Shown: piece after piece, positions 1-64,000 of the stretch
How positions within the stretch are numbered: position 1 is the first letter of the stretch
How the letters are laid out: each line of letters starts with the position of its first letter
From: Aureimonas ureilytica DSM 18598 = NBRC 106430
Lineage (GTDB): Bacteria > Pseudomonadota > Alphaproteobacteria > Rhizobiales > Rhizobiaceae
Assembly (NCBI RefSeq): GCF_000382705.1
Contig: NZ_ARQE01000003.1
Coordinates: 186,001-250,000 of the forward strand
DNA: 64,000 nucleotides
Direction: 5' to 3'
Notes under the pieces: generated by a model
Seen by the model: only the letters and a program-made list of their open reading frames with translations
What the model was told of the DNA's origin: nothing
Database searches by the model: none
Made by a program: the position numbers and the translations under genes

Positions 1-132
1 CGCCCCGGCGCTGATCAGCCCCTGGAGCTTGGCCGCCGCCTCGGCCAGATGGCCGAGCAGCGCGGCGACGTCCCGCCCGGTCGGGCTCCGATTAGCGAAG
101 GGCGCGAAATACTCGTCGAGCGTGGCGGTCAT
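1..132 (-). CDS. N-terminal fragment, possibly class I fructose-1,6-bisphosphatase
   Basis: Partial gene running off the left edge. Forty-four codons are visible from the ATG at 132 and remain open to base 1. The protein begins MTATLDEYFAPF and continues into an Ala/Leu-rich helix ending LQGLISAGA. This layout (TLDEY..., then a helix rich in LAEAA, then I-x-x-G) resembles the start of alphaproteobacterial class I fructose-bisphosphatases, but no catalytic motif lies inside the window, so the name is tentative. It lies 87 bases downstream of fni on the same strand and could be cotranscribed with it. Confidence 0.4.
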   Translation of the reverse strand, partial: MTATLDEYFAPFANRSPTGRDVAALLGHLAEAAAKLQGLISAGA

Positions 133-219
133 GCGATCTCCCCTTGCGTCCCCTCACGGACTTGCGGTTTTCGATAAAGGATGCGGCGCGCGGCGCAAAC
201 CGAAAAAGGGCCGGCGACG

Positions 220-1260
220 CTACCCGTCCTCGCCCGACAGAAGCGGCGCGTGGCGCAGCGCCGCGAGGTCGGCCGAGCCGGTGCAGAAGCAGGCGATGCG
301 CAATTGCGCGATGACCTGGCGGAAATGGGCGACGACGGCCTCGGTGGACTGGTCCGCGCCCGGCAGGGCGGCCGCCGCCTGGCCGGCGATGTCGGCGCCC
401 AGGCGAATGGCCTTGGCGGCGTCGAGCCCGTTGCGCACGCCGCCCGAGCCGACCACCACCGCGTCGGGACAGCTGGCGCGCACGTCGCGAATGGCGCGGG
501 CCGTCGGAATGCCCCAGTCGGCGAAGAGAAGCGCGGTGGCCCGCGCGCCTTCGTCGCCGAGGCGCTCGGCCTCGATGGCGGCCCAGCTCGTGCCGCCTGC
601 CCCCGCGACGTCGAGCACCGCGACGCCCGCATCCATCAGCCGCCGCGCCAGCCGCCCGGACAGGCCGTTGCCGACCTCCTTCGCAACGATCGGCCGGCCG
701 AGATCGCGCGCCAGCGCCTCGATCGCGCCGAGAAGCCCGCGCCAGCGGCGATCGCCCTCCGGCTGCACGGCTTCCTGAAGCGGGTTGAGATGGACGATCA
801 GCGCGTCCGCCTCGATCATGTCCACCGCGCGGCGGGCTTCCGCCACGCCCCAGCCGGCGAGGAGCTGCGCGCCGCCGATATTGGCGAGGATCGGGACGCT
901 CGGCGCCAGACGCCGGAGTTCCTTATCGAGCCCGCCCTGTCCGCGCCCTTCGATGGCGATGCGCTGCGAGCCGACCGCGAGCGCCAGACCCAGCGTCTCG
1001 GCGGCCTCGGCCAGCCGTGCGTTGATGCGCGCGGCGCGGTCCATGCCGCCGGTCATGGAGGAAATCAGGAGCGGCGCGCCGAGCCGGCGCCCGAGAAAGC
1101 TCGTCGACAGATCGACCTCGTCGAGATCCAGCTCCGGCAGCGCGGCGTGCTCGAATCGAACGGCGTCGAAACCGCTGTCCACGCGGCGGGCCTCAAGGCG
1201 GGGGCGCAGCACGATGTCGAGGTGATCACCCTTTCGCGAGCGGATGTCGGCGTCTGGCAC
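220..1260 (-). CDS. fni: Type 2 isopentenyl-diphosphate delta-isomerase
   Basis: FMN- and NADPH-dependent enzyme that interconverts isopentenyl and dimethylallyl diphosphate, feeding isoprenoid synthesis in the cytoplasm. Visible family features are the N-terminal RSRKGDHLD segment, ISSMTGG, the NIGGAQLL stretch, [15 protein letters not shown] and [16 protein letters not shown] in the TIM barrel. I chose the GTG start at 1260, which gives 346 residues, normal for the family, with an AAGGA ribosome site about six bases upstream. An in-frame ATG at 1383 adds 41 Arg/Ala-rich residues that do not look like the family but also has a plausible site (GGAAGGG), so the longer form cannot be excluded. 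It is divergent from crtE, and its product feeds CrtE. Confidence 0.9.
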
Positions 1261-1490
1261 GGCGGTTCCTTCGATATCGGCGATTCGGCTCGGGGCTCCG
1301 CCCGTGGTTCTAGCCCCAATCGCGGTGGCGACCAGAGCGCGGCCCGATAAGGCCATTCGTCGCAGAGATCGGTCGGTTTTCATATGTCGCCCTTCCCGAA
1401 CCCGCCTGGAGTGCTACTAATTCCCAATCGGCTTTCCGATGGCCGGTTCGCCGGCCCTGACGAAACGCTTGCAAAGGTGACGACGCGACG
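1261..1490. promoter_or_regulatory. Divergent fni/crtE upstream region
   Basis: The gap between the divergently oriented fni (GTG 1260) and crtE (ATG 1491) must hold both promoters. I see no unambiguous -35/-10 pair or long palindrome. If fni starts at 1383 instead, the true gap shrinks to 107 bases. Confidence 0.4.
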
Positions 1491-2429
1491 ATGACAGCCG
1501 GACCGCAGACGACCCGCGATCTTCTGACCGAGGTGGACCGGCGGCTCGCCACGCTCACCCCTTGCGTGATCGAGGGACAGTCGCCGCTCGACCTCGCCCT
1601 GCGCGACGGCGTGCTGACGCCCGGCAAGCGGCTTCGCCCGCTGGTGACGCTTCTCGTCGCGCAGGCGCTCGGCGGCTCGCACGAGGCGGCGCTGGATGCC
1701 GGCTGCGCGCTGGAAATGGTGCATGCCGCCTCGCTCATCCTGGACGATCTGCCCTGCATGGACGATGCCGAGCTGCGGCGCGGCCAGCCGACGCTGCACC
1801 GCGCCCATGGCGAGGATGTCGCGGTTCTCTGCGCCATCGCGCTTCTGTCGGAAGCCTATGGCACGCTGGCGCGCCTGCCTGGCGTCGATGGCGGGCAGCG
1901 CGGCGAATGCGTTCTGGCGCTCGCGGAGGCGGTCGGCACGCGCGGGCTCGTCGCCGGCCAGTATCAGGACCTTCGCGGCGGGCGCGGCCCCCGGCCGGTC
2001 GGCGAGATCGACGCCGCCAACGGCCTGAAGACCGGCTCGCTCTTCACCGCCGCCGTGGAACTCGGCGCCATCGTCTCGCGCGCGGGCGCCGACTGCCGCG
2101 CCAGCCTGACGAGTTTCGCGCGCGAGCTCGGCCTCGCCTTCCAGTTGCTCGACGATCTTCTCGACGTCGCCGGCCCGAGCGCAGTGGTGCTCGGCAAGGA
2201 CATCGGCAAGGACGCCGCCAAGTCCACGATCGTCTCCATCATCGGCCCCGAGCAGGTCGGGCGGCGCATCGACCGGCATGTGGACGAGGCGCGCGCCCAT
2301 CTCGCCGCCGCGCTCGGCCCCGCCTCGCGCCTCGAAGCGCTCCTGATGGACGTGTTCGACCGCTCGCTCGGCCCCCGCCGCATGGCCGAGGCCGCAAAGC
2401 AGCGCGAACTCGAGCTCGGCGCGCTATAG
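1491..2429 (+). CDS. crtE: Geranylgeranyl diphosphate synthase
   Basis: Trans-prenyltransferase (312 residues) that condenses isopentenyl diphosphate onto allylic diphosphates to make the C20 precursor of carotenoids. The first aspartate-rich motif is DDLPCMDD near residues 85-92, followed by RRGQPTLH. The second is DDLLD near 218-222, followed by GKDIGKDAAKST. GKRLRP near 46 is the conserved isopentenyl-diphosphate-binding segment. It could also be called a farnesyl/geranyl-type synthase (IspA-like), but its place between fni and crtZ in a carotenoid locus supports CrtE. It is followed after 52 bases by crtZ on the same strand. Confidence 0.88.
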   Translation: MTAGPQTTRDLLTEVDRRLATLTPCVIEGQSPLDLALRDGVLTPGKRLRPLVTLLVAQALGGSHEAALDAGCALEMVHAASLILDDLPCMDDAELRRGQPTLHRAHGEDVAVLCAIALLSEAYGTLARLPGVDGGQRGECVLALAEAVGTRGLVAGQYQDLRGGRGPRPVGEIDAANGLKTGSLFTAAVELGAIVSRAGADCRASLTSFARELGLAFQLLDDLLDVAGPSAVVLGKDIGKDAAKSTIVSIIGPEQVGRRIDRHVDEARAHLAAALGPASRLEALLMDVFDRSLGPRRMAEAAKQRELELGAL

Positions 2430-2481
2430 GAACGCGACCCGCGCACGAGCGCCACGCCGCGCTCGAGCGCCGCCGCCTCGC

Positions 2482-3009
2482 ATGAAAGCCTTGCTGATGA
2501 CCGATAGCTGGATCGTTCTCGTTCTCGTCGCCCTCGGCGTGTTCCTCCTGATGGAGATCGTCGCCTGGGCCGCGCACAAATACATCATGCACGGCTGGGG
2601 CTGGGGCTGGCACGAAAGCCACCACGAGCCGCATGACGACCTGTTCGAGAAGAACGACCTCTACGCCGTGGTCTTCGCGATCTTCGCGATCGGCCTTTTC
2701 GCGGTCGGCACGCTGGCCGACCTGCCGCTCGTGACGGCGGTGGCGACGGGCATCACGCTCTACGGGCTCTTCTACTTCATCGTCCATGACGGGCTGGTGC
2801 ACCAGCGCTGGCCCTTCCGCCACATTCCGCACAAGGGCTATGCCAAGCGCCTCGTGCAGGCGCATCGGCTGCACCATGCCGTGAAGGGCCGCGAGGGCTG
2901 CGTGTCCTTCGGCTTCCTCTACGCCCCGCCCGTCGAGGACCTCACCGACCAGCTCCGCCGCTCGGGCCGCGTGCGCCAGGAACAGGACGAGCGCCGTCCG
3001 GCGAACTGA
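2482..3009 (+). CDS. crtZ: Beta-carotene hydroxylase
   Basis: Membrane di-iron hydroxylase (175 residues) that adds 3-hydroxyl groups to the beta-ionone rings, converting beta-carotene via cryptoxanthin to zeaxanthin. The four histidine clusters of the fatty-acid-hydroxylase superfamily are visible: HKYIMH, HESHHEPH, HDGLVHQRW and HRLHHAV. Hydrophobic segments lie near residues 10-30 and 60-95. A second ATG six codons in (2497) is an equally possible start. There is no CrtW ketolase in the window, so the hydroxylated product is expected to be zeaxanthin and not astaxanthin. Confidence 0.93.
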   Translation: MKALLMTDSWIVLVLVALGVFLLMEIVAWAAHKYIMHGWGWGWHESHHEPHDDLFEKNDLYAVVFAIFAIGLFAVGTLADLPLVTAVATGITLYGLFYFIVHDGLVHQRWPFRHIPHKGYAKRLVQAHRLHHAVKGREGCVSFGFLYAPPVEDLTDQLRRSGRVRQEQDERRPAN

Positions 3010-3017
3010 GCGCCCAG

Positions 3018-3048
3018 GCTTGTTCCCATTTTGAGAACAAGCTAGAGT
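3018..3048 (+). promoter_or_regulatory. higBA promoter with overlapping operator palindrome
   Basis: A perfect 8-base inverted repeat (GCTTGTTC, 9-base spacer, GAACAAGC; 3018-3042) overlaps a good promoter: TTGTTC at 3020-3025, exactly 17 bases, then TAGAGT at 3043-3048. The expected transcription start falls at about the toxin ATG (3055). The palindrome covers the -35 box and spacer, the usual place for an antitoxin autorepressor site. No T-run follows, so it is not a terminator for crtZ. Confidence 0.7.
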
Positions 3049-3054
3049 CGGCGA

Positions 3055-3357
3055 ATGAGGATCATCGCGCGGCAAACGCTCGTCGCCTTCATGAGCCGAC
3101 ACCCGCCGGCGGCATCGTCAGCCGAGCACTGGTTCGCCATCGCGAAGGCGGCCTCGTGGCGCAGCATGGCGGATGTGCAGGCGAGTTTCTCCAAGGCCAA
3201 GGTTCTGAATGCCGAGAGGGTGCGTTTCGAGATCGGCGGTGGCCAGTATCGAATGATCGTCGCCTTCGACTTCGGACGTCAGATCGCCTTCATCAAGTTC
3301 GTCGGCACGCATGCGGAGTATGATCGCATCGATGCCCTGACCGTCTCCTTGTTCTAG
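3055..3357 (+). CDS. higB: HigB-type toxin of a type II toxin-antitoxin system
   Basis: One-hundred-residue protein of the HigB toxin family, mRNA-cleaving RelE-fold endoribonucleases. Typical parts are the opening MRIIARQTLVAFMSRHP, the central AKAASWRSMADVQASF, the strand EIGGGQYRMIVAFDF and the closing IAFIKFVGTHAEYDRID. No Shine-Dalgarno sequence precedes the ATG, and the predicted transcript starts almost at the ATG, so translation may be leaderless. The antitoxin gene follows immediately. The module sits between crtZ and crtB, inside the carotenoid locus. Confidence 0.85.
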   Translation: MRIIARQTLVAFMSRHPPAASSAEHWFAIAKAASWRSMADVQASFSKAKVLNAERVRFEIGGGQYRMIVAFDFGRQIAFIKFVGTHAEYDRIDALTVSLF

Positions 3358-3373
3358 TTTGCTGGAGGATGTC

Positions 3374-3760
3374 GTGGAAATCAGACCCATTCGCTCCGAC
3401 GAGGATCATGCCGCTGCCCTCGCGCAAATCGAGCGGCTTTGGAACGCGCCGGAAGGATCGCAAGACGGTGACAGGCTCGACGTTTTGACGACGCTTGTGG
3501 AAGCCTATGAGGCGCGTCGCTGGCCGATCGAAGCGCCGGACCCGATCGACGTCCTTCGTCACGCGATCGAGGAACAGGGCCGGAGCCAGATCGAACTGGG
3601 CGAGATCCTGGGATCACGACCTCGCGCGTCGGAAGTGCTGGCGCGCAAACGGGCCCTGACGGTGGACATGATCCACAAGATATCGACACGCTGGCATATC
3701 CCGGCCGAACTGCTGGTCAAGCCCTACCATCTCAGCGGAAAGCTGCAGGAAACGGTCTAA
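3374..3760 (+). CDS. higA: HigA-type antitoxin, HTH regulator
   Basis: Antitoxin and probable autorepressor of the HigBA module. The C-terminal half contains an XRE-like helix-turn-helix (EQGRSQIELGEILGSRPRAS then VLARKRALTVDMIHKIS), followed by WHIPAELLV. The N-terminal acidic part (IRSDEDHAAALAQIERLW) is the usual toxin-binding segment. I prefer the GTG at 3374, behind GGAGGA at 3364-3369. The frame is open from a TTG at 3359, so the start is uncertain by five codons. It follows higB by 16 bases and probably binds the palindrome at 3018-3042. Confidence 0.83.
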   Translation: MEIRPIRSDEDHAAALAQIERLWNAPEGSQDGDRLDVLTTLVEAYEARRWPIEAPDPIDVLRHAIEEQGRSQIELGEILGSRPRASEVLARKRALTVDMIHKISTRWHIPAELLVKPYHLSGKLQETV

Positions 3761-3766
3761 GACCCC

Positions 3767-4720
3767 TCACCCTGCCGACCCGAGCCTTGGCCGGCGCCAA
3801 AGGCCCATGTCGCGCGGCGCTTGGGTCGGGCGGCGGGGGCTGAGGGCGATGGCGGCGCCGGTGAGAATGGCGCCGAGCTTTTCGGCCTTGCCCGTGGACA
3901 CGCGCCGGCCGTGGGCCGCCGGCCCTTGCGCCACGAGTTTCAGCCCGATGCGGCGGTAGACCCGCGCGGCGGTGGCGATGGCCCAGGCCGAGCGGCGCGG
4001 CAGATGGTCGATGCCGAGGCGGGCCGAGGCGTAATAGGGCTCGGCGGCGGCGACGAGCCGCTCCTGGAGCCGCGCGACGGCGTCGGCATGGCCGGGATCG
4101 CTGAGATCGGCCGGCCGCAGGCCTTCCTCCCGCAGCCAGGCGAGCGGGAGATAGACGCGCCCCTCGCCGGCATCGGCCACGACGTCGCGCGCGATATTGG
4201 TGAGCTGGAAGGCGAGGCCGAGATCGGCGGCGCGATCGAGAACCGCCTCGTCCCGCGCGCCCATGACCGTCGACATCATGACGCCGACGACGCCCGCGAC
4301 ATGCCAGCAATACAGAAGAAGCTCGTCCAGCGTCTCGTAGCGCCGGCCCTCCACGTCGAGCGCGAAGCCCTTGAGATGCTCCTCGAACCATTCGGGCGGC
4401 ATCGGGTGCCGCCGGGCGACCGCGGCGAGCGCCCGAAAACTCGGGTCGAGCCCCGCCCCTTCGCCCGCCAAGGCCAGCCGCGTGTCCTCCCGAAGCGCGG
4501 CGATGCGCGCCTCCGGGGGAACGGGCGAGACGACCTGGCCCTGGCCGCCCTCCTGCCCGTCCACCACGTCGTCGCAATGGCGGCACCAGCTATAGAGGCG
4601 CATCACGTCGCGCCGGGTTTCCCGGTCGAACAGGCGCGCGGCGGCGGCGAAGCTCTTGGAGCCCTTGGCGATGGCGTCTTCGGCGAAACGGTCGAGCGCG
4701 GCGCTCGGCTCCTCGCTCAT
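3767..4720 (-). CDS. crtB: Phytoene synthase
   Basis: Head-to-head condensation of two geranylgeranyl diphosphates to phytoene (317 residues). Squalene/phytoene synthase signatures are visible: GSKSFAAAARLF near 20-31, the first aspartate motif in CDDVVDG near 48-54, YCWHVAGVVG, and QLTNIARDVVADAGEGRVYLP with the second aspartate motif. The start codon overlaps the crtI stop in an ATGA, so translation is probably coupled. It is the last gene of the leftward crtX-Y-I-B run and ends six bases from the convergent higA stop. Confidence 0.95.
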   Translation of the reverse strand: MSEEPSAALDRFAEDAIAKGSKSFAAAARLFDRETRRDVMRLYSWCRHCDDVVDGQEGGQGQVVSPVPPEARIAALREDTRLALAGEGAGLDPSFRALAAVARRHPMPPEWFEEHLKGFALDVEGRRYETLDELLLYCWHVAGVVGVMMSTVMGARDEAVLDRAADLGLAFQLTNIARDVVADAGEGRVYLPLAWLREEGLRPADLSDPGHADAVARLQERLVAAAEPYYASARLGIDHLPRRSAWAIATAARVYRRIGLKLVAQGPAAHGRRVSTGKAEKLGAILTGAAIALSPRRPTQAPRDMGLWRRPRLGSAG

Positions 4721-6228
4721 GCGGCGGCGTCGAGGATCAGGCCGGCCGTCGCCTTGGCGGAGCCGACGACCCCCGGCACGCCGGCGCCCGGATGCGTGCC
4801 CGCGCCGACGAAATAGAGATTGCGGATCTCGTCGTCGCGATTGTGCGCGCGGAAGAAGGCCGACTGCGTCAGGATCGGGTCGAGCGAGAAGGCCGAGCCG
4901 TGATGGGCGTTCAGCTCGGACTTGAAATCGTCCGGCGTGAAGATGCGATGGGTCACGAGATCGGCGCGCAGGCCCGGCATGTAGCGCGCTTCCAGATAGT
5001 CGAAGATGCGATCCGCATAGCGCGGGCCTTCGACGCTCCAGTCGAGCGGCGCGTTGCCGAGATGCGGCACGGGCGAGAGCACATAGTAGCTGCCCGCGCC
5101 GTCGGGGGCGAGCGAGGGGTCGGTGGCGCAGGGGCTATGGAGATAGAGCGAGAAGTCGCCGGCCAGCGTCTTGGCCTTGAAGATCTCGTCGATCAGCGCC
5201 CGGTAGCGCGGGCCGAACAGGACCGTGTGGTGCTGAAGCTGCGGCTGATGGCGCTTCAGGCCGAAATAGAGAACGAAGAGCGACATGGAGAAGCGCTTGG
5301 ACTTCAAGCGCCTGGCCTGTTTCTCGCCGCGCTGCGTGTGGCCGAGAAGCGCGTCGTAGGTGTGGACGACGTCGGCATTGGAGGCGACGAGGTCGGCCGG
5401 AAAGCGGCGCCCGTCCTGGAGCGTGACGCCCGTCGCGCGCCGGTCTTCGGTCTCGATCCGCGCGACTTCGGCCGAGAGTTCGACGCGACCGCCCAGATCC
5501 TCGAAGAGCTTGATCATGCCGCGCACCAGCGCGCCGGTGCCGCCCTTGGGAAACCACACGCCCCATTCGCGCTCCAGCGCGTGGATCAGCGCATAGATCG
5601 AGGAGGTCGCGAACGGGTTGCCGCCGACCAGAAGCGAATGGAAGGAGAAGGCCTGCCGAAGCTGCTCGTCGGCGATGAATTCGGAGACCTTGGCATAGAC
5701 CGAGCGCCAGGCCTGGAGCTTGGCGAGCTGTGGGCCGGCGCGGATCATGTCGCGAAAATGCAGGAAGGGCACGGTGCCGAGCTTCAGATAGCCTTCCTCG
5801 AACACGGCGCGGCTATAGGCGAGGAAGCGGCGATAGCCCTCGACATCGGCCGGGCTCTTGGCAGCGATCTGCCGGTCGAGTTCGGCCTGATCGTTGGCAT
5901 AGTCGAACTGGTATCCGTCTTCCCAGCAGAGCCGGTAGAAGGGGCTGACGGGCAGAAGCGTCACATAGTCTTCCATGCGCCGCCCGGCCGCCGTCCAGAG
6001 CTCGCGAAGGGCGCTCGGATCGGTGATGACGGTCGGCCCGGCGTCGAAGACGAAGCCCTGATCCTCGTAGACATAGGCGCGGCCGCCCGGCTTGTCGCGC
6101 TTTTCCAGAAGCGTCGTCCGGATGCCCGCCGCCTGAAGACGGATCGCCAGCGACAGCCCCCCGAAGCCCGACCCGATCACGATGGCCGTCTGCGGCCGGG
6201 ACGGGGTCGAGGAAGAGGAAGCGGTCAT
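4717..6228 (-). CDS. crtI: Phytoene desaturase (lycopene-forming)
   Basis: FAD-dependent bacterial-type desaturase (503 residues) that introduces the double bonds converting phytoene to lycopene. The Rossmann motif GSGFGG lies near residues 19-24 after TAIVI. Further features are EKRDKPGGRAYVYEDQGF, DAGPTVITDP, and the C-terminal carotenoid-oxidoreductase signature NLYFVGAGTHPGAGVPG. The ATG at 6228 starts inside the crtY stop (ATGA), and the stop at 4717 overlaps the crtB start. The same frame stays open upstream through crtY, but that part is out of frame with real coding sequence. Confidence 0.95.
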   Translation of the reverse strand: MTASSSSTPSRPQTAIVIGSGFGGLSLAIRLQAAGIRTTLLEKRDKPGGRAYVYEDQGFVFDAGPTVITDPSALRELWTAAGRRMEDYVTLLPVSPFYRLCWEDGYQFDYANDQAELDRQIAAKSPADVEGYRRFLAYSRAVFEEGYLKLGTVPFLHFRDMIRAGPQLAKLQAWRSVYAKVSEFIADEQLRQAFSFHSLLVGGNPFATSSIYALIHALEREWGVWFPKGGTGALVRGMIKLFEDLGGRVELSAEVARIETEDRRATGVTLQDGRRFPADLVASNADVVHTYDALLGHTQRGEKQARRLKSKRFSMSLFVLYFGLKRHQPQLQHHTVLFGPRYRALIDEIFKAKTLAGDFSLYLHSPCATDPSLAPDGAGSYYVLSPVPHLGNAPLDWSVEGPRYADRIFDYLEARYMPGLRADLVTHRIFTPDDFKSELNAHHGSAFSLDPILTQSAFFRAHNRDDEIRNLYFVGAGTHPGAGVPGVVGSAKATAGLILDAAA

Positions 6229-7394
6229 GCGGTATCCTTGAGACGGGACGGGGCGGCGAGGATTCGAAGGGCGCCGCGCACGGAGACGGGCGGCTTGCCG
6301 ACGAAGATGCGCAACTTGTCGGAAAATTCCAGCCGTGCGGCGTAGAACCGCGCCACGAGGGGATCGGGCAGCCGGTAGAAATGCTCGAGGATCCGATAGC
6401 GCTCGGCCGGCTCGCCCGCCCCGAACAGGAGCCGGTTGAGAAGCCGGAAATAGGCGCGGTCGCTCCACAGGTTGCGCGCGTGCTGGGCGAGAAGCCGCGC
6501 CAGCGCCTCCGGCGACAGGTCGGGCGCGGCGCAGACGAGATCGGCGACATGCGCGGCGTCGGGCAGCGAATAGCCGGTGGTCGGGTGAAACAGGGCGCGC
6601 GCGAGGCCGACCGTCGGCACGCCCCGCGCTTCCTCGATCAAGCGGTCCATGTCGCCGCCGAGCGCGATCGGGAGGATGCCGTCCTCCTCGCGCAGGAGCG
6701 TCTTCAGCCGCCAGCCGCGCGCCTCGGAATAGGAGGCGATCCGCTGGCGCAAGGTATCGCGCTCCAGCGCGGCGTCGTCGGCGTAATAGGTGTCCTCGAT
6801 CAGGAGGCGCGTCGGCGAGAAGGGCAGGACATAGACGAAGCGATAGCCGTTCGACTGCGGCACGCTCGCATCCATCACCACGGGCTGCGTGACACCGTGC
6901 GGCGCGTCGGTCTCCCATTCCTGGCCGAGGAACTTCTGGAAACCGAGCGTCAGATGCGCGCTTTGGCGCTGTCCGCGCCCGTCGATCACCGCGCGGGCCT
7001 CGATCCGCTGCCCGTCTTCGAGCGTGACGGAGGTCGGCGAAAGCGCGCGGATCGGCGCGCTGAGGCGAAGGCGCTCGCCGAGCCGCTCGTGGAGGACGGA
7101 GGCGAAGCGCTCGGAGGAAACGGAGGCGTATCCGGTGGCGACCGGGCGGGCGCGGCGGGGAAAGCGCACGTCGTAGCCCGGCCAGCGATGGGCGACGAAG
7201 GGTGCGATCCAGTCATGCTCGACGGGCGAGAGATCGCCGTCGTGAAAGCTCCAGGTGTGATTGCCGCCGAGCGTGCCGGCCCCCTCCACCACGAGAAAGC
7301 GCAGGTCGGGCCGTCGCTCGCGCAGGCGATGGGCGATCAGCCCGTTGGCAAGACCGCCGCCCGCCAGAATCAGATCGTAAGGGGGCTGGCTCAT
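6225..7394 (-). CDS. crtY: Lycopene beta-cyclase
   Basis: FAD-containing cyclase (389 residues) making beta-carotene from lycopene. Visible CrtY features are LILAGGGLANGLIAHRL near residues 8-24, GTLGGNHTWSFHD, FQKFLGQEWE, the VYVLPFS/LIEDTYY strands, EEDGILPIALGGD and ALFHPTTGYSLPDA. The start codon lies in the crtX stop (ATGA at about 7391-7394) and the stop overlaps crtI, so the four enzymes are likely made in fixed proportion. Confidence 0.94.
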   Translation of the reverse strand: MSQPPYDLILAGGGLANGLIAHRLRERRPDLRFLVVEGAGTLGGNHTWSFHDGDLSPVEHDWIAPFVAHRWPGYDVRFPRRARPVATGYASVSSERFASVLHERLGERLRLSAPIRALSPTSVTLEDGQRIEARAVIDGRGQRQSAHLTLGFQKFLGQEWETDAPHGVTQPVVMDASVPQSNGYRFVYVLPFSPTRLLIEDTYYADDAALERDTLRQRIASYSEARGWRLKTLLREEDGILPIALGGDMDRLIEEARGVPTVGLARALFHPTTGYSLPDAAHVADLVCAAPDLSPEALARLLAQHARNLWSDRAYFRLLNRLLFGAGEPAERYRILEHFYRLPDPLVARFYAARLEFSDKLRIFVGKPPVSVRGALRILAAPSRLKDTA

Positions 7395-8650
7395 GCGGGC
7401 TCGGGCTCCCTCGCGCGGACGGGGGCGGGCGCGGCGACGAGGCGTTCGATCCAGTCGGCCGCCGCTTCCGCTCCGCCGGCGGACTGAATCTCGCGCCCGA
7501 TCCGCGCCGCGCCCCGGCGAAAGTCGGGCTCCAGAAGAAGACGGCCGAGCGCCTCGGCCACCTGCCCCGCCGACAGGCGGCGATAGGGCAGGCGCAGGCC
7601 CGCGCCATGGTGGACGAGGCGCGCGGCGACGCCCGGCTGATCATAGGCGATCGGCAGCGCCAGAACCGGCACGCCCGCTTCCATCGCGTCGAGCACGGTG
7701 TTGAGCCCGGCATGGGAAACGCAGAGATCGGCCTCGGCCAGAACCGCGCGCTGGGGCAGGAAATTGGTCACGATGTCGGCGTCGAGCAAGGCGGCCTCGG
7801 CCTTCGACAGGCGACCGCAATGGGCGATGGCGAGCTGGATGTCGAGCGTCCGGCAGGCGCGCGCGATGGCCTGGAAGAGGTCGAGCCGATGGCCCTGGAG
7901 CGTGCCGAGCGAGGCGAAGACGAGCGGGCGCGAGGGGTCGCGGCGAAACGGCAGCGGCGCCTCGGCGACACCGGACGCGCGAAAGGGGCCGAGCGCGTGA
8001 AGCCTTGGCGAGGCGCTGCGCGGATAGTCGAAGCCCGGCACGGTCTGCGAAAGCGTGGCGAACGGCGACAGGCAGTCTTCCATGCGCTCGCGCTCGGGAA
8101 TGCCCAGATCGCGGCAGGCCGCGCGCAGCGTCTCCCGCTGGCGGCGCAGGAGAAGGCGGGCGACGCGCGCCCCGCCGCGATTGCGCTTCAGGCCCTCGCG
8201 CGAGGGATCGAAGGGCCAGCCGAGAAAGGGCGAGGGAATGGCGGGTTCGGGGTCGATCGGCAGGGCGGCGGCGAGCGACACGAAGGGCAGGCCGAGATGC
8301 TCGGCCAGAAGCGCGCCGGCCGGCTCCATCTGATCGGCGAGAACGGCGTCGGGGCACCAGAGCACGGCAAGGCGCGGCCCCTCGCGGCAAAGGCTCGCCG
8401 TGCGCTGCGCCCCTTCGCGCACCGTGCGCAGAATGCCGAACAGGCCGGTCGGGCGGTCGGTGAGGGTCGGCGCCGCCTCGCCGGGCTCCACCTCCAGAAC
8501 CGCGAATTCGGGCGAGCCGACCAGCGCGCCGCCCCCGGCATTGAGGAGAAAGGCGACCTCGTGCCCGCGCGCCACCAAAGCCTCGCCCACCGCCTCGAAG
8601 GCGCGGACGTGACTGACGAGAGGCGGGCAGACGAGGAGAAAACGGGACAT
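7391..8650 (-). CDS. crtX: Zeaxanthin glucosyltransferase
   Basis: UDP-glycosyltransferase of the MGT/UGT type (about 419 residues) that glucosylates the hydroxyl groups of zeaxanthin, giving polar carotenoid glucosides. The N-terminal acceptor half begins MSRFLLVCPPLVSHVRAF. The C-terminal donor half has FASLGTLQG, IVTNFLPQRAVLAEADLCVSHAGLNTV and the GVPVLALPIAYDQPGVAARL sugar-nucleotide signature. A TTG two codons earlier (8656) is a possible alternative start. It is the first gene of the crtX-Y-I-B run, and its promoter should lie in the gap shared with the divergent DUF2585 gene. Confidence 0.9.
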   Translation of the reverse strand: MSRFLLVCPPLVSHVRAFEAVGEALVARGHEVAFLLNAGGGALVGSPEFAVLEVEPGEAAPTLTDRPTGLFGILRTVREGAQRTASLCREGPRLAVLWCPDAVLADQMEPAGALLAEHLGLPFVSLAAALPIDPEPAIPSPFLGWPFDPSREGLKRNRGGARVARLLLRRQRETLRAACRDLGIPERERMEDCLSPFATLSQTVPGFDYPRSASPRLHALGPFRASGVAEAPLPFRRDPSRPLVFASLGTLQGHRLDLFQAIARACRTLDIQLAIAHCGRLSKAEAALLDADIVTNFLPQRAVLAEADLCVSHAGLNTVLDAMEAGVPVLALPIAYDQPGVAARLVHHGAGLRLPYRRLSAGQVAEALGRLLLEPDFRRGAARIGREIQSAGGAEAAADWIERLVAAPAPVRAREPEPA

Positions 8651-8916
8651 GGGCAAGCGCGGCGGGGACGGTGCGCGAGGGTCGCGCGCCCTGGCCCATC
8701 ATATGGTGCGACGCGGCGCGCGATCCATCGGCCCGTGCGCGGGAATTCACCGTCGGCAAACGGTCCGGCAGAGGGCCGCCTCACGCGCTCGTGCGACAGG
8801 CTGGCGCCCCAGCGCGCGCAACCGGCGGGCGCCCGCGCGCGTTCTTGCCGAGTATCATGCGTGCATCGGTTGCGTCGGCCCCTGGCCGGGTGCGCCGGTG
8901 ATCTGGAGTGTCCGCC
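8651..8916. promoter_or_regulatory. Divergent crtX/DUF2585 upstream region
   Basis: A 266-base gap between crtX (leftward) and the DUF2585 gene (rightward), which should contain the promoter for crtX-Y-I-B. It is GC-rich and I see no clear sigma-70 pair, no RNA gene and no supportable coding sequence. Confidence 0.35.
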
Positions 8917-9498
8917 ATGAGCCATCTGACGCACCCGCACGAGGCGCGGTCGCTTCCGGTCTTCCCGACCGGCTGGGCGGGACAGATCGCGGTCGGCCTT
9001 GCGATCCTCGCCGCGATGGCCGTCTGGCTGCGCTGGATGGACCGCCCCCTCGCCTGCGCCTGCGGCACGGTGGCCCTGTGGGATGGCGACCCGCATTCGC
9101 CGGGCGCCTCGCAGCAATTCGCGGACTGGTATTCCGCGCTTCATGTCATCTATGGCGTCGGGCTCTACGCCTTTATCCGGCGCATGGCGCCGCGCTGGCC
9201 CTTGAGCTGGATGTTCCTGACCGCGCTCGCCTCCAGCGCGATCTGGGAAGCGATCGAGAACACGCCCGCGATCATCGCCATGTTCGGCGATGCGCCGGGC
9301 TCGCCCAGCTACGAGGGCGACAGCATTCTCAACGCCTTCGGCGACACGCTGTTCGTGGCCGCCGGCTTCTTTCTGGCGCGCGGACTCCCCGTCCCCGCCA
9401 CCGTGGCGCTCGTCCTGGCCCTGGAGGGAGCCATCGCCTATGCGATCGGCGATGGCTTCATCCTGGGGAGCCTGCGTCTGCTCGGGGTGAGCCTTTGA
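8917..9498 (+). CDS. DUF2585 family membrane protein
   Basis: Predicted inner-membrane protein of 193 residues belonging to the DUF2585 (UPF0314) family found in Hyphomicrobiales. Its function is unknown. The family pattern CACGTVALW...HSPG..SQQFADWYSALHVIYGVGLY is clear, followed by WEAIENTPAII and GDSILNAFGDTLFVAAGF. About four hydrophobic segments are visible (near 18-36, 75-90, 99-115 and 145-190). The ATG at 8917 is preceded by GGAG at about 8905. A GTG three codons earlier overlaps that ribosome site and is unlikely. Confidence 0.85.
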   Translation: MSHLTHPHEARSLPVFPTGWAGQIAVGLAILAAMAVWLRWMDRPLACACGTVALWDGDPHSPGASQQFADWYSALHVIYGVGLYAFIRRMAPRWPLSWMFLTALASSAIWEAIENTPAIIAMFGDAPGSPSYEGDSILNAFGDTLFVAAGFFLARGLPVPATVALVLALEGAIAYAIGDGFILGSLRLLGVSL

Positions 9499-9502
9499 AC
9501 GA

Positions 9503-9838
9503 TCAGGCGTAGAGCGGGTTGGCCGTGGCGACCGAGCGGCCGAGATTCATGCACTCGTCCATGGCGGCGGCGTAGCGGATGCGGATCGTGTCGAGCGAGA
9601 GGCCGATCGCGGCGAGATCGCTCGCCACCTTGTCGAAGCCGCCCCGGCCCTCGCGGGAGACGACGCCGGCATTGATCACCGTGCCGGCATAGGCGTCGAT
9701 ATCCTGACCTTCGAGGCCGAGCTGCTGGGCGGCCCAGCGGCCGACCTCGCGGTCGGCGCGGGCGCGCTCGTCGAACGAGCGGCGCTCATGGGAGACGAAA
9801 AGCTTTTCCTGCAGGTCACGGCGGCGATCGATCGACAT
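9503..9838 (-). CDS. DUF1476 protein, ATP synthase zeta-subunit-like
   Basis: Small helical protein of 111 residues resembling DUF1476. Family members from Paracoccus act as the zeta inhibitor subunit of the F1 ATPase. The family layout is visible: an opening Arg/Lys-rich helix (MSIDRRRDLQEKLFVSHERRSFDERARADRE split by short gaps), then VGRWAAQQLGLEGQDIDAYAGTVI, then ASDLAAIGLSLDTIRIR. Inhibition of F1 by this copy is inference from the family. I chose the ATG at 9838 because residues encoded upstream of it do not fit the family. Confidence 0.7.
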   Translation of the reverse strand: MSIDRRRDLQEKLFVSHERRSFDERARADREVGRWAAQQLGLEGQDIDAYAGTVINAGVVSREGRGGFDKVASDLAAIGLSLDTIRIRYAAAMDECMNLGRSVATANPLYA

Positions 9839-10023
9839 CTGGCTTATCCCTTTTCCCCTGGCCGCTTTCCGCTGCGGCATGGGAGGACAATGCACCCCGA
9901 CGCCTCAAAACCGGCTTGTCGAAAAGGACTCAATTGAATCGATCGCGAGAAAAATTTGCTTCAAATGTCTTAACGCGGCGGCCGACCTGACCTCACGATC
10001 GAGGGAGGCGCGTGGGAGGCCGT

Positions 10024-11547
10024 TCAGGCCCGCCGCATCCGGGGCGTCGTGCCCGGCGTTCGCTTGCCCGACGTGCCCGCCCCCGTGCGCCAGTCGCTGC
10101 CCGCGATGGACACGACGCGATTGCCGCGAAAGTCGGTTTCCGCCGCGATATAGCCGCGCTCGGCCATGTAGGTGAGGAGAAAGCGCCCGCGCGAGGGCGA
10201 GTGGCTGCCATAGGCGCGCGCCAGAACCTCGTCGCTCGGGCAAGGCGCGGCGTCGCGCGCCGCCTTGGCGAGCAGGAGATAGACGCCCTGCATGTCCTCG
10301 GGCAGCTCCTCGGAGCGCCGCACGACCTCCATCCAGTTCTCGTCCTCGGCCGCCGCGCCGACGCCGGCGCGCGCCAGCGCCAGACGCCGGCGGAAACCCG
10401 CCATGTCGAGCCCGCCGTCGCCGACGCGCTTCAGGCGGCAATGGGTGACGAAGTCCTGATAAAGCATCTGAACGGGCCGGAACGCGGCTTCCGGGTCGGC
10501 CATGAGGTCGGCGAAGATCGCGTCCACCACCGCCTGCCGCTCGGCCTCGGCCTCCGGGTCCGGCTCGGCCTCCTCCTCCAGGCGCTGCGGCGCGGGCGCG
10601 GCGCCCGCGCGGTTGGCCGCGACGCGCTCCAGAAGCTCGCGCGTCGGCAGCGGCTCGCGGCGCACGGGCGCGGGCAGCGTGTCGGGCTCGTCGGCGCCGG
10701 CCGTGAAGATGAGGTCCGCCATGGCCTCGGGGCTGGCCTCGGGCAGCGCCATCAGGACGGGGCGGCCGGAGCGGCCGGCGGTTTCCACCGGGCCGATGCG
10801 GATCGGGATCGGCCGGCGCGAGAGAGCCGGGCCGAGCGCCACGAAATGGCCGGGTTCGAGATCGCGGAAGCGCTCGGCCTGCCGCCGGTCGAGGCCCAGA
10901 AGATCGGCCGCGCGCGCCATGTCGATGTCGAGGAAGGTGCGGCCCATCAGGAAGTTCGAGGCTTCCGCCGCGACGTTCTTGGCGAGCTTGGCGAGGCGCT
11001 GCGTCGCGATCATCCCCGCCAGACCGCGCTTGCGGCCACGGCACATGAGATTCGTCATGGCGCCGAGCGAGATGCGACGGGCCTCGTCGGCCACCTCGCC
11101 GGCCATGGAAGGCGCGAAGATCTGCGCCTCGTCCACGGCGATCAGCATCGGAAACCAGTAATGCCGGTCGGCGTCGAACAGCCCGTTCAGGAAGGCGGCG
11201 GCGCAGCTCATCTGCACCTCGGCGTCGAGCCCTTCCAGATTGAGAACGACGGAGGCGCGATGCTGGCGGATGCGCGCGGCGATGCGGCCGAGTTCGGAAG
11301 GCGTGCGATCGGCCTCCACCACGACATGGCCGAAGCGCTCGGAAAAGGACACGAAATCGCCTTCCGGATCGATGATCGCCTGCTGCACCCAGCCCGCGCT
11401 CTGCTCCAGGACGCGGCGGAAGAGATGCGACTTGCCCGACCCCGAATTGCCCTGCACGAGAAGGCGGGTCGAGAGCAACTCCTCCAGATCCATTTCCGCC
11501 GGCTCGCCCGTGGCGGTGGTTCCGAGATCGACCGCGACCTTGGTCAA
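10024..11547 (-). CDS. HerA/DUF87-like ATP-binding protein
   Basis: P-loop ATPase of 507 residues. Walker A is GNSGSGKSH near residues 33-41 and the Walker B-like segment is MLIAVDEAQIF. RGRKRGLAGMIATQRLAKLAKN is typical of HerA/FtsK-like DNA-pumping or DUF87 ATPases. The central DPEGDFVSF segment is characteristic of DUF87. The C-terminal third is an Ala/Glu-rich linker, then a helical domain ending in a basic tail. There is no NurA nuclease next to it, so a role in DNA end processing is unproven. It stands alone, with a 185-base gap to the DUF1476 gene downstream. Confidence 0.75.
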   Translation of the reverse strand: MTKVAVDLGTTATGEPAEMDLEELLSTRLLVQGNSGSGKSHLFRRVLEQSAGWVQQAIIDPEGDFVSFSERFGHVVVEADRTPSELGRIAARIRQHRASVVLNLEGLDAEVQMSCAAAFLNGLFDADRHYWFPMLIAVDEAQIFAPSMAGEVADEARRISLGAMTNLMCRGRKRGLAGMIATQRLAKLAKNVAAEASNFLMGRTFLDIDMARAADLLGLDRRQAERFRDLEPGHFVALGPALSRRPIPIRIGPVETAGRSGRPVLMALPEASPEAMADLIFTAGADEPDTLPAPVRREPLPTRELLERVAANRAGAAPAPQRLEEEAEPDPEAEAERQAVVDAIFADLMADPEAAFRPVQMLYQDFVTHCRLKRVGDGGLDMAGFRRRLALARAGVGAAAEDENWMEVVRRSEELPEDMQGVYLLLAKAARDAAPCPSDEVLARAYGSHSPSRGRFLLTYMAERGYIAAETDFRGNRVVSIAGSDWRTGAGTSGKRTPGTTPRMRRA

Positions 11548-12009
11548 AGCGCATATCTCCGGAAAAACGGGGCTCGGGGCACGTCGCGAAGCGCGGCGCG
11601 CCGGGGGAGCCCGAAAGCGTCTGGATCGACCTATCTAACGGGCGCCACTGCGGTTTCAAACCCACGAGCCGACCCCATCCACAGTTTCGCGGGGGCCTGG
11701 GCGCATGGGTCGCGGCCGCCTCGGCGCGGCTCTCACGCTGCGGCAGGAGGGCGCGCGCGGTCAGACGCATGGCGGCCAGGCCTCACCCCGGAACCGTATG
11801 TCTCCCTTGCTTAATACATTCTGACAAGTCGATCGTCATTTCCGCGAATGATGATCGCAGTAAAGATCGGTTTACCTCGATTTACCCATCACCAGACGCA
11901 CTGTTTCGGTTCATCGAATCTACACGCATTTGCTCCAATATTTCGATAATTCGAACGAAACTGGCAGGCATCGTTCTGATCGATCCGATCGGGATGTCGG
12001 AAAGGAACT
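11548..12009. other. Gap upstream of the chemoreceptor gene
   Basis: No coding sequence is supported here. The left half is GC-rich; from about 11800 it becomes AT-rich, fitting a promoter for the chemoreceptor. At 11831-11856 there are ten-base arms (one mismatch) around a six-base spacer (GATCGTCATT ... AATGATGATC), a possible operator. GGAAAGGA ends a few bases before the ATG at 12010 and is a good ribosome site. Confidence 0.4.
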
Positions 12010-14148
12010 ATGCGGATCACGATGAAGACCAAGCTCGCCGCCGGATTCGGCGGTGTCCTGATCCTGGCCGCCGCGATCGGCGGACTGGGGATGCTCAGCC
12101 TCAAGAACACGAACGACATGCTCGTGGGCTTCAGCGAACGGCCTTTCGTTCAGGTCCAGAGCGCCAAGAATATTCAGGAGAACGTGACGATCGTCCGGCG
12201 CACGATCCTTGATTCGCTCTTCCTGGTCTCGGATGCGGACATCGCGGTCATCAAGGCCGACTACAATCAGGCCTGGACCGAGATGGAGGCCGATCTCGAC
12301 AAGTTGTTGTCCTCCATGCCTCCGGAGGTTCGCGGCAATTTCGCCGATCTGAAGCCGATGCTGGACGAGTTCCGCTCCGTCTCGGCCGAGACGCTGCGCG
12401 TGGGAGCCTCGGCCGACGTGGACGCCGGTCAGAAGATGCTCGAGGAGACGACCGGTCCGATCGAGCGGATCTACGCGCAGATCGACCAGCTGGGCGCCAA
12501 TGCACCGGCCGAGGCCAACGCGGCGCTCGAAGCCCTGCGGAAATCTCTCGAAACGGCCCGCCTCAGCACGGTGGAAGCGCTTCTTCTGTCCGACACCAGT
12601 GCGATCAGCGCGGCCAGCGCCCGCATCGACACGATGAAGCAGAACGTGTCGTCGCAGCTGGCGCAGCTTTCCACCGTTCTTCCGCCGTCCTCCAATTCGG
12701 CCGTCAATCAGATTCAGGTCGAAGCCAACGACCTCTTCGCCAAGCTTCGCCGCTACGGCGATTACGGCGTCGCGAACTGGATGGCCCAGGCCCAGACGCT
12801 CCTGACCCAGAAGCAGAATCCGCTCGCGGCGAAAGTCTATGAGCGTCTGGATGAGGTCCTCGCCACGGCCCAGAACCGGGCAACCTCCTTCCTCGAGGAA
12901 GCCGCCGCCGCCTACCGCACCACGTCGACGACCCTGATCGCGGTTCTCGTCGGCGCGGTTCTTCTCGGCGCGGGCGCCGCGATCTGGATGGCCCTGTCGA
13001 TCTCGCGGGGGCTCAACCAGTCCGTCGCGCTGGCCAACGCCATCGCGCAGGGCGACCTGACCCAGCGTGTGGAGCCCAAGGGCACGGACGAGATCGCCGA
13101 TCTCCAGCGCGCCATGGCGCAGATGGTGGAGAACCTCTCCGACATCGCGACCGACGTGAACAACTCCGCCTCGCAGGTGGCCGCCGGCTCGACCCAGGCC
13201 GCCGTGACCGCCGAACAGCTTTCGGCCGGCTCCACGCAGCAGGCCGCGACGACGCAGCGTCTGTCTTCGGGCGCTTCGGAACAGGCCGCCGCCACCGAAC
13301 AGGCCTCCGCCGCGATGGAGGAAATGGCCGCCAACATCCGCCAGAACGCCGAGAACGCCTCGCAGACCGAGAAGATCGCGACGCTCGCGGCCGTCAATGC
13401 CACGCGCAGCGGCGAAGCGGTGCAGAAGTCGGTGGAAGCGATGCGCATCATCGCGGCGAAGATTTCCGTGGTTCAGGAAATCGCCCGCCAGACCGACCTT
13501 CTGGCCTTGAACGCCGCGATCGAAGCCGCCCGCGCCGGGCAGCACGGCAAGGGCTTCGCGGTGGTGGCGTCCGAAGTGCGCAAGCTCGCCGAGCGCTCGC
13601 AGCAGGCCGCCCTGGACATCAGCAATCTGTCCGGCGAAACGCTGGGGGTCGCCGAGGAAGCCGGCACGATGCTCGGCGCGCTGGTGCCCGACATCCGCCG
13701 CACGGCCGAGCTGGTCGCCGAGATTTCCGCCGCTTGCCGCGAGCAGAATATCGGGGCCGAGCAGATCAACCAGGCGATCACGCAGCTCGACCAGGTGACG
13801 CAGCAGACCGTCGCCTCCGTCACGCAGCTCGATCAGGTCACGCAGGCCTCCAGTGGCGCAGCCAACGAGATGTCGGTCACGGCCGAACAATTGTCGGGCG
13901 AATCGCGTCGCCTCGCCGAGCGGGCGAGCTTCTTCAAGGTCGCCAACCAGCATGGCGCGAAGGTCGAGACCGCCGCCCCGGTCCAGGCCCGCTCGAAGGC
14001 CTCGGCGAAACCCAACGTGCGCGAACTGCAGGCCATGGCGCAGCAGTTCACCCCGCCGGAGGGCGCCGCCAGGACCAAGGGCGCCGCGGACAAGGGCAAC
14101 GGCTTCGCGCTCGACCTCGACAGCAATTTCGAGCGCATGAGCGGCTGA
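12010..14148 (+). CDS. Methyl-accepting chemotaxis protein
   Basis: Transmembrane chemoreceptor of 712 residues that passes ligand signals to CheA/CheW. TM1 lies near residues 8-30, a helical four-helix-bundle-like sensor near 31-300, TM2 near 303-326 ([20 protein letters not shown]), and HAMP near 328-380. The long cytoplasmic coiled coil has the conserved hairpin tip [20 protein letters not shown] near 490-509, followed by [16 protein letters not shown]. The C terminus is a basic linker ending in [12 protein letters not shown] with no NWETF-type CheR tether. A motif QLDQVTQ occurs twice near residues 592-616. It is monocistronic, with a strong terminator immediately after. Confidence 0.93.
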
Positions 14149-14177
14149 CACGCCCACCGGATAGGCTGACATGACCA

Positions 14178-14216
14178 GACGCGGCGGGCGATCCAATCGC
14201 CCGCCGCGTCTTTTTT
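14178..14216 (+). terminator. Rho-independent terminator after the chemoreceptor
   Basis: A perfect 15-base stem (left arm 14178-14192, three-base loop CCA, right arm 14196-14210) is followed by six T residues. It begins 30 bases after the chemoreceptor stop. Confidence 0.92.
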
Positions 14217-14234
14217 CACGTGTCGGCTCTTGCC

Positions 14235-14279
14235 CTGTCGGGCAAGGAACTCTCGGGCAAGGGCCCCTCGGGCAAATGC
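14235..14279. repeat. Three tandem copies of a 15-base unit
   Basis: Three consecutive 15-base units (14235-14249, 14250-14264, 14265-14279) share the core TCGGGCAA and differ at the edges. They lie between the chemoreceptor terminator and the stop codon of the convergent DUF4130-UdgX gene. No function is evident. They look like a short slippage-derived array or the remnant of a longer C-terminal coding repeat. Confidence 0.6.
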
Positions 14280-14282
14280 CTT

Positions 14283-15758
14283 TCAGCCGAGCGCGATTTC
14301 CGGCACTTCGGCCTTCACGCGGCCCATATCCTCTTCGAAGGCCGCGGTTTCGCGGCGCTGCGCCTCGGGGTCGGGCAGGCGCAGGATATAGGCGGGGTGG
14401 ACCGTGACGAGGAGCTTGGTCTCCCCGTCCGGCAGATCGATGAGGCGCGAGCGCGTGTCGCGGATCGTCACAGCATGGCCGAGCACGGAGGCCGCCGCCG
14501 TCGCGCCGAGCGCCACGATCAGCTTGGGGCGGATCAGCTCGCGCTCCTGCTCCAGCCACCAGCGGCAGACCTTCACCTCGCCCATGTTTGGCTTGGCGTG
14601 GATGCGCCGCTTGCCGCGCGGCTCGAACTTGAAATGCTTCACGGCATTGGTGACATAGGCCTGGGAGCGGTCGATGCCGGCGGCCGCGAGCGCGGCGTCG
14701 AAGACCTTGCCGGCCGGACCGATAAAGGGCTCGCCCGCCAGATCCTCCTGATCCCCCGGCTGCTCGCCGACGAAGATCACGGGCGCATCCGCCGGTCCCT
14801 TGCCGAACACGGTCTGCGTCGCCGGCTCCCAGAGCGGGCAGGCCTTGCAATGCATCGCCTGCTCGCGCGCTTCCTCCAGGTCGTCCGGTGGCTTGTTGAA
14901 GCCGTTGAACACCGGGGCCTTCGCTCCTCGTCCCATCTCGCCACGCTCCCTTGCCCGTTCATGACGCAAACTCGGCAGGGTCGGCGCGGTTTCGATCATG
15001 CGACGCGACGCCTCTTCGGCGCCGCGCACGAGCGGCTCGATCAGGGCGGCCTCGGGCAGGTTGTGCCAGTATTTCTTGGGCATCTCGGCCTGCATGGCCT
15101 TCACCTTCAACCGCGCCGGATTGAAGATCGAGCGGTAATAGGTGAGCCAGAGCGCCTCCATCGCGTCCTCGGGCGGCTTGTCGGCGGGGTCGGCCCCGTC
15201 GGCGAAGACGAGTTCCGCGCCGTCCCAATGCACGGAGCGCTTGGGCGTCAGGATGCTCCAGATCATGCCGGGAAAGCGCCGCATGAAGAAGGGCGCGGTG
15301 AATTCCACCACGTGATGGAAGGGCTCGAACCAGGCGACATAGACATGGCCGCCGGCTTCCGTCTCGATCTCGCGGAAGCGCACGAAGGCCTTCATCTTGT
15401 GGCTGTCGCGCCGAACCGCCTTTTCCATCTCGTGGGCGCGGGCCATGTCGGGGTCGGCGCGGATTTCCAGAAGCTTGCGCTCCTCCTGCAGGCGCCAGAG
15501 GAGGCGATAGGCGAAGCCGAAGCGCTCCGGGTCGGCATGGCAGACGAGCTTGCGGGCGAGATCGGGAAAGCTGCGCGGCACGGAAAAGGGCGGCGCATTG
15601 GCTGGGGCTTCGGGCAAAGGCTCGGCGAAGAGGCCGCCCGCCCCCTCCCCCACCGTGAAGCTCAGCGCCTCGGGCGCGATGCCGAGCGCGAGCGCGCGCC
15701 GCGCGGCGTCCCGCCAGCCCTCGAAATCGGCGGGATAGCCCAGCCGGACCTCGTACAT
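14283..15758 (-). CDS. DUF4130-UdgX fusion, uracil-DNA-binding protein
   Basis: A 491-residue fusion. Residues 1-260 match the DUF4130 type of putative DNA-metabolism protein (HMEKAVRRDSHKMKAFVRFRE-like segment near 109-130, WFEPFHHVVEFTAPFFMRRF near 143-161). Residues 285-491 form a family-4-like uracil-DNA glycosylase domain with CKACPLW (C304, C307), GEQPGDQED at 331-339, PFIGPAG, and HPAYILR at 454-460. The loop KRRIH at 383-387 is the UdgX signature. In the mycobacterial protein the histidine of this loop bonds covalently to the abasic sugar after uracil recognition; here that is H387. The fusion is known in bacteria, often with a radical-SAM partner that I do not see next to it here. 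Likely role: DNA damage handling. Confidence 0.88.
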   Translation of the reverse strand: MYEVRLGYPADFEGWRDAARRALALGIAPEALSFTVGEGAGGLFAEPLPEAPANAPPFSVPRSFPDLARKLVCHADPERFGFAYRLLWRLQEERKLLEIRADPDMARAHEMEKAVRRDSHKMKAFVRFREIETEAGGHVYVAWFEPFHHVVEFTAPFFMRRFPGMIWSILTPKRSVHWDGAELVFADGADPADKPPEDAMEALWLTYYRSIFNPARLKVKAMQAEMPKKYWHNLPEAALIEPLVRGAEEASRRMIETAPTLPSLRHERARERGEMGRGAKAPVFNGFNKPPDDLEEAREQAMHCKACPLWEPATQTVFGKGPADAPVIFVGEQPGDQEDLAGEPFIGPAGKVFDAALAAAGIDRSQAYVTNAVKHFKFEPRGKRRIHAKPNMGEVKVCRWWLEQERELIRPKLIVALGATAAASVLGHAVTIRDTRSRLIDLPDGETKLLVTVHPAYILRLPDPEAQRRETAAFEEDMGRVKAEVPEIALG

Positions 15759-15816
15759 CTCGACCCCACCCCTTGAATCGAACGGGGCGGCCCAAGGCCG
15801 CCCCGCGTGAACCGTC

Positions 15817-16098
15817 TCAGTTGGAGGAGGGCTTGGCGTCCTTGTCGTCCGCCGCCTCGTCCTCGTCCTCGTCTTCTTCGTCCTCTTCCTCGCCGAAGGG
15901 GAAGGACTCGACCATCTGCTCGACGTCCTCGTAGATTTCGTCGAGGAACTCCATGGCGGCGTCGGCGTCCTCGGTCCCCTGCGTCACGAGCATCGCGAGC
16001 TGGATCTTCAGGATGCTGGCGACATCGTCCAGCTCCATGCCCTGAAAGATCGCCGCGATCTGTTCGGAGATCTCGTCGGTCTTGGTTTCGGTCAGCAT
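15817..16098 (-). CDS. Small acidic protein, function unknown
   Basis: Ninety-three residues, not recognised. The first 60 are predicted helical (DEISEQIAAIFQGMELDDVASILKI split, then AMLVTQGTEDADAAMEFLDEI). The C terminus is an almost unbroken Glu/Asp run (near 63-82) ending DAKPSSN. I chose the ATG at 16098 because GGAG lies seven to ten bases upstream; an upstream in-frame ATG at 16137 has no such site. It sits 58 bases before the DUF4130-UdgX start on the same strand, so the two may be cotranscribed. Confidence 0.7.
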   Translation of the reverse strand: MLTETKTDEISEQIAAIFQGMELDDVASILKIQLAMLVTQGTEDADAAMEFLDEIYEDVEQMVESFPFGEEEDEEDEDEDEAADDKDAKPSSN

Positions 16099-16286
16099 GG
16101 TCGGTCTCCTTGGGTTCGGCTGGAGAGAAGAAGGCAACGGGCGAGCGGTTGTTCCGGTGGATCGCGTCGAAGCCTTCCGCAGGACGGGCAGGACTTGCCA
16201 CGCCTTTCGCGCCTCTAGCAGAAAGCGCGCGAATGCACCCCGCTTTTAGCCGGTTTTCGCGCGAATTTCACCAGATCGCCGCGCTC

Positions 16287-16970
16287 TCACCCCGGACGCG
16301 AGCGCCGAGGCGCACGGGGCGCGCTCTTTCGTGCCTCACGCGCCGTCGCGGCCTCGTCCGGCGCGGCCTCGCCCGCATCGCTCTGGCCCGACGCGCCCTT
16401 GCCCGGTGCAGCCTTGCCCGCCTCGTCCTCGGAGGCCAGCGCGCGGTAGACCGTCATGCGCGACACCTTCAGCGCGCGGGCGATCTCGGTGACGCCCTGG
16501 CCGCTGGCGCGGCGACGGCGGATTTCGCCATTGGGCGCGGTGCGCGGCCGGCCCTTGTAGACGCCGCGCTCCTTGGCCGCCTCGATGCCGGCGCGCTGGC
16601 GCTCCAGAATGAAGCGATGCTCCATCTCGGCCACCATGCCGAGCACGGTGACGACGAGACGGCCGAGATCGCCGCGCGTGGTGAGTTCGGGATCGAGCAC
16701 CCGGAGACACGCGCCGACCTTGTCGAGATCGTGGACGATGTTGAGGACGTCGCGCGTCGAGCGACCCAGCCGGTCCAGCCGGACGACCACCAGTTCGTCG
16801 CCCTCGCGCAGGAACTGGAGGATGGTTTCGAGCTCGCCCCGCCCCGCCACGGAGCGGCCGGACTGCTTCTCGGCGCGCACGATCGTGCAGCCGGCGGCTT
16901 CCAGCCGGCCCACCTGCAGCGTCAGGTCCTGATCGGCGGTGCTGACGCGGGCATATCCGATTCGGGCCAT
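16287..16970 (-). CDS. Serine recombinase, resolvase/invertase family
   Basis: Site-specific recombinase of the small serine (Pin/Tn3 resolvase) type, 227 residues. The catalytic serine is in ARVSTADQDL (S10). The arginine-rich active-site region VVVRLDRLGRSTRDV and the long E-helix (TVLGMVAEMEHRFILERQRAGIEAAKERG) are present, followed by YKGRPR and a C-terminal helix-turn-helix (GVTEIARALKVSRMTVYRAL). After that comes a 40-residue Ala/Lys/Gly-rich tail that the family does not need. No crossover sites, inverted repeats or transposase were seen nearby, so it may be a domesticated or orphan enzyme. It is downstream of, and separated by a terminator from, xylA. Confidence 0.88.
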   Translation of the reverse strand: MARIGYARVSTADQDLTLQVGRLEAAGCTIVRAEKQSGRSVAGRGELETILQFLREGDELVVVRLDRLGRSTRDVLNIVHDLDKVGACLRVLDPELTTRGDLGRLVVTVLGMVAEMEHRFILERQRAGIEAAKERGVYKGRPRTAPNGEIRRRRASGQGVTEIARALKVSRMTVYRALASEDEAGKAAPGKGASGQSDAGEAAPDEAATAREARKSAPRAPRRSRPG

Positions 16971-17060
16971 GGCGCGGGGTCCGTCACGAGAGGGTCCCCC
17001 TCTGTGTGCGCCCCGCGCCCTTCCCCCGTCAAGCGGCCGCCTCACCCGATGACGAACGCG

Positions 17061-17095
17061 AAAACGCCGGGCGGAGAAGGCTCCGCCCGGCGTTT
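17061..17095 (-). terminator. Bidirectional-looking terminator downstream of xylA
   Basis: A perfect 15-base stem (17062-17076 and 17081-17095) around the loop AAGG, with four A on the left, which read as a U-tract on the minus strand. It lies about 70 bases past the xylA stop and about 90 bases before the recombinase start, separating the two genes. Confidence 0.85.
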
Positions 17096-17167
17096 CCATC
17101 GATGCCGCTGGCTCTAGAGCCGGGAACGAGACCCTGCGGGGTTGGCGGGTCGGATCTTTCCCAGCTC

Positions 17168-18490
17168 TTAGTAGACGTAGCGGTTCACGACGCCTTCCAG
17201 ATATTCCTGGCGGCCCGAACGGGGCTGCGGCTGGAGGCCGAGGCCGCGCTCGGCCACCGTCTCGAAGCTCGTCTCACCGGCGAGGATCGCCTGATTCTCG
17301 GCCTTGTCCCAGCCGGCATAGCGGTCGGCGAGAGGCTTTTCGAGCGCGCCGTCGGCGAGCATCCGCTCGGCCGAGAGAAGCGCGCGGGCGCAGGCGTCCA
17401 TCGAGGCGACATGCGCGATCACGAGATCCTGCGGGTCGATCGACTGGCGGCGGATCTTGGCGTCGAAGTTGAGGCCGCCCGTGGTGAAGCCGCCCTGCTT
17501 CAGCATCTCGTGGAAGACGAGCGTCATTTCCGTCACGTCCATCGCGAACTGGTCGGTGTCCCAGCCCAGAAGGTCGTCGCCGCGATTGATGTCGAGCGAG
17601 CCGAAGAGATCGTTGGCATAGGCCAGCTTCACTTCGTGGTCGAAGGAATGACCGGCGAGAATCGCGTGGTTCTGCTCCAGATTGAGCTTCACGTCCTTCA
17701 CGAGGTCGTATTTCTGAAGGAAACCGAAGACCGTCGCCGTGTCGAAGTCGTACTGGTGCTTCGAGGGCTCCTTGGGCTTGGGCTCGATCAGGATCGGGCC
17801 GTCGAAGCCGATCTTGTGCTTGTAGTCGACGAGCATCGAAAGGAAGCGGCCGAGCTGGTCCAGCTCGCGCTTCATGTCGGTGTTGAGCAGCGTCTCGTAG
17901 CCCTCGCGCCCGCCCCAGCAGACATAGTTCTCGCCGCCGAGCCGCTTGGTGACGTCGATCGCCGCCTTCACCTGACCGCAGGCATAGGCGAAGACGTCCG
18001 GATCGGGGTTCGTCGCCGCGCCCGCCATGTAGCGGCGGTTGGAGAAGAGGTTCGCCGTGCCCCAGAGAAGGCGCGTGCCGTGCGTCTTCATCTTCTCCTC
18101 GAAGATGTCGGCGATCACGTTGAGGTTCTTGATGGACTCACCTAGCGTCTCGCCTTCCGGCGCCACGTCCACGTCGTGGAAGGTGAAGAAGGGCGCGTCG
18201 AGAAGACGGAACAGCTCGAAGGCGACCTCGGCCTTTTCCTTGGCCTTGGCCAGCGGATCGCCGCCCTGGCGCATCCAGGGGCGGTTGAAGGTCTCGCCGC
18301 CGAAGGGATCGCCGCCCGGCCAGGTGAAGGAGTGCCAGTAGCAGACCGCGAAGCGGAGCTGGTCCTCCATGGACCGGCCCATCACCTGCCGGTTCTTGTC
18401 GTAGTAGCGGAACGCCAGGGGATTGGTGCTCCCCTCGCCTTCGAAACGCACGCTCGAATCGAGCCCGAAGAAACCCTTGGCCTCAGTCAT
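17168..18490 (-). CDS. xylA: Xylose isomerase
   Basis: Interconverts D-xylose and D-xylulose (also glucose/fructose), 440 residues, the normal length of the long class II enzymes. Recognisable parts are [13 protein letters not shown], the [13 protein letters not shown] segment, [12 protein letters not shown] with the catalytic histidine, [32 protein letters not shown] with metal ligands, [17 protein letters not shown] and [16 protein letters not shown]. No xylB kinase is adjacent. A LacI-type regulator lies just upstream on the same strand, and a 20-base palindrome sits in the gap. GAGGA precedes the ATG. Confidence 0.97.
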
Positions 18491-18535
18491 GGCGGTCCTC
18501 GCCTGTCGGGCGCGGCGACAGGCCGGGCCTCGTTG

Positions 18536-18555
18536 TTTGAGCTACGTACCTCAAA
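18536..18555. promoter_or_regulatory. Candidate operator upstream of xylA
   Basis: A 20-base near-perfect palindrome: TTTGAG, C, TACGTA, C, CTCAAA. Only the two C positions flanking the centre break the symmetry. It lies about 46 bases upstream of the xylA start. An even-symmetry site of this size suits a LacI-family dimer, and the LacI-type gene is immediately upstream. The link between the two is inference. Confidence 0.6.
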
Positions 18556-18594
18556 AAGCCCGCACCGTGCAATCCCGCGCGGGGCCGCCGCCCG

Positions 18595-19653
18595 TCACGG
18601 CAGGTTGTCCTTCAAAAGGATTTCGATGCGGATGCGCTCCTGCGCCTCGTCGAGCCGGGTTCCCGTCAGCGCGGCGGAAACGGCGCGCAGCGCCGAGCGC
18701 GCCTCGTGGCCGGGGTCCTGCACGATCAGCGCGTCGATCGCGCCGCTTTCGATGAGCGGGCGCGTCTCCGACGTCAGCTCGTGCGCGATGACGAGCGGGC
18801 GCAGATCGAATTCGGCGAGCGCCGCGACGAGGCCGGCATTGCCGGCGCCCGCGCTGTAGATCGCCGTCGGGGGCGCGGCGCGGCGCAGGAAGCGGCGCAC
18901 GACCTCCTGCGTGAGGGCCGGGTCGTCCTGCCCTTCCATCACCGTTGCGAGCGTCAGATGCGGAAAGCGGGCGGCGAGCACTTCCTGAAACCCGTCCAGC
19001 CGGTCGTGATGGTCGCGCAAGGCCCGCGCGCCCAGAAGCACGGCGAGCGAGCCCGGGGCCAAGCCGCTGAAGCGCCCGGCGAGCGCGGCGGCGACCCGGC
19101 CCGCCGCGCGGTTGTCGATGCCGACATAATGCGCGCGCGCCGCGCCCGGCACGTCGGACACGAGCGTGACCACGGGCACGCCGCGCGCGCCGGCCGCATC
19201 GATCGCCTCGGCGACGGCGGGATGGTCGAGGCCGACGGCGAGAACCGCATCCCGCGCCTCGGCCGCGCGGCCGATCTCGGCGGCCAGGCTCGCGGGGTCG
19301 AACGTATCGACCTCGGCAATGTCGAGATCGAGCGCGCGGGCGGCGGGCCGGCGCGCGGCGCGCTCCAGCTCGCTCCGAAGGGTCTGCATGAAGGGATTGC
19401 CGCCGCGCGGCAGCAGGGCGGCGACGCGAAAGCGCGCCCGGCGGGCGAGCGCCGCCGCGCCCGGATGGCGCTCGAAACGCAGCGCCGCCATGGCCGCCTC
19501 GACCTTCTCGACCGTGGCGAGGCGCACGCCCGGGCGGCGATTGAGCACGCGATCGGCCGTGGCGAGGCTGACGCCGGCGGCCCGCGCGACGTCGCTCAAG
19601 GTCGGTGCCGTCAGCGCGCCCGGCTCCCGCCCGGCTTCCTCGCCCCCGCTCAT
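18595..19653 (-). CDS. LacI-family transcriptional regulator
   Basis: A 352-residue repressor. The N-terminal helix-turn-helix is TLSDVARAAGVSLATADRVLNRR near residues 18-40, followed by the hinge segment (GVRLATVEKVEAAMAAL). The C-terminal periplasmic-binding-like sugar domain spans about 70-345 (VAALLPRGGNPFMQTL; AVGLDHPAVAEAI; HYVGIDNRAAGRVAAALA). It precedes xylA by 104 bases on the same strand, so it probably senses xylose or a related sugar and controls xylA and itself. The ligand is not provable from sequence. Confidence 0.85.
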   Translation of the reverse strand: MSGGEEAGREPGALTAPTLSDVARAAGVSLATADRVLNRRPGVRLATVEKVEAAMAALRFERHPGAAALARRARFRVAALLPRGGNPFMQTLRSELERAARRPAARALDLDIAEVDTFDPASLAAEIGRAAEARDAVLAVGLDHPAVAEAIDAAGARGVPVVTLVSDVPGAARAHYVGIDNRAAGRVAAALAGRFSGLAPGSLAVLLGARALRDHHDRLDGFQEVLAARFPHLTLATVMEGQDDPALTQEVVRRFLRRAAPPTAIYSAGAGNAGLVAALAEFDLRPLVIAHELTSETRPLIESGAIDALIVQDPGHEARSALRAVSAALTGTRLDEAQERIRIEILLKDNLP

Positions 19654-19893
19654 TCCCGCATCCCGCCTCCTGTTTCGGCGCCGACCCTCGCATGGGCGAA
19701 GGCGGATGTCGCGGGGCTTTTGCCGCGATGCAGGATCGAAACGAGCGAGGTAGCCGGGTCGCCACCACCGACAAGGAGACGCGTCCGGCTAATCACCGGA
19801 TGCTGGACGCGATAATCAGCCTGACATACTGAATGCTCTGGATCACGCCGACGCGTCGCCGCGTCGGCGCGGCATCGCATCAGAGTACCGCCT

Positions 19894-20511
19894 ATGCCTA
19901 TTGCCCGGAGCGCCCTTCCCTCCTGGCCCGGAACGCCCCGCCCCGCGCCGCTTCCCTGGTTGAGTTCCGCCTGTCTGATCGGCCTTCTGTCCCCGCTTCT
20001 CGGCCATGGCCTGTTGCGGCTTTCGGCCTCGCTCTTCGCCGAGAACGGCACGATCGAGGTCGCGCAGGCCTGGCTTCTGGTGATGGGAACCGCCGTCTTT
20101 CTGGCGGCCTATCGGCGGGCGGCCGATGCCAAGGCGCTCTTCTGCGTGTCCATGGCGCTTCTGTCGCTTCTGGCCCTGCAGCGCGAAATCCCCGCCTGCG
20201 AAAGCGCCTTCTACGACCAGGGCCTGTGCCTGCCGCGCACGGCGAAGCTCCCGCTTTCGGGCGCGGCGATCCTTGCCGCCGGCCTGCTCGCGCTCCTCAA
20301 GCGGCCGCGCTGGCGCAGCTTTCTCGACCCTCGCAATCTCGCCTGGGTCTGGCCGGTCGGCGTCGCCGCGCTGCTTCTCGGCCTTGCGGAAGCGGCCGAG
20401 CATTTCTTGCATCAGGAAATGGAGGAGACGATGGAGTTCGGCGCCTATGCCTATCTCCTGAGCTTCGCCATCTGGGTCGCCCGCACGCCGTCCGCCGGCG
20501 CGCGGGACTGA
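19894..20511 (+). CDS. Multi-pass membrane protein, function unknown
   Basis: A 205-residue integral membrane protein that I do not recognise as a named family. About five to six hydrophobic segments are visible (near 22-42, 55-72, 80-95, 120-136, 148-163 and 184-198). Acidic residues lie near segment ends (AENGTIEVAQAW, GLAEAAEHFLHQEMEETMEF), and two Cys-containing loops (REIPACESAFYDQGLCLP) could form a periplasmic disulfide. The start at 19894 has only a weak GAG upstream. It ends 10 bases from the convergent type I secretion adaptor gene. Confidence 0.6.
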   Translation: MPIARSALPSWPGTPRPAPLPWLSSACLIGLLSPLLGHGLLRLSASLFAENGTIEVAQAWLLVMGTAVFLAAYRRAADAKALFCVSMALLSLLALQREIPACESAFYDQGLCLPRTAKLPLSGAAILAAGLLALLKRPRWRSFLDPRNLAWVWPVGVAALLLGLAEAAEHFLHQEMEETMEFGAYAYLLSFAIWVARTPSAGARD

Positions 20512-20521
20512 GGCGTCACGT

Positions 20522-21874
20522 TCAACGCTCGAGGAAGGCGCGGTTCATGCTGTCGCGCACGGGCTTCACGAGATAGTTCAGGAAGGTGCGGTGCGACGTC
20601 TCCACGAAGATGTCGGCCGGCATGCCCGGATTGATGCGAAGGCCGGGCACGCGCTCCACCTCATGCTCGGACAGGGTGACGCGCACCACATAGACATCGC
20701 CCATCCGGCCCGGGCGCGGGTCGGGCACCGTGTCGGCCGAGACATAGGTGACGTGGCCGCGCATCTGCGGCGTGGTGCGCTGGTTGAAGCTGGTGAGGCG
20801 CACGCCCGCCTCCTGGCCCTGATGCACGCCGTTGATGTCGGTCGGATTGATCAGGGTCTCGATCACCAGCTTTTCGTCGCGCGGCAGGATTTCGGCGATC
20901 TGACGGCCGCTTTCCACGACGCCGCCGGGCGTGTGGTAGTTGAGCTTGACGAGCGTGCCGGACACCGGCGCGCGCACCTCGGTGCGGCCGAGAACGCTCT
21001 GGGCGGCCAGAAGCTGCTCGCGCATGTCGTCCATGTCGGCCTCGATGCCCTGAAGCTCCTGCGTCGCCCCTTGCTGGACCTCCTGGCGTGCCTGGGCGAT
21101 CTGCCCGTCGAGCCGGGCGATCTGCGAGCGCATGTCGCCGAGTTCGCCTTCAATCCGCCCGAGCGCGCCCTCGGCCTCGGCCGCCGCGCGCTCCACGGTG
21201 AAGAGATCGGACCGACGGTAGAGCCCCTGCTTGAAGAGGATCGTCTTGGCGGCGAGTTCCTGCCGGATCAGCCCGCCCTGGCGCTCCACCGCCTGCTTCT
21301 GGGCCTGCGAGCCCTCCATGCGCCGGCGCAGCGAATCCTGGTTGCGCGAGAGCACCGCGACCTGCCCCTCCAGCGCCCGGCGCGCGGCGGCAAAGACGTT
21401 GCGCTGCCCCTCGAAGATGCGGTCGGCCTCGCGGCGGTCCTCGCCGTCCACCTCGATCGCGCCGAAATCGAGCGCGTCGCGCCCCGCGATCAGCGCCTGA
21501 AGGCGGATGGAGCGGGCGCGGTAGCTGGCAAGGCGCAGGAGAAGCCGGCGCACATTGGTGCGCGCCGCCGTCTCGTCCAGCGTCACCAGCGGCTGGCCCT
21601 TCTCGACCCGGTCGCCCTCCTCCACGAGAATGGCGCGGATGATGCCGCCCTCGAAATGCTGCACCTGCTTGTTCTTGCCGGTGGCGACGAAGGTGCCGTG
21701 CGAGACGACGGCTGCGGCGAGCTGCGCGGTGCTCGCCCAGGTGCCGAAGCCCGCGAACACGGCGACGGAGAGAACCAGCCCGCCGATCACCGTGCCCCGG
21801 ATGGAGCGCGGCACGCCGACATACCATTCCTCGATCGCCTCGCCCCGGTGCGAAGGTCCGCCGACGACGCTCAT
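20522..21874 (-). CDS. Type I secretion adaptor (HlyD family)
   Basis: Periplasmic adaptor of 450 residues that should bridge the ABC exporter to a TolC-like outer-membrane channel. There is a short cytoplasmic N terminus, one TM near residues 28-50 (GTVIGGLVLSVAVFAGF), then a biotinyl-lipoyl-like segment (HFEGGIIRAILVEEGDRVEKGQPLVTLDET). A long coiled coil follows (about 100-285, with RNQDSLRRRMEG, QAQKQAVERQGGLI and DGQIAQARQEVQQ). The beta-barrel part begins at APVSGTLVKLNYHTPGGVV and includes LRINPGMPADIFVET near the end. The ATG at 21874 overlaps the ABC gene stop (ATGA) and has a strong GAGGAGGG ribosome site. No outer-membrane protein is in the window. Confidence 0.92.
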   Translation of the reverse strand: MSVVGGPSHRGEAIEEWYVGVPRSIRGTVIGGLVLSVAVFAGFGTWASTAQLAAAVVSHGTFVATGKNKQVQHFEGGIIRAILVEEGDRVEKGQPLVTLDETAARTNVRRLLLRLASYRARSIRLQALIAGRDALDFGAIEVDGEDRREADRIFEGQRNVFAAARRALEGQVAVLSRNQDSLRRRMEGSQAQKQAVERQGGLIRQELAAKTILFKQGLYRRSDLFTVERAAAEAEGALGRIEGELGDMRSQIARLDGQIAQARQEVQQGATQELQGIEADMDDMREQLLAAQSVLGRTEVRAPVSGTLVKLNYHTPGGVVESGRQIAEILPRDEKLVIETLINPTDINGVHQGQEAGVRLTSFNQRTTPQMRGHVTYVSADTVPDPRPGRMGDVYVVRVTLSEHEVERVPGLRINPGMPADIFVETSHRTFLNYLVKPVRDSMNRAFLER

Positions 21875-24162
21875 GGCACCCTCCTCTGGGCCGGAACATT
21901 GCTTTCGCCCGCCGTCTGGCCGGCGATCATCGCGAGGATCTGGCTGCGCTCGCCGATGGCCGAGATCGCGCCCTTGTCCATGACCATGATCCGGTCGACG
22001 CAGCGCAGCAGCGAATGGCGCTGCGTGATGGCGACGACGGTGGTGCCGTTGCTCTTGGCCTTGGTCATGGCGAGGGCGAGCGCGCGCTCGCCATCCGTGT
22101 CGAGATTGGAATTGGGCTCGTCCAGCACCACGAGGCGCGGATTGCCGAAGAAGGCGCGCGCCAGGCCGATGCGCTGCTTCTGCCCGCCCGAGAGCGGCGC
22201 GCCGTCGGCGGCGATGACCGTCTCGTAGCCCTGCGGGAAGGAGGCGACGAGTTCGTGGATGTCGGCGAGCATGGCCGCCTCGAAAACGTCCTCGTCGGCC
22301 GCGTCCTCGCGCATCCGGGCGATGTTGACCTTGATGGAGGCCGGGAAGAGCTGCACATCCTGCGGCAGGTAGCCGATGCTCTCGCCGAGCTGGCGCGGGT
22401 CCCAGTTCTTGAGGTCCATGAGGTCGAGCCGGACATTGCCGGCGGTCGGCATGATGGAGCCGACCAGCATCCGCCCGATCGTGGACTTGCCCGCGCCCGA
22501 CGAGCCGATGATGCCGAGCGCCTCGCCGGGCTTCAGCGAGAAGGAAATGCCGTTGAGGATCACCTTCTTGTTGGGCGGCGGCACGTAGAGGACGCGGTCG
22601 ACGTCGAGCCGCCCCTGCGGGCGCGGCAGGCGCAGGCGCTCCACGTTGAGTGGCGAGTTGAGAAGGAGATGCGAGATTCGGCCATAGGCGGCGCGCGACT
22701 GGATATAGGTGCGCCAGCCCTCGATCGTGCCCTCCACCGGGGCGAGCGCGCGGCTCGCGATGATCGAGGAGGCGATCACCATGCCGCCCGTCAGCTGGCC
22801 TTCCAGCGAGAGATAGGCGCCCCAGCCGAGCATCGCGACCTGCGCGAAGAGGCGCAGCGCCTTGGAGACGGAGGAGAAGAAGACGTTGCGGTCCTGCGCC
22901 GCGACCTGCGAGCGCAAGGAGGCCGCGTTGTCCTTGCCCCAAAGTCGTACCGCCTCCGGGATCATGCCGAGCGCGTTGATGATCTGCGCGTTGCGCGACA
23001 GGGCGTCGAGCGTGAGGTTGGAGCGCGCGTTGTGGCCGCTGGCTTCGGCGAAGTGAACCGCCGTCGCGCGCTTGTTGAAGAAGGCGACGACGAGCAGCAC
23101 CGCGACCGAGACGATGACGATGGCGCCGAGATGGGCATGCACCAGCCAGACCGCGACGATAAAGAGCGGGGCGAGCGGCGCGTCCAGCATGGCGAGCAGC
23201 GTCGATCCGGTCAGAAAGGCGCGGATATGCTGAAGGTCGGCCAAGATTTGGTAGTCCTTGCCCGAGCCCGACAGGGCCGAGCGCGAGGCGGCCGAGAGGA
23301 TGGGCGAGCCGAGGCGCGTTTCCACCTCCACCGCCGTGCGCATCAGGATGGTGCGGCGGATGAGATCGAGCACCACCTGCCCGACGATCGCGCCCACCAC
23401 GATCAGGGTCAGCATCACCAGCGTGTCGAGCGAGCGCGAGGTCAGAACGCGGTCCGAGATCTGGAAAAGGTAGATCGGCACCGCCAGCACGAGAATGTTG
23501 ATGAGGATGGTGAAGGCGAACACCCAGGCGATGTTGCGCCGGACGCGCGCCTTGGTCTGTTCCAGCGCGACGCGGAAGTTCACCTGCTGGCTCTTGCGGG
23601 TGATCTGCGAGCCCGCGTCGTTGGCCGCCGGGCGCGCCTCGGGCAGAAGCGGCCCGCCCGCCTCGCCCTCGATCACCGTGCCGCGCAGCGGCGGGGCGAC
23701 GCGGCCGGGCTCGTTGGCGACGCTGGGCTGGGGCGCGGCGGCAGCGGCCTGCGCCATAGAGGGCTGAGGCACGGCCGGCTGAGGCGGGGCGGGCTGAGGC
23801 GGGGCCGCTTGCGGCACGGCGACTTGCGGGGCAGCGACTTGCGGGCCGGGTGCCGCCTGAGGCGCCGGGCGCTCGGCTCCCCGCAACTCGACCATCGGTG
23901 CGGCAAGGGGCGCGCGCGACGCGGGCTCGGCCGACCGGGATGCCGTGTCGGGCGCGGGCGGGGCGAACGAAGCCGGGATGGCCGGGGCAGGCGCGGCCGG
24001 AAGGGCTGGGGCAGGCGTGGCCGGGGTGGCCGGGGCAACCGGCCTGCTCTCCCCCTCGGCCCGCATGGCGCTGACGGCGGCTTCCATGGACGCGAAGATT
24101 TCCCGCTCGCGCGCGTCCCGTTCGGGGTCGCTGAGGCGCGGGGTCGGCTTGTCCTCGTTCAT
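21871..24162 (-). CDS. Type I secretion ABC transporter (permease-ATPase)
   Basis: Inner-membrane exporter of 763 residues. Residues 1-40 are charged and about 40-165 are a long Ala/Pro/Gln-rich low-complexity stretch unusual in this family. The membrane domain begins near 217 (WVFAFTILINILVLAVPIYLF) and continues to about 500. The ATPase domain has Walker A GSSGAGKST near 553-561, the signature LSGGQKQR near 656-663, and Walker B LVVLDEPNSNLD near 678-689. There is no N-terminal C39 peptidase, so substrates should carry uncleaved C-terminal signals. It lies between two candidate substrates upstream and the adaptor downstream. Confidence 0.92.
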   Translation of the reverse strand: MNEDKPTPRLSDPERDAREREIFASMEAAVSAMRAEGESRPVAPATPATPAPALPAAPAPAIPASFAPPAPDTASRSAEPASRAPLAAPMVELRGAERPAPQAAPGPQVAAPQVAVPQAAPPQPAPPQPAVPQPSMAQAAAAAPQPSVANEPGRVAPPLRGTVIEGEAGGPLLPEARPAANDAGSQITRKSQQVNFRVALEQTKARVRRNIAWVFAFTILINILVLAVPIYLFQISDRVLTSRSLDTLVMLTLIVVGAIVGQVVLDLIRRTILMRTAVEVETRLGSPILSAASRSALSGSGKDYQILADLQHIRAFLTGSTLLAMLDAPLAPLFIVAVWLVHAHLGAIVIVSVAVLLVVAFFNKRATAVHFAEASGHNARSNLTLDALSRNAQIINALGMIPEAVRLWGKDNAASLRSQVAAQDRNVFFSSVSKALRLFAQVAMLGWGAYLSLEGQLTGGMVIASSIIASRALAPVEGTIEGWRTYIQSRAAYGRISHLLLNSPLNVERLRLPRPQGRLDVDRVLYVPPPNKKVILNGISFSLKPGEALGIIGSSGAGKSTIGRMLVGSIMPTAGNVRLDLMDLKNWDPRQLGESIGYLPQDVQLFPASIKVNIARMREDAADEDVFEAAMLADIHELVASFPQGYETVIAADGAPLSGGQKQRIGLARAFFGNPRLVVLDEPNSNLDTDGERALALAMTKAKSNGTTVVAITQRHSLLRCVDRIMVMDKGAISAIGERSQILAMIAGQTAGESNVPAQRRVP

Positions 24163-24213
24163 TGCGTGGTTCCCCTCGAATGGTCTTCTTGTTGTGCTGG
24201 ATAGGCGGGCCGG

Positions 24214-26166
24214 TCAGGCCAGGATGCCCGCCACGCCGTCAGCCGGCGCGTCGTGGCCGAGGCTCGCCGCGGAATGGGCGAGCGCGTCGGACAGGGGGCT
24301 CACCCCGTCGCCATGGATGTCGGAGACGAAGGCGATCAGCTCGGGCGCGAGCGTGCCGGTGTCGAAGGTCTGGATGTCCGGCCCGCTCGCGACGAGCTCG
24401 GCCTGGAGCAGCATGGAGCCCGAATAATATTCGCCGCCCAGGAAGCGGACATGGCCGGCGTCGTCCGCATCGACGATCCGGGCTTCGTTGAGGAGCGTGT
24501 TGCCGCCCGTCGTCACCGTCCATTGCGCGTCCGGCGCGATGGCGTTGGCGAGCCGCGCCAGGCTGCCGTCGGCCATGCGCAGCGTGTCGGCATCGTCCAT
24601 GAGGTTGATCTGCGAGATGACGTTGGTCTCGATCACGTCGCCGGAAATGTAGAGAACCTTGATGTTGCGCCCGGCCAGAAAGGCGAGATCGGCGCCAAGG
24701 CTCGGGTCGCCGCCGGCCAGCCGATCCTCGAAGGCCGAGACGAGCGCGCGCATCTCGGGCGAGAAGCCGGTGAAGTCGGCGAGGCCGCCGACATTGGTGA
24801 TCGAGGCGTTGTTGGCGAGAAGATTGCCGGAGGTCGAGACCGAGCCGCCCGTCCCGCTCGCGTCCGAGACGATCCGGTCGCTGTCGTTCAGGACGTTGAT
24901 CTGCTGGATGAAATTGCCCTCATAGACGCTGCCGCCGACGATCACGAGATCGTAGGCGCCGAGGAGCTTGGAGAGCGAGGCGACGTTGAGGCTCTCGTTG
25001 CCCCCGGTCGAGGCGCGCACGGTGGATTCCATGGCCGAAAGCACGACCTGATCGCCGTCCAGCGTCAGCTTCACCTGACGCAGGAAATTGGCGATCTCCA
25101 GATTGCCCTCGATCACGTCCACCTTGTAGCGCGTCGGCAGGCTGTCGCGCGGGTCGAAGGCGGGGCGGCCCTCGGGCGTGCGGTCGATGCGCTCGAAGCT
25201 CGCGATGTTGAGGCTGCGCGTCGTGTCGCCGATCGCGGCACTCACCGCGTCCCCCAGCCCCTCGACGCCGTCGCGGTCGGCATGGATGTTGAGCTGGCGG
25301 ATGGAATTGACCTCGAACCAGTCGCCCTCGACCACGGTGACGGCGCCCAGATGCCCGACATTGAGAAGCGCCGCCTGGTTGGCCGACAGGTTGCCGCCCA
25401 TCTGGAGAAGCGGCTGGTCCTCGCCGATGTCGGGCGCCTGCCTCGCCTCCTCGACGAGCTTGCCGAGATCGGGGGCGCTGTCCACTTTCTCGCCGTCGAC
25501 GAAAATCCCCTCGTGGCCGCTCGGTGCGCCGGCAGCGGAAGGCTCCGCGCCCTCCTGTGTCGCTTCGCGCTCGAGAAGGCCCTTCAGGTCGGCGGGCGTG
25601 TGGGGGATGCCGGGCAGGTGCTGAAAGTCGCGCGCCGCGCCGAGCATCGCCTCGAACTGCTGCGTGACCTCGGCCACGACGAGAAGCGGATCGGCGTCGG
25701 GATCGAGGATCAGCGTGTCGCGATCGTCGAGAAGGCCGATCTGCTCGTGGATCGCAAAGAGCGAGTCGGACGGGACGGTGCGGTAGAGGAACAGCGCGTC
25801 CGGGTCCGGCCGCATCGTCTCCCAGCCCGCCGAACTCGCAGGGATGGCGACCTCGCCCGGCGCGCGGAAATGGGAAAGCGGCAAAGGGTCGATCGCGAGG
25901 TCCACATGGGGCGGGGGCAGGCGCCGGCTCGCCACGTCCTCGATCTCGAAGCGATCGTTCGCGAGGCGAATGTCGGGATCGATGACCGGAGCCGACAGGG
26001 CCGGCCCTCTTGCGGGCGGGTCGTCCTCGGCATGGGTCCGGGGATGGACCTTGGCCAGATGCGGGGTGCCGGCGAACAGTCGGGCGTGCAGTCCGGCGTC
26101 GGTCTCGGTGACGCGGAACAGGCCGATGAAGCGGGCGATGGTTTCCTGGGCCTCGATCATGAGCAT
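24214..26166 (-). CDS. Putative type I secretion substrate with NxxxQφ repeats
   Basis: A 650-residue acidic protein without signal peptide, probably exported by the adjacent ABC system. It is built of repeats. A unit of the form GN-x-L-x-N-x-A (near 258, 389, 447, 555) is followed by a strand and then G-(D/N/S)-x5-N-x-(I/L)-x-Q-(I/L)-x-(I/L)-x-x-D-x-D. Copies of the second part are at residues 281-299, 354-372, 412-430 and 509-527, with a degenerate one at 578-597 and an N-terminal relative at 133-150. No RTX nonapeptides are present. Related rhizobial proteins are, to my memory, annotated only as 'type I secretion protein'. The real function is unknown; a surface or matrix protein is inference. 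Confidence 0.65.
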   Translation of the reverse strand: MLMIEAQETIARFIGLFRVTETDAGLHARLFAGTPHLAKVHPRTHAEDDPPARGPALSAPVIDPDIRLANDRFEIEDVASRRLPPPHVDLAIDPLPLSHFRAPGEVAIPASSAGWETMRPDPDALFLYRTVPSDSLFAIHEQIGLLDDRDTLILDPDADPLLVVAEVTQQFEAMLGAARDFQHLPGIPHTPADLKGLLEREATQEGAEPSAAGAPSGHEGIFVDGEKVDSAPDLGKLVEEARQAPDIGEDQPLLQMGGNLSANQAALLNVGHLGAVTVVEGDWFEVNSIRQLNIHADRDGVEGLGDAVSAAIGDTTRSLNIASFERIDRTPEGRPAFDPRDSLPTRYKVDVIEGNLEIANFLRQVKLTLDGDQVVLSAMESTVRASTGGNESLNVASLSKLLGAYDLVIVGGSVYEGNFIQQINVLNDSDRIVSDASGTGGSVSTSGNLLANNASITNVGGLADFTGFSPEMRALVSAFEDRLAGGDPSLGADLAFLAGRNIKVLYISGDVIETNVISQINLMDDADTLRMADGSLARLANAIAPDAQWTVTTGGNTLLNEARIVDADDAGHVRFLGGEYYSGSMLLQAELVASGPDIQTFDTGTLAPELIAFVSDIHGDGVSPLSDALAHSAASLGHDAPADGVAGILA

Positions 26167-26199
26167 CGGATCGCCCCTTTCGAAACCTTGATCGGGAGG

Positions 26200-26240
26200 A
26201 AAAAGGGCTCACGCCGCTCCTTTGGAGACGACGCGAGCCC
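26200..26240 (-). terminator. Rho-independent terminator of the Asn/Asp-rich gene
   Basis: Read on the minus strand, GGGCTC ... GAGCCC closes a long hairpin (26205-26240 in plus coordinates, with wobble pairs and one bulge) followed by five T. A second, shorter hairpin with 8-base arms lies at 26247-26274, nearer the stop. Together they separate the Asn/Asp-rich gene from the next substrate gene, suggesting independent or attenuated expression. Confidence 0.75.
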
Positions 26241-26284
26241 AAGGAAGGGAGCGCCCGAGGGGACGAGCGCTCCCGGCTGGAGAT

Positions 26285-27382
26285 TTACGCGTCGCCGAAA
26301 TCCGCGCCGCCCGCGTCGCCGCCCACCACGGCCATGTCGACGCTGGTGAACTGGATGTTGGCGCCCATCGAGATGTCCATGTTGAGGGCCTCGTGGCCGG
26401 CCGAGATGCCGGAGGCCGCGCTGTTGCCCGCCGAAAGGGTCGAGCTGTTGCCGGCCTGAAGGTCCCCGTTATGCGTGGCGTTCGCCGTGCCGCCGTAGAG
26501 ATCCGAGGCGTTCATCGAGAAGGCGCCGCTGCCGTTCTGCATCTGCAGGCTGGTGCTCGGCTGGTTGAGCCAGTCGCCGTCGTTCAGCGTCGCGATCTGC
26601 TGGATCGAGAAGACGTTGCCGTTTCCAAGCAAGGCCTGTCCGCCATCGGCGTTCATCGCGTCGCCGCCCGCCTGCCCGATGATGCCGTCGAGCGTGTTGC
26701 ACAGGCCCGCCACGTCGATCAGGTCGTCGTCGGAATTGAACGAGTCCTCGACGCTGGAGCTGTAGTCGTTCAGCGAGTCGGTTAGCGAGATGTCCGTGCT
26801 GGCGTCGTTGTTCGAGTTGTGTGTGCTCGAGTCCGAAGCGTAGGTGCTGTTGTCGTCGTTCGAGTCGGTTGTGCGATTGTCGCTGTAATCGTTATTCTGA
26901 TTCGAATTGTTCGCGTTGTCGGAGTTGTTCGAATTATCAGAATTGTCCGAATTGTCATTGTTTGAGTTATTGGTACTCTTGTTGTTTCCGTTGTCGGCGA
27001 TATCGCCAACCGCCAAGGATGTCGAATTGTCGTTACCCGAATCATCGACGCGGCTGTAATCGTTGCCCTGGTTCGAACGATTGGAGTTGTCGTTGCCGGA
27101 GTCGTCGACGCGGCTGTAGTCGTTACCCTGATTGGATCGGTTGGAATTGTCGTTGCCGGAATTGTCCGCGCTGGCGTCGGTGTTGGTGCTCTGGTCGTTG
27201 CCCTGGTTCGAGTGGTTCGAATTGTCGTTGAACGAGTCCGTCTTGCTGTTGTCGGACAGGTCGCTCTTCACGACCGAACCGTCGGCCGACTGGTCGTTGT
27301 TCTGGTTCTCGTAGTTCGACGAATTGACGAAGGCTTCCGCGACGGAACCGGCCATGGCGGTGGTGTTGCGATCGACGCTCAT
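26285..27382 (-). CDS. Asn/Asp/Ser-rich repeat protein, putative exported substrate
   Basis: A 365-residue protein dominated by Asn, Asp and Ser between residues 20 and 220, with no signal peptide and one Cys. A 20-residue unit occurs twice in exact tandem (75-94, 95-114) and begins a third time; its core is NRSNQGNDYSRVD. Looser NQxND / DNSNN copies fill the rest. The C-terminal part (220-365) differs: LIDVAGLCNTLDGII, then VFSIQQIATLNDGDWLN near 257-273, then Gly/Ala/Ser-rich strands. The Q(I)-x-x-L-N-D-x-D motif matches the repeats of the neighbouring putative substrate. The ATG at 27382 is preceded by GGGAG. Not a recognised family. Confidence 0.7.
   Translation of the reverse strand: MSVDRNTTAMAGSVAEAFVNSSNYENQNNDQSADGSVVKSDLSDNSKTDSFNDNSNHSNQGNDQSTNTDASADNSGNDNSNRSNQGNDYSRVDDSGNDNSNRSNQGNDYSRVDDSGNDNSTSLAVGDIADNGNNKSTNNSNNDNSDNSDNSNNSDNANNSNQNNDYSDNRTTDSNDDNSTYASDSSTHNSNNDASTDISLTDSLNDYSSSVEDSFNSDDDLIDVAGLCNTLDGIIGQAGGDAMNADGGQALLGNGNVFSIQQIATLNDGDWLNQPSTSLQMQNGSGAFSMNASDLYGGTANATHNGDLQAGNSSTLSAGNSAASGISAGHEALNMDISMGANIQFTSVDMAVVGGDAGGADFGDA
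27023..27160. repeat. 60-base tandem coding repeat, about 2.3 copies
   Basis: In-frame tandem repeat inside the Asn/Asp-rich gene. Two identical 20-residue translations differ by several synonymous bases, so the array is not freshly duplicated: the protein sequence is conserved while the DNA has drifted. Confidence 0.8.
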
Positions 27383-27820
27383 TTCATTCTCCCGTTGGGT
27401 TCGAGACAGCCGCCGTCGCTCCTCTTCTGCGGGAGACGGACATCCGACTGGCGATTTTGATGGGTTGGGTTCGCTCTTTCCGCGCGCCGGCTCGGTACGA
27501 TTGCGGCGATCCGAAGCGTCGGCAGAAAGGTTACGCAACAAGAAGCCAGGCGACGCGACGCCACTTGGCCAGTCTTTCGGGGAAGGATGCTTGTCCCTCA
27601 GGGTCTTGCCAGCGCTTTCGACTGGTTAAGACAAAATTAACATCGCGGAAGATCGGCGCTTTGTCTTGCGGGGAAGAACCCTCCCGAACGTCGGGAGAAT
27701 TCCGTCGGGAAGACCGAGGCCCGCGCCCCTCGCCGAACCCGGCGCTAGGCGGCGCCCCGTTCGAGGCGCATGGTGAAGAGGCTGTTATGGACCTTGAAGG
27801 ACCCGCGAAGGGAGGCCGCC
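27383..27820. other. Gap between the Asn/Asp-rich and HEPN-like genes
   Basis: Divergent intergenic region of 438 bases with no supported gene. It holds the CtrA-type site at 27626-27641 and a perfect 7-base inverted repeat (CTCCCGA, ACG, TCGGGAG) at 27681-27697. The HEPN-like gene has a GGGAGG ribosome site just before 27821. Confidence 0.5.
27626..27641. promoter_or_regulatory. Perfect CtrA-type binding site
   Basis: TTAA, seven bases (GACAAAA), TTAAC: an exact match to the alphaproteobacterial CtrA consensus TTAA-N7-TTAA(C). It lies about 244 bases upstream of the Asn/Asp-rich gene and about 180 upstream of the HEPN-like gene. In a GC-rich genome an exact chance match is uncommon. Confidence 0.65.
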
Positions 27821-28399
27821 ATGAAGCCGCAGACCCGTTTGCCCCCGACGCCGGATTTCGAGGCGATCGAGGCGGCGGCGCGCGAGGAGGCGGCGACCGC
27901 CGCGCGCGGCGACGTCTTCGCCATGATCGGCCACCTGTCCTTCAGCTGGTCGAACAACGAGAGCCTTCTCGCCTATTTCATCATGCTGCTTCTGCGCTGC
28001 GACCGCGACGCGGCGCTGATCGTGTTCGGCACGCTCAACACCAGCCGCGCGCGGGTCGATCTCGTGCAGAGGCTGGCGCGCGTGAAACTCGCCGATCGGG
28101 CGCTGGCGGGCGAGTTGAAACGCCTCCTGGCGCGTTTCGAGACGGGCACGCGCATGCGCAACGACCTCCTCCACGCCATGTTCACGGTGGACGAGGCGGG
28201 CCGGATCACCCACACGCACGCGATGCGGCTGGAGGACCGGGCCAAGGGCCTGCGCTTCGGCGCGGCCAAACCGATGGACGGCGAGCGGATCGAGGCGATC
28301 CGCGCCGAAATCCGGGCGATGAACGAATTGAACCGTGATCTGTGGAATTTCCTGCCGCGCCTCGAAGCTGCGCTCCGCTCGGGCGCGCGTGGGCGCTAG
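27821..28399 (+). CDS. HEPN-like helical protein, function unknown
   Basis: A 192-residue, mainly helical protein. The segment SWSNNESLLAYFIMLLLRC near residues 42-60 and the later RMRNDLLHAMF near 111-121 resemble HEPN-fold proteins, whose ribonuclease members carry R-x4-6-H. Here R113 and H118 give R-x4-H. No partner nucleotidyltransferase is adjacent, and catalytic activity is not established. I chose the ATG at 27821 for its GGGAGG site; the frame is open upstream to an ATG equivalent at 27770. Confidence 0.6.
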   Translation: MKPQTRLPPTPDFEAIEAAAREEAATAARGDVFAMIGHLSFSWSNNESLLAYFIMLLLRCDRDAALIVFGTLNTSRARVDLVQRLARVKLADRALAGELKRLLARFETGTRMRNDLLHAMFTVDEAGRITHTHAMRLEDRAKGLRFGAAKPMDGERIEAIRAEIRAMNELNRDLWNFLPRLEAALRSGARGR

Positions 28400-28450
28400 A
28401 GCATGTCCAGCGAGAGCCCAAGTCGGCTTTCGCGCCCGGACCATGCGAAG
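28396..28450. repeat. Palindromic intergenic repeat of rhizobial type
   Basis: Begins right at the HEPN-like stop (CTAGAGCATGTCC...) and forms an imperfect stem: GCATGTCC...GAGAGCC on the left pairs with GGCTTTCGC...GGACCATGC on the right. The order 'TAGAGCATGTCC ... CGGTTTTGCG ... GGACATGCG' is familiar as a dispersed short repeat in Hyphomicrobiales genomes. Only this copy was seen in the window. It may also act as the transcription end of the HEPN-like gene. Confidence 0.6.
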
Positions 28451-28656
28451 ACAGACATCCCGGAGCCTGCCTGGCGAAGCTCTGTTCGACGGAAAGGCGC
28501 TGGAGGACATCCGGTCGAAGCCGGGCGCGCCTTGGCTCTTCGGTCAGCCTCGAGGACGCGCCAACCGCGCCGCGCGCGGGCGCTGCGTTTTCAGCCGAGC
28601 GGAGGTCACCGTCGGGCGCAAAGAGCCCGGCGCAGATGGGCGAACGGAGGGCGCTG

Positions 28657-29358
28657 TCAGTTTGGCCGGGGCTGCTCGCGCGCCTCGAACTCGGCGATCG
28701 AGTTGAACCAGCCGGCCCGATGCGCATAGCGGATGATGTCGGAGCGCGAAGCGAGGCCCAGCTTGGCGATGGCGCGCGCCTTGTAGGTCTCGACCGACTT
28801 CTGGCTGATGTCGAGATCGCGCGCGATCTCCTTGGCGCTGTAGCCATAGGCGGTGCGGCGCAGGACCGACATCTCGCGCGCCGACACGCGGCTGGGCGAT
28901 CCGGCGAAGGGCGCGAAGACCGCGTTGTCGAAGCGCGCGGCCACCGGCGTCGCCATGATCGGCACGAGCCGGGGATCGAGATAGGTCTCGCCCCGCGCGA
29001 CGCGCCGGATGGCGTCCAGAAGCGCGCCCTCGGCGGCGGATTTGAGGATGAAGCCCCGCGCGCCCGCCGCGAAGGCGGCCTCCACCACCTCCCGCTCGCG
29101 CGTATGGCCGAGCAGCAGGAGCCGTGAACGACCGTTCAAGGCGCGCTGCACGGCGGCGATGGCCTCATGGTTCAGGTCCACCATCGCGGTGTCGAGCGCC
29201 ACGACATCCGCCTGCGAAATCCGCACGGCGTCGGCCGCGCCCGCCAGATCGGTGACGCAGGCTTGGATGGCGAGATCCGGTTCGCCTTGCCGTTCCAGGA
29301 CGTTGATGAAACCCGCCACGAAACAAGGCTCGTCGCTAACGAGCAAGACGAGGCACAT
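28657..29358 (-). CDS. LuxR/NarL-type response regulator
   Basis: A 233-residue regulator. The N-terminal receiver domain has the acidic pair D9/E10 (VSDEP), the phosphoacceptor D56 (VVALDTAMVD) and K106 (FILKSAAEG), so it looks phosphorylatable. The C-terminal LuxR helix-turn-helix (about 158-220) has SAREMSVLRRTAYGYSAKEIARDL and ISQKSVETYKARAIAKLG. No cognate kinase is adjacent. I chose the ATG at 29358 behind GGAGGGG. Two GTGTCGG-type palindromes lie in the upstream gap, so it may control itself and the polysaccharide genes; this is inference. Confidence 0.9.
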   Translation of the reverse strand: MCLVLLVSDEPCFVAGFINVLERQGEPDLAIQACVTDLAGAADAVRISQADVVALDTAMVDLNHEAIAAVQRALNGRSRLLLLGHTREREVVEAAFAAGARGFILKSAAEGALLDAIRRVARGETYLDPRLVPIMATPVAARFDNAVFAPFAGSPSRVSAREMSVLRRTAYGYSAKEIARDLDISQKSVETYKARAIAKLGLASRSDIIRYAHRAGWFNSIAEFEAREQPRPN

Positions 29359-29388
29359 AACCCCTCCTATTCTTCCAAGACTGCTATC

Positions 29389-29409
29389 GTGTCGGAAAAT
29401 ACCCGACAC
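29389..29409. promoter_or_regulatory. Inverted repeat upstream of the LuxR-type gene
   Basis: Perfect 7-base arms (GTGTCGG / CCGACAC) with a 7-base spacer, 31 bases upstream of the regulator start. The same half-site occurs in the palindrome at 29719-29731. Probable operator; the binding protein is unknown. Confidence 0.5.
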
Positions 29410-29916
29410 AATACGCTAATTCCTCGTACAAATTTCCCGCACCTCGTCGCCATGATCATCTACATTTCAACAAATATCAAGTTTCTGCGTTTTTCTTGGG
29501 TTGGTAATTTTCTTTTGCCTGATGAAGATTTCGGCCTTCCGCTACGTTCCCGGAAATAACGCCTGGGTTGTTGGTCAAATCCGTACAGTTCCAGTGCTCG
29601 CGACCGCCGAACCCATCTGCCGGACAGGCCGCCTATCGGGCCGGGCCGCGCGCCCCGCAGCCTCGTCCGCCTCACCCGTTGCCTTGAGCTGACATACGGG
29701 AAATCGGAGGGGCCGAGCGGTGTCGGACACCCGCGAAGACCTCTCCTCCACCCGCAGAACGCGCGTTCAACGACCCGTCCGCGAGCCATTCGTTTCGGAC
29801 CTTGCGCCAGGCTTGCGTGGGCTCGGGTCCTATGCCAGTAATTCGTGAACGATTGCGGCGTTTGACTGGCCCTTAGCCCCGGATATTCCGGGAACGGTCC
29901 GTCATTTGAAGTAAAA

Positions 29917-29933
29917 GTCAGGAAACTCCTGAC
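29917..29933. promoter_or_regulatory. Inverted repeat before the polysaccharide operon
   Basis: Perfect 7-base arms (GTCAGGA / TCCTGAC) around AAC, ending 30 bases before the first gene of the cluster. It is a candidate operator or a small leader hairpin; no T-run follows. Confidence 0.45.
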
Positions 29934-29963
29934 GGTCCTTCCTCAAAACGTCGGCGGTTCATC

Positions 29964-31043
29964 ATGAAACATCATCCCTGGCCGGCCCTGCCGGCTCCCC
30001 TCGTGCCGAAGATCCCCTCCGGCAAAAGCATCGCCGTGACCGGCGGTGCCGGTTTCCTCGGCTCGCATCTGTGCCAGGCGCTCCTGGCGCAGGGCCACCA
30101 TGTCGTGTGCCTCGACAATTTCGCCACGGGCAGCCCGGACAATCTGCGCCGCTTCGTGGCGACCAATCGCTTCACGCTGGTCGAGCAGGACGTCGTCCTG
30201 CCCTTTCCCTGCGATCTGCCTCGCTTCGACGAGATCTGGAACCTCGCCTGCCCCGCCTCCCCCGCGCATTACCAGCGCGATCCCGTGCGCACGCTGTTCA
30301 TCTGCGCGGACGGCGCCCGGCGCGTCCTGGAGCGCGCGACCGAGGACGGCGCGCGCGTCTTCCACGCCTCGACCTCCGAGGTCTATGGCGACCCGGACGT
30401 CCACCCCCAGCCCGAGACCTATGTCGGCCACGTCAATCCGGTCGGCCCGCGCGCCTGCTACGACGAAGGCAAGCGCTTCGCCGAAGCCGTCTTCACCGAG
30501 GGGTGCGCGCGCGCCGGCCTGGACCTGCGCATGGCCCGCATCTTCAACACCTACGGCCCCCGGATGCACCCGGACGACGGGCGCGTCGTGTCGAACTTCG
30601 TGGTCCAGGCCCTGCGCGGGGACGACATCACGCTCTATGGCGACGGGTCGCAGACGCGCTCCTTCTGCTATGTGGACGATCTGATCGCCGGCTTCCTGGC
30701 GCTGATGGCGCTGGACGAGGACCCGGGCGGCCCGGTCAATCTCGGCAATCCCGTGGAAACGCGGATGGACGAGCTCGCCGATCTCGTGGTGGCGCTCACC
30801 GGCTCGCGCTCGCGCATCGTCCGCCGGCCGCTGCCGGTGGACGACCCGCGCCGCCGCCGGCCCGACATCGCCAAGGCCAGGGCGCTTCTCGGCTGGCAGC
30901 CCGCCGTGCCGCTGCGCACCGGGCTGGAGCGCACGATCGCGCATTTCGGCGAGCGCGTCGCGGCGGCGTTCGAGCCCTTCGCCCCGCCGGCCGCGCTCGC
31001 CGCGGCCGCCCGCCCTCTCGCCGGGGGAGTGATGGCGTCATGA
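29964..31043 (+). CDS. UDP-glucuronate decarboxylase (UDP-xylose synthase)
   Basis: NAD-dependent short-chain enzyme (359 residues) converting UDP-glucuronate to UDP-xylose. The Rossmann motif is VTGGAGFLGSHL near residues 25-36. The UXS-specific run is STSEVYGDPDVHPQPETYVG, followed by VNPVGPRACYDEGKR with the catalytic Tyr/Lys (YDEGK), then ARIFNTYGPRMHPDDGRVVSNF and YGDGSQTRSFCYVDDL. It is the first gene of the polysaccharide cluster and overlaps the next gene by an ATGA, so its substrate supplier (UDP-glucose dehydrogenase) is translationally linked. Confidence 0.9.
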   Translation: MKHHPWPALPAPLVPKIPSGKSIAVTGGAGFLGSHLCQALLAQGHHVVCLDNFATGSPDNLRRFVATNRFTLVEQDVVLPFPCDLPRFDEIWNLACPASPAHYQRDPVRTLFICADGARRVLERATEDGARVFHASTSEVYGDPDVHPQPETYVGHVNPVGPRACYDEGKRFAEAVFTEGCARAGLDLRMARIFNTYGPRMHPDDGRVVSNFVVQALRGDDITLYGDGSQTRSFCYVDDLIAGFLALMALDEDPGGPVNLGNPVETRMDELADLVVALTGSRSRIVRRPLPVDDPRRRRPDIAKARALLGWQPAVPLRTGLERTIAHFGERVAAAFEPFAPPAALAAAARPLAGGVMAS

Positions 31044-32578
31044 AGATCATCGTCATTGGAACCGGCTATGTCGGTCTCGTCACCGGCGCGTGCCTCGCCG
31101 ATCTCGGACACGAGGTCACCTGCTTCGACACGGATGCGAACAAGATCGCCCGGCTGAAGAACGGCGAGATGCCGATCTACGAGCCGGGCCTCGAAGCGCT
31201 GGTCCTGGCCGAGGTCGCCGCAAAGCGCCTCGGCTTCGCCAGCGGCGCCCTGCCCATCCAGGCGGACACGCGCGCCGTGTTCGTGGCGGTCGGCACGCCG
31301 CCGTCCGCGCTCGACCATTCGGCCGATCTGTCCTCGGTCTTCGCGGTCGCCGAATCGATCGGGCGCGCCAGCCTCGGCCCGCTCGCGGTGATCGTGAAAT
31401 CCACCGTCCCGGTCGGCACGGGCGAGGCGGTGGAGCGCATCCTGCGCGAGGTGCGGCCCGAACTGGAGTTCGACGTCGTGTCGAACCCCGAATTCCTGCG
31501 CGAGGGATCGGCGCTCGCCGATTTCCACGCGCCGGACCGCATCGTCGTGGGCACCGGCTCGCCCCGGGGCCGCGACACGCTGGCCGAGATCTATCGGCCA
31601 CTGACGGATGGCGGCGCGCCGCTCGTCTTCACCGAGCGCGCCTCGGCGGAGATGATCAAATACGCCGCCAACGCCTTTCTGGCCGCCAAGATCGCCTTCA
31701 TCAACGAGATCGCCGATCTCTGCGAGGCGGCGGATGCCGATATCGAGGAAGTGTCGCTCGGCGTCGGTCTCGACCGGCGCATCGGCGCGGCGTTTCTGCG
31801 CCCCGGCCCGGGCTTCGGCGGCTCCTGCTTTCCCAAGGACACCGAGGCTCTCCTCGCCACGGCCCAGAGCCACGGCGTGCAGCTGCGCCTCGTGGAAAGC
31901 ACGGTGGCCGCCAATGACGGGCGCAAGCGCGCCATGGGCCGGCGCGTGATCCAGGCGATGGGCGGCGTGCGGGGCCGCACGCTCGCCGTGCTCGGCGTCA
32001 CCTTCAAGGCGGGCACCGACGACATGCGCCAGGCGCCCTCGCTGCCGATCCTCGCCGCGCTTCGGGCGGCGGGCGCAAGGCTTCGCATCTTCGACCCCGA
32101 GGGCATGGGCCAGGCCCGCGCCGTTCTGCCGGACGCCGATTATGCCGACAGCGCCTATAGCTGCCTCGACGGCGCGGACGCGGCGCTGCTCGTCACCGAC
32201 TGGCCGGAATTCGCAGCGCTCGACCTGTCCCGCGTGGCGGAGCGGATGCGCGGCGATGTCTTCGTGGACCTGCGCAATCTGTTTCCGCCCGACGCCCTGC
32301 GCGCGGCGGGCCTTCGGCCCTTCGGCATCGGACGGCGCTCGCGCCTCGCCGTGCCGCAGCCGGTGCGCGGGCGCGCGGTCGAGGATCTGCGCCAGGGGGT
32401 CGCGCCAGGGCCCCTCTCACCGCCCTCCTCTCTGCCCTCCTCTCCGGCCTCCGCCCCGGCATCGCCCCCGGTGCCGGCCGGCGCCCTGCCCGAGCCCCGG
32501 CCCGGCGACCTTCCCCCGCTCGCGCTCGTCGCGGCGGCGAAGGCGGCCAAGGCCGGGCTCAACGGCCACGCCGGCTGA
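31040..32578 (+). CDS. ugd: UDP-glucose 6-dehydrogenase
   Basis: Oxidises UDP-glucose to UDP-glucuronate with NAD. The N-terminal GTGYVGLVTGACLADLGH lies near residues 7-24. NPEFLREGSALADF, the helix EMIKYAANAFLAAKIAFINE, and the catalytic cysteine in GPGFGGSCFPKD (C263) are all present. The C-terminal domain has GVTFKAGTDDMRQAPS. The protein is 512 residues, longer than the usual 430-450, because of a Pro/Ala/Ser-rich tail from about 435. The same reading frame stays open far upstream, but the true start is the ATG overlapping the UDP-xylose synthase stop. Confidence 0.95.
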   Translation: MKIIVIGTGYVGLVTGACLADLGHEVTCFDTDANKIARLKNGEMPIYEPGLEALVLAEVAAKRLGFASGALPIQADTRAVFVAVGTPPSALDHSADLSSVFAVAESIGRASLGPLAVIVKSTVPVGTGEAVERILREVRPELEFDVVSNPEFLREGSALADFHAPDRIVVGTGSPRGRDTLAEIYRPLTDGGAPLVFTERASAEMIKYAANAFLAAKIAFINEIADLCEAADADIEEVSLGVGLDRRIGAAFLRPGPGFGGSCFPKDTEALLATAQSHGVQLRLVESTVAANDGRKRAMGRRVIQAMGGVRGRTLAVLGVTFKAGTDDMRQAPSLPILAALRAAGARLRIFDPEGMGQARAVLPDADYADSAYSCLDGADAALLVTDWPEFAALDLSRVAERMRGDVFVDLRNLFPPDALRAAGLRPFGIGRRSRLAVPQPVRGRAVEDLRQGVAPGPLSPPSSLPSSPASAPASPPVPAGALPEPRPGDLPPLALVAAAKAAKAGLNGHAG

Positions 32579-32597
32579 GCGGGAAGGAGGTCGCCCC

Positions 32598-34127
32598 ATG
32601 CACACGCTCGCGTGGGCGGGGGATGCGGACACGGGTCTCGTGTCCGCCTTCCTTCTGTCCCAGATCCTTTACGCCCTCTCGCTCGGGCTCGGCCTGTTCT
32701 TCCTGCGTTTGCCGGTGGACTGGGTGGACCCGCGCGAGGCTGAGGGGCGCCGGCCGGAAGAGCACCCGACGATCGTGCTCTTCTATCCGGTCCTGCGCGA
32801 ACTCGAATCCACGATGCGGACGACCTTCCTGTCGCTCGCCCGCATCGACTATCCCGCCTCGCGCTACCGCGTCGTCGCCATTCCCAACGCCAGCGACACG
32901 GCCACCGTGGAAAGCCTGCGGCGGCTCGCCCGCGAGTTCGCCTTCCTGCAGATCGTCGAGGTGCCCGCCACCGGCGATCCGTCCTGGCAGATCGTGTGGG
33001 ACAGCTGGGACGAGAATCCCAAGGCCTACTGGTGGCACAAGGGCAAGCGGGCGGGCGTGAAAGCCCTGCCGCCCAAGAAGACGCGCCAGCTGATCTACGC
33101 CTTCTACCAGCTGGCCGCGGAACGGGCCGGCGAGGAAGACTTCCTCGTCAACTATATCGACGCCGATTCCTGCCCGCCGCCCGATCACTTCCTCGCCGCC
33201 TCGGCGGGAATGCGGCACTTCGACGTGCTCCAGGCGCAGAACATCGCCGGCAATCTCCTGACGTCGATGCCCGCCTCCTGGCACGCGTTCGACCACATGG
33301 CCTGGGACGGGTTTCTCTATCCCCATCTCTCGGCCGGCGGGCGCCAGCCCTATTGGGTGCTCGGCAAGGGTCTCTTCTTCCGGGCCTCCGACCTCGTCGC
33401 GCTCGGCGGCTTCCACCCCTGGATCACGATCGAGGACCCGGAGGTCGGCATGCGCTTCTGGACCAATGGCAAGCGCATCGGCATCATCGAGAATCCCTTG
33501 ATCGAGGAAGTGCCCTCGACGCTCGCTCACGGCATCACGCAGCGCAAGCGCTGGGTCTGCGGCTTCTTCCAGAGCCTCGCCCAGCCCCTGAAGGACATGG
33601 GCATGACGCCCTGGCAGCGCGTTCGGGCACGGCTGAACTTCGGCCCCTGCCTGTCGCTCTCGGCCCATGCGATCGGCCTGCCCATGGGCCTGTGGGCGCT
33701 CGCCGCCTGGCGCTGGGGCGACAGTCCGGTGCCGCCCTGGACGCTCGGTCTCGCCGCCGTGAACCTTGCGGTCTTCGCGCTGACGCTGGGCGCGATCTAC
33801 CGCTCGGTCTGGCGGCGCGCCGCGCTCGTCCTGCCCGAGCGGGCCGATCGGCTGCGCTATCTCCTTCGCGTCAATCCGGCCTCGCTCGTCGTCTGGTGGC
33901 TCCTGTGGCTCGTGCCGCTCGCCATCGGTTTCTGGATGTTCCTGCGCGATCGCGGGCTCGTCTGGGAGCGCACGGTGAAGATCGACGCCAACCACGAGCT
34001 GGTGCGCGCCGTCGCCGGCTCGCAGCCCGCCACGGTGCGGCTCGGCGCCGATCTCGCCCCGCCCCACCCCGCCAATCGCAATCTCGCCGCCGACGCCGAG
34101 GCCCCCGTGCCCGGCCTCGCGCTCTGA
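32598..34127 (+). CDS. Membrane family-2 glycosyltransferase with QxxRW motif
   Basis: A 509-residue integral membrane glycosyltransferase. An N-terminal TM lies near residues 16-37. The GT-A domain has PNASDT near 98, the DAD metal site at 188-190, ED at 279-280 and QRKRW at 315-319, the set seen in processive beta-glycan synthases. Three to four TMs follow (about 350-375, 385-405, 440-462). GGAAGGAGG precedes the ATG. Placed after UDP-glucuronate and UDP-xylose makers, it may polymerise a sugar chain across the inner membrane. The sugar is not provable from sequence, and it lacks an obvious PilZ domain. Confidence 0.8.
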   Translation: MHTLAWAGDADTGLVSAFLLSQILYALSLGLGLFFLRLPVDWVDPREAEGRRPEEHPTIVLFYPVLRELESTMRTTFLSLARIDYPASRYRVVAIPNASDTATVESLRRLAREFAFLQIVEVPATGDPSWQIVWDSWDENPKAYWWHKGKRAGVKALPPKKTRQLIYAFYQLAAERAGEEDFLVNYIDADSCPPPDHFLAASAGMRHFDVLQAQNIAGNLLTSMPASWHAFDHMAWDGFLYPHLSAGGRQPYWVLGKGLFFRASDLVALGGFHPWITIEDPEVGMRFWTNGKRIGIIENPLIEEVPSTLAHGITQRKRWVCGFFQSLAQPLKDMGMTPWQRVRARLNFGPCLSLSAHAIGLPMGLWALAAWRWGDSPVPPWTLGLAAVNLAVFALTLGAIYRSVWRRAALVLPERADRLRYLLRVNPASLVVWWLLWLVPLAIGFWMFLRDRGLVWERTVKIDANHELVRAVAGSQPATVRLGADLAPPHPANRNLAADAEAPVPGLAL

Positions 34128-34153
34128 TCCCCCGTTTCGAAGGAACCCCCTCC

Positions 34154-35290
34154 ATGTCCAAAGGTCATGTACTCGTCACCGGCGGCGCCGGCTTCATCGG
34201 CTCGCATCTCGTCGACCAGCTTCTCGAGCGCGATTTCGAGGTGAGCGTGCTGGACTGCCTGAAACCGCAGGTCCATGCCGACGCCGAGCTCGATAGCGAC
34301 GGCTGGCCCGTCTATCTCGACCGCCGAGCCCGGCGCATCCGGGGCGATCTTCTCGACGACGGCGTGTTCGAAGCCGCCCTGTCGGGCGTCACGCATCTGG
34401 CCCATCTCGCCGCCTCGGTCGGCGTCGGCCAGTCCATGACGAACATCGTCGACTACTGCCGCAACAACGTCATGACGGCGGCGATCATGCTGGAAACCCT
34501 GTCGCGCCGGCCCCACACGGTGCGGCGCATCGCGGTCGCCTCCTCCATGTCGATCTATGGCGAGGGCGCCTATCAGGGCTCGAGCGGCCCCGTCGCCCCG
34601 CAGCTTCGTCCCCACGGCCAGCTCGCCGCCCACGACTGGGAGCTGACCGACGAGAGCGGCGACCGCCTGTCGCCCTTGCCGACGCCGGAGGACAAGCTGC
34701 TCCAGCCGGCCTCGATCTATGCCGTCAACAAGCGCGACCACGAGGAGATGTTCCTGTCCGTCGGCCGGGCGCTCGGCATTCCCACCGTGGCGCTGCGCCT
34801 GTTCAACGCCTATGGATCGCGTCAGGCGCTCTCCAATCCCTATACCGGGGTCGCCGCGATCTTCATCTCGCGCCTTCTGAACGACCAGCCGCCGCTGGTC
34901 TTCGAGGATGGCGACCAGCGGCGCGACTTCGTGCATGTGCATGACGTCGCGCGCGCCTTCGCCACCGTGCTGGACAGCGACAAGGCGGTCTGGGATTTCT
35001 ACAATGTCGGCTCCGGCCAGTCCGTCACGGTGCGCGAGATCGCCGCCGTGCTCGCCCGGCTCCTGCACAAGAACATCGGGCCGGAGGTTCTCGGCCAGCA
35101 CCGCGTCGGCGACATCCGGCATTGCTTCGCCGACATTTCCAAGCTGGAGCGCGATTTCGGCCTGCGGCCCACGCGCGGTTTCGAGGAGGGCATGGGCGAG
35201 TTGATCGAATGGGTCGCCTCGGCCCGCAAGCCCGTCGACCGCGCGGCCTCGAGTCTCGGCGAGCTTCAGGGCTCGCGGCTGGTGGTGTGA
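34154..35290 (+). CDS. NAD-dependent sugar-nucleotide epimerase
   Basis: Extended short-chain dehydrogenase (378 residues) resembling enzymes annotated as dTDP-L-rhamnose 4-epimerases. The Rossmann motif is VTGGAGFIGSHL near residues 8-19. AASVGVGQSM, SSMSIYGEGAY, and the insert carrying LPTPEDK precede YAVNKRD with the catalytic Tyr/Lys. SRQALSNPYTGVAAIF, DGDQRRDFVHVHDVARAF and VGDIRHCFADIS are typical. Its substrate here could be a UDP-pentose or another NDP-sugar. It closes the rightward cluster, 26 bases after the glycosyltransferase. Confidence 0.8.
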   Translation: MSKGHVLVTGGAGFIGSHLVDQLLERDFEVSVLDCLKPQVHADAELDSDGWPVYLDRRARRIRGDLLDDGVFEAALSGVTHLAHLAASVGVGQSMTNIVDYCRNNVMTAAIMLETLSRRPHTVRRIAVASSMSIYGEGAYQGSSGPVAPQLRPHGQLAAHDWELTDESGDRLSPLPTPEDKLLQPASIYAVNKRDHEEMFLSVGRALGIPTVALRLFNAYGSRQALSNPYTGVAAIFISRLLNDQPPLVFEDGDQRRDFVHVHDVARAFATVLDSDKAVWDFYNVGSGQSVTVREIAAVLARLLHKNIGPEVLGQHRVGDIRHCFADISKLERDFGLRPTRGFEEGMGELIEWVASARKPVDRAASSLGELQGSRLVV

Positions 35291-35293
35291 GGA

Positions 35294-36544
35294 TCAGATC
35301 CCCAGCGGCCGACGCTCGAAGGCCGACAGAATCGCCTCGCGCATCGGCGCGGGGCGCATGTCCGAATCATAGGGAAGGCCCCGGTTGAAGCCGGGGCCGG
35401 GCCCCGCCTCGCCGACGAGGCGCCAGTAGAATTCGAGGTCTTCGGGTTCGATCGCGAGCCAGGAATGGCGCGTCGAGAGCCCCCAGGTCGTCACGGCCCG
35501 CACGGACGGGCAATCGAGCGCGACGTCGAGATAGCGCTTGGTGATCTCGGCCACCAGCCGGTCGCGCACCGCCGGCGGCGCGCTCAGTTCGCGCTCGCGC
35601 ACGTCGAGTTCGGTGATGTGGATTTCGAGCCCGAAACCGGCGATCTCGCGCAGGAAGCGATCGAAGACCCCATCCGAGAACGGCCCCTTTCGAAGGTCGA
35701 GATGCCCCTGGAGGCCGATGCCGCCGAGCGGCGCGCCGGCTCGCATCAGCCGCTCCACCAGCTTCAGGAAGAGATAGCGCCGGTCGCTCTCCACCGGAAT
35801 GTCGTAGTCGAGCCCGTATTCGTTGAGAAAGAGCCGCGCGTTCGGGGCGTGGGCGCGCGCCTCGTGAAAGGCGCGCTCGACATAGGTCTCGCCGAAGGCT
35901 TGCAGAAAGGTGCCGCCCCGCAGGCCGTCCATGCGATGGCCCGTGTCGATCGGCTCGTTCACGACGTCCCAGGTTTCGATCGCCGCGCCGTAGCGCGACA
36001 GGACGGCCTCGAAATGCGCCGCCACCGGCGCCCAGCCCGCGCCGTCCGCCAAAGCCGCTTCCGCCCAGGCGGGAACGCTGCGGTGCCAGATCAGCGTGTG
36101 GCCGTGGAGCGCGCGCCCATGCTCGGCCGCAAAGCGCAGGAGCGCGTCGGTGCGCGCGAAGTCGCGGCGGCCCGGCTCGGGCTCGATCGCGTCCCATTTC
36201 AGCGAGATTTCGGGGGTCAGCGCGTCGCATTCGGCCAGAAGCGCCTCGGCAAGGTCCGGCTCGGCGGCGATCTCTTCGCTGCGCGCCGCCGCCCCGAAGC
36301 GCCGGCCGCCGCGCGCGGCCGCTGCCCGAAGCGAGGCTCGCTCGGGCGCGCGCGCAGGTTCGGTGGGCAGGGTGAACAGGGCGCCCGCTCCCAGAAGAAG
36401 ATGGCGCCGGCTGAGCGCGAGCGGCGCGGCGGGAGCCGGAAGCCCGGCCGTGCCGCTAGCCCCGCGCCCCGGCGCGGCCTCGCGCCCGGCGCTTTCGCGC
36501 TCGCCCCTTTCGCGCCCGGCTCCGCCCTCGCGATCGCAGGGCAT
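35294..36544 (-). CDS. GH10 endo-1,4-beta-xylanase, Tat-exported
   Basis: A 416-residue glycoside hydrolase family 10 enzyme that hydrolyses beta-1,4-xylan backbones. A twin-arginine signal (SRRHLLLGAGALF) lies at residues 45-57 behind an unusually long N region. The catalytic domain (about 80-410) has HGHTLIWH at 147-154, WDVVNEP with acid/base E197, LNEYGLDYD, QGHLDL and the nucleophile E312 in HITELDV, followed by TTWGLSTRHSW. It converges on the epimerase with only three bases between stops. Its presence beside UDP-xylose genes hints that the cluster's polymer contains xylose. Confidence 0.93.
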   Translation of the reverse strand: MPCDREGGAGRERGERESAGREAAPGRGASGTAGLPAPAAPLALSRRHLLLGAGALFTLPTEPARAPERASLRAAAARGGRRFGAAARSEEIAAEPDLAEALLAECDALTPEISLKWDAIEPEPGRRDFARTDALLRFAAEHGRALHGHTLIWHRSVPAWAEAALADGAGWAPVAAHFEAVLSRYGAAIETWDVVNEPIDTGHRMDGLRGGTFLQAFGETYVERAFHEARAHAPNARLFLNEYGLDYDIPVESDRRYLFLKLVERLMRAGAPLGGIGLQGHLDLRKGPFSDGVFDRFLREIAGFGLEIHITELDVRERELSAPPAVRDRLVAEITKRYLDVALDCPSVRAVTTWGLSTRHSWLAIEPEDLEFYWRLVGEAGPGPGFNRGLPYDSDMRPAPMREAILSAFERRPLGI

Positions 36545-36552
36545 GGTTCAGG

Positions 36553-37215
36553 TCATCGCATCGCGGCTAGAACGCGCCGCGCCTCGGTGTTCCCCTGCGC
36601 GGCGGCCTCGTTGTAGAGGCCCTTGGCGCGCTCGGGCTCGCGGCTCTTCAGCATTTCGGCGAGCTTCCACTTGGCCCAGGAATCGCCGGTCTCGCGAACC
36701 GAGATTTCCAGATAACGCCGCGCCTTGGCCGGATCGCGGCGCACGCCCTCGCCATCGGCCAGCATGAAGCCGAGCATATGGTAGCCCCAGGGGTTTCCCT
36801 GGTCGGCGGCGCGTTGATACCAGCGCGCGGCCTCGCGCGAGGAATGGCGCACGCCCATGCCCTTCTGCAGGAACCAGCCGACCTTGAATTCGGCATAGCG
36901 GTCGCCCGCGTCGGCGGCGCGCCGATACCAGCGATAGGCCTCGCGGTAGTTCTTCGCGACGCCGACGCCGTTCTCGTAGTGCTCGCCGAGCTTGTACTGG
37001 GCCGAGACGTTGCCGCGCTCGGCCGCCTTGCGGAAATAGCGCGTCGACAGGGCAGGATTGGGCACCTTGTAGCGCAGGTAGGTCTCGCCCGCCTTGTACC
37101 AGTCCCAGGTGATCTCAGGCGGACTGGGCCGCGCCGGCGGGCTCGTCGCCGCCATCGAGGCCGTTCCCGAAACACAGGCGAGCCACCCCGCCATGACCCA
37201 AGCCACTTGCCGCAT
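36553..37215 (-). CDS. Exported Sel1-repeat (TPR-like) protein
   Basis: A 220-residue protein with a signal peptide (VMAGWLACVSGTASMAA) and at least four Sel1 repeats: ALSTRYFRKAAERGNVSAQYKLGEHYENG, REAYRWYRRAADAGDRYAEFKVG, REAARWYQRAADQGNPWGYHMLG and AKARRYLEISVRETGDSWAKWKLAE (written here without their joins). Such alpha-solenoids bind other proteins in the envelope. It sits eight bases upstream of the xylanase on the same strand, so it may be cotranscribed and serve the polysaccharide machinery; that link is inference. Confidence 0.85.
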   Translation of the reverse strand: MRQVAWVMAGWLACVSGTASMAATSPPARPSPPEITWDWYKAGETYLRYKVPNPALSTRYFRKAAERGNVSAQYKLGEHYENGVGVAKNYREAYRWYRRAADAGDRYAEFKVGWFLQKGMGVRHSSREAARWYQRAADQGNPWGYHMLGFMLADGEGVRRDPAKARRYLEISVRETGDSWAKWKLAEMLKSREPERAKGLYNEAAAQGNTEARRVLAAMR

Positions 37216-37357
37216 CGCGCCCTCCCGCAGCCTCGGGGACGGGCCGCCCGCCCCGTTACCGAAAGGTTAACGCCGCGCCCGAGTGCCGCGATAGCCGGGA
37301 GAAATCCGACACCCGACAAGGCCCTCGCCCCACCGCCCGATCCCGCCGGGCTTTCGG

Positions 37358-37386
37358 TTGACGCGGGCGGGATGTCGGCCTATAAG
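37358..37386 (+). promoter_or_regulatory. rpsT promoter
   Basis: TTGACG at 37358-37363, a 17-base spacer and TATAAG at 37381-37386: a near-consensus sigma-70 promoter. The predicted transcript starts near 37393, leaving a leader of about 165 bases before rpsT. Confidence 0.75.
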
Positions 37387-37556
37387 GCGGCAGATTTCCG
37401 GCGGCGTCCTCGGATGCGGCCTGTTCTGCCGTGGCGGACCCAGGATCAGGTTTCATCCTATCGGGGAACCCTTCGGCGATCGACCCCTTCGCGATGGATG
37501 CCGGCTGGCTCTCGGGCTGCCCGGGCCCGCTCAAGAGAACACGAGAGACACGACAC

Positions 37557-37826
37557 ATGGCCAATACGCCGTCGGCCAAGAAGGCCGCCCGCAAGATCGC
37601 CCGCCGCACCCTGGTCAACAAGACCCGCCGGTCGCGTATGCGCACCTTCCTGCGCAAGGTCGAGGAAGCGATCCTCTCGGGCGACAAGGAAGCCGCCCGC
37701 GCCGCCTTCAAGCAGGCCGAACCCGAGCTGGCCCGTGCGGCCGCCAAGGGCGTGCTGCACAAGAACACCGCTTCGCGCAAGATCTCGCGCCTGTCGAGCC
37801 GCGTGAAGGCGGTCGGCGCCGCCTGA
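37557..37826 (+). CDS. rpsT: 30S ribosomal protein S20
   Basis: An 89-residue basic primary 16S rRNA-binding protein of the small subunit. It opens [31 protein letters not shown] (in two parts here), followed by [20 protein letters not shown] and [21 protein letters not shown], the full S20 pattern. It is monocistronic, with a strong upstream promoter and a terminator directly after. rpsT next to dnaA is the usual order in Hyphomicrobiales. Confidence 0.98.
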
Positions 37827-37859
37827 TCGACGTCTGACGCGATCCTTATCGACGATACG

Positions 37860-37888
37860 AGGCCCGGAGCATCGCTCCGGGCCTTTTT
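37860..37888 (+). terminator. rpsT terminator
   Basis: An 11-base perfect stem (AGGCCCGGAGC, loop ATC, GCTCCGGGCCT) followed by five T, starting 34 bases after the rpsT stop. Confidence 0.92.
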
Positions 37889-38594
37889 CGTTGTCGCCAC
37901 GCCTCGCCCGAACGCGCGCCCGAACCGTCATTCATCTGTCATGGGCCGACGCGCGACCGTCGCATCGCCGTCATGGAAACGTCACGGTGGACGACTCGCC
38001 ACAATGCGCCACCCTCACCTTCGTTCCCGATTTTCTATCTTGATTTTTCGGAATCCCCGGATTCCCGCCGATTCCCGATCGATCGAATTTTACGAGCAAA
38101 AACAGTCACTTAAAGGAGCCCCTTCGGAGCGCTCCGAGTCTGTGGGAGCGCGTGGCGGGCGCCCTGGGAGTCAACCGGGATGCGACAAAAAAAACTCGTA
38201 TTCCCGCCTCAATCCACCGGGATCATCGCCCCTTGGGTGAATCCGCAAGGGAATCAGACGATTAAGCTGGGGCGGTTTTGCGACACTGCCGTGAAGGCGC
38301 CACACCCGTTGCCACGACCAGACCTGAATCGTGATTCAAAGCTTGCTCGAGGCTGGGGGGATTGCGTAGCTTTTCCCTCACGACAAGAGCTGGAGAAGCC
38401 GAAGGATGGGGACAAGATGCGTTTTCCCAAAGAAATGCGCCTCCTGACCGAACCCTGACCGTCCGCCGCCGAACCTGCCGACCTCTTTCATTCTGTCCGA
38501 CCCCGCTTCCTGGATTCCTGAGAGTCCGGGGACGAGGGTCGATTGTTGCCGCGTTGATCCGGTTCCGTGCGAGCCGAGATGTCTGGAGTCCGAA
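37889..38594. promoter_or_regulatory. GANTC-rich region upstream of rhodanese-dnaA
   Basis: About 700 bases without a supported gene. I count 13 GANTC sites between 37993 and 38590 (at 37993, 38051, 38060, 38070, 38136, 38168, 38239, 38251, 38326, 38333, 38513, 38522 and 38586), against roughly two expected by chance at this base composition. GANTC is the CcrM methylation site used to time dnaA and other cell-cycle promoters in alphaproteobacteria. No good TTATCCACA DnaA box was found, so I call a dnaA regulatory region and not oriC. Confidence 0.6.
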
Positions 38595-39029
38595 ATGCAC
38601 CATTCCTACAAGGGCGATGTGACGCCGGCCGAGTGCTGGTCCGCCCTCGAAAGCGACGAACCCGCCTTCCTCGTCGACGTTCGCACCTCCGCGGAATGGA
38701 ACTTCGTCGGCTTCCCCATGACGCCCGCGGGCCGGGCCCAGCCCTTCTTCGCGGAATGGCAGACCTATCCGTCCATGGCGATCGACGGCGGCTTCGGCCT
38801 CCGCGTCGCCGAGGCGATCAAGGCGGCCGGCGGCGATGAAAGCTCCAAGATCTTCTTCCTGTGCCGCTCGGGCGCCCGCTCCATGTCGAGCGCGGCGGCG
38901 CTGACCGATCTCGGCTTCGCCAATTGCTACAACGTTCTCGACGGTTTCGAGGGACCGCCCGACGAGGAAGGCCATCGCGGCCAGATCGCCGGCTGGAAGG
39001 CCGCGGGCCTTCCCTGGAGGCAGAAATGA
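38595..39029 (+). CDS. Rhodanese-like sulfurtransferase
   Basis: A single rhodanese domain of 144 residues. FLVDVRTSAEWNFVGFP lies near 26-41. The active-site loop is FFLCRSGARS with C90, a CRSGxR loop typical of thiosulfate-type sulfurtransferases. NVLDGFEGPPDEEGHRG closes the fold. It lies between rpsT and dnaA, and its last codons overlap the dnaA start, so it is probably cotranscribed with dnaA from the GANTC-rich region. The substrate is unknown. Confidence 0.9.
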   Translation: MHHSYKGDVTPAECWSALESDEPAFLVDVRTSAEWNFVGFPMTPAGRAQPFFAEWQTYPSMAIDGGFGLRVAEAIKAAGGDESSKIFFLCRSGARSMSSAAALTDLGFANCYNVLDGFEGPPDEEGHRGQIAGWKAAGLPWRQK

Positions 39030-40591
39030 CCGGCCTCGTTTCCGCCACCCCGACCAAGGCGCCCCGCGCGCCCCTGCGCGCCTCCGCCTCGCGCGGCGCC
39101 GCCTCTTCCGCAACAGCCGCAGCCCGCATCCAACCCAACGAGCCCGCCATGAGCCCCGCGCACGGTGAAGCCGAGATCCTCGACCGCGTGAACGCGCGCC
39201 TCAAGGCCCATCTCGGCCCCGACGTGTTCGCCTCCTGGTTCACGCGCATGAAGCTGGTTCATGCCGGCAAGGGCGTGGTGCAGCTCTCGGTGCCGACCGC
39301 CTTCCTGCGCACCTGGATCAACGGCCATTACAAGGACCTCCTCCTCCAGATCTTCTCGGAGGAAATCCCCGGCACGCTGAAGGTGGACATCGCCGTGCGC
39401 TCGGCCGTGCGCGGCGCGCCCGCCCCGGCCCCGATCGCCCGCGAAACGGCCCTGCCCGCGCCCGTCGCGGCGAGCCTTCCCGCGACGCCCGCCCCCCGCG
39501 CCACAAGCGAGCGCGCCGCCCCCAGCGAAGGCGCCCGCGCGCAGAGCGATTTCGGCTCGCCGCTCGATCCGCGCTACGTGTTCGAAAGCTTCGTGGAAGG
39601 CGCGTCGAACCGCGTGGCGCTCGCCGCCGCGCGCTCCATCGCCGAGAACGGGCCGCAGTCGGTGCGCTTCAACCCGCTCTTCCTCCACGCGACCGTGGGC
39701 CTCGGCAAGACGCATCTCCTCCAGGCCATCGCCAATGCGGCGCTGGAGCGCGAGGACCGGCCGCGCGTCGTCTATCTCACGGCCGAATATTTCATGTGGC
39801 GCTTCGCCACCGCGATCCGCGACAACCAGGCGCTCGACTTCAAGGAGAACCTGCGCGGCATCGACATCCTGATCATCGACGACATGCAGTTCCTGCAGGG
39901 CAAGTCGATCCAGCAGGAATTCTGCCACCTTCTCAACGCGCTGATCGATTCGGCGCGGCAGGTGATCGTGGCGGCGGACCGGCCGGCCTTCGAGCTGGAA
40001 TCGCTCGACAGCCGGGTGCGCTCGCGCCTCGCCGGCGGCGTCGCGATCGAGATGGTCTCGCCCGATTTCGAGATGCGCCGGGGCATTCTGGCCGCGCGCG
40101 TCGAGGTCATGCGCACGGCCGATCCGAGCTTTGCCATCAACGAGGGCGTGCTCGACACGATCGCCCGGCGCGTCACCGGCTCGGGCCGCGATCTGGAAGG
40201 GGCCTTCAACCAGATCGCCTTCCGCCATTCGGTCGGCCAGCCCCTGTCGAACCAGCATCTCGACGATCTCCTGAACCAGCTGACGCGGGCCGGCGGCGAA
40301 AAGCGGGTGCGGATCGAGGACATCCTGAAATTCGTCTCGCGCCATTACAACGTGTCGCGCACGGACATTCTCTCGGCCCGGCGCACGCGCACCATCGTGC
40401 GCCCGCGCCAGATCGCCATGTATCTGGCGAAAACCATGACGCCCCGCTCGCTGCCCGAGATCGGCCGCCGCTTCGGCGGCCGCGACCACACGACGGTTCT
40501 CCATGCCGTGCGCAAGATCGAGGCCGAGCGCGCCAACGATCAGAAGCTCGCCGAGGAGCTCGACGTCATCCGCCGCATGATCGAGGAATAG
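39026..40591 (+). CDS. dnaA: Chromosomal replication initiator DnaA
   Basis: AAA+ initiator of 521 residues. Domain I begins near residue 48 (EAEILDRVNARLKAHLGPDVFASWF in parts) after an Ala-rich extension. Domain II is an Ala/Pro linker near 128-175. Domain III has Walker A in HATVGLGKTH at 221-230 and Walker B ILIIDDMQFL at 281-290. Domain IV ends with the DnaA-box-binding signature GGRDHTTVLHAVRKIE. The ATG at 39026 overlaps the rhodanese stop and has GGAGG upstream. An internal ATG (MSPAHGEAE) would remove 41 residues. The first P-loop glycine is Ala (A222), which I believe is seen in relatives too. Confidence 0.97.
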   Translation: MTGLVSATPTKAPRAPLRASASRGAASSATAAARIQPNEPAMSPAHGEAEILDRVNARLKAHLGPDVFASWFTRMKLVHAGKGVVQLSVPTAFLRTWINGHYKDLLLQIFSEEIPGTLKVDIAVRSAVRGAPAPAPIARETALPAPVAASLPATPAPRATSERAAPSEGARAQSDFGSPLDPRYVFESFVEGASNRVALAAARSIAENGPQSVRFNPLFLHATVGLGKTHLLQAIANAALEREDRPRVVYLTAEYFMWRFATAIRDNQALDFKENLRGIDILIIDDMQFLQGKSIQQEFCHLLNALIDSARQVIVAADRPAFELESLDSRVRSRLAGGVAIEMVSPDFEMRRGILAARVEVMRTADPSFAINEGVLDTIARRVTGSGRDLEGAFNQIAFRHSVGQPLSNQHLDDLLNQLTRAGGEKRVRIEDILKFVSRHYNVSRTDILSARRTRTIVRPRQIAMYLAKTMTPRSLPEIGRRFGGRDHTTVLHAVRKIEAERANDQKLAEELDVIRRMIEE

Positions 40592-40601
40592 CGCCGCTTT
40601 T

Positions 40602-40647
40602 CCCGCTCCGCCGGACGGTTCGCCCCCGACGGAGCGGGCGCTTTTCC
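40602..40647 (+). terminator. Candidate dnaA terminator
   Basis: CCCGCTCCG at 40602-40610 pairs with CGGAGCGGG at 40630-40638 across a 19-base loop, followed by CGCTTTTCC. The short T-run and large loop make it only moderately convincing. Confidence 0.5.
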
Positions 40648-40743
40648 TTTGCGCCGGCCCGCCGTCCTATTCTACAAGGTTCGGACCTTTGCGTGGGTGC
40701 CGGTTCTCGGCGCATCCTCAAGTTCCCGAACGGTCATTTCGCC

Positions 40744-41862
40744 ATGCGTATTCTCATCGAGCGGTCGAACCTTCTGAAGTCGCTGAGCCACGTCCAGCGC
40801 GTGGTGGAACGGCGCAACACGATCCCGATCCTGTCCAACGTCCTTCTGAAGACCGAAGACGGCGGCATGCGCCTGAAGGCGACCGATCTCGACATCGAGA
40901 TCACCGAGACCGTGCCGGCGGTGAGCGAGCAGCCGGGCGCCACCACCGTGCCCGCCCATCTTCTCTACGACATCGTGCGCAAGCTGCCCGACGGCTCCGA
41001 GGTCATGCTTCAGACCGACGGAAACGGCGGCCAGATGACGGTCGCCTCCGGGCGCTCCAACTTCCGCCTCCAGTGCCTGCCCGAGGCGGACTTCCCGGAT
41101 ATCACGGCCGGCAGCTTCACCCATGCCTTCTCGCTGAAGACGGGCGATCTCGCCCGGCTGATCGAGCGCACGCAGTTCGCGATCTCCACCGAGGAAACGC
41201 GCTACTATCTCAACGGCATCTTCTTCCACACGCTGGACTCGGGCGGCGCCCTGCAGCTTCGCGCCGTCGCCACCGACGGCCACCGCTTGGCGCGCGCCGA
41301 GACCGACGCGCCGGCCGGCTCGGAAGGGATGCCGGGCATCATCGTGCCGCGCAAGGCCGTGTCGGAAATCCAGAAGCTGCTCGGCGAAGGCGCCGAGACG
41401 GTCGAGGTGGAGCTGTCCGACTCCAAGATCCGCTTCACGATCGGCCCGGTGGTCATGACCTCCAAGCTGATCGACGGCACCTTCCCGGATTATCAGCGCG
41501 TCATTCCGACCGGCAACGACAAGGCGCTGACGCTGGATCGCCAGAGCTTCGCGCAGGCCGTCGACCGCGTGTCCACCATTTCCTCCGAGCGCGGCCGCGC
41601 GGTGAAGCTCGCCGTGTCCGACAGCCAGCTCGTTCTCACCGTGAACTCGCCGGACGCCGGCACCGCGACCGAGGAGCTTGCCGTCGGCTACACGTCGGAA
41701 GAGCTGGAGATCGGCTTCAACGCCAAGTATCTCCTCGACATCACCGGCCAGCTTTCGGGCGAATCGGCCGTGTTCATGATGGCCGATCCGGGCTCGCCGA
41801 CGCTGATCCGGGACGGGGGCGACGAGCGCACACTCTACGTTCTGATGCCCATGCGCGTTTGA
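40744..41862 (+). CDS. dnaN: DNA polymerase III beta subunit (sliding clamp)
   Basis: A 372-residue clamp that tethers the replicase to DNA. The three-domain fold is recognisable: MRILIERSNLLKSLSHVQRVVERRNTIPIL in parts, LKATDLDIEITE, then FPDITAGSF, FAISTEETRYYLNGIFF, ATDGHRLA, and the ending DGGDERTLYVLMPMRV with the MPM(R) carboxyl terminus. The frame is open far upstream, but ATG 40744 gives the normal length. It lies 152 bases after dnaA. Confidence 0.98.
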   Translation: MRILIERSNLLKSLSHVQRVVERRNTIPILSNVLLKTEDGGMRLKATDLDIEITETVPAVSEQPGATTVPAHLLYDIVRKLPDGSEVMLQTDGNGGQMTVASGRSNFRLQCLPEADFPDITAGSFTHAFSLKTGDLARLIERTQFAISTEETRYYLNGIFFHTLDSGGALQLRAVATDGHRLARAETDAPAGSEGMPGIIVPRKAVSEIQKLLGEGAETVEVELSDSKIRFTIGPVVMTSKLIDGTFPDYQRVIPTGNDKALTLDRQSFAQAVDRVSTISSERGRAVKLAVSDSQLVLTVNSPDAGTATEELAVGYTSEELEIGFNAKYLLDITGQLSGESAVFMMADPGSPTLIRDGGDERTLYVLMPMRV

Positions 41863-41882
41863 GAGGCGCGACCGAGCGCTTC

Positions 41883-43034
41883 ATGCCCGCCGATCACCCG
41901 CCCGCCGGCGATGCGCGCATCCGCGTCGCCGGCCTCGGCCTCGTGGACTTCCGCAACTATCCGACGCTCAGCCTGCCCTTGTCCTCGCGCTTCGTGGTGT
42001 TCCACGGCGACAACGGGGCGGGCAAGACCAATCTTCTGGAAGCCCTGTCGCTCCTCTCGCCCGGCCGGGGCCTGCGCCGCGCCGCCTATGGCGAGATCGC
42101 GCGGGTCGGCGGCTCGGGCGGCTTTTCCGTGCGCGCCCGGCTTCGCGAGGCCGATGGCGAGATGCGCGATCTCCTGACGCTGGTTCGCCCCGACGAGGAA
42201 AGCGGCGCCAACCGGACCCTTCGCATCGACGGCGCGCCGGCCCGCTCCAGCGAGGAGCTGCTCGACCACCTGCGCGTCGTCTGGCTGACGCCCGCCATGG
42301 ACGGGCTCTTCACCGGCCCCGCCGCCGAGCGCCGCCGCTTTCTCGACCGCATGGTGCTGACCGTCGATCCCGGCCACGGGCGGCGCGCGCTCGACTACGA
42401 AAAGGCCATGCGCGGGCGCAACCGGCTCCTGTCGGAAGACCGGATGGACGACAGCTGGCTGTCGGGCATCGAGGCGCAGATGGCGGAACTGGGTCTTGCC
42501 ATCGCGCTCGCCCGCGCCGATCTCGTGGAGCGCCTGCGCGGCTCGATCGAGAGCATCGGTGGCTCGCCCTTTCCGGTCGCCGAGCTTCACCTCCAATCCG
42601 GCTACGAGACCTTGAGCCTCGAAGGGGCGGCCGTCGATCTGGAGGACGGGATCGCCGCGCGCCTGCGCGCGCGGCGCGGGCTCGACCGCGCGGCGGGCCG
42701 CACGCTGGAAGGGCCGCATCGCGGCGATCTCGACGTGTTCCACCGCCTGAAGGCGATGCCCGCCGCCCTGTCCTCGACGGGCGAGCAGAAGGCGCTTCTG
42801 ATCGGCCTCGTGATCGCCCATGCGCGGCTCGTGGAAGCGGCGAGCGGCATGACGCCGCTTCTCCTTCTCGACGAGATCGCCGCGCATCTCGACCCCGGGC
42901 GGCGCGCCGCGCTCTTCGACATTCTCGACGATCTCGGCGTTCAGGCCTTTCTGACCGGCACGGACGAAGCCCTGTTCGAGGCGATCAGGAGCCGGGCGCA
43001 GATGGTCGCGATCCGCAATGGAGACCTCGCATGA
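41883..43034 (+). CDS. recF: DNA replication/repair protein RecF
   Basis: SMC-like ATPase (383 residues) that loads RecA at gaps. Walker A is HGDNGAGKTN at 41-50. The signature-like region is LSSTGEQKALLIGLVIAHA and Walker B is PLLLLDEIAAHLD, followed by GVQAFLTGTD. It starts 20 bases after dnaN, in the conserved dnaA-dnaN-recF order. The stop overlaps the next gene's ATG (ATGA). Confidence 0.96.
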   Translation: MPADHPPAGDARIRVAGLGLVDFRNYPTLSLPLSSRFVVFHGDNGAGKTNLLEALSLLSPGRGLRRAAYGEIARVGGSGGFSVRARLREADGEMRDLLTLVRPDEESGANRTLRIDGAPARSSEELLDHLRVVWLTPAMDGLFTGPAAERRRFLDRMVLTVDPGHGRRALDYEKAMRGRNRLLSEDRMDDSWLSGIEAQMAELGLAIALARADLVERLRGSIESIGGSPFPVAELHLQSGYETLSLEGAAVDLEDGIAARLRARRGLDRAAGRTLEGPHRGDLDVFHRLKAMPAALSSTGEQKALLIGLVIAHARLVEAASGMTPLLLLDEIAAHLDPGRRAALFDILDDLGVQAFLTGTDEALFEAIRSRAQMVAIRNGDLA

Positions 43035-43810
43035 GCGATATCCCTCCCCTCTCGCCTCCCCTCTCGCCCGACGAGCTGCGCCGCTATGCCCGCCATCTCG
43101 TTCTGGCCGAGATCGGCGGCCCCGGTCAGCAGCGGCTGAAGCGGGCGAAGGTCTGCGTTCTCGGCGCCGGGGGACTCGGCTCGCCCGTCGCGCTCTATCT
43201 CGCGGCGGCGGGCGTCGGCACGCTCGGGATCGTGGACGACGACACGGTGTCGCTGTCCAACCTCCAGCGTCAGGTGCTGCACGGCACGGCCGATATCGGC
43301 CGCCCGAAGCTCGACAGCGCGGCCGAGGCCTTGGAGCGCATCAACCCGCATGTCCGCGTCGTGCCCCATCCCGTCCGGCTCGATGCCGAAAACGGCGCGG
43401 CGATCCTCTCCTCTTACGACATCGTGATCGACGGGTCGGACAATTTCGCGACGCGCTACGCGCTTGCTGATCTCTGCGAGCGCCTGGAAAAGCCGCTGGT
43501 GACGGCAGCGGTCCAGCGCTTTTCCGGCTCGCTCACCGTGCTCGCGCCCTTCCGCCGGGATCGCGAGGGGCGGCTTTATCCGCGCTACCGCGATCTGTTT
43601 CCCGAGCCGCCGCCGGAAGGCACGGTGCCGAGCTGCGCTGAGGCCGGGATTCTCGGCGTCGTCACAGGGATTCTCGGAACGCTCGCGGCGGCCGAAGCGA
43701 TCAAGCTCGTCACCGAGGCCGGCGAGCCGCTGCTTGGCCGCCTGCTTCTGGTCGATACGTTGCGGATGCGCTTCGAGGAAATCCGCTATCGTCGTCCGAA
43801 GAACGGGTGA
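43031..43810 (+). CDS. MoeB/ThiF/HesA-type adenylyltransferase
   Basis: E1-like enzyme of 259 residues that adenylates the C-terminal glycine of a sulfur-carrier protein such as MoaD or ThiS. Nucleotide-binding VLGAGGLGSP lies at 43-52, NLQRQVLH at 78-84, K93 in IGRPKLDS, the metal-binding D137 in DGSDNFATRY, and the candidate cysteine C202 in VPSCAEAGILG. The CxxC pairs that bind structural zinc in E. coli MoeB are missing. The exact partner (molybdopterin or thiamine route) is undecided. It overlaps recF by four bases. Confidence 0.85.
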   Translation: MSDIPPLSPPLSPDELRRYARHLVLAEIGGPGQQRLKRAKVCVLGAGGLGSPVALYLAAAGVGTLGIVDDDTVSLSNLQRQVLHGTADIGRPKLDSAAEALERINPHVRVVPHPVRLDAENGAAILSSYDIVIDGSDNFATRYALADLCERLEKPLVTAAVQRFSGSLTVLAPFRRDREGRLYPRYRDLFPEPPPEGTVPSCAEAGILGVVTGILGTLAAAEAIKLVTEAGEPLLGRLLLVDTLRMRFEEIRYRRPKNG

Positions 43811-43920
43811 AGGCACTCGAGGGCGGGCGAGACCGGCGCCAAATCGTCCAGCTTCGGAAAAGGGTTCGTTAACCGCTTTCGGGGGATAGTGGGACCGTCA
43901 CAGACGGAGTTCATAAAGCC

Positions 43921-44502
43921 TTGACGTCCCTCCCTGTTTCGCTTCGCGGCGCGGGCCTTTCGCTGGCCCTGCTCCTTGCCCTCGGTTCGGTCTCCCATGC
44001 GCAGACGCCGGCCGCCGCCGCCACGCGCCCGGAAGCCGCCGCCGAGGAAGGCCAGGACGCGGACATGAGCCGCAAGCTCCCGCTGCCGCGCTTCGTCTCC
44101 TTGAAATCGGCCCGCGTGAACCTGCGCGTCGGCCCCGGCAAGGAATATGCCGTTTCCTGGCTCTACATGAAGCCCGGCCTGCCCGTGGAGATCATCCAGG
44201 AATACGACATGTGGCGCCGCATTCGCGACGCCGAGGGCACGGAAGGCTGGGTGTATCACTCGCTTCTGTCGGGCGAGCGCACCGCGCTGGCCGCCCCCTG
44301 GCTGCGCGCCAAGAAGGGCGCGCTCGTGACCGTCCACCGCTCCGCCGCCAACGATTCGTCCGTGGTCGCCCAGATGGAGCCCGGCGTCGTCGCCAAGGTG
44401 CGCGAATGCTCCTTCAGCTGGTGCGAAGTGGAAGCGGGCGGGCGTCGCGGCTTCGTGTCCCAGAACGAGATGTGGGGCGTTTATCCCGACGAGCGCTTCT
44501 AG
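43921..44502 (+). CDS. Exported protein with tandem SH3-like domains
   Basis: A 193-residue secreted or periplasmic protein. The signal peptide is near 1-28 (GLSLALLLALGSVSHAQT), followed by an Ala/Glu linker and two bacterial SH3 (SH3_4) domains: the first near 58-118 (SARVNLRVGPGKEYAVSW, MWRRIRDAEGTEGWV), the second near 125-185 (ALVTVHRSAANDSSVVA, CSFSWCEVEAGGRRGFV). Such proteins often bind cell-wall material. The only in-frame start before the signal peptide is the TTG at 43921; GGAG lies about 12 bases upstream. Confidence 0.83.
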   Translation: MTSLPVSLRGAGLSLALLLALGSVSHAQTPAAAATRPEAAAEEGQDADMSRKLPLPRFVSLKSARVNLRVGPGKEYAVSWLYMKPGLPVEIIQEYDMWRRIRDAEGTEGWVYHSLLSGERTALAAPWLRAKKGALVTVHRSAANDSSVVAQMEPGVVAKVRECSFSWCEVEAGGRRGFVSQNEMWGVYPDERF

Positions 44503-44580
44503 CGATCGTCCGACGAGCGCTTCGGCGGTTCCGAGCACGTAACCGGAACCCCGCCTCTCCCGTCGCAATCCCTTCCCCAA

Positions 44581-44625
44581 AACAAAAAGGCCGAGCCCCT
44601 TTGCGGAGGGCTCGGCCTTTTTGTT
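44581..44625. terminator. Bidirectional terminator between the SH3 protein and irr
   Basis: A perfect 18-base stem (44581-44598 with 44608-44625) including A5 and T5 tracts on either side of a GC core. It can end transcription of both convergent genes. Confidence 0.93.
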
Positions 44626-44643
44626 GGAAAGCGATGCGGCGGA

Positions 44644-45120
44644 TCAGGCCAGCTTGGACTTGTCCCGCTTGCGGCGCACGCGCACCACGACGTCGATATT
44701 GACGATCTCCATGCCCTCGGGGGGCTCGGGAATGTTGGTGACGCTGACCATCCCGTCCGGGATGTCGATCATCGTGTTGTCGGACTCCACGAAGAAGTGG
44801 AAATGGTCCGACGTGTTCGTGTCGAAATAGGTGCGCTGGCCTTCCGCCGAGAGCGGGCGAACGAGGCCGGCATCCGTGAACTGGTGGAGCGTGTTGTAGA
44901 CGGTGGCGAGCGACACCGGCTCGCCGGCGCGGTGCGCTTCCTCGTGCAGCTCTTCGGCCGACAGATGCCGGTCGCCCGCGCCGAAGATCAGATTGCACAG
45001 GGCCACGCGCTGGCGCGTCGGACGAAGACCCGCCGAGCGCAGCCGTTCGAACACGCAAAACGACGAAAGCCGTGCGATGTCGCGAGTGTCGTCCTGCGAG
45101 GGCTTGGCCCGGTTGTCCAT
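44644..45120 (-). CDS. irr: Iron response regulator Irr (Fur family)
   Basis: A 158-residue Fur-superfamily regulator that acts under iron limitation and is controlled by haem in rhizobia. The diagnostic run LRSAGLRPTRQRVALCNLIF lies near 27-46, GDRHLSAEELHEEA near 49-62, the recognition helix PVSLATVYNTLHQF near 68-81, and the HxH metal/haem site in SDHFHFF (H106, H108). There is no C-terminal CxxC zinc site, as in other Irr proteins. I took the ATG at 45120. Longer in-frame starts add 41 residues unlike the family. It lies near fabA-fabB-fabI, as in other Hyphomicrobiales. Confidence 0.9.
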   Translation of the reverse strand: MDNRAKPSQDDTRDIARLSSFCVFERLRSAGLRPTRQRVALCNLIFGAGDRHLSAEELHEEAHRAGEPVSLATVYNTLHQFTDAGLVRPLSAEGQRTYFDTNTSDHFHFFVESDNTMIDIPDGMVSVTNIPEPPEGMEIVNIDVVVRVRRKRDKSKLA

Positions 45121-45263
45121 GATGCGTCGCCGTTTAAACTTGAGTTCCTGAGTCTTGTTTACGGCCTCCCGTGCTGCATCGCAAGACCGCATCGAGAAGT
45201 CGTTCCAAGTCCCAAACATAATCCGCTTCGCATGAAAGAACAATTGCGGGCGGAGGACGCGCG

Positions 45264-45737
45264 CTAGCCGCAGCGCTCCACGAGAAGGCCGAGCGCCTTG
45301 CCGGACCCTTTCAGCGGCAGGCGGAAGGCGCCGGCGGGGCCGGAGAGTTCAAGTTCGCGCCCGCGCCGCAGCCGGTCGAACAGGGGTTTCAGGTCGCTGA
45401 GCGCGTCCGAGCGGGCAAAGCGCGAGCCCGTCCCATGCGGCTCGGCCTCGGCCTTGGCGGGCAGCATCTCAGCCACGCCATCGACGCTGAAAACGAGCGT
45501 CGCCGCGCGCCCGTCCGGAACGCGCGCGCCGCTGCCGGCCACCACGGTCCGCACCCGGCCCGGCGCCTCGCACTGGAACTCGACGCCCGCCGGCTTGCCC
45601 TTGAGGGTAAAGGCCGCGCGCACCGGCCCGCCCGAGCCGAGCCCGCGCCATTCCTGCGCCAGCGCCGCGCTGGCTAGCGCGGTGCTCGCCGGCAGGACGC
45701 AAAGAAGAAGCGTTGCCGCCAACCGCCCGATCCGCAT
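45264..45737 (-). CDS. Exported protein of unknown function
   Basis: A 157-residue protein with a clear signal peptide (MRIGRLAATLLLCVLPASTALASAALAQ). The mature part is small and beta-rich (AFTLKGKPAGVEFQCEAPG, then RVRTVVAGSG, then ELSGPAGAFRLPL), ending LLVERCG with one probable disulfide to the earlier Cys. Not a recognised family. The ATG at 45737 has GGAG nine bases upstream. It is divergent from fabA. Confidence 0.7.
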   Translation of the reverse strand: MRIGRLAATLLLCVLPASTALASAALAQEWRGLGSGGPVRAAFTLKGKPAGVEFQCEAPGRVRTVVAGSGARVPDGRAATLVFSVDGVAEMLPAKAEAEPHGTGSRFARSDALSDLKPLFDRLRRGRELELSGPAGAFRLPLKGSGKALGLLVERCG

Positions 45738-45919
45738 GGGTTCCGCTCCTCGCTCCGGCTCCTCGGCGGGTGAGATGGCACGGCGACGCACAAAGGGAAA
45801 GTTTGATGAACCGTTGATTTGATCCGTGAGGTGACGCATTTGCCCTCTGGCGCACCCGTGCTAAGGGCTTGCGCGACGAACGCGGCCCCCGGGAGAGCTG
45901 CGAGGAAACGGACAAGGTG

Positions 45920-46453
45920 ATGACGACAGGCAAGACCCACTTCGACAAGGACGATCTTCTGGCCTGCGGCCGGGGCGAACTGTTCGGTGCGGGCAACGCG
46001 CAATTGCCGCTGCCACCCATGCTCATGTTCGACCGCATCACCGAGGTGACGACGGATGGCGGCGAGTTCGGCAAGGGGTCGATTCGCGCCGAGTTCGACG
46101 TCTCGCCCGACCTCTGGTTCTTCGACTGCCACTTCAAGGGCGATCCGGTCATGCCGGGGTGCCTCGGTCTCGACGCGCTCTGGCAGCTCACCGGCTTCTA
46201 TCTCGGCTGGCTCGGCGAGGAAGGCCGCGGCCGCGCGCTCGGCGTCGGCGAGGTGAAGTTCACCGGCCAGGTGACGCCCAAGGTCAAGCTCGTGGAATAC
46301 GGCGTCGAATTCCGCCGCGTCATGCGCTCCAAGCTCAAGCTCGGCATCGCCGAGGGCTGGATGAAGGCCGACGGCGAAGTGATCTATCGTGCCAGCAACC
46401 TGCGCGTCGGCCTGTTCAAGGACGGCGAAGCGGATGCAGCGGTCGGCGGCTGA
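45920..46453 (+). CDS. fabA: 3-hydroxydecanoyl-ACP dehydratase/isomerase
   Basis: Bifunctional enzyme (177 residues) that dehydrates 3-hydroxydecanoyl-ACP and isomerises trans-2 to cis-3-decenoyl-ACP, the branch point to unsaturated fatty acids. The active-site histidine H71 and aspartate D85 lie in [23 protein letters not shown] (in two parts). [13 protein letters not shown] and GEVKFTGQV are also family segments. The ATG at 45920 follows AAGG; an upstream ATG at 45869 adds unrelated residues. It is first in a fabA-fabB-fabI run. Confidence 0.96.
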
Positions 46454-46511
46454 GCCGTCACCCCAAGAGAATAAGAGCGGGTTCCGGATGGACCGCGAAA
46501 AGGAGTATGCC

Positions 46512-47735
46512 ATGAGGCGGGTCGTCGTGACCGGAATGGGCATCGTGTCCTCGATCGGCAACGATCTCGGCGAGGTCACGGCCTCGCTGCGCGAGGCGAA
46601 GTCCGGCATCAGCTTCTCCGAGGATTTCGCCGAGAACGGCTTCAAGTGCCGCGTCTGGGGCAAGCCTAATCTCGACGTGGCCGACCTCGTGGACCGTCGC
46701 GCCATGCGCTTCCTGAGCCAGGGCGGCGCCTGGAACCATGTCGCCATGAAGCAGGCGATCGCCGATTCCGGCTTGGACGAGAAGGACATCTCGAACAACG
46801 AGCGCACCGGCATCATCATGGGCTCGGGCGGCCCCTCGACGCGCACGCTGATCGAGGCCGCCGACATCACGCGCAAGAACAACAGCCCCAAGCGCATCGG
46901 CCCCTTCGCGGTGCCCAAGGCCATGTCCTCGACGGCCTCGGCGACGCTCGCGACCTGGTTCAAGATCCACGGCGTCAACTACTCGATCTCCTCGGCCTGC
47001 TCGACCTCGGCCCATTGCATCGGCAATGCGGCGGAGATGATCCAGTGGGGCAAGCAGGACGTGATGTTCGCCGGCGGCCACGAGGACCTCGACTGGACCA
47101 TGTCGAACCTCTTCGACGCCATGGGCGCCATGTCCTCCAGCTTCAACGACCAGCCGGCCTCGGCCTCGCGCGCCTATGACAAGAACCGCGACGGGTTCGT
47201 GATCGCCGGCGGCGCGGGCGTCGTGGTTCTCGAGGAATACGAGCGGGCCAAGGCGCGCGGCGCCAAGATCTACGCCGAACTCGTCGGCTACGGCGCGACG
47301 TCCGACGGCTACGACATGGTCGCGCCGTCCGGCGAAGGCGCGGTGCGCTGCATGCGTCAGGCCCTGTCCACGGTGAAGGGCAAGGTCGATTACGTGAACA
47401 CGCACGGCACCTCGACGCCGGTGGGTGACAGCAAGGAGATCGGCGCGATCCGCGAAGTCTTCGGCGACGCGATCCCGCACATCCAGTCCACCAAGTCGCT
47501 GACAGGCCATTCGCTGGGCGCGGCGGGCGTGCAGGAAGCCATCTATTCGCTTCTCATGATGCAGGCCGGGTTCGTGGGCGAAAGCGCCCATATCCAGGAA
47601 CTCGACCCGGAATTCGCGGGCGTTCCGATCGTGCGCCAGCGCATCGACGATGCCAAGGTCGACATCGCCCTGTCGAACTCCTTCGGCTTCGGCGGGACCA
47701 ACGCCACGCTCGTGTTCCAGCGCGTACCCAACTGA
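46512..47735 (+). CDS. fabB: Beta-ketoacyl-ACP synthase I
   Basis: Condensing enzyme (407 residues) that elongates the cis-3-decenoyl-ACP made by FabA. The catalytic triad is visible: C163 in [11 protein letters not shown], one histidine in [12 protein letters not shown] and one in [23 protein letters not shown] closes the protein. AAAAGGAG lies eight bases before the ATG at 46512. It is 58 bases after fabA. Confidence 0.96.
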
Positions 47736-47748
47736 GAAAGCCCTTTCG

Positions 47749-48585
47749 ATGAATGATCTGATGAAGGGCAAACGCGGCCTCGTCATGGGCGTCGCGAACC
47801 ACAATTCCATTGCCTGGGGCGCCGCCAAGGCCATGGCGGCGCAGGGCGCCGAGATCGCCTTCAGCTACCAGGGCGAAGCCTTCGGCAAGCGCCTGCGTCC
47901 GCTCGCGGCCGAGATCGGCTCGACGCTTCTCGTGGACTGCGACGTGGAGGACATCGCCTCGGTGGACGCCCTGTTCGAGACGCTGAAGGCGGAATGGGGC
48001 AAGATCGACTTCGTGGTCCACGCCATCGGCTTTTCCGACAAGAACGAGCTGAAGGGCCTCTACGCCGACACGACGCGCGAGAACTTCACGCGCACCATGG
48101 TCATTTCCTGCTTCTCCTTCACCGAGGTGGCGAAGCGCGCGGCCGCGATGATGAACGAGGGCGGCTCCATTGTGACGCTGACCTATGGCGGCTCGATGCG
48201 CGTCATGCCGAACTACAACGTGATGGGCGTCGCCAAGGCGGCCCTGGAAGCCTCCGTGCGCTATCTCGCGGCCGATTTCGGCCCGCGCGACATCCGCGTC
48301 AACGCCGTGTCGGCCGGCCCCTTGCGCACGCTGGCGGGCGCGGGCGTTTCCGACGCGCGCCTGATGCTGAACTACCAGCGCCGCAACGCGCCCATGCGCC
48401 GCAACGTGACGCATGAGGAAGTCGGCAACTCGACGCTCTATCTCCTGTCCGACCTGTCCAAGGGCGTGACGGGCGAAATCCACTATGTGGACGCCGGCTA
48501 CAACATCATGTCCATGCCCGCGCTGGACGAGCTGAAGACGCAGGAAAGCCGCGCCGTCGCGGCCGGCGAGACCTCGGCCGAATAG
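47749..48585 (+). CDS. fabI: Enoyl-ACP reductase (NADH)
   Basis: Reduces trans-2-enoyl-ACP in the last step of each fatty-acid elongation cycle (278 residues). The N terminus is GKRGLVMGVANHNSIAWG. The active-site pair is Y156 and K163 in Y-x6-K (YNVMGVAK), with the earlier Tyr in LTYGGS. RVNAVSAGPLRTLAG and GEIHYVDAGYNIM also match FabI. It lies 13 bases after fabB and is followed by a terminator. Confidence 0.96.
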   Translation: MNDLMKGKRGLVMGVANHNSIAWGAAKAMAAQGAEIAFSYQGEAFGKRLRPLAAEIGSTLLVDCDVEDIASVDALFETLKAEWGKIDFVVHAIGFSDKNELKGLYADTTRENFTRTMVISCFSFTEVAKRAAAMMNEGGSIVTLTYGGSMRVMPNYNVMGVAKAALEASVRYLAADFGPRDIRVNAVSAGPLRTLAGAGVSDARLMLNYQRRNAPMRRNVTHEEVGNSTLYLLSDLSKGVTGEIHYVDAGYNIMSMPALDELKTQESRAVAAGETSAE

Positions 48586-48610
48586 GCCGACCGAAATTCG
48601 AAGCCTTCGA

Positions 48611-48646
48611 AAGCCCGTCGCTCCATTCCGAGCGGCGGGCTTTTTT
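48611..48646 (+). terminator. Terminator after fabI
   Basis: A 13-base stem with one G-U pair (48611-48623 with 48630-48642), loop CATTCC, then six T. It ends the fabA-fabB-fabI unit just before the convergent Lrp-type gene. Confidence 0.88.
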
Positions 48647-48651
48647 GGTTC

Positions 48652-49092
48652 TCAAAGAACGCTGCGGATCGCGAAGCTCGAATTGATGCGCTGGACGCCC
48701 GGCAGGCGCGAGAGAACCTCCTTGTGGATGCGCTCGTAATCCCCCGCCCCGGCGGCTTCGAGGCGCAGGAGATAATCCTCCTCGCCGGTCATGAGATAGC
48801 ATTCGCGAATTTCGGGATGCTTCAGCACCTCCGCCTCGAAGCGGCGCAGCACGTCCTCCGTCTGCCGCTCCAGGCTGATGCGCACGATCACCACATGCCC
48901 TTCGCGCCCCTCGGCCCCGGCGACGATGGCGGTGTAGCCCCGGATGACGCCGCTTTCCTCCAGAATCTGCACGCGCCTTAGGCAGGCCGATGGCGACAAA
49001 CCGACCTCGCCCGCCAAGGCGACATTCGTCATCCGCCCGTCGCGGCGAAGGGCGCGGATGATCTTGCGGTCGGTGTTGTCGAGGTCCGGCAT
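48652..49092 (-). CDS. Lrp/AsnC-family transcriptional regulator
   Basis: A 146-residue regulator. The helix-turn-helix spans about 8-55 (DRKIIRALRRDGRMTNVALA, VGLSPSACLRRVQILEESGVI). The RAM ligand-binding domain spans about 60-140 (GHVVIVRISLE, PEIRECYLMTGEEDYLLRLE). It is divergent from alr-dadA, the layout of alanine-catabolism regulators (DadR/AlaR type), so it probably senses alanine and activates that pair. The ATG at 49092 was chosen because upstream codons do not fit the family. Confidence 0.88.
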   Translation of the reverse strand: MPDLDNTDRKIIRALRRDGRMTNVALAGEVGLSPSACLRRVQILEESGVIRGYTAIVAGAEGREGHVVIVRISLERQTEDVLRRFEAEVLKHPEIRECYLMTGEEDYLLRLEAAGAGDYERIHKEVLSRLPGVQRINSSFAIRSVL

Positions 49093-49216
49093 GGTGTTGC
49101 ACCGCTTTCGAAGATGATGGCGTCTGATCCCAATATTTCGAATTTTCTGCGCGAGATCGGCCGTACATTCAAGAATGATTGCGCCACAATTCGGGGAGTT
49201 CCGCTTGGAGGCGCGC

Positions 49217-50365
49217 ATGCTCGTGATCTCGTCCGCATCATCCCCCGCTCTGCCCATTTCCGCGGCAGGCGCCATCAGCGCCGGTGCCGTCCTGACGGTC
49301 GATCTCGCGGCCCTGCGCGCGAACTACCGCCGTCTCTGCCGCGAAGCCGGGGGCGCGCGGGTCGCCGGCGTGGTGAAGGCCGACGCCTACGGGCTCGGCG
49401 CCGAGCGCGTCGCGCCGGCCCTTTGGAGCGAGGGCTGCCGCAGCTTCTTCGTGGCGCATCTCTCCGAAGCCCTGGCGCTGCGCCCGGCTCTGCCTTCGGA
49501 AGCGCAGATCTTCGTCCTCAACGGCCTTGCGCCCGGCGACGAGCGGCGCTGCGCGGAGGCCAATGTGACGCCCGTCGTCAATTCCGCCGCGCAGCTTGCG
49601 GCCTGGGCCGCCCTCGCCCGCACGCTCGGCCGTCCGCTTCCCGCCGCCCTGCAAGTCGATAGCGGCATGGCGCGGCTCGGCCTTGCGCCCGAAGAGGTCG
49701 CCGCCATCGCGGCCGATCCATCCCATCTCGCCGGCATCGACGTCACCCTCGTGATGAGCCATCTCGCCTGCGCCGACGAGCCGGAGCATCCGGCGAACCG
49801 CGCGCAGCTCGAAGCCTTCAAGGCGCTCGCAGCCCGCCTGCCGAAGGCGCGCCGCTCGCTCGCCAATTCGGCCGGCGTGTTTCTGGGGCCGGACTTCCAT
49901 TTCGACCTCTGCCGCCCCGGCATCGCGCTTTACGGCGGCCAGCCCTTCGAGGGACCGGAAAACCCGATGCGCGCCGTCGCGCGGCTCGACGCGCGGGTCA
50001 TCCAGATTCGCGACGTGCCGGCGGGCGCGGGCGTCGGCTATGGCTGGAGCCTCGTCGCCCCCGGCGCGATGCGGCTTGCGACCATCGGCATCGGCTATGC
50101 CGACGGCTGGCCGCGCGCCCTCAGCAATCGGCTCGGCGCCTATCACGAGGGCCAGCCGCTCGGCGCGGCGGGGCGCGTGTCCATGGATTCCGTCATTCTC
50201 GACATCGGCTCGGCCGCCCTGAAGCCCGGCGACCTCGTGGAGCTGATCGGCCCGCACCAGACGCTCGGCACCGTGGCCGCGACGGCCGGCACCATCCCCT
50301 ATGAAATTCTCACCGCCCTCGGCCAGCGTTTCGAGCGGCGCTATGTGGAAGGAGCGCTCGCATGA
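49217..50365 (+). CDS. alr: Alanine racemase
   Basis: PLP-dependent racemase (382 residues) interconverting L- and D-alanine. The PLP lysine is K54 in [11 protein letters not shown]. The second catalytic base region is [15 protein letters not shown], followed by [19 protein letters not shown] precedes the ATG at 49217. Pairing with a D-amino-acid dehydrogenase suggests the catabolic (DadX) role, but it may also supply D-alanine for peptidoglycan. The stop overlaps the dadA start (ATGA). Confidence 0.94.
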
Positions 50366-51615
50366 AGATCGCGGTTCTCGGCGCAGGCGTCATCGGCGTC
50401 ACCTCGGCCTGGTATCTCGCCAAGGCCGGCCACGAGGTCACGGTGATCGACCGGCAGGAGGGGCCGGCGCTGGAAACGAGCTTCGCCAATGCGGGCGAAG
50501 TCTCGTTCGGCTATTGCTCGCCCTGGGCCGCGCCCGGCATTCCCAAGAAGGCGATCAAGTGGCTCCTGATGGAGCACGCGCCGCTGATCCTGCGCCCCAA
50601 GATGGACACGGCCATGCTGCGCTGGCTGACGCGGATGCTGCGCAACTGCACGGCCGAGCGCTACGCCCTCAACAAGAGCCGGATGCTGCGCCTCGCCGAC
50701 TACAGCCGCACGAGTCTCGCCGAGCTGCGCCGCGACACCAATATCGAATACGACCAGCGGATGAAGGGCACGCTCCAGCTCTTCCGCACGAAGGAACAGC
50801 TCGACGCCTCGCTGAAGGACCAGAAGGCCCTGAAAGAGGACGGCATCGCCTACGAGGTGCTCGATCCCGACGGCTGCATCCGCATGGAGCCCGCGCTCGC
50901 CCATGCGCGCGACAAGATCGTCGGCGGCTTGCTGACGCCCAACGACGAGACGGGCGACTGCTTCAAGTTCACCAACGGCCTTGCCGAACGGGCCGAAGCG
51001 CGCGGCGTGCGCTTTGCCTATGGGCGCACGATCAAGGGCCTGCGCGTCGAGGGTGGACGCTGCCTCGGCGTCGAGACGGATCGGGGCTTCGAGGCGGCCG
51101 ATGCCGTGGTCGTGGCGCTCGGTTCCTACTCGCCGCTTCTGGTGAAGCCCTTCGGCATCGATCTGCCGGTCTATCCCGTGAAGGGCTATTCGCTGACCAT
51201 CCCGATCGTCGACGAGGCGCGCGCGCCGGAATCCACCGTGATGGACGAGAGCTACAAGATCGCCATCACGCGGCTCGGCAACCGCATCCGCGTCGGCGGC
51301 ATGGCCGAGATTTCCGGCTTCACCAACGATCTCGCCGAGGCGCGCCGGCGCACGCTGGAGCATTCCGTCACCGACCTCTTCCCCGGCGGCGACGTGAAAC
51401 GGGCGAGCTTCTGGTCGGGCCTGCGCCCCATGACGCCGGACGGAACGCCGGTGATCGGCCCGACGAAGATCGCCGGCCTGTTCCTCAACACCGGCCATGG
51501 CACGCTCGGCTGGACCATGTCCTCGGGCTCGGGCCGGCTTCTCGCCGATCTCGTATCCGCCCGCGCGCCCGATATCGACGCGCGCGATCTCGCCGTGGCG
51601 CGCTACGGGCGCTGA
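50362..51615 (+). CDS. dadA: D-amino-acid dehydrogenase
   Basis: FAD-dependent membrane-associated dehydrogenase (417 residues) that deaminates D-alanine to pyruvate and passes electrons to the respiratory chain. The FAD motif [20 protein letters not shown] lies at 7-26. [29 protein letters not shown] and the C-terminal [16 protein letters not shown] are DadA-typical. With alr it forms a two-step route from L-alanine to pyruvate. Confidence 0.95.
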
Positions 51616-51651
51616 GCCCGGCTGGACACCGAATTCATACGTCTTATTTAC

Positions 51652-51679
51652 CAATTGCAGGGAGATTTCCCTGCAATTG
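51652..51679 (+). terminator. Long inverted repeat after dadA
   Basis: Perfect 12-base arms (CAATTGCAGGGA / TCCCTGCAATTG) with a 4-base spacer, 36 bases past the dadA stop. No T-run follows, so it may be a Rho-assisted terminator, an mRNA-stabilising hairpin or a protein site. Confidence 0.5.
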
Positions 51680-51854
51680 CCTTGTCGCGGCACGGCCTTA
51701 CGCCTTCTTAGACCGCCAAGCCCTTAGTCTGGAGACCGACCGCCACCCTTCTCCGCAGTTCTGATCCCTCGGTTCTCGTCTCTTGCCAACCGATCTCGAC
51801 AGCTTTGCCAGCGCACCCGGCCGAACGGGCCCGCGCCGGGCGACCGATCCCCAG

Positions 51855-54167
51855 ATGACGCGCAAGCGGCTGTTCTGGGTGCTTCTGGCCGTGCTCCTCC
51901 TGTCCTTCTGCGCGGTTTCGGCGACGACCCTGATCGAGTTGCGGCGCGACACGCAGGAGCAGGCAACCACCGTCGCGCGCAATCTGGCCGTCGCCCTGTC
52001 GCAGGAGATCGGCCGCAGTCTCGAGAGATACGACGAGCAGTTGCTGCGCATCCGCAAGCGCCTCGCCGACGCCGATTTCGCCTCGCTCAACCCGTCCACG
52101 CAGGAGCTCGCCCTGTTCGACACGGGCGCGCCCGATCCGTTCCTGGTGGCCCTGTTCACGACCGACTCCAAGGGCGAGATCCTGTTCGACCGGGATCAGG
52201 GCGCCAAGGCCCGAGCGGGGGTTTCGGACCAGTCCTATTTCACGGCGCAGCGCGATGCCCCGGCCGCCGGGCTCTTCGTCAGCGAGCCCTTCGGCCAGCC
52301 GAACAATCCCGCCGATCAGGTCGTGGCGATGAGCCGCCGCCTCGAGTCGCCCGACGGCACGTTCATCGGCGTCGCGGTCGGCTGGGTGCGCGTCGAGCTG
52401 TTCCTGCGGATCATGCGCGGCAGCGCGCTCTCGCCCGAAGACGCGATCAATCTCTTCACGCGGCGCGGCGTTCTTGTCGCTCGCGTGCCGGGCCATCCGA
52501 ACGCGATCGGGCGAGACATGTCGCAGAACCCGACCGTCTCGCCCTTCCTGCGCGACGAGACCGGTCAGATCACCGGTCTTTCGCCGATCGACGACGTGTC
52601 GCGCATCTACAGTTTCGCCAGCCCCCGCGAGGCGCCGATCGTGCTCGCGGTGGGCTTGGCCGAGCACAATGTCTTCGCGGCCTGGAACGGGCGGGCGCTG
52701 ACGATCGGCCTCGTGCTCCTGCTCCTGTGCGCCCTCGCCACCGCCCTCGCCTTCCAGATCCGCCACGAATTCCGGCGCCGCCTGGAGACCGAGGAGGTGC
52801 TGCGCCGGGGCGAGGAGCAGTACAGGCTGCTGGCGGACTATTCGACCGATCTCATCATCCGCCTCGACGCGGGTCTGACCCGCCGCTACGTCTCGCCAGC
52901 GTGCCGCAGCATGCTGGGCTTCGAGCCCGAGGAAATGCTGGGTCTCGCCTCGCGGAGCGTCATTCATCCCGAGGACTGGCCCGACGTGCAGCGCATCGCC
53001 GCCAATGCGCGCAACGGAACGGGCGAGACCGAAAGCGCCTATCGCCTTCTGACCAAGAACGGCGACTATGTCTGGGTGGAGGGGCGCTACAGCTACGTGC
53101 CGGACGATGGCGGCTTCATCGTCGTCCTGCGCAACATCACGCGGCGCCGCAAGGTCGAGGCCGAACTCGCCGCCGCCCACGCCGAACTCACCGACCTCGC
53201 CCATACCGACCCGCTGACCGGCTTGGCCAACCGGCGCCGCTTCGACGAGGCGCTGGTCGGCGCGCGCGCCAGCCAGCGTTGCGCCGTCCTGATGATGGAC
53301 GTCGATCGGTTCAAGATGTTCAACGACCGCTACGGGCATCCGGCCGGAGACGCCTGCCTGCGCGAAGTGGCCGCGGCGATCCGCCTGGCGGTGCCGGGGC
53401 AGGCGCTGGCGGCGCGCATCGGCGGCGAGGAATTCGCCGTGCTTCTGCCCGCCCATGACCTGGCGGCGGCCGAGATCGTGGCCGAGCGCATCCGCGCCGG
53501 CGTCGAGGCGCGCGCGCTCACCCACGAAGGCAACGAGGCCAATGGCGGCGTCGTCACCGTCAGCGTCGGCTGCGCCGAGCGCAACGAGGCGGGAACCTGG
53601 GTCGAGGATGCCGACCAGATGCTCTACGAGGCCAAGCGGACCGGGCGCAATCGCGTGATGAGCCATCTGTCCCTCGGCGGCATCGCCGGAAAGGCGCCGA
53701 CCGGCAACGAGAGGGTCCGGCGCGCGGCCATCGAGCGCTTCCGCCTGGCGCGCCTCGCCGACGGCCGCGCCGAACTCGATGTCCTGGCGATGCGGCTCGC
53801 CGACACGCTGGGGGCTTCGATCGGTTTCATTTCCCTGCATGGGGACGAGGACGTGGAACTCGTCGGCTGCTGCAACATCCTGCCGGGTTCGGCGCCCAGG
53901 GCCGAGGCCCTGTGCAGCCATGCGGTCCTGTGCGCCGAGCCGATCGTCGTGGCGGACATGGCGGCCGACCCGCGCTTTGCCGGCAATCCCTTCGTGACCC
54001 CCAAGGACGGCCTTCGCTTCTATGCCGGCGCGCCCCTGATCGATCCCCAGTCCGGCGTCCCCATCGGCGCCGTGAGCGTCTGCGACCGAGAGCCGCGCTA
54101 TGGGTTCGGCCCCGAACAGCGCACGATCCTGACGACCTTCGCGCATATGGTCATGCACGGTCTGTAA
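51855..54167 (+). CDS. Sensory diguanylate cyclase (Cache-PAS-GGDEF-GAF)
   Basis: A membrane sensor of about 770 residues predicted to make cyclic di-GMP. TM1 is near 5-27, followed by a periplasmic double-Cache-like domain to about 270 and TM2 near 280-300. A PAS domain spans about 320-440. The GGDEF domain spans about 450-610, with DPLTGLANRR and the active-site loop RIGGEEF; no RxxD inhibitory site lies five residues before it. A C-terminal GAF-like domain runs from about 625 to the end. Neither candidate start has a ribosome site; I prefer ATG 51855, directly before TM1, over TTG 51783. Confidence 0.88.
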   Translation: MTRKRLFWVLLAVLLLSFCAVSATTLIELRRDTQEQATTVARNLAVALSQEIGRSLERYDEQLLRIRKRLADADFASLNPSTQELALFDTGAPDPFLVALFTTDSKGEILFDRDQGAKARAGVSDQSYFTAQRDAPAAGLFVSEPFGQPNNPADQVVAMSRRLESPDGTFIGVAVGWVRVELFLRIMRGSALSPEDAINLFTRRGVLVARVPGHPNAIGRDMSQNPTVSPFLRDETGQITGLSPIDDVSRIYSFASPREAPIVLAVGLAEHNVFAAWNGRALTIGLVLLLLCALATALAFQIRHEFRRRLETEEVLRRGEEQYRLLADYSTDLIIRLDAGLTRRYVSPACRSMLGFEPEEMLGLASRSVIHPEDWPDVQRIAANARNGTGETESAYRLLTKNGDYVWVEGRYSYVPDDGGFIVVLRNITRRRKVEAELAAAHAELTDLAHTDPLTGLANRRRFDEALVGARASQRCAVLMMDVDRFKMFNDRYGHPAGDACLREVAAAIRLAVPGQALAARIGGEEFAVLLPAHDLAAAEIVAERIRAGVEARALTHEGNEANGGVVTVSVGCAERNEAGTWVEDADQMLYEAKRTGRNRVMSHLSLGGIAGKAPTGNERVRRAAIERFRLARLADGRAELDVLAMRLADTLGASIGFISLHGDEDVELVGCCNILPGSAPRAEALCSHAVLCAEPIVVADMAADPRFAGNPFVTPKDGLRFYAGAPLIDPQSGVPIGAVSVCDREPRYGFGPEQRTILTTFAHMVMHGL

Positions 54168-54444
54168 CGGCGTTCACCGCCCTTCGCAGGCGCGTTCGTC
54201 GCGTTCGGGCGATTCTCTCTCGCGCGTCCTATCGGCTCCGGCCGCCTGCCCAAACGCTCGCCACAAGTGCTCACGCTTGCGGCATCACAACCTAAGCGGT
54301 CAGTTTGTGTCGCGCTCACGCCATGTTCACCGCTGATTTTCAGAATTCCTCCAAGCGGGCGGTTTGCTGCCTTGCGGGGAAACGGTCGCAGGCGCACAAT
54401 TGCCTGCCCATCGAAGAGGCGACGGAGCCCGGAGCGGACAACGC
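54168..54444. other. Gap upstream of the EIIA gene
   Basis: 277 bases with no supported gene. In related genomes hprK lies just upstream of manX; I could not see an HprK P-loop or any remnant here on either strand. Confidence 0.4.
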
Positions 54445-54846
54445 ATGATAGGACTTGTGCTGGTGACTCACGGCCAGCTGGCGCGCGAATTCAAACTCGC
54501 CGTCGAGCATGTGGTGGGTCAGCAGGAGGCGTTCGAGACGATCTGCATCGGCCCCGACGACGACATGGAGAAACGCCGCCTCGACATCGTTCAGGCCGTG
54601 CGCGACGCCGATCGGGGCAAGGGCGTCATCATCCTCACCGACATGTTCGGGGGTACGCCTTCCAATCTCGCCATCTCCGTGATGGACGAGGGCGAGATCG
54701 ACGTTCTGGCCGGCGTCAACCTGCCGATGCTGATCAAGCTCGCCAGCGTGCGCGGCGAGAAACCCATGGACCAGGCTTTGGTGGCGGCGCAGGAGGCCGG
54801 GCGAAAATACATCGCCGTGGCCAGTCGCATCCTGAACGGGCAGTGA
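54445..54846 (+). CDS. PTS EIIA component, mannose (Man) family
   Basis: A 133-residue cytoplasmic phosphocarrier accepting phosphate from HPr. The phospho-histidine is H9 in MIGLVLVTHGQ; IILTDMFGGTPSN and INLPML-like (VNLPMLIKLAS) segments complete the ManX-EIIA pattern. No sugar permease components are near, so it belongs to the regulatory PTS of alphaproteobacteria and not to sugar uptake. The ATG at 54445 has GGAG about 11 bases upstream. Confidence 0.92.
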   Translation: MIGLVLVTHGQLAREFKLAVEHVVGQQEAFETICIGPDDDMEKRRLDIVQAVRDADRGKGVIILTDMFGGTPSNLAISVMDEGEIDVLAGVNLPMLIKLASVRGEKPMDQALVAAQEAGRKYIAVASRILNGQ

Positions 54847-54895
54847 TACGATGGCTTATGTCGGCGAGGACGCGAGCGGCTTGGGGAACCAGACC

Positions 54896-55201
54896 ATGAA
54901 CAGCGCGGTACAACGGAACGACCCCCTCATGCCGACGGCCCGAACCTTGACGATCGTCAACCGCAAGGGCCTCCACGCCCGCGCCTCGGCCAAGTTCGTC
55001 CAGCTCGCCGAGAGCTTCGATGCCGAGATCACCATCACGCGCGACGGCATGACGGTGGGCGGCCAGTCCATCATGGGCCTCATGATGCTCGCTGCCGGAC
55101 AGGGCACCACGATCGATGTCAGCGCCGAAGGGCGCGAGGCCGAGGCCGCCATGCAGGCCATCGCCGACCTCGTCGCCAACCGCTTCGGCGAGGAATGCTG
55201 A
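54896..55201 (+). CDS. HPr-family phosphocarrier protein
   Basis: Phosphocarrier of the regulatory PTS. The histidine site is in NRKGLHARASAKFVQLAE, and the serine corresponding to Ser46 is in GGQSIMGLMMLAAGQG, so both phosphorylation sites are present. ATG 54896 (101 residues) has GGGGA eight bases upstream. ATG 54929 would give 90 residues, closer to the usual length; ATG 54851 lacks a site. It follows EIIA by about 50 bases and precedes ahcY, as in rhizobia. Confidence 0.92.
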   Translation: MNSAVQRNDPLMPTARTLTIVNRKGLHARASAKFVQLAESFDAEITITRDGMTVGGQSIMGLMMLAAGQGTTIDVSAEGREAEAAMQAIADLVANRFGEEC

Positions 55202-55250
55202 GGGGCGCGCTACCCCCGTTCCGGCCGAGCGCCGAAAGAACCAGATAAGC

Positions 55251-55270
55251 ATATAAGCAATTCGTTATAT
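55251..55270. promoter_or_regulatory. ATATAA/TTATAT inverted repeat upstream of ahcY
   Basis: Six-base arms (55251-55256, 55265-55270) with an 8-base spacer in a locally AT-rich stretch, preceded by a direct repeat ATAAGC. It lies about 110 bases before ahcY and could be an operator or part of the promoter. No riboswitch-like fold was evident. Confidence 0.35.
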
Positions 55271-55381
55271 CCTTTTGGCGCGGAGGCTGCTAAAGCACCG
55301 CGAGCCGAAGGCCGCCTGTGCGCGCCTTCCCCTGTTTCACGCGGGCGTTCGCGTTCGTCCGTGTCCGAAGGAGAACGAGCC

Positions 55382-56782
55382 ATGAGCGCAGCTGCCGATT
55401 ACGTGGTGAAGGACCTTTCGCTGGCCGACTGGGGCCGCAAGGAACTCGACATCGCCGAAACCGAAATGCCGGGCCTGATGAGCTGCCGCGAGGAGTTCGG
55501 CACCGACAAGCCGCTGACGGGCGCGCGCATCGCCGGCTCCCTCCACATGACGATCCAGACCGCCGTTCTCATCGAGACGCTGCAGGCGCTGGGCGCCAAG
55601 GTGCGCTGGGCCTCGTGCAACATCTTCTCGACGCAGGACCACGCCGCCGCCGCGATCGCGGCCACCGGCACGCCGGTCTTCGCCGTGAAGGGCGAGACGC
55701 TGGAAGACTACTGGGACTACACCGACCGCATCTTCCAGTGGACGGACGGCGAGCCCGCCAACATGATCCTCGACGATGGCGGCGACGCCACGATGTACAT
55801 CCTGACCGGCGCGCGCGCCGAGGCGGGCGAGGACGTCCTGTCCAATCCGGGTTCGGAGGAAGAGGAAATCCTCTTCGCCCAGATCCGCAAGCGCATGGCG
55901 CTCACCCCCGGCTTCTTCGCGCGCCAGCGTGACGCCATCAAGGGCGTGACCGAGGAAACCACGACGGGCGTCAACCGCCTGTACCAGCTGCAGAAGAAGG
56001 GCCTCCTCCCCTTCCCGGCGATCAACGTCAACGACAGCGTCACCAAGTCGAAATTCGACAACAAGTACGGCTGCAAGGAATCGCTGGTGGACGGCATCCG
56101 CCGCGCCACCGACGTCATGATGGCCGGCAAGGTGGCCGTGGTCTGCGGCTATGGCGACGTCGGCAAGGGCTCGGCCGCCTCGCTCCAGGGCGCGGGCGCC
56201 CGCGTCAAGGTGACGGAAGTCGATCCGATCTGCGCGCTGCAGGCCGCGATGGACGGCTACGAGGTCGTGACCCTCGAGGAAGCCGCCCCCACCGCCGACA
56301 TCATCATCACGACGACCGGCAACAAGGACGTCGTGACGCTCGACACGATGCGCCTCGTCAAGGACATGTGCATCGTCGGCAATATCGGCCATTTCGACAA
56401 CGAGATTCAGGTCGCCGCCTTGCGCAACCTGACCTGGACCAACATCAAGCCCCAGGTCGACATGGTCACCTTCCCCGATGGCAAGCGCATGCTGCTTCTG
56501 TCGGAAGGCCGCCTCCTGAATCTGGGCAACGCGACGGGCCATCCCTCCTTCGTGATGTCGGCCTCCTTCACCAACCAGACGCTGGCGCAGATCGAGCTGT
56601 TCACCAAGGGCGAGCAGTACGAGAACAAGGTCTACGTGCTGCCCAAGCATCTCGACGAGAAGGTCGCGCGCCTGCATCTGGGGCGTCTGGGCGCCAAGCT
56701 CTCGACCCTGTCGGACGAGCAGGCCTCCTATATCGGCGTGACGCCGCAGGGCCCGTTCAAGCCCGAGCACTACCGCTACTAG
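55382..56782 (+). CDS. ahcY: Adenosylhomocysteinase
   Basis: NAD-dependent hydrolysis of S-adenosylhomocysteine to adenosine and homocysteine (466 residues), which relieves product inhibition of methyltransferases, including DNA methylases. Recognisable parts are [20 protein letters not shown], the NAD-binding [24 protein letters not shown], and the C-terminal [21 protein letters not shown] ending KPEHYRY. GGAG lies nine bases before the ATG at 55382. Confidence 0.97.
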
Positions 56783-56816
56783 AACATCCCGACTTCGCGC
56801 GCCGTCTGGCGCGGTG

Positions 56817-56856
56817 ATGCGCCGGAGGCAAGCCCTCCGGCGCATTTCTTTTTTAC
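56817..56856 (+). terminator. ahcY terminator
   Basis: A perfect 12-base stem (ATGCGCCGGAGG, loop CAAGC, CCTCCGGCGCAT; 56817-56845) followed by TTCTTTTTT. It separates ahcY from divL. Confidence 0.92.
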
Positions 56857-56887
56857 CATCTGTGCCGTTCGCGCGCTTTCTCTGAGG

Positions 56888-56896
56888 TTATCCACC
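56888..56896 (+). promoter_or_regulatory. Near-consensus DnaA box upstream of divL
   Basis: TTATCCACC differs from the consensus TTATCCACA only at the last base. It lies about 100 bases before divL, and a GAATC (GANTC) site is at 56910-56914. It may allow DnaA or CcrM timing of divL, though a single site is weak evidence. Confidence 0.35.
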
Positions 56897-56991
56897 GTTT
56901 AAGTTTTACGAATCGGAGCCGCGTTGGGGAGCGCGGCCTCGGTGACGGGGACAACTGTCTTTTCTCGAAAGGCGGCGGAGAAGGACGGGGG

Positions 56992-59523
56992 ATGAAACAA
57001 CTGAGATCGACGATGAAGGCGGGTCCGGCGGCCCGCTTCGTGGCCGGATTCGGCCAAAGAGGCGTGCGCATCCTTCGCGGGGCACCGGCGCTCCTGGCCA
57101 CGCTCGGCGCGAGCGCGGCCCAGGCGCAGGAAGCGGCGAGCGGGCCGATGCGGCCCGAAACCGTCCTCAACCTCGCGCTGATCGGCCTGACCATCGGCGC
57201 GGCGATGATCGCCGCCGTCTGGCTCATCCGCCAGCAGGCCGCGACCGCCGAAGAGAACAAGCGCCTGCGCGCCGACCTCGCCGACGCCCTGAACGAGGCC
57301 GACCGTCGCGGCACGCTCCTGGCCGAGGACAACCAGCGCCTTCTCGTGTTCTCCGGCCCCGGCGCGCCCGACCTCGTCGGCACGCTGCCCAAGCGCTTCG
57401 GCGCGCCGACCGAGACCTCCGCCTTTCTGGATTTCGAGGGTTGGATGGGCTTCGAGGATGCGCGCGAGCTGACGCGCGCCCTCACCCAGCTGCGCAACCG
57501 CGCCGAAGCCTTCCGCATGGAAGTGGAAAGCGCCGGCGGGCATATCCTCGAGATCGCCGGCCGCACCGCCGGCGCGCTCGCGCTCGTGCGCTTCACGCCG
57601 CTGTCGGGCCTTCGCGAGGAGATCGCGACGCTGCGCCTCGAGCAGAACCGCGCCAATGGCATGATCGAGACGATGCAGGCGTTGTTCGACGCCGCGCCGC
57701 TGCCCATGTGGCTGCGCGGCGAGGACGAGCGCCTCGTCTGGGTCAACGACGCCTATGCCCGCGCGGTGGACGCGGCCGGCGTCATCACCGCCGTGGAAGC
57801 GCAGACCGAGTTCCTGAACGAGCAGGACCGCGCCCAGATTCAGGCCCAGCGCACGCAGAGCGGCCGGTTCCAGAACCGCGTCAGCGCCGTGGTGGACGCC
57901 GACCGGCGCAATTTCCTCGTGGTGGACGCCGCCGGCCCCTTCGGCTCGGCGGGCATCGCGATCGACATTTCCGAGACCGAGAGCGTGCGCCGCGAGCTGC
58001 GCGAAACCGTGCGCTCGCATTCCGAGACGCTCGACCATCTGACGACGGCGGTGGCGCGCTTCGACGACAAGACGCAGCTCGCCTATCACAACGCCGCCTT
58101 CGCCAAGCTCTTCGGCCTGTCCGCCGCCTATCTCGATAGCGCGCCCGATCTCGTGGCCATTCTCGACCATCTGCGCTCACGCGGCGTCCTGCCGGATGAT
58201 CGCCCCTTGCGCGACGTGAAGGCCGAGATCCAGGCCGCGCACCGCGCCACGCAGCCGACCGACGCGCTCTGGCATCTGACCGACGGGCGCACGCTTCGCG
58301 TCTTCACCAGCCCCGAGCCGTCGGGCGGCGCGAGCTGGGTGTTCGAGGACCTGACCGAGAAGCTGCAGCTGGAATCGCGCCTCAACGCGCTGGTGCGCCT
58401 GCAGGGCGAAACGCTCGACTACCTGCGCGAGGGCGTCGCCGTGTTCGGCCAGGATGGGCGCCTGCGCCTGTCCAACCCGATCTTCGCCGAGCTTTGGGGC
58501 CTGTCGGACGAGTTCCTGGCGGCCAAGCCGCATATCCGCACCTTCGCCGGCACGGCGACCGCCTCGATCCGCCGCCCGGCCGACGGGTCCGAGCCCGAGG
58601 TGGACTGGACGCGCTTCGCGCATGCCGTCACCGCCTTCGACGAGGCGCCGCGCGAGGCGCAGGGCGGCGAGTTCGAGCTCACCGACGGCCGCGTGCAGGC
58701 CTATGGCATCGTGCCCCTGCCCAACGGGCAGACCATGCTGACCTTCTCCGACATCACCGACGCGCGCGCCGCCGAGCGGATGCTGCGCGAGAAGAACGAC
58801 GCGCTGGAACACGCCGCGCGCCTCAAGAACGATTTCGTCCAGCATGTGAACTACGAGCTGCGCTCGCCGCTCACCAACATCATCGGCTTCTCGGCCCTCC
58901 TGCGCTCGCCCGAGACCGGGCCGCTCAACACGCGCCAGAGCGAATATCTCGACTATATCGGCACCTCGACCTCGACGCTGCTGACCATCGTCAACGACAT
59001 TCTCGATCTCGCCACGATCGACGCCGGCATCATGGATCTCGACCTCGGCGAGGTCGACATCGCCCACACGGTCGAGCACGCCGCCGAGGCGGTGCGCGAG
59101 CGCCTGCGCGACAACGACATCCGTCTCGACATCGACATCGCGCAAGGCGGCTCGAGCTTCCGGGCCGACGGGCACCGCGTTACGCAGGTCCTGTTCAACC
59201 TCCTGTCGAACGCCGCGAATTTTGCCCCTCAAGGCTCCACCGTGCGCCTGTCGGCGCGGCGGCGGAACGACAATCTGTTCTTCGCCGTCGCCGACGAGGG
59301 ACCGGGCATCTCGCCAGCCAATATCGAGCGCATGTTCGAGCGCTTCGAGACCGATCCGGCGGGCGGGCGCCAGTCCGGCGCCGGGCTCGGCCTGTCGATC
59401 GTCAAGAGCTTCGTGGAACTGCATGGCGGCGACGTCTCGATCACGTCCGGCCCCAAGGGCGGAACGGTCGTGACCTGTCGCTTCCCGCTGCGCCGGCAGG
59501 AGCGGGATCTGGCGGCGGAATGA
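56992..59523 (+). CDS. divL: DivL-type atypical histidine kinase
   Basis: A membrane sensor kinase homologue of 843 residues. The N-terminal hydrophobic segments lie near 30-46 and 57-78, followed by a coiled coil and two to three PAS-like domains (about 210-320, 325-450, 460-590). The dimerisation box reads FVQHVNYELRSPLTNIIGF: tyrosine Y621 stands where kinases have histidine, the DivL hallmark. The ATPase domain keeps the N box (NLLSNAANFAP), DEGPGIS and GAGLGLSIVKSF. In Caulobacter DivL controls CckA and thereby CtrA through its interaction with DivK. It overlaps the next gene by an ATGA. Confidence 0.9.
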   Translation: MKQLRSTMKAGPAARFVAGFGQRGVRILRGAPALLATLGASAAQAQEAASGPMRPETVLNLALIGLTIGAAMIAAVWLIRQQAATAEENKRLRADLADALNEADRRGTLLAEDNQRLLVFSGPGAPDLVGTLPKRFGAPTETSAFLDFEGWMGFEDARELTRALTQLRNRAEAFRMEVESAGGHILEIAGRTAGALALVRFTPLSGLREEIATLRLEQNRANGMIETMQALFDAAPLPMWLRGEDERLVWVNDAYARAVDAAGVITAVEAQTEFLNEQDRAQIQAQRTQSGRFQNRVSAVVDADRRNFLVVDAAGPFGSAGIAIDISETESVRRELRETVRSHSETLDHLTTAVARFDDKTQLAYHNAAFAKLFGLSAAYLDSAPDLVAILDHLRSRGVLPDDRPLRDVKAEIQAAHRATQPTDALWHLTDGRTLRVFTSPEPSGGASWVFEDLTEKLQLESRLNALVRLQGETLDYLREGVAVFGQDGRLRLSNPIFAELWGLSDEFLAAKPHIRTFAGTATASIRRPADGSEPEVDWTRFAHAVTAFDEAPREAQGGEFELTDGRVQAYGIVPLPNGQTMLTFSDITDARAAERMLREKNDALEHAARLKNDFVQHVNYELRSPLTNIIGFSALLRSPETGPLNTRQSEYLDYIGTSTSTLLTIVNDILDLATIDAGIMDLDLGEVDIAHTVEHAAEAVRERLRDNDIRLDIDIAQGGSSFRADGHRVTQVLFNLLSNAANFAPQGSTVRLSARRRNDNLFFAVADEGPGISPANIERMFERFETDPAGGRQSGAGLGLSIVKSFVELHGGDVSITSGPKGGTVVTCRFPLRRQERDLAAE

Positions 59524-61073
59524 ACGCGGCGGCTCCTGTGTCGGACGTGACCGCGTTCGACCTCCTTCTGCCGGACGAGGCGGCCACCGAGCGCCTCGCG
59601 GCCGATCTTTCGCTCGCGCTCGGGCGGGGGGACGTCGTCGCCCTGTCGGGGGATCTGGGCGCCGGCAAGACGCATTTCGCCCGCGCCTTCGTGCGCGCGT
59701 TGAGCGGCGAGCCGGACCTCGAGGTCCCCTCCCCCACCTACACGCTGGCGCAGATTTACGAGACGCGCCCGAAGGTCACGCATTTCGACCTTTATCGCCT
59801 GGGCGACGAGGACGAACTGGAAGAGCTCGGCTTCGACGAGGCGTCGGAAACCGGCCTCGTTCTCGTGGAATGGCCCGAGCGCGCGCCGCGCGTTTTCAGT
59901 GAGGCCACGGTTCGGCTCGAACTCGCGGACGCCGCCGGCGGCGGTCGGCAGGCGCGGATTACCGCGACGCCGGACGCGGCCAAGCGCATCCGCCGCACGC
60001 TGGACGCGCGCGCCTTCCTCACCGAGGCGGGCCTGCCCGACGCGATCCGCCAGATTTTCCAGGGCGATGCCTCGGCGCGGCGCTACGAGACGGTTCCGGG
60101 GCCGGACGGCACGCCGCTCGTGCTGATGGATTCGCCGGCCCTCGTGCTCGGGCCCCCCGTGCGCGACGGACTGCCCTATGCCCGCATCGCCCACACGGCC
60201 GAAACGGTGCTTGCCTTCGTCGCCATCGCCGAAGACTTGGAAGCCGCCGGGCTCGGCGCGCCCCGCATCCTCCACGCCGATCTCGAAGCCGGCTTCGTGC
60301 TGATGACCGATCTCGGGCGCGACACCGTGCTCGACCCGCAAGGCCGCCCGATCCCGGAGCGCTACGAGACGGCGATGGAAGCGCTCGCCCATTTTCATTC
60401 ACAGCCTCCGCGCCGCGAACTGCCGACCCGCGAAGGGCCGGTGCATTCCGTGCCGCCCTTCGACCGGGGCGCCCTGTCGATCGAGGTGAGCCTTCTTCTC
60501 GACTGGTACTGGCCGCATCGGCGCGGCGTGGCCCCAAGCGAGGCGGAGCGGGCGCGCTTCGACGCGGTCTGGGATGCGCTGTTCGACCGGCTGGAGGCGG
60601 CCGAGCCGGCGCTCGTGCTGCGCGATCTGCAATGGCCCAATCTCGTCTGGCGCCCGGCCGAGGCCGGGCACCGCCGCGTCGCGTTTCTCGACTTCCAGGA
60701 CGCGATGATCGGCCCGTCCGCCTATGACGTCGCCTCGCTGGCGCAGGATGCGCGGGTGGATATTCCGGCCGAACTGGAAGAGCGGCTTCGGCATCACTAC
60801 ATGAGCCTGAGGGAAGCAACGGACCCGCGCTTCGACAAGGACGCCTTCGAGGAGGCCTATGCGATCATGGCGGCGCAGCGCGCCACCAAGATTCTCGGCA
60901 TCTTCGTCCGCTTGTTGCGCCGGGACGGCAAGCCGCAATACCTCCGTCACATTCCCCGTATTCAATCCTACCTGAAGCGCAGCCTCCGGCATCCGGCCCT
61001 CCAGCCTCTCGCCGGCCTCTACGAGGACTGGGCGCTTCTGGACGACGAACTCACCGCACCGCAGGACTCATGA
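59520..61073 (+). CDS. TsaE-phosphotransferase fusion (TsaE/AmgK-like)
   Basis: A 517-residue bifunctional protein. Residues 1-160 are TsaE, the ATPase of the tRNA t6A synthesis complex, with Walker A SGDLGAGKTH at 43-52, SPTYTLAQIYE and HFDLYRL. Residues about 175-517 are an aminoglycoside-phosphotransferase-fold kinase with LRDLQWPNLVW as catalytic loop (Arg replaces the usual His) and FLDFQDAMIGPSAYDVASLAQD as the metal loop. The kinase half resembles AmgK, which phosphorylates N-acetylmuramate and N-acetylglucosamine in peptidoglycan recycling. The following MurU-like gene supports that. The fusion is common in Hyphomicrobiales. Confidence 0.9.
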   Translation: MNAAAPVSDVTAFDLLLPDEAATERLAADLSLALGRGDVVALSGDLGAGKTHFARAFVRALSGEPDLEVPSPTYTLAQIYETRPKVTHFDLYRLGDEDELEELGFDEASETGLVLVEWPERAPRVFSEATVRLELADAAGGGRQARITATPDAAKRIRRTLDARAFLTEAGLPDAIRQIFQGDASARRYETVPGPDGTPLVLMDSPALVLGPPVRDGLPYARIAHTAETVLAFVAIAEDLEAAGLGAPRILHADLEAGFVLMTDLGRDTVLDPQGRPIPERYETAMEALAHFHSQPPRRELPTREGPVHSVPPFDRGALSIEVSLLLDWYWPHRRGVAPSEAERARFDAVWDALFDRLEAAEPALVLRDLQWPNLVWRPAEAGHRRVAFLDFQDAMIGPSAYDVASLAQDARVDIPAELEERLRHHYMSLREATDPRFDKDAFEEAYAIMAAQRATKILGIFVRLLRRDGKPQYLRHIPRIQSYLKRSLRHPALQPLAGLYEDWALLDDELTAPQDS

Positions 61074-61858
61074 CGCTTCAGACCTTCGCCCCGACGCCGC
61101 TTCACGCCCGCCCGCCCCGCCGCGCGCCCAAACCGAAGACAGCGATGATCCTGGCGGCCGGCCTCGGCAAGCGGATGCGGCCGATCACCTCGATGATCCC
61201 CAAGCCCCTCGTCGAGATCAACGGCAAGGCGCTGATCGACTACGGGCTCGACGCGCTGGCGCGCAACGGCGTCGAGCGCGTGGTGGTGAACGTCCACTAC
61301 ATGGCCGAGCTTCTGCGCGCGCACCTGCGCAAGCGGCGCGACATGGAGGTGATCGTCTCCGACGAGAGCGACAAGCTCCTGGAATCGGGCGGCGGCATCG
61401 TGCGCGCCCTGGCGCATCTCGGCAGCGACCCCTTCTATCTCATCAATTCCGACACGTTCTGGATCGACGGCTACCGCGACAATCTCGATCTTCTGGCCGA
61501 TCTCTGGAACCCTGACGATGCCGACATGCTGCTTCTCATCGCCGAGATGCGGCAGGCGACGGGCTATGACGGGCGCGGCGACTTCACGATGGACCGCGAG
61601 GGCCGGCTGCGGCGCGTGGCCGAGCGCGACATGAGCCCCTTCATCTATGCCGGCGCCGGCATCCTGAAGCCCGAGCTGTTCAAGGACCTGCCGGAAGAGA
61701 CCTTCTCGCTCAACCGTGTCTTCGACACGGCGATCGAGAACGAGCGCCTCTTCGGCGGCCGGCTGGACGGGCTCTGGCTCACCGTCGGCACGCCGCAGGC
61801 GATCCACGACGCCGAAGCCGCCTTCGCCGCGAGCGCCGCCCGCGTCGAGATCGGCTGA
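61070..61858 (+). CDS. MurU-like nucleotidyltransferase
   Basis: A 262-residue nucleotidyltransferase. The signature AMILAAGLGKRMRPITSMIPKPLVEINGKALI lies near 25-56 (given in parts as AAGLGKRMRP and PKPLVEI). NSDTFWIDGY holds the metal-binding aspartate, and LTVGTPQAIHDAEAAF closes the domain. By homology to MurU it would make UDP-N-acetylmuramate from N-acetylmuramate 1-phosphate, following the AmgK-like kinase. Other sugar 1-phosphates are possible. It overlaps the fusion gene by four bases. Confidence 0.87.
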   Translation: MTLQTFAPTPLHARPPRRAPKPKTAMILAAGLGKRMRPITSMIPKPLVEINGKALIDYGLDALARNGVERVVVNVHYMAELLRAHLRKRRDMEVIVSDESDKLLESGGGIVRALAHLGSDPFYLINSDTFWIDGYRDNLDLLADLWNPDDADMLLLIAEMRQATGYDGRGDFTMDREGRLRRVAERDMSPFIYAGAGILKPELFKDLPEETFSLNRVFDTAIENERLFGGRLDGLWLTVGTPQAIHDAEAAFAASAARVEIG

Positions 61859-61972
61859 CGCCGCAAGCGCCTTCCCTCCTTGCGCGGCCGAGCCTGGCAG
61901 CGCGCGCGAGGAGCCGGGGATAGCGGCATGGAAGCGCTGTCCTCGCGGCCTTGGCTCTTGTAGGCTAAGGCC

Positions 61973-64000
61973 ATGCGTCCCAACGTCTTTTCCATCTCGC
62001 CGGGTCTTCCCTTCCTGCCGACGCTGGCGGACGGCGTCCTGTCCGGCCGCTTTCTGCCGGGTCACGCCTTCGGCGACGATCCGCTGGCGCTCGCCGGGCT
62101 CACCATTCTCGTTCCCACCCGCCGCGCCGTGCGCGCGCTCGGCGAGGAATTCGCCAAGCGCCTCGGCGGAGCGGCGGCGATCCTGCCACGCATCCGGCCG
62201 CTCGGCGACGCGGACGACCCGAGCGCCCTGTTCGAGGACGGCCCCGGCGCGGAGCTGATCGCCGAGATGAACGCGCTGGAGCGCCGGCTGCTTCTGGCCC
62301 GGCTGGTGCGCATCTGGAAGGAAAGCCTCAACCGGCAGGCGCTGCGGCTTCTGGCGGGCGAGGAGCTGATCCTGCCTGCCTCCAGCGCCGACGCGCTTTA
62401 TCTCGCCGAAGACCTCTGCGCCTTTCTGGACGAGGCGGTGAACGAGGAAGCCGGCCTGTCCAATCTGGCTCAGCTCGCGCCCGACCGGCTCGCCGAATGG
62501 TGGCAGCTGACGCTGACCTTCCTCCAGATTCTCACCGAGCAATGGCCGGCGATCCTGGCCGAGCGCGGGCTTCAGGACCGCGCGGCGGCGCGCGTGCGCT
62601 GGTTCGACGCCGAGGCCGAGCGGCTGCGCCGCGCCCGGCCGCAGACGCCGATCCTCGTCGCCGGCACCACGGCCACCGCGCCCTCCACCGTGCGCTTTCT
62701 CCAGGCCGTCGCCAACCTGCCGAACGGCGCGCTGGTTCTGCCCGGCGTCGACTGCCATCTCGACGAGGAAAGCTTCCAGGCGATCGACGCCAAGCGCTCC
62801 ATCGCCGCGCCGGGCCATCCGCAGCACGCCATGCGCCGCATCCTCGGCGGGCTTCTGATCGGGCGCGATCTCGTCGATTCGCTGGCGCCGGACGCGGGCG
62901 ATCCGCTTCTGGCGCGCGAGCGCTTCCTGTCCGACGCGCTGCGCCCGGCCGAAACCACCGATCTCTGGGCGGTGCGGGCCGAACAGCACGGACCCGACGC
63001 CCTCAAAGGGCTGGAGCTGATCGAGGCGGCGGACGAGCGCGAGGAAGCGCTCGCCATTGCGGTCGCCATGCGCGACGCGCTCAGCGACCCCACGGCCACC
63101 GTCGCGCTGACGACGCCGGACCGCAACCTCGCCCGCCGCGTCGAAGCCGAGCTGGAACGCTTCGGCGTTCTCGCCAACGATTCCGCCGGCCGCCCGCTCT
63201 GGGCGACGCCGCCCGGCACCTTCACGCAGCTCGCGCTTTCGGTGGCGCTGGAGCCGGGCGACCCGGTGGCGCTCCTGTCGCTTCTGAAACATCCTCTGCT
63301 GCGGCTCGGCCTGCCGGCGGCGGAAGCGCGCGATGCCGCCCGCGTCGTGGAGCTGATCGCGCTGCGCGGCGGAACGGGCGTCGCCGATGGCGCCACGCTC
63401 GCCGCCCTGTTCGAGCGCCGCCGCAACGAGGCCGAGGCCGAGGACGGCCGCGCGCCCCGCCCCGTGCGACTGCTCGGAACGGAGGACAAGGACAAGGCCG
63501 CCCGCCTCTGCGCCGAGCTGGAACGGGCGCTGCAGCCGCTGGCGGGCCTGCGCAACGACGGCGAAGGCGAGATCGCGGACTATGCCGTCTGCCTGACGCG
63601 GGTTCTGGAAGCGCTCGCGCGGGGCGAGGACGAGAAGCCGACCGCCCTTTATGCCGAGGAAGCGGGCATTGCGATGCGCGACTTCCTGCGCTCGCTCGTT
63701 TCGGCACCCGACACGGGCTTCGGTTTCCGGCCCGAAGAGCTGCCCGACGTCGTGCGCGCCCTGATGAGCGACGTCACCGTGCAGCCGCGCGGCGGCCTGT
63801 CGCAGCGCGTCTTCGTCTGGGGCGCGCTGGAAGCGCGCTTGCAGAACGTGGACGTGATGATCCTCGGCGGCCTCAACGAGGGCACATGGCCCCGCGCGGC
63901 GCGCTCCGACGCGTTTCTGTCGCGCGTCATGCGCACCGAAATCGCGCTCGACCCGCCCGAGCGCCGCATCGGCCTTGCCGCGCACGATCTCTGGATGGCG
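61973..64000 (+). CDS. addB: Double-strand break repair protein AddB (5' part)
   Basis: Partial: 676 codons are open to the right edge. The start MRPNVFSISPGLPFLPTLADGVLSGRF and the run LTILVPTRRAVRALGEEFAKRLG near 43-65 mark alphaproteobacterial AddB, the nuclease subunit partner of AddA in RecBCD-like end processing. RGGLSQRVFVWGALEARLQNVDVMILGGLNEGTWP (near 606-640) is the helicase-like motif before the C-terminal nuclease, whose Fe-S cysteines lie beyond the window. The ATG at 61973 has only a weak ribosome site (CTAAGG). It follows the MurU-like gene by 114 bases. Confidence 0.93.
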   Translation, partial: MRPNVFSISPGLPFLPTLADGVLSGRFLPGHAFGDDPLALAGLTILVPTRRAVRALGEEFAKRLGGAAAILPRIRPLGDADDPSALFEDGPGAELIAEMNALERRLLLARLVRIWKESLNRQALRLLAGEELILPASSADALYLAEDLCAFLDEAVNEEAGLSNLAQLAPDRLAEWWQLTLTFLQILTEQWPAILAERGLQDRAAARVRWFDAEAERLRRARPQTPILVAGTTATAPSTVRFLQAVANLPNGALVLPGVDCHLDEESFQAIDAKRSIAAPGHPQHAMRRILGGLLIGRDLVDSLAPDAGDPLLARERFLSDALRPAETTDLWAVRAEQHGPDALKGLELIEAADEREEALAIAVAMRDALSDPTATVALTTPDRNLARRVEAELERFGVLANDSAGRPLWATPPGTFTQLALSVALEPGDPVALLSLLKHPLLRLGLPAAEARDAARVVELIALRGGTGVADGATLAALFERRRNEAEAEDGRAPRPVRLLGTEDKDKAARLCAELERALQPLAGLRNDGEGEIADYAVCLTRVLEALARGEDEKPTALYAEEAGIAMRDFLRSLVSAPDTGFGFRPEELPDVVRALMSDVTVQPRGGLSQRVFVWGALEARLQNVDVMILGGLNEGTWPRAARSDAFLSRVMRTEIALDPPERRIGLAAHDLWMA

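Follow-up and report, generated by a model that had tools for sequence, protein, structure and literature searches.

A type I exporter whose cargo lacks RTX repeats leaves that cargo hard to name from sequence, and the locus described here raises the question of what two adjoining proteins beside such an exporter might be. In the 64,000-nt stretch of Aureimonas ureilytica DNA analysed here (the window), four co-directional genes lie on the minus strand in the order S1, S2, ABC and HlyD. S1 (26285..27382) encodes 365 residues, divided between an Asn/Ser/Asp-rich low-complexity N-terminal part and a conserved C-terminal part, and S2 (24214..26166) encodes a 650-residue β-repeat protein in which five B half-repeats alternate with A half-repeats. 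An ABC exporter of the PrtD class (21871..24162), with a ~200-residue Pro/Ala-rich N-terminal extension, and a HlyD-family periplasmic adaptor (20522..21874), whose start is overlapped by the ABC stop codon, complete the set. The exporter scored 699.5 bits against NCBIfam TIGR01842 (cut-off 510) and the adaptor 382 bits against TIGR01843 (cut-off 209), identifying a T1SS-class exporter with its adjoining adaptor. A TolC-type channel matching TIGR01844 above the cut-off (322 bits) is encoded outside the operon (G000:C2); the genome also holds a second PrtD-class exporter above the cut-off and one copy each of S1 and S2. Among 54 ORFs, the Pro/Ala/Gly-rich extension of the exporter had a median of 183 residues (range 7-352), values that depend on the called starts.

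At E ≤ 1, neither window protein matched any family in Pfam or NCBIfam, and S2 matched no PDB sequence. Both families are acidic, with a median of zero Cys; S1 is variable in length (305-695 residues, leaving out two copies cut by contig starts) and S2 nearly constant (612-718 residues). As the earlier note had stated, N-terminal hydropathy of window S1 and S2 gave no sign of a signal peptide (best 13-residue means 1.09 and 0.78, respectively), and the RTX signature GGxGxD is absent from both. An RTX identity was rejected for the pair on that count, and the signature is likewise found in 0 of 56 S2 proteins. The closest named relative of S2, at 78% identity, is that of A. ureilytica NS365 (locus L107).

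A search across the order with the single S2 protein matched 25 of 297 genomes, and neighbours were examined in 20 of the 24 S2-bearing genomes other than that of the window. S2, ABC and HlyD occurred together in all 20; S1 was matched upstream of them in 18, and the remaining two loci (L032 and L041) start at a contig end. A second set of 55 named loci was found by the S2 pattern, so that S2 is present in it by choice; here S1 directly preceded S2 in every locus. ABC followed S2 in 52, a contig edge coming first in three, and HlyD was present in 51, with contig ends again accounting for the gaps. The locus counts are not independent. The two sets overlap, at least five contigs being equally long in both (L029/L108, L030/L091, L034/L098, L036/L058 and L039/L057), and close relatives are numerous among the 55. 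The proposal of an exporter-linked two-component system, for which homologues usually lying away from this exporter had been named beforehand as the refuting outcome, thus came through that test. The ABC reading frame of L062 is split in two.

The repeat is clearest in S2. Four copies, at residues 287-299, 360-372, 418-430 and 515-527, had been reported previously; all are present, and a fifth, at 142, had been missed. The literal form N-x-(I/L)-x-Q-(I/L)-x-(I/L)-x-x-D-x-D fits at 287 and 515, and the copies at 360 and 418 need Val to be allowed. Written as Q-φ-x-φ-x-x-D-x-D, the motif begins at Q142, Q291, Q364, Q422 and Q519, corresponding to residues 142-150 (25717..25743), 291-299 (25270..25296), 364-372 (25051..25077), 422-430 (24877..24903) and 519-527 (24586..24612), all on the minus strand; five copies were reached in 0 of 5000 shuffles. 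Alignment of 56 S2 proteins shows no variation in Q at any of the five sites; the Asp residues at +6 and +8 are likewise invariant at four of them, and at Q291 they are kept in 48/56 and 54/56, respectively. For every pair of the five sites, the 26-column windows were more alike than all 200 randomly drawn control windows. A sixth site, Q588, is degenerate, carrying no D-x-D and not matching the site at Q142. The consensus of half-repeat B is N-x-I-x-Q-x-N-x-L-x-D-x-D, and that of half-repeat A in S2 is G-x-N-x-x-x-N-x-A ... V-x-G-D; G-x-N-x-x-x-N-x-(A/S) occurred on average 2.25 times per S2 protein versus 0.03 in shuffles. The AlphaFold2 model of S2 is of moderate confidence and β-rich, with strands of ~20 residues and tight turns between them.

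S1 and S2 share one repeat. In window S1, half-repeat B occupies residues 262-270 (26573..26599, minus strand; QIATLNDGD) and half-repeat A lies near the C-terminus at residues 340-356 (26315..26365, minus strand; GxNxxxT...VVGGD). The earlier note had placed the motif of S2 near residues 257-270 of S1. The sequence is there (VFSIQQIATLNDGD), with Thr at the +3 position of the motif as then written; when Thr is accepted as hydrophobic and Asn in place of Asp, at least one match arises in 762 of 5000 shuffles, and the motif of the window S1 is therefore not significant on its own. Across the family, the form Q-φ-x-φ-x-x-D-x-D was found in only 5 of 57 S1 proteins (3.7% in shuffles). The corrected form Q-φ-x-x-φ-x-D-x-D was present in 51 of 57 S1 proteins versus 2.6% of shuffles, and in 55 of 56 S2 proteins versus 4%, bearing out the claim of a motif common to both proteins. 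The S1 count is not blind, because the profile with which the set was gathered covers the motif site; every member also directly precedes S2. Within half-repeat B, Q and the Asp residues at +6 and +8 are invariant in 25 of 25 aligned S1 rows, and G-x-N-x-x-x-(N/S/A/T)...(V/I)GG is found in all 57 S1 proteins (5% in shuffles).

When the S1 proteins were scored with a matrix derived from S2 alone, the best window fell on the motif site in 55 of 57; L086 and L087, in which it did not, are both cut by the contig start. In 37 of the 57 (L086 among them, at another place) at most 2 of 200 shuffles scored as well; in the other 20, for which 3 to 57 of 200 shuffles did, the place agrees and the score is weak. 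The clearest case of kinship is L132, in genome G108, where a 268-residue protein in the S1 position carries four tandem B-A repeats; its neighbour is S2-like, with 406 residues and a score of 71 bits against the S2 profile. It was the S2 profile that picked out the smaller protein (19 bits); the S1 profiles missed it, and it is called S1-like here for its place and composition. A single BLASTP comparison of the two neighbours gave E = 5e-7. With the S2 matrix, the four best B windows of the 268-residue protein coincide with its four repeats (equalled by 1, 4, 43 and 164 of 500 shuffles), and the four best A windows with its four G-x-N-x-Q-x-N sites (80 to 176 of 500). A regulator-like gene (68 bits) accompanies ABC and HlyD in L132. 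As to the common fold that had been suggested for S1 and S2, the S2 model is moderate, structure prediction gave no confident domain for the C-terminal part of S1 (mean pLDDT 42), and comparison of the S1-family and S2-family profiles was weak (E 0.018, probability 2.5%).

The spacer between S1 and S2 (26167..26284, minus strand) contains two hairpins, the second of which (26205-26240) is followed by TTTTT; a terminator scan of the window did not list this second hairpin. Among relatives, the gap has a median of 106 nt. Measured against 30 shuffles each, with 60 nt of S2 included for relatives, hairpin stability reached z ≤ -2 in 51 of 56 spacers and z ≤ -3 in 36, with z = -2.7 for the spacer of the window. 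The S2-ABC junction, used as a control, gave 3 and 0 of 55 at the same thresholds, and a control inside S2 gave 5 and 1 of 55. When a T-run was required, 25 of 56 spacers passed -8 kcal/mol versus 31 of 168 shuffled ones. A stable RNA hairpin is thus conserved in the S1-S2 spacer and rare at the next junction.

Two further genes belong to the module, both outside the region that the earlier note had covered, and they are new with respect to it, as are the spacer hairpin and the co-occurrence of SM with S2. RR (28657..29409, minus strand) encodes a LuxR/NarL-type response regulator. Such a regulator is present in 48 of 55 loci, 45 of them found with the L081 query; it lies opposite to the operon in all 45 and on the same strand as the operon in the window. 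SM (27770..28399, plus strand; start codon uncertain) encodes a small conserved protein with the motif R-N-x3-H and is likewise present in 48 of 55 loci. The seven loci without it are cut: L068, L086, L087 and L090 have only 0.4-3.1 kb of sequence ahead of S2, and L069, L078 and L081 hold 8 kb before S2 that lack SM and end 0.5 kb after S2. In four other loci (L071, L073, L080 and L097), SM follows HlyD. R130-N131-x3-H135 is invariant in 49 of 49 SM proteins, and this Rx4H with Asn after Arg falls within the Rx4-6H motif of the HEPN superfamily. Set against this likeness, SM matches no HEPN family in Pfam (15 members), in which the weak HTH_30 was recovered for 3 of 15 (best E 0.008). PADLOC gave weak matches to Csx1 (best E 0.021; 4 of 15 members) and CARF-HEPN (E 0.028; 1 of 15), and equally weak ones to BrxC and AbiEi (1 of 15 each). 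No PDB sequence matched SM at E ≤ 10.

Co-occurrence ties SM to the presumed substrate pair. Among the 297 genomes, S2 was found in 25 (single-protein search), SM in 26 (profile) and S1 in 23 (profile); S2 and SM coincide in 24, so that SM is present in 24 of the 25 S2-bearing genomes. The one genome with S2 and without SM is G108, in which no SM was found within the 18 kb examined around L132. SM occurs without S2 in G285 (E 1e-5) and G294 (E 1e-56), where the surrounding 18-19 kb contain no S2 or exporter, and in G294 only a 10-bit hit to the S1 profile. All 23 S1 genomes fall within the 25 S2 genomes; the two without an S1 profile match are G108 and G207, the latter having an S1-like gene by BLAST (L042).

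The same arrangement recurs farther afield, in bacteria of soil and sea. SM with S1-S2-ABC-HlyD was found in 7 of 7 further stretches. Three of these are records from Sulfitobacter faviae, Sinorhizobium meliloti Ak57 and Paracoccus denitrificans, and all three have RR as well; the other four are loci of another order, one of them with an RR match. In a class-wide sample in which at most three candidates were scored per genome, 2 of 385 genomes matched, that of the window included, and 6 of 76 matched in the order of the second positive. To judge from its small size, this order is probably different from Rhodobacterales. The module is kept in two named orders, Hyphomicrobiales and Rhodobacterales, and probably in a third. 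Presumed cargo, repeat, regulator, RNA element and HEPN-like partner form one conserved module. In the Sulfitobacter record, the S2 gene is annotated as 'type I secretion protein ATPase', a name for which its sequence gives no support.

Building on the computed gene linkage, common repeat, hairpin and co-occurrence, we favour, with a probability of about 0.5, a dedicated type I module that would export two co-evolving repeat proteins which co-assemble into a surface fibre or matrix. The ABC-HlyD pair, with the TolC-type channel encoded elsewhere, is likely to export S1 and S2. S1 would be the variable, low-complexity component, and probably the abundant one, given that the conserved hairpin following the S1 gene should either reduce expression of the genes downstream or protect the S1 message. 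S2, constant in length and with five repeats, would act as the organiser, serving as anchor or nucleator; once exported, the two proteins may stack their common repeats and co-assemble into a surface fibre or an element of the biofilm matrix. The sugar genes beside the loci of the window and of Sulfitobacter, together with the comparisons below, suggest such a surface or matrix role, and the neighbouring LuxR-type regulator and HEPN-like protein may control the module. If the pair does assemble, it would represent a route to extracellular repeat fibres without curli or Fap pores. A doubtful elaboration would make the product a separate kind of functional-amyloid-like fibre, built via a type I exporter in place of the outer-membrane pores of curli or Fap, with S1 chains, B then A, stacked head to tail upon an S2 nucleator through its B/A repeats, and with the HEPN-like protein, a candidate RNase, acting on the S1-S2 hairpin to set the S1:S2 ratio. 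The observation bearing on amyloid character is the β-rich AlphaFold2 model of S2.

Among known systems, the exporter and adaptor resemble the PrtD/PrsDE class, both in exceeding the curated cut-offs and in adjoining acidic, Cys-poor proteins with no evident leader; they differ from it in the Pro/Ala/Gly-rich N-terminal extension of the exporter and in that neither presumed substrate matches a described family. CsgD is a LuxR-type regulator, and in having a regulator of this type nearby, as in its Asn/Gln-rich strand repeats, the module recalls curli. According to PMC3521004, CsgA and CsgB are related repeat proteins of which one varies in size and the other is constant, as with S1 and S2 here. 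The curlin repeat QxGxxN, however, occurs in 2 of 57 S1 and 2 of 56 S2 proteins, fewer than in shuffles, Pfam scans of 56 S2 and 19 S1 proteins did not return PF07012, and the module carries a type I exporter. FapB and FapC, according to section 2.1 of PMC12392863, are likewise related repeat proteins, which have long variable linkers and an Asn/Gln motif. G.N.Q.N was found in 45 of 57 S1 proteins versus 3% of shuffles, and Foldseek with the S2 model, although returning no significant match, gave FapC as the top PDB row (E = 0.1); in contrast, G.N.Q.N occurs in 0 of 56 S2 proteins, and no FapF-like gene was noticed in passing. GxxNQQxN, a short form made here of the FapBC repeat-core motif in PMC12392863 and not the authors' HMM, was found in 0 of 57 S1 and 0 of 56 S2 proteins. 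Membership in either system was set aside because both repeat tests fail, and the best reading by analogy is that the module may work like curli or Fap while belonging to neither. The rhizobial Rap proteins, type I (PrsDE) substrates that act in the biofilm matrix (PMC9298526), offer a parallel to the matrix role suggested for S1 and S2. They share a cadherin-like domain, whereas no Pfam family recurs in the scanned S1 or S2 proteins, the 19 S1 proteins yielding four stray families, each in a single protein.

An alternative that we regard as possible, though clearly less probable, is that S1 and S2 are non-polymerising, cation-dependent adhesins or EPS-binding proteins, whose D-x-D ladder would take up calcium once outside the cell, in the manner of RTX or Rap/cadherin-like substrates. 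At every S2 copy the D-x-D is almost invariant, and this alternative gains from the fact that PrtD-class exporters often carry calcium-binding substrates. A precedent is RapD, a PrsDE substrate described in PMC9298526 as binding both calcium and EPS. At least two GGxGxD matches are present in 27 of 57 family S1 proteins (a raw count with no control), but neither window protein nor any of the 56 S2 proteins has one, and the Asn and Gln positions of the repeat are conserved as strongly as Asp, which calcium binding alone does not explain.

The spacer hairpin, lying between the first substrate and the following genes, and the acidic, Cys-poor composition of S1 would also fit a bulk S-layer- or capsule-like coat protein anchored by S2, with no ordered fibres formed. 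We consider this unlikely, since S1 is mostly low-complexity, variable in length and devoid of a confident domain, unlike a lattice-forming protein. Least probable, and in our view improbable, is that S2 is a secreted β-helical enzyme (lyase, hydrolase or epimerase) acting on a neighbouring polysaccharide, with S1 as spacer or inhibitor. Sugar genes do lie nearby, and several non-significant Foldseek rows, AlgE4 included, are β-helix proteins. The invariant residues of S2, however, appear by eye to be structural in kind (G, N, Q and D within the repeats), with no catalytic-looking cluster; the 56 S2 proteins match no Pfam family, and hence no enzyme family, at E ≤ 0.01 and only five unrelated NCBIfam families, each hit by one or two of the proteins (E 0.02-0.09); and S1 has the repeat too, which a spacer would not need.

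The sugar genes of the window (29964..34127, plus strand) encode an NAD-dependent epimerase, a UDP-glucose/GDP-mannose dehydrogenase family protein and a GT2 glycosyltransferase. The epimerase appears to be UDP-glucuronate decarboxylase-like. Sugar genes also adjoin the Sulfitobacter locus, but their linkage to the module is only partial, an epimerase neighbour being present in 15 of the 55 loci. A phage origin of the module was dropped, with matches in 0 of 50,697 phage records. Relatives were found in 32 of 72,556 plasmid records, five of the 32 being typed as conjugative, and many among the 30 matches listed are replicons above 1 Mb.

The small protein SM, encoded on the + strand at window 27770-28399, represents a family without a name, with an invariant Rx4H (HEPN-like) motif, and almost always shares a genome with S2, the 650-residue repeat protein presumed to be exported. 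Members of the SM family were present in 48 of the 55 related loci, and a search of 297 genomes found SM in 24 of the 25 that carry S2.

The ABC exporter (window 21871-24162) bears a long, variable Pro/Ala/Gly-rich N-terminal extension, which recurs throughout the family with a median length of 183 aa (n = 54 ORFs). The annotation of S2 in Sulfitobacter faviae (L110:14068-16176), 'type I secretion protein ATPase', is probably a naming error.

The clearest case of the repeat common to S2 and the Asn/Ser/Asp-rich S1 is the variant operon L132:8321-10404, where a protein with four repeats takes the place of S1 and is accompanied by an S2-like protein. Two S1 genes lie in tandem upstream of S2 in Afifella marina (L108:5147-7164), and likewise in L028 and L127; S1 is also doubled in L029, which probably derives from the same genome as L108.

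Adjoining the module, at window 29964-36544, are genes for an epimerase, a relative of which occurs in 15 of 55 loci, a UDP-glucose/GDP-mannose dehydrogenase family protein, a GT2 glycosyltransferase and a GH10 family protein.
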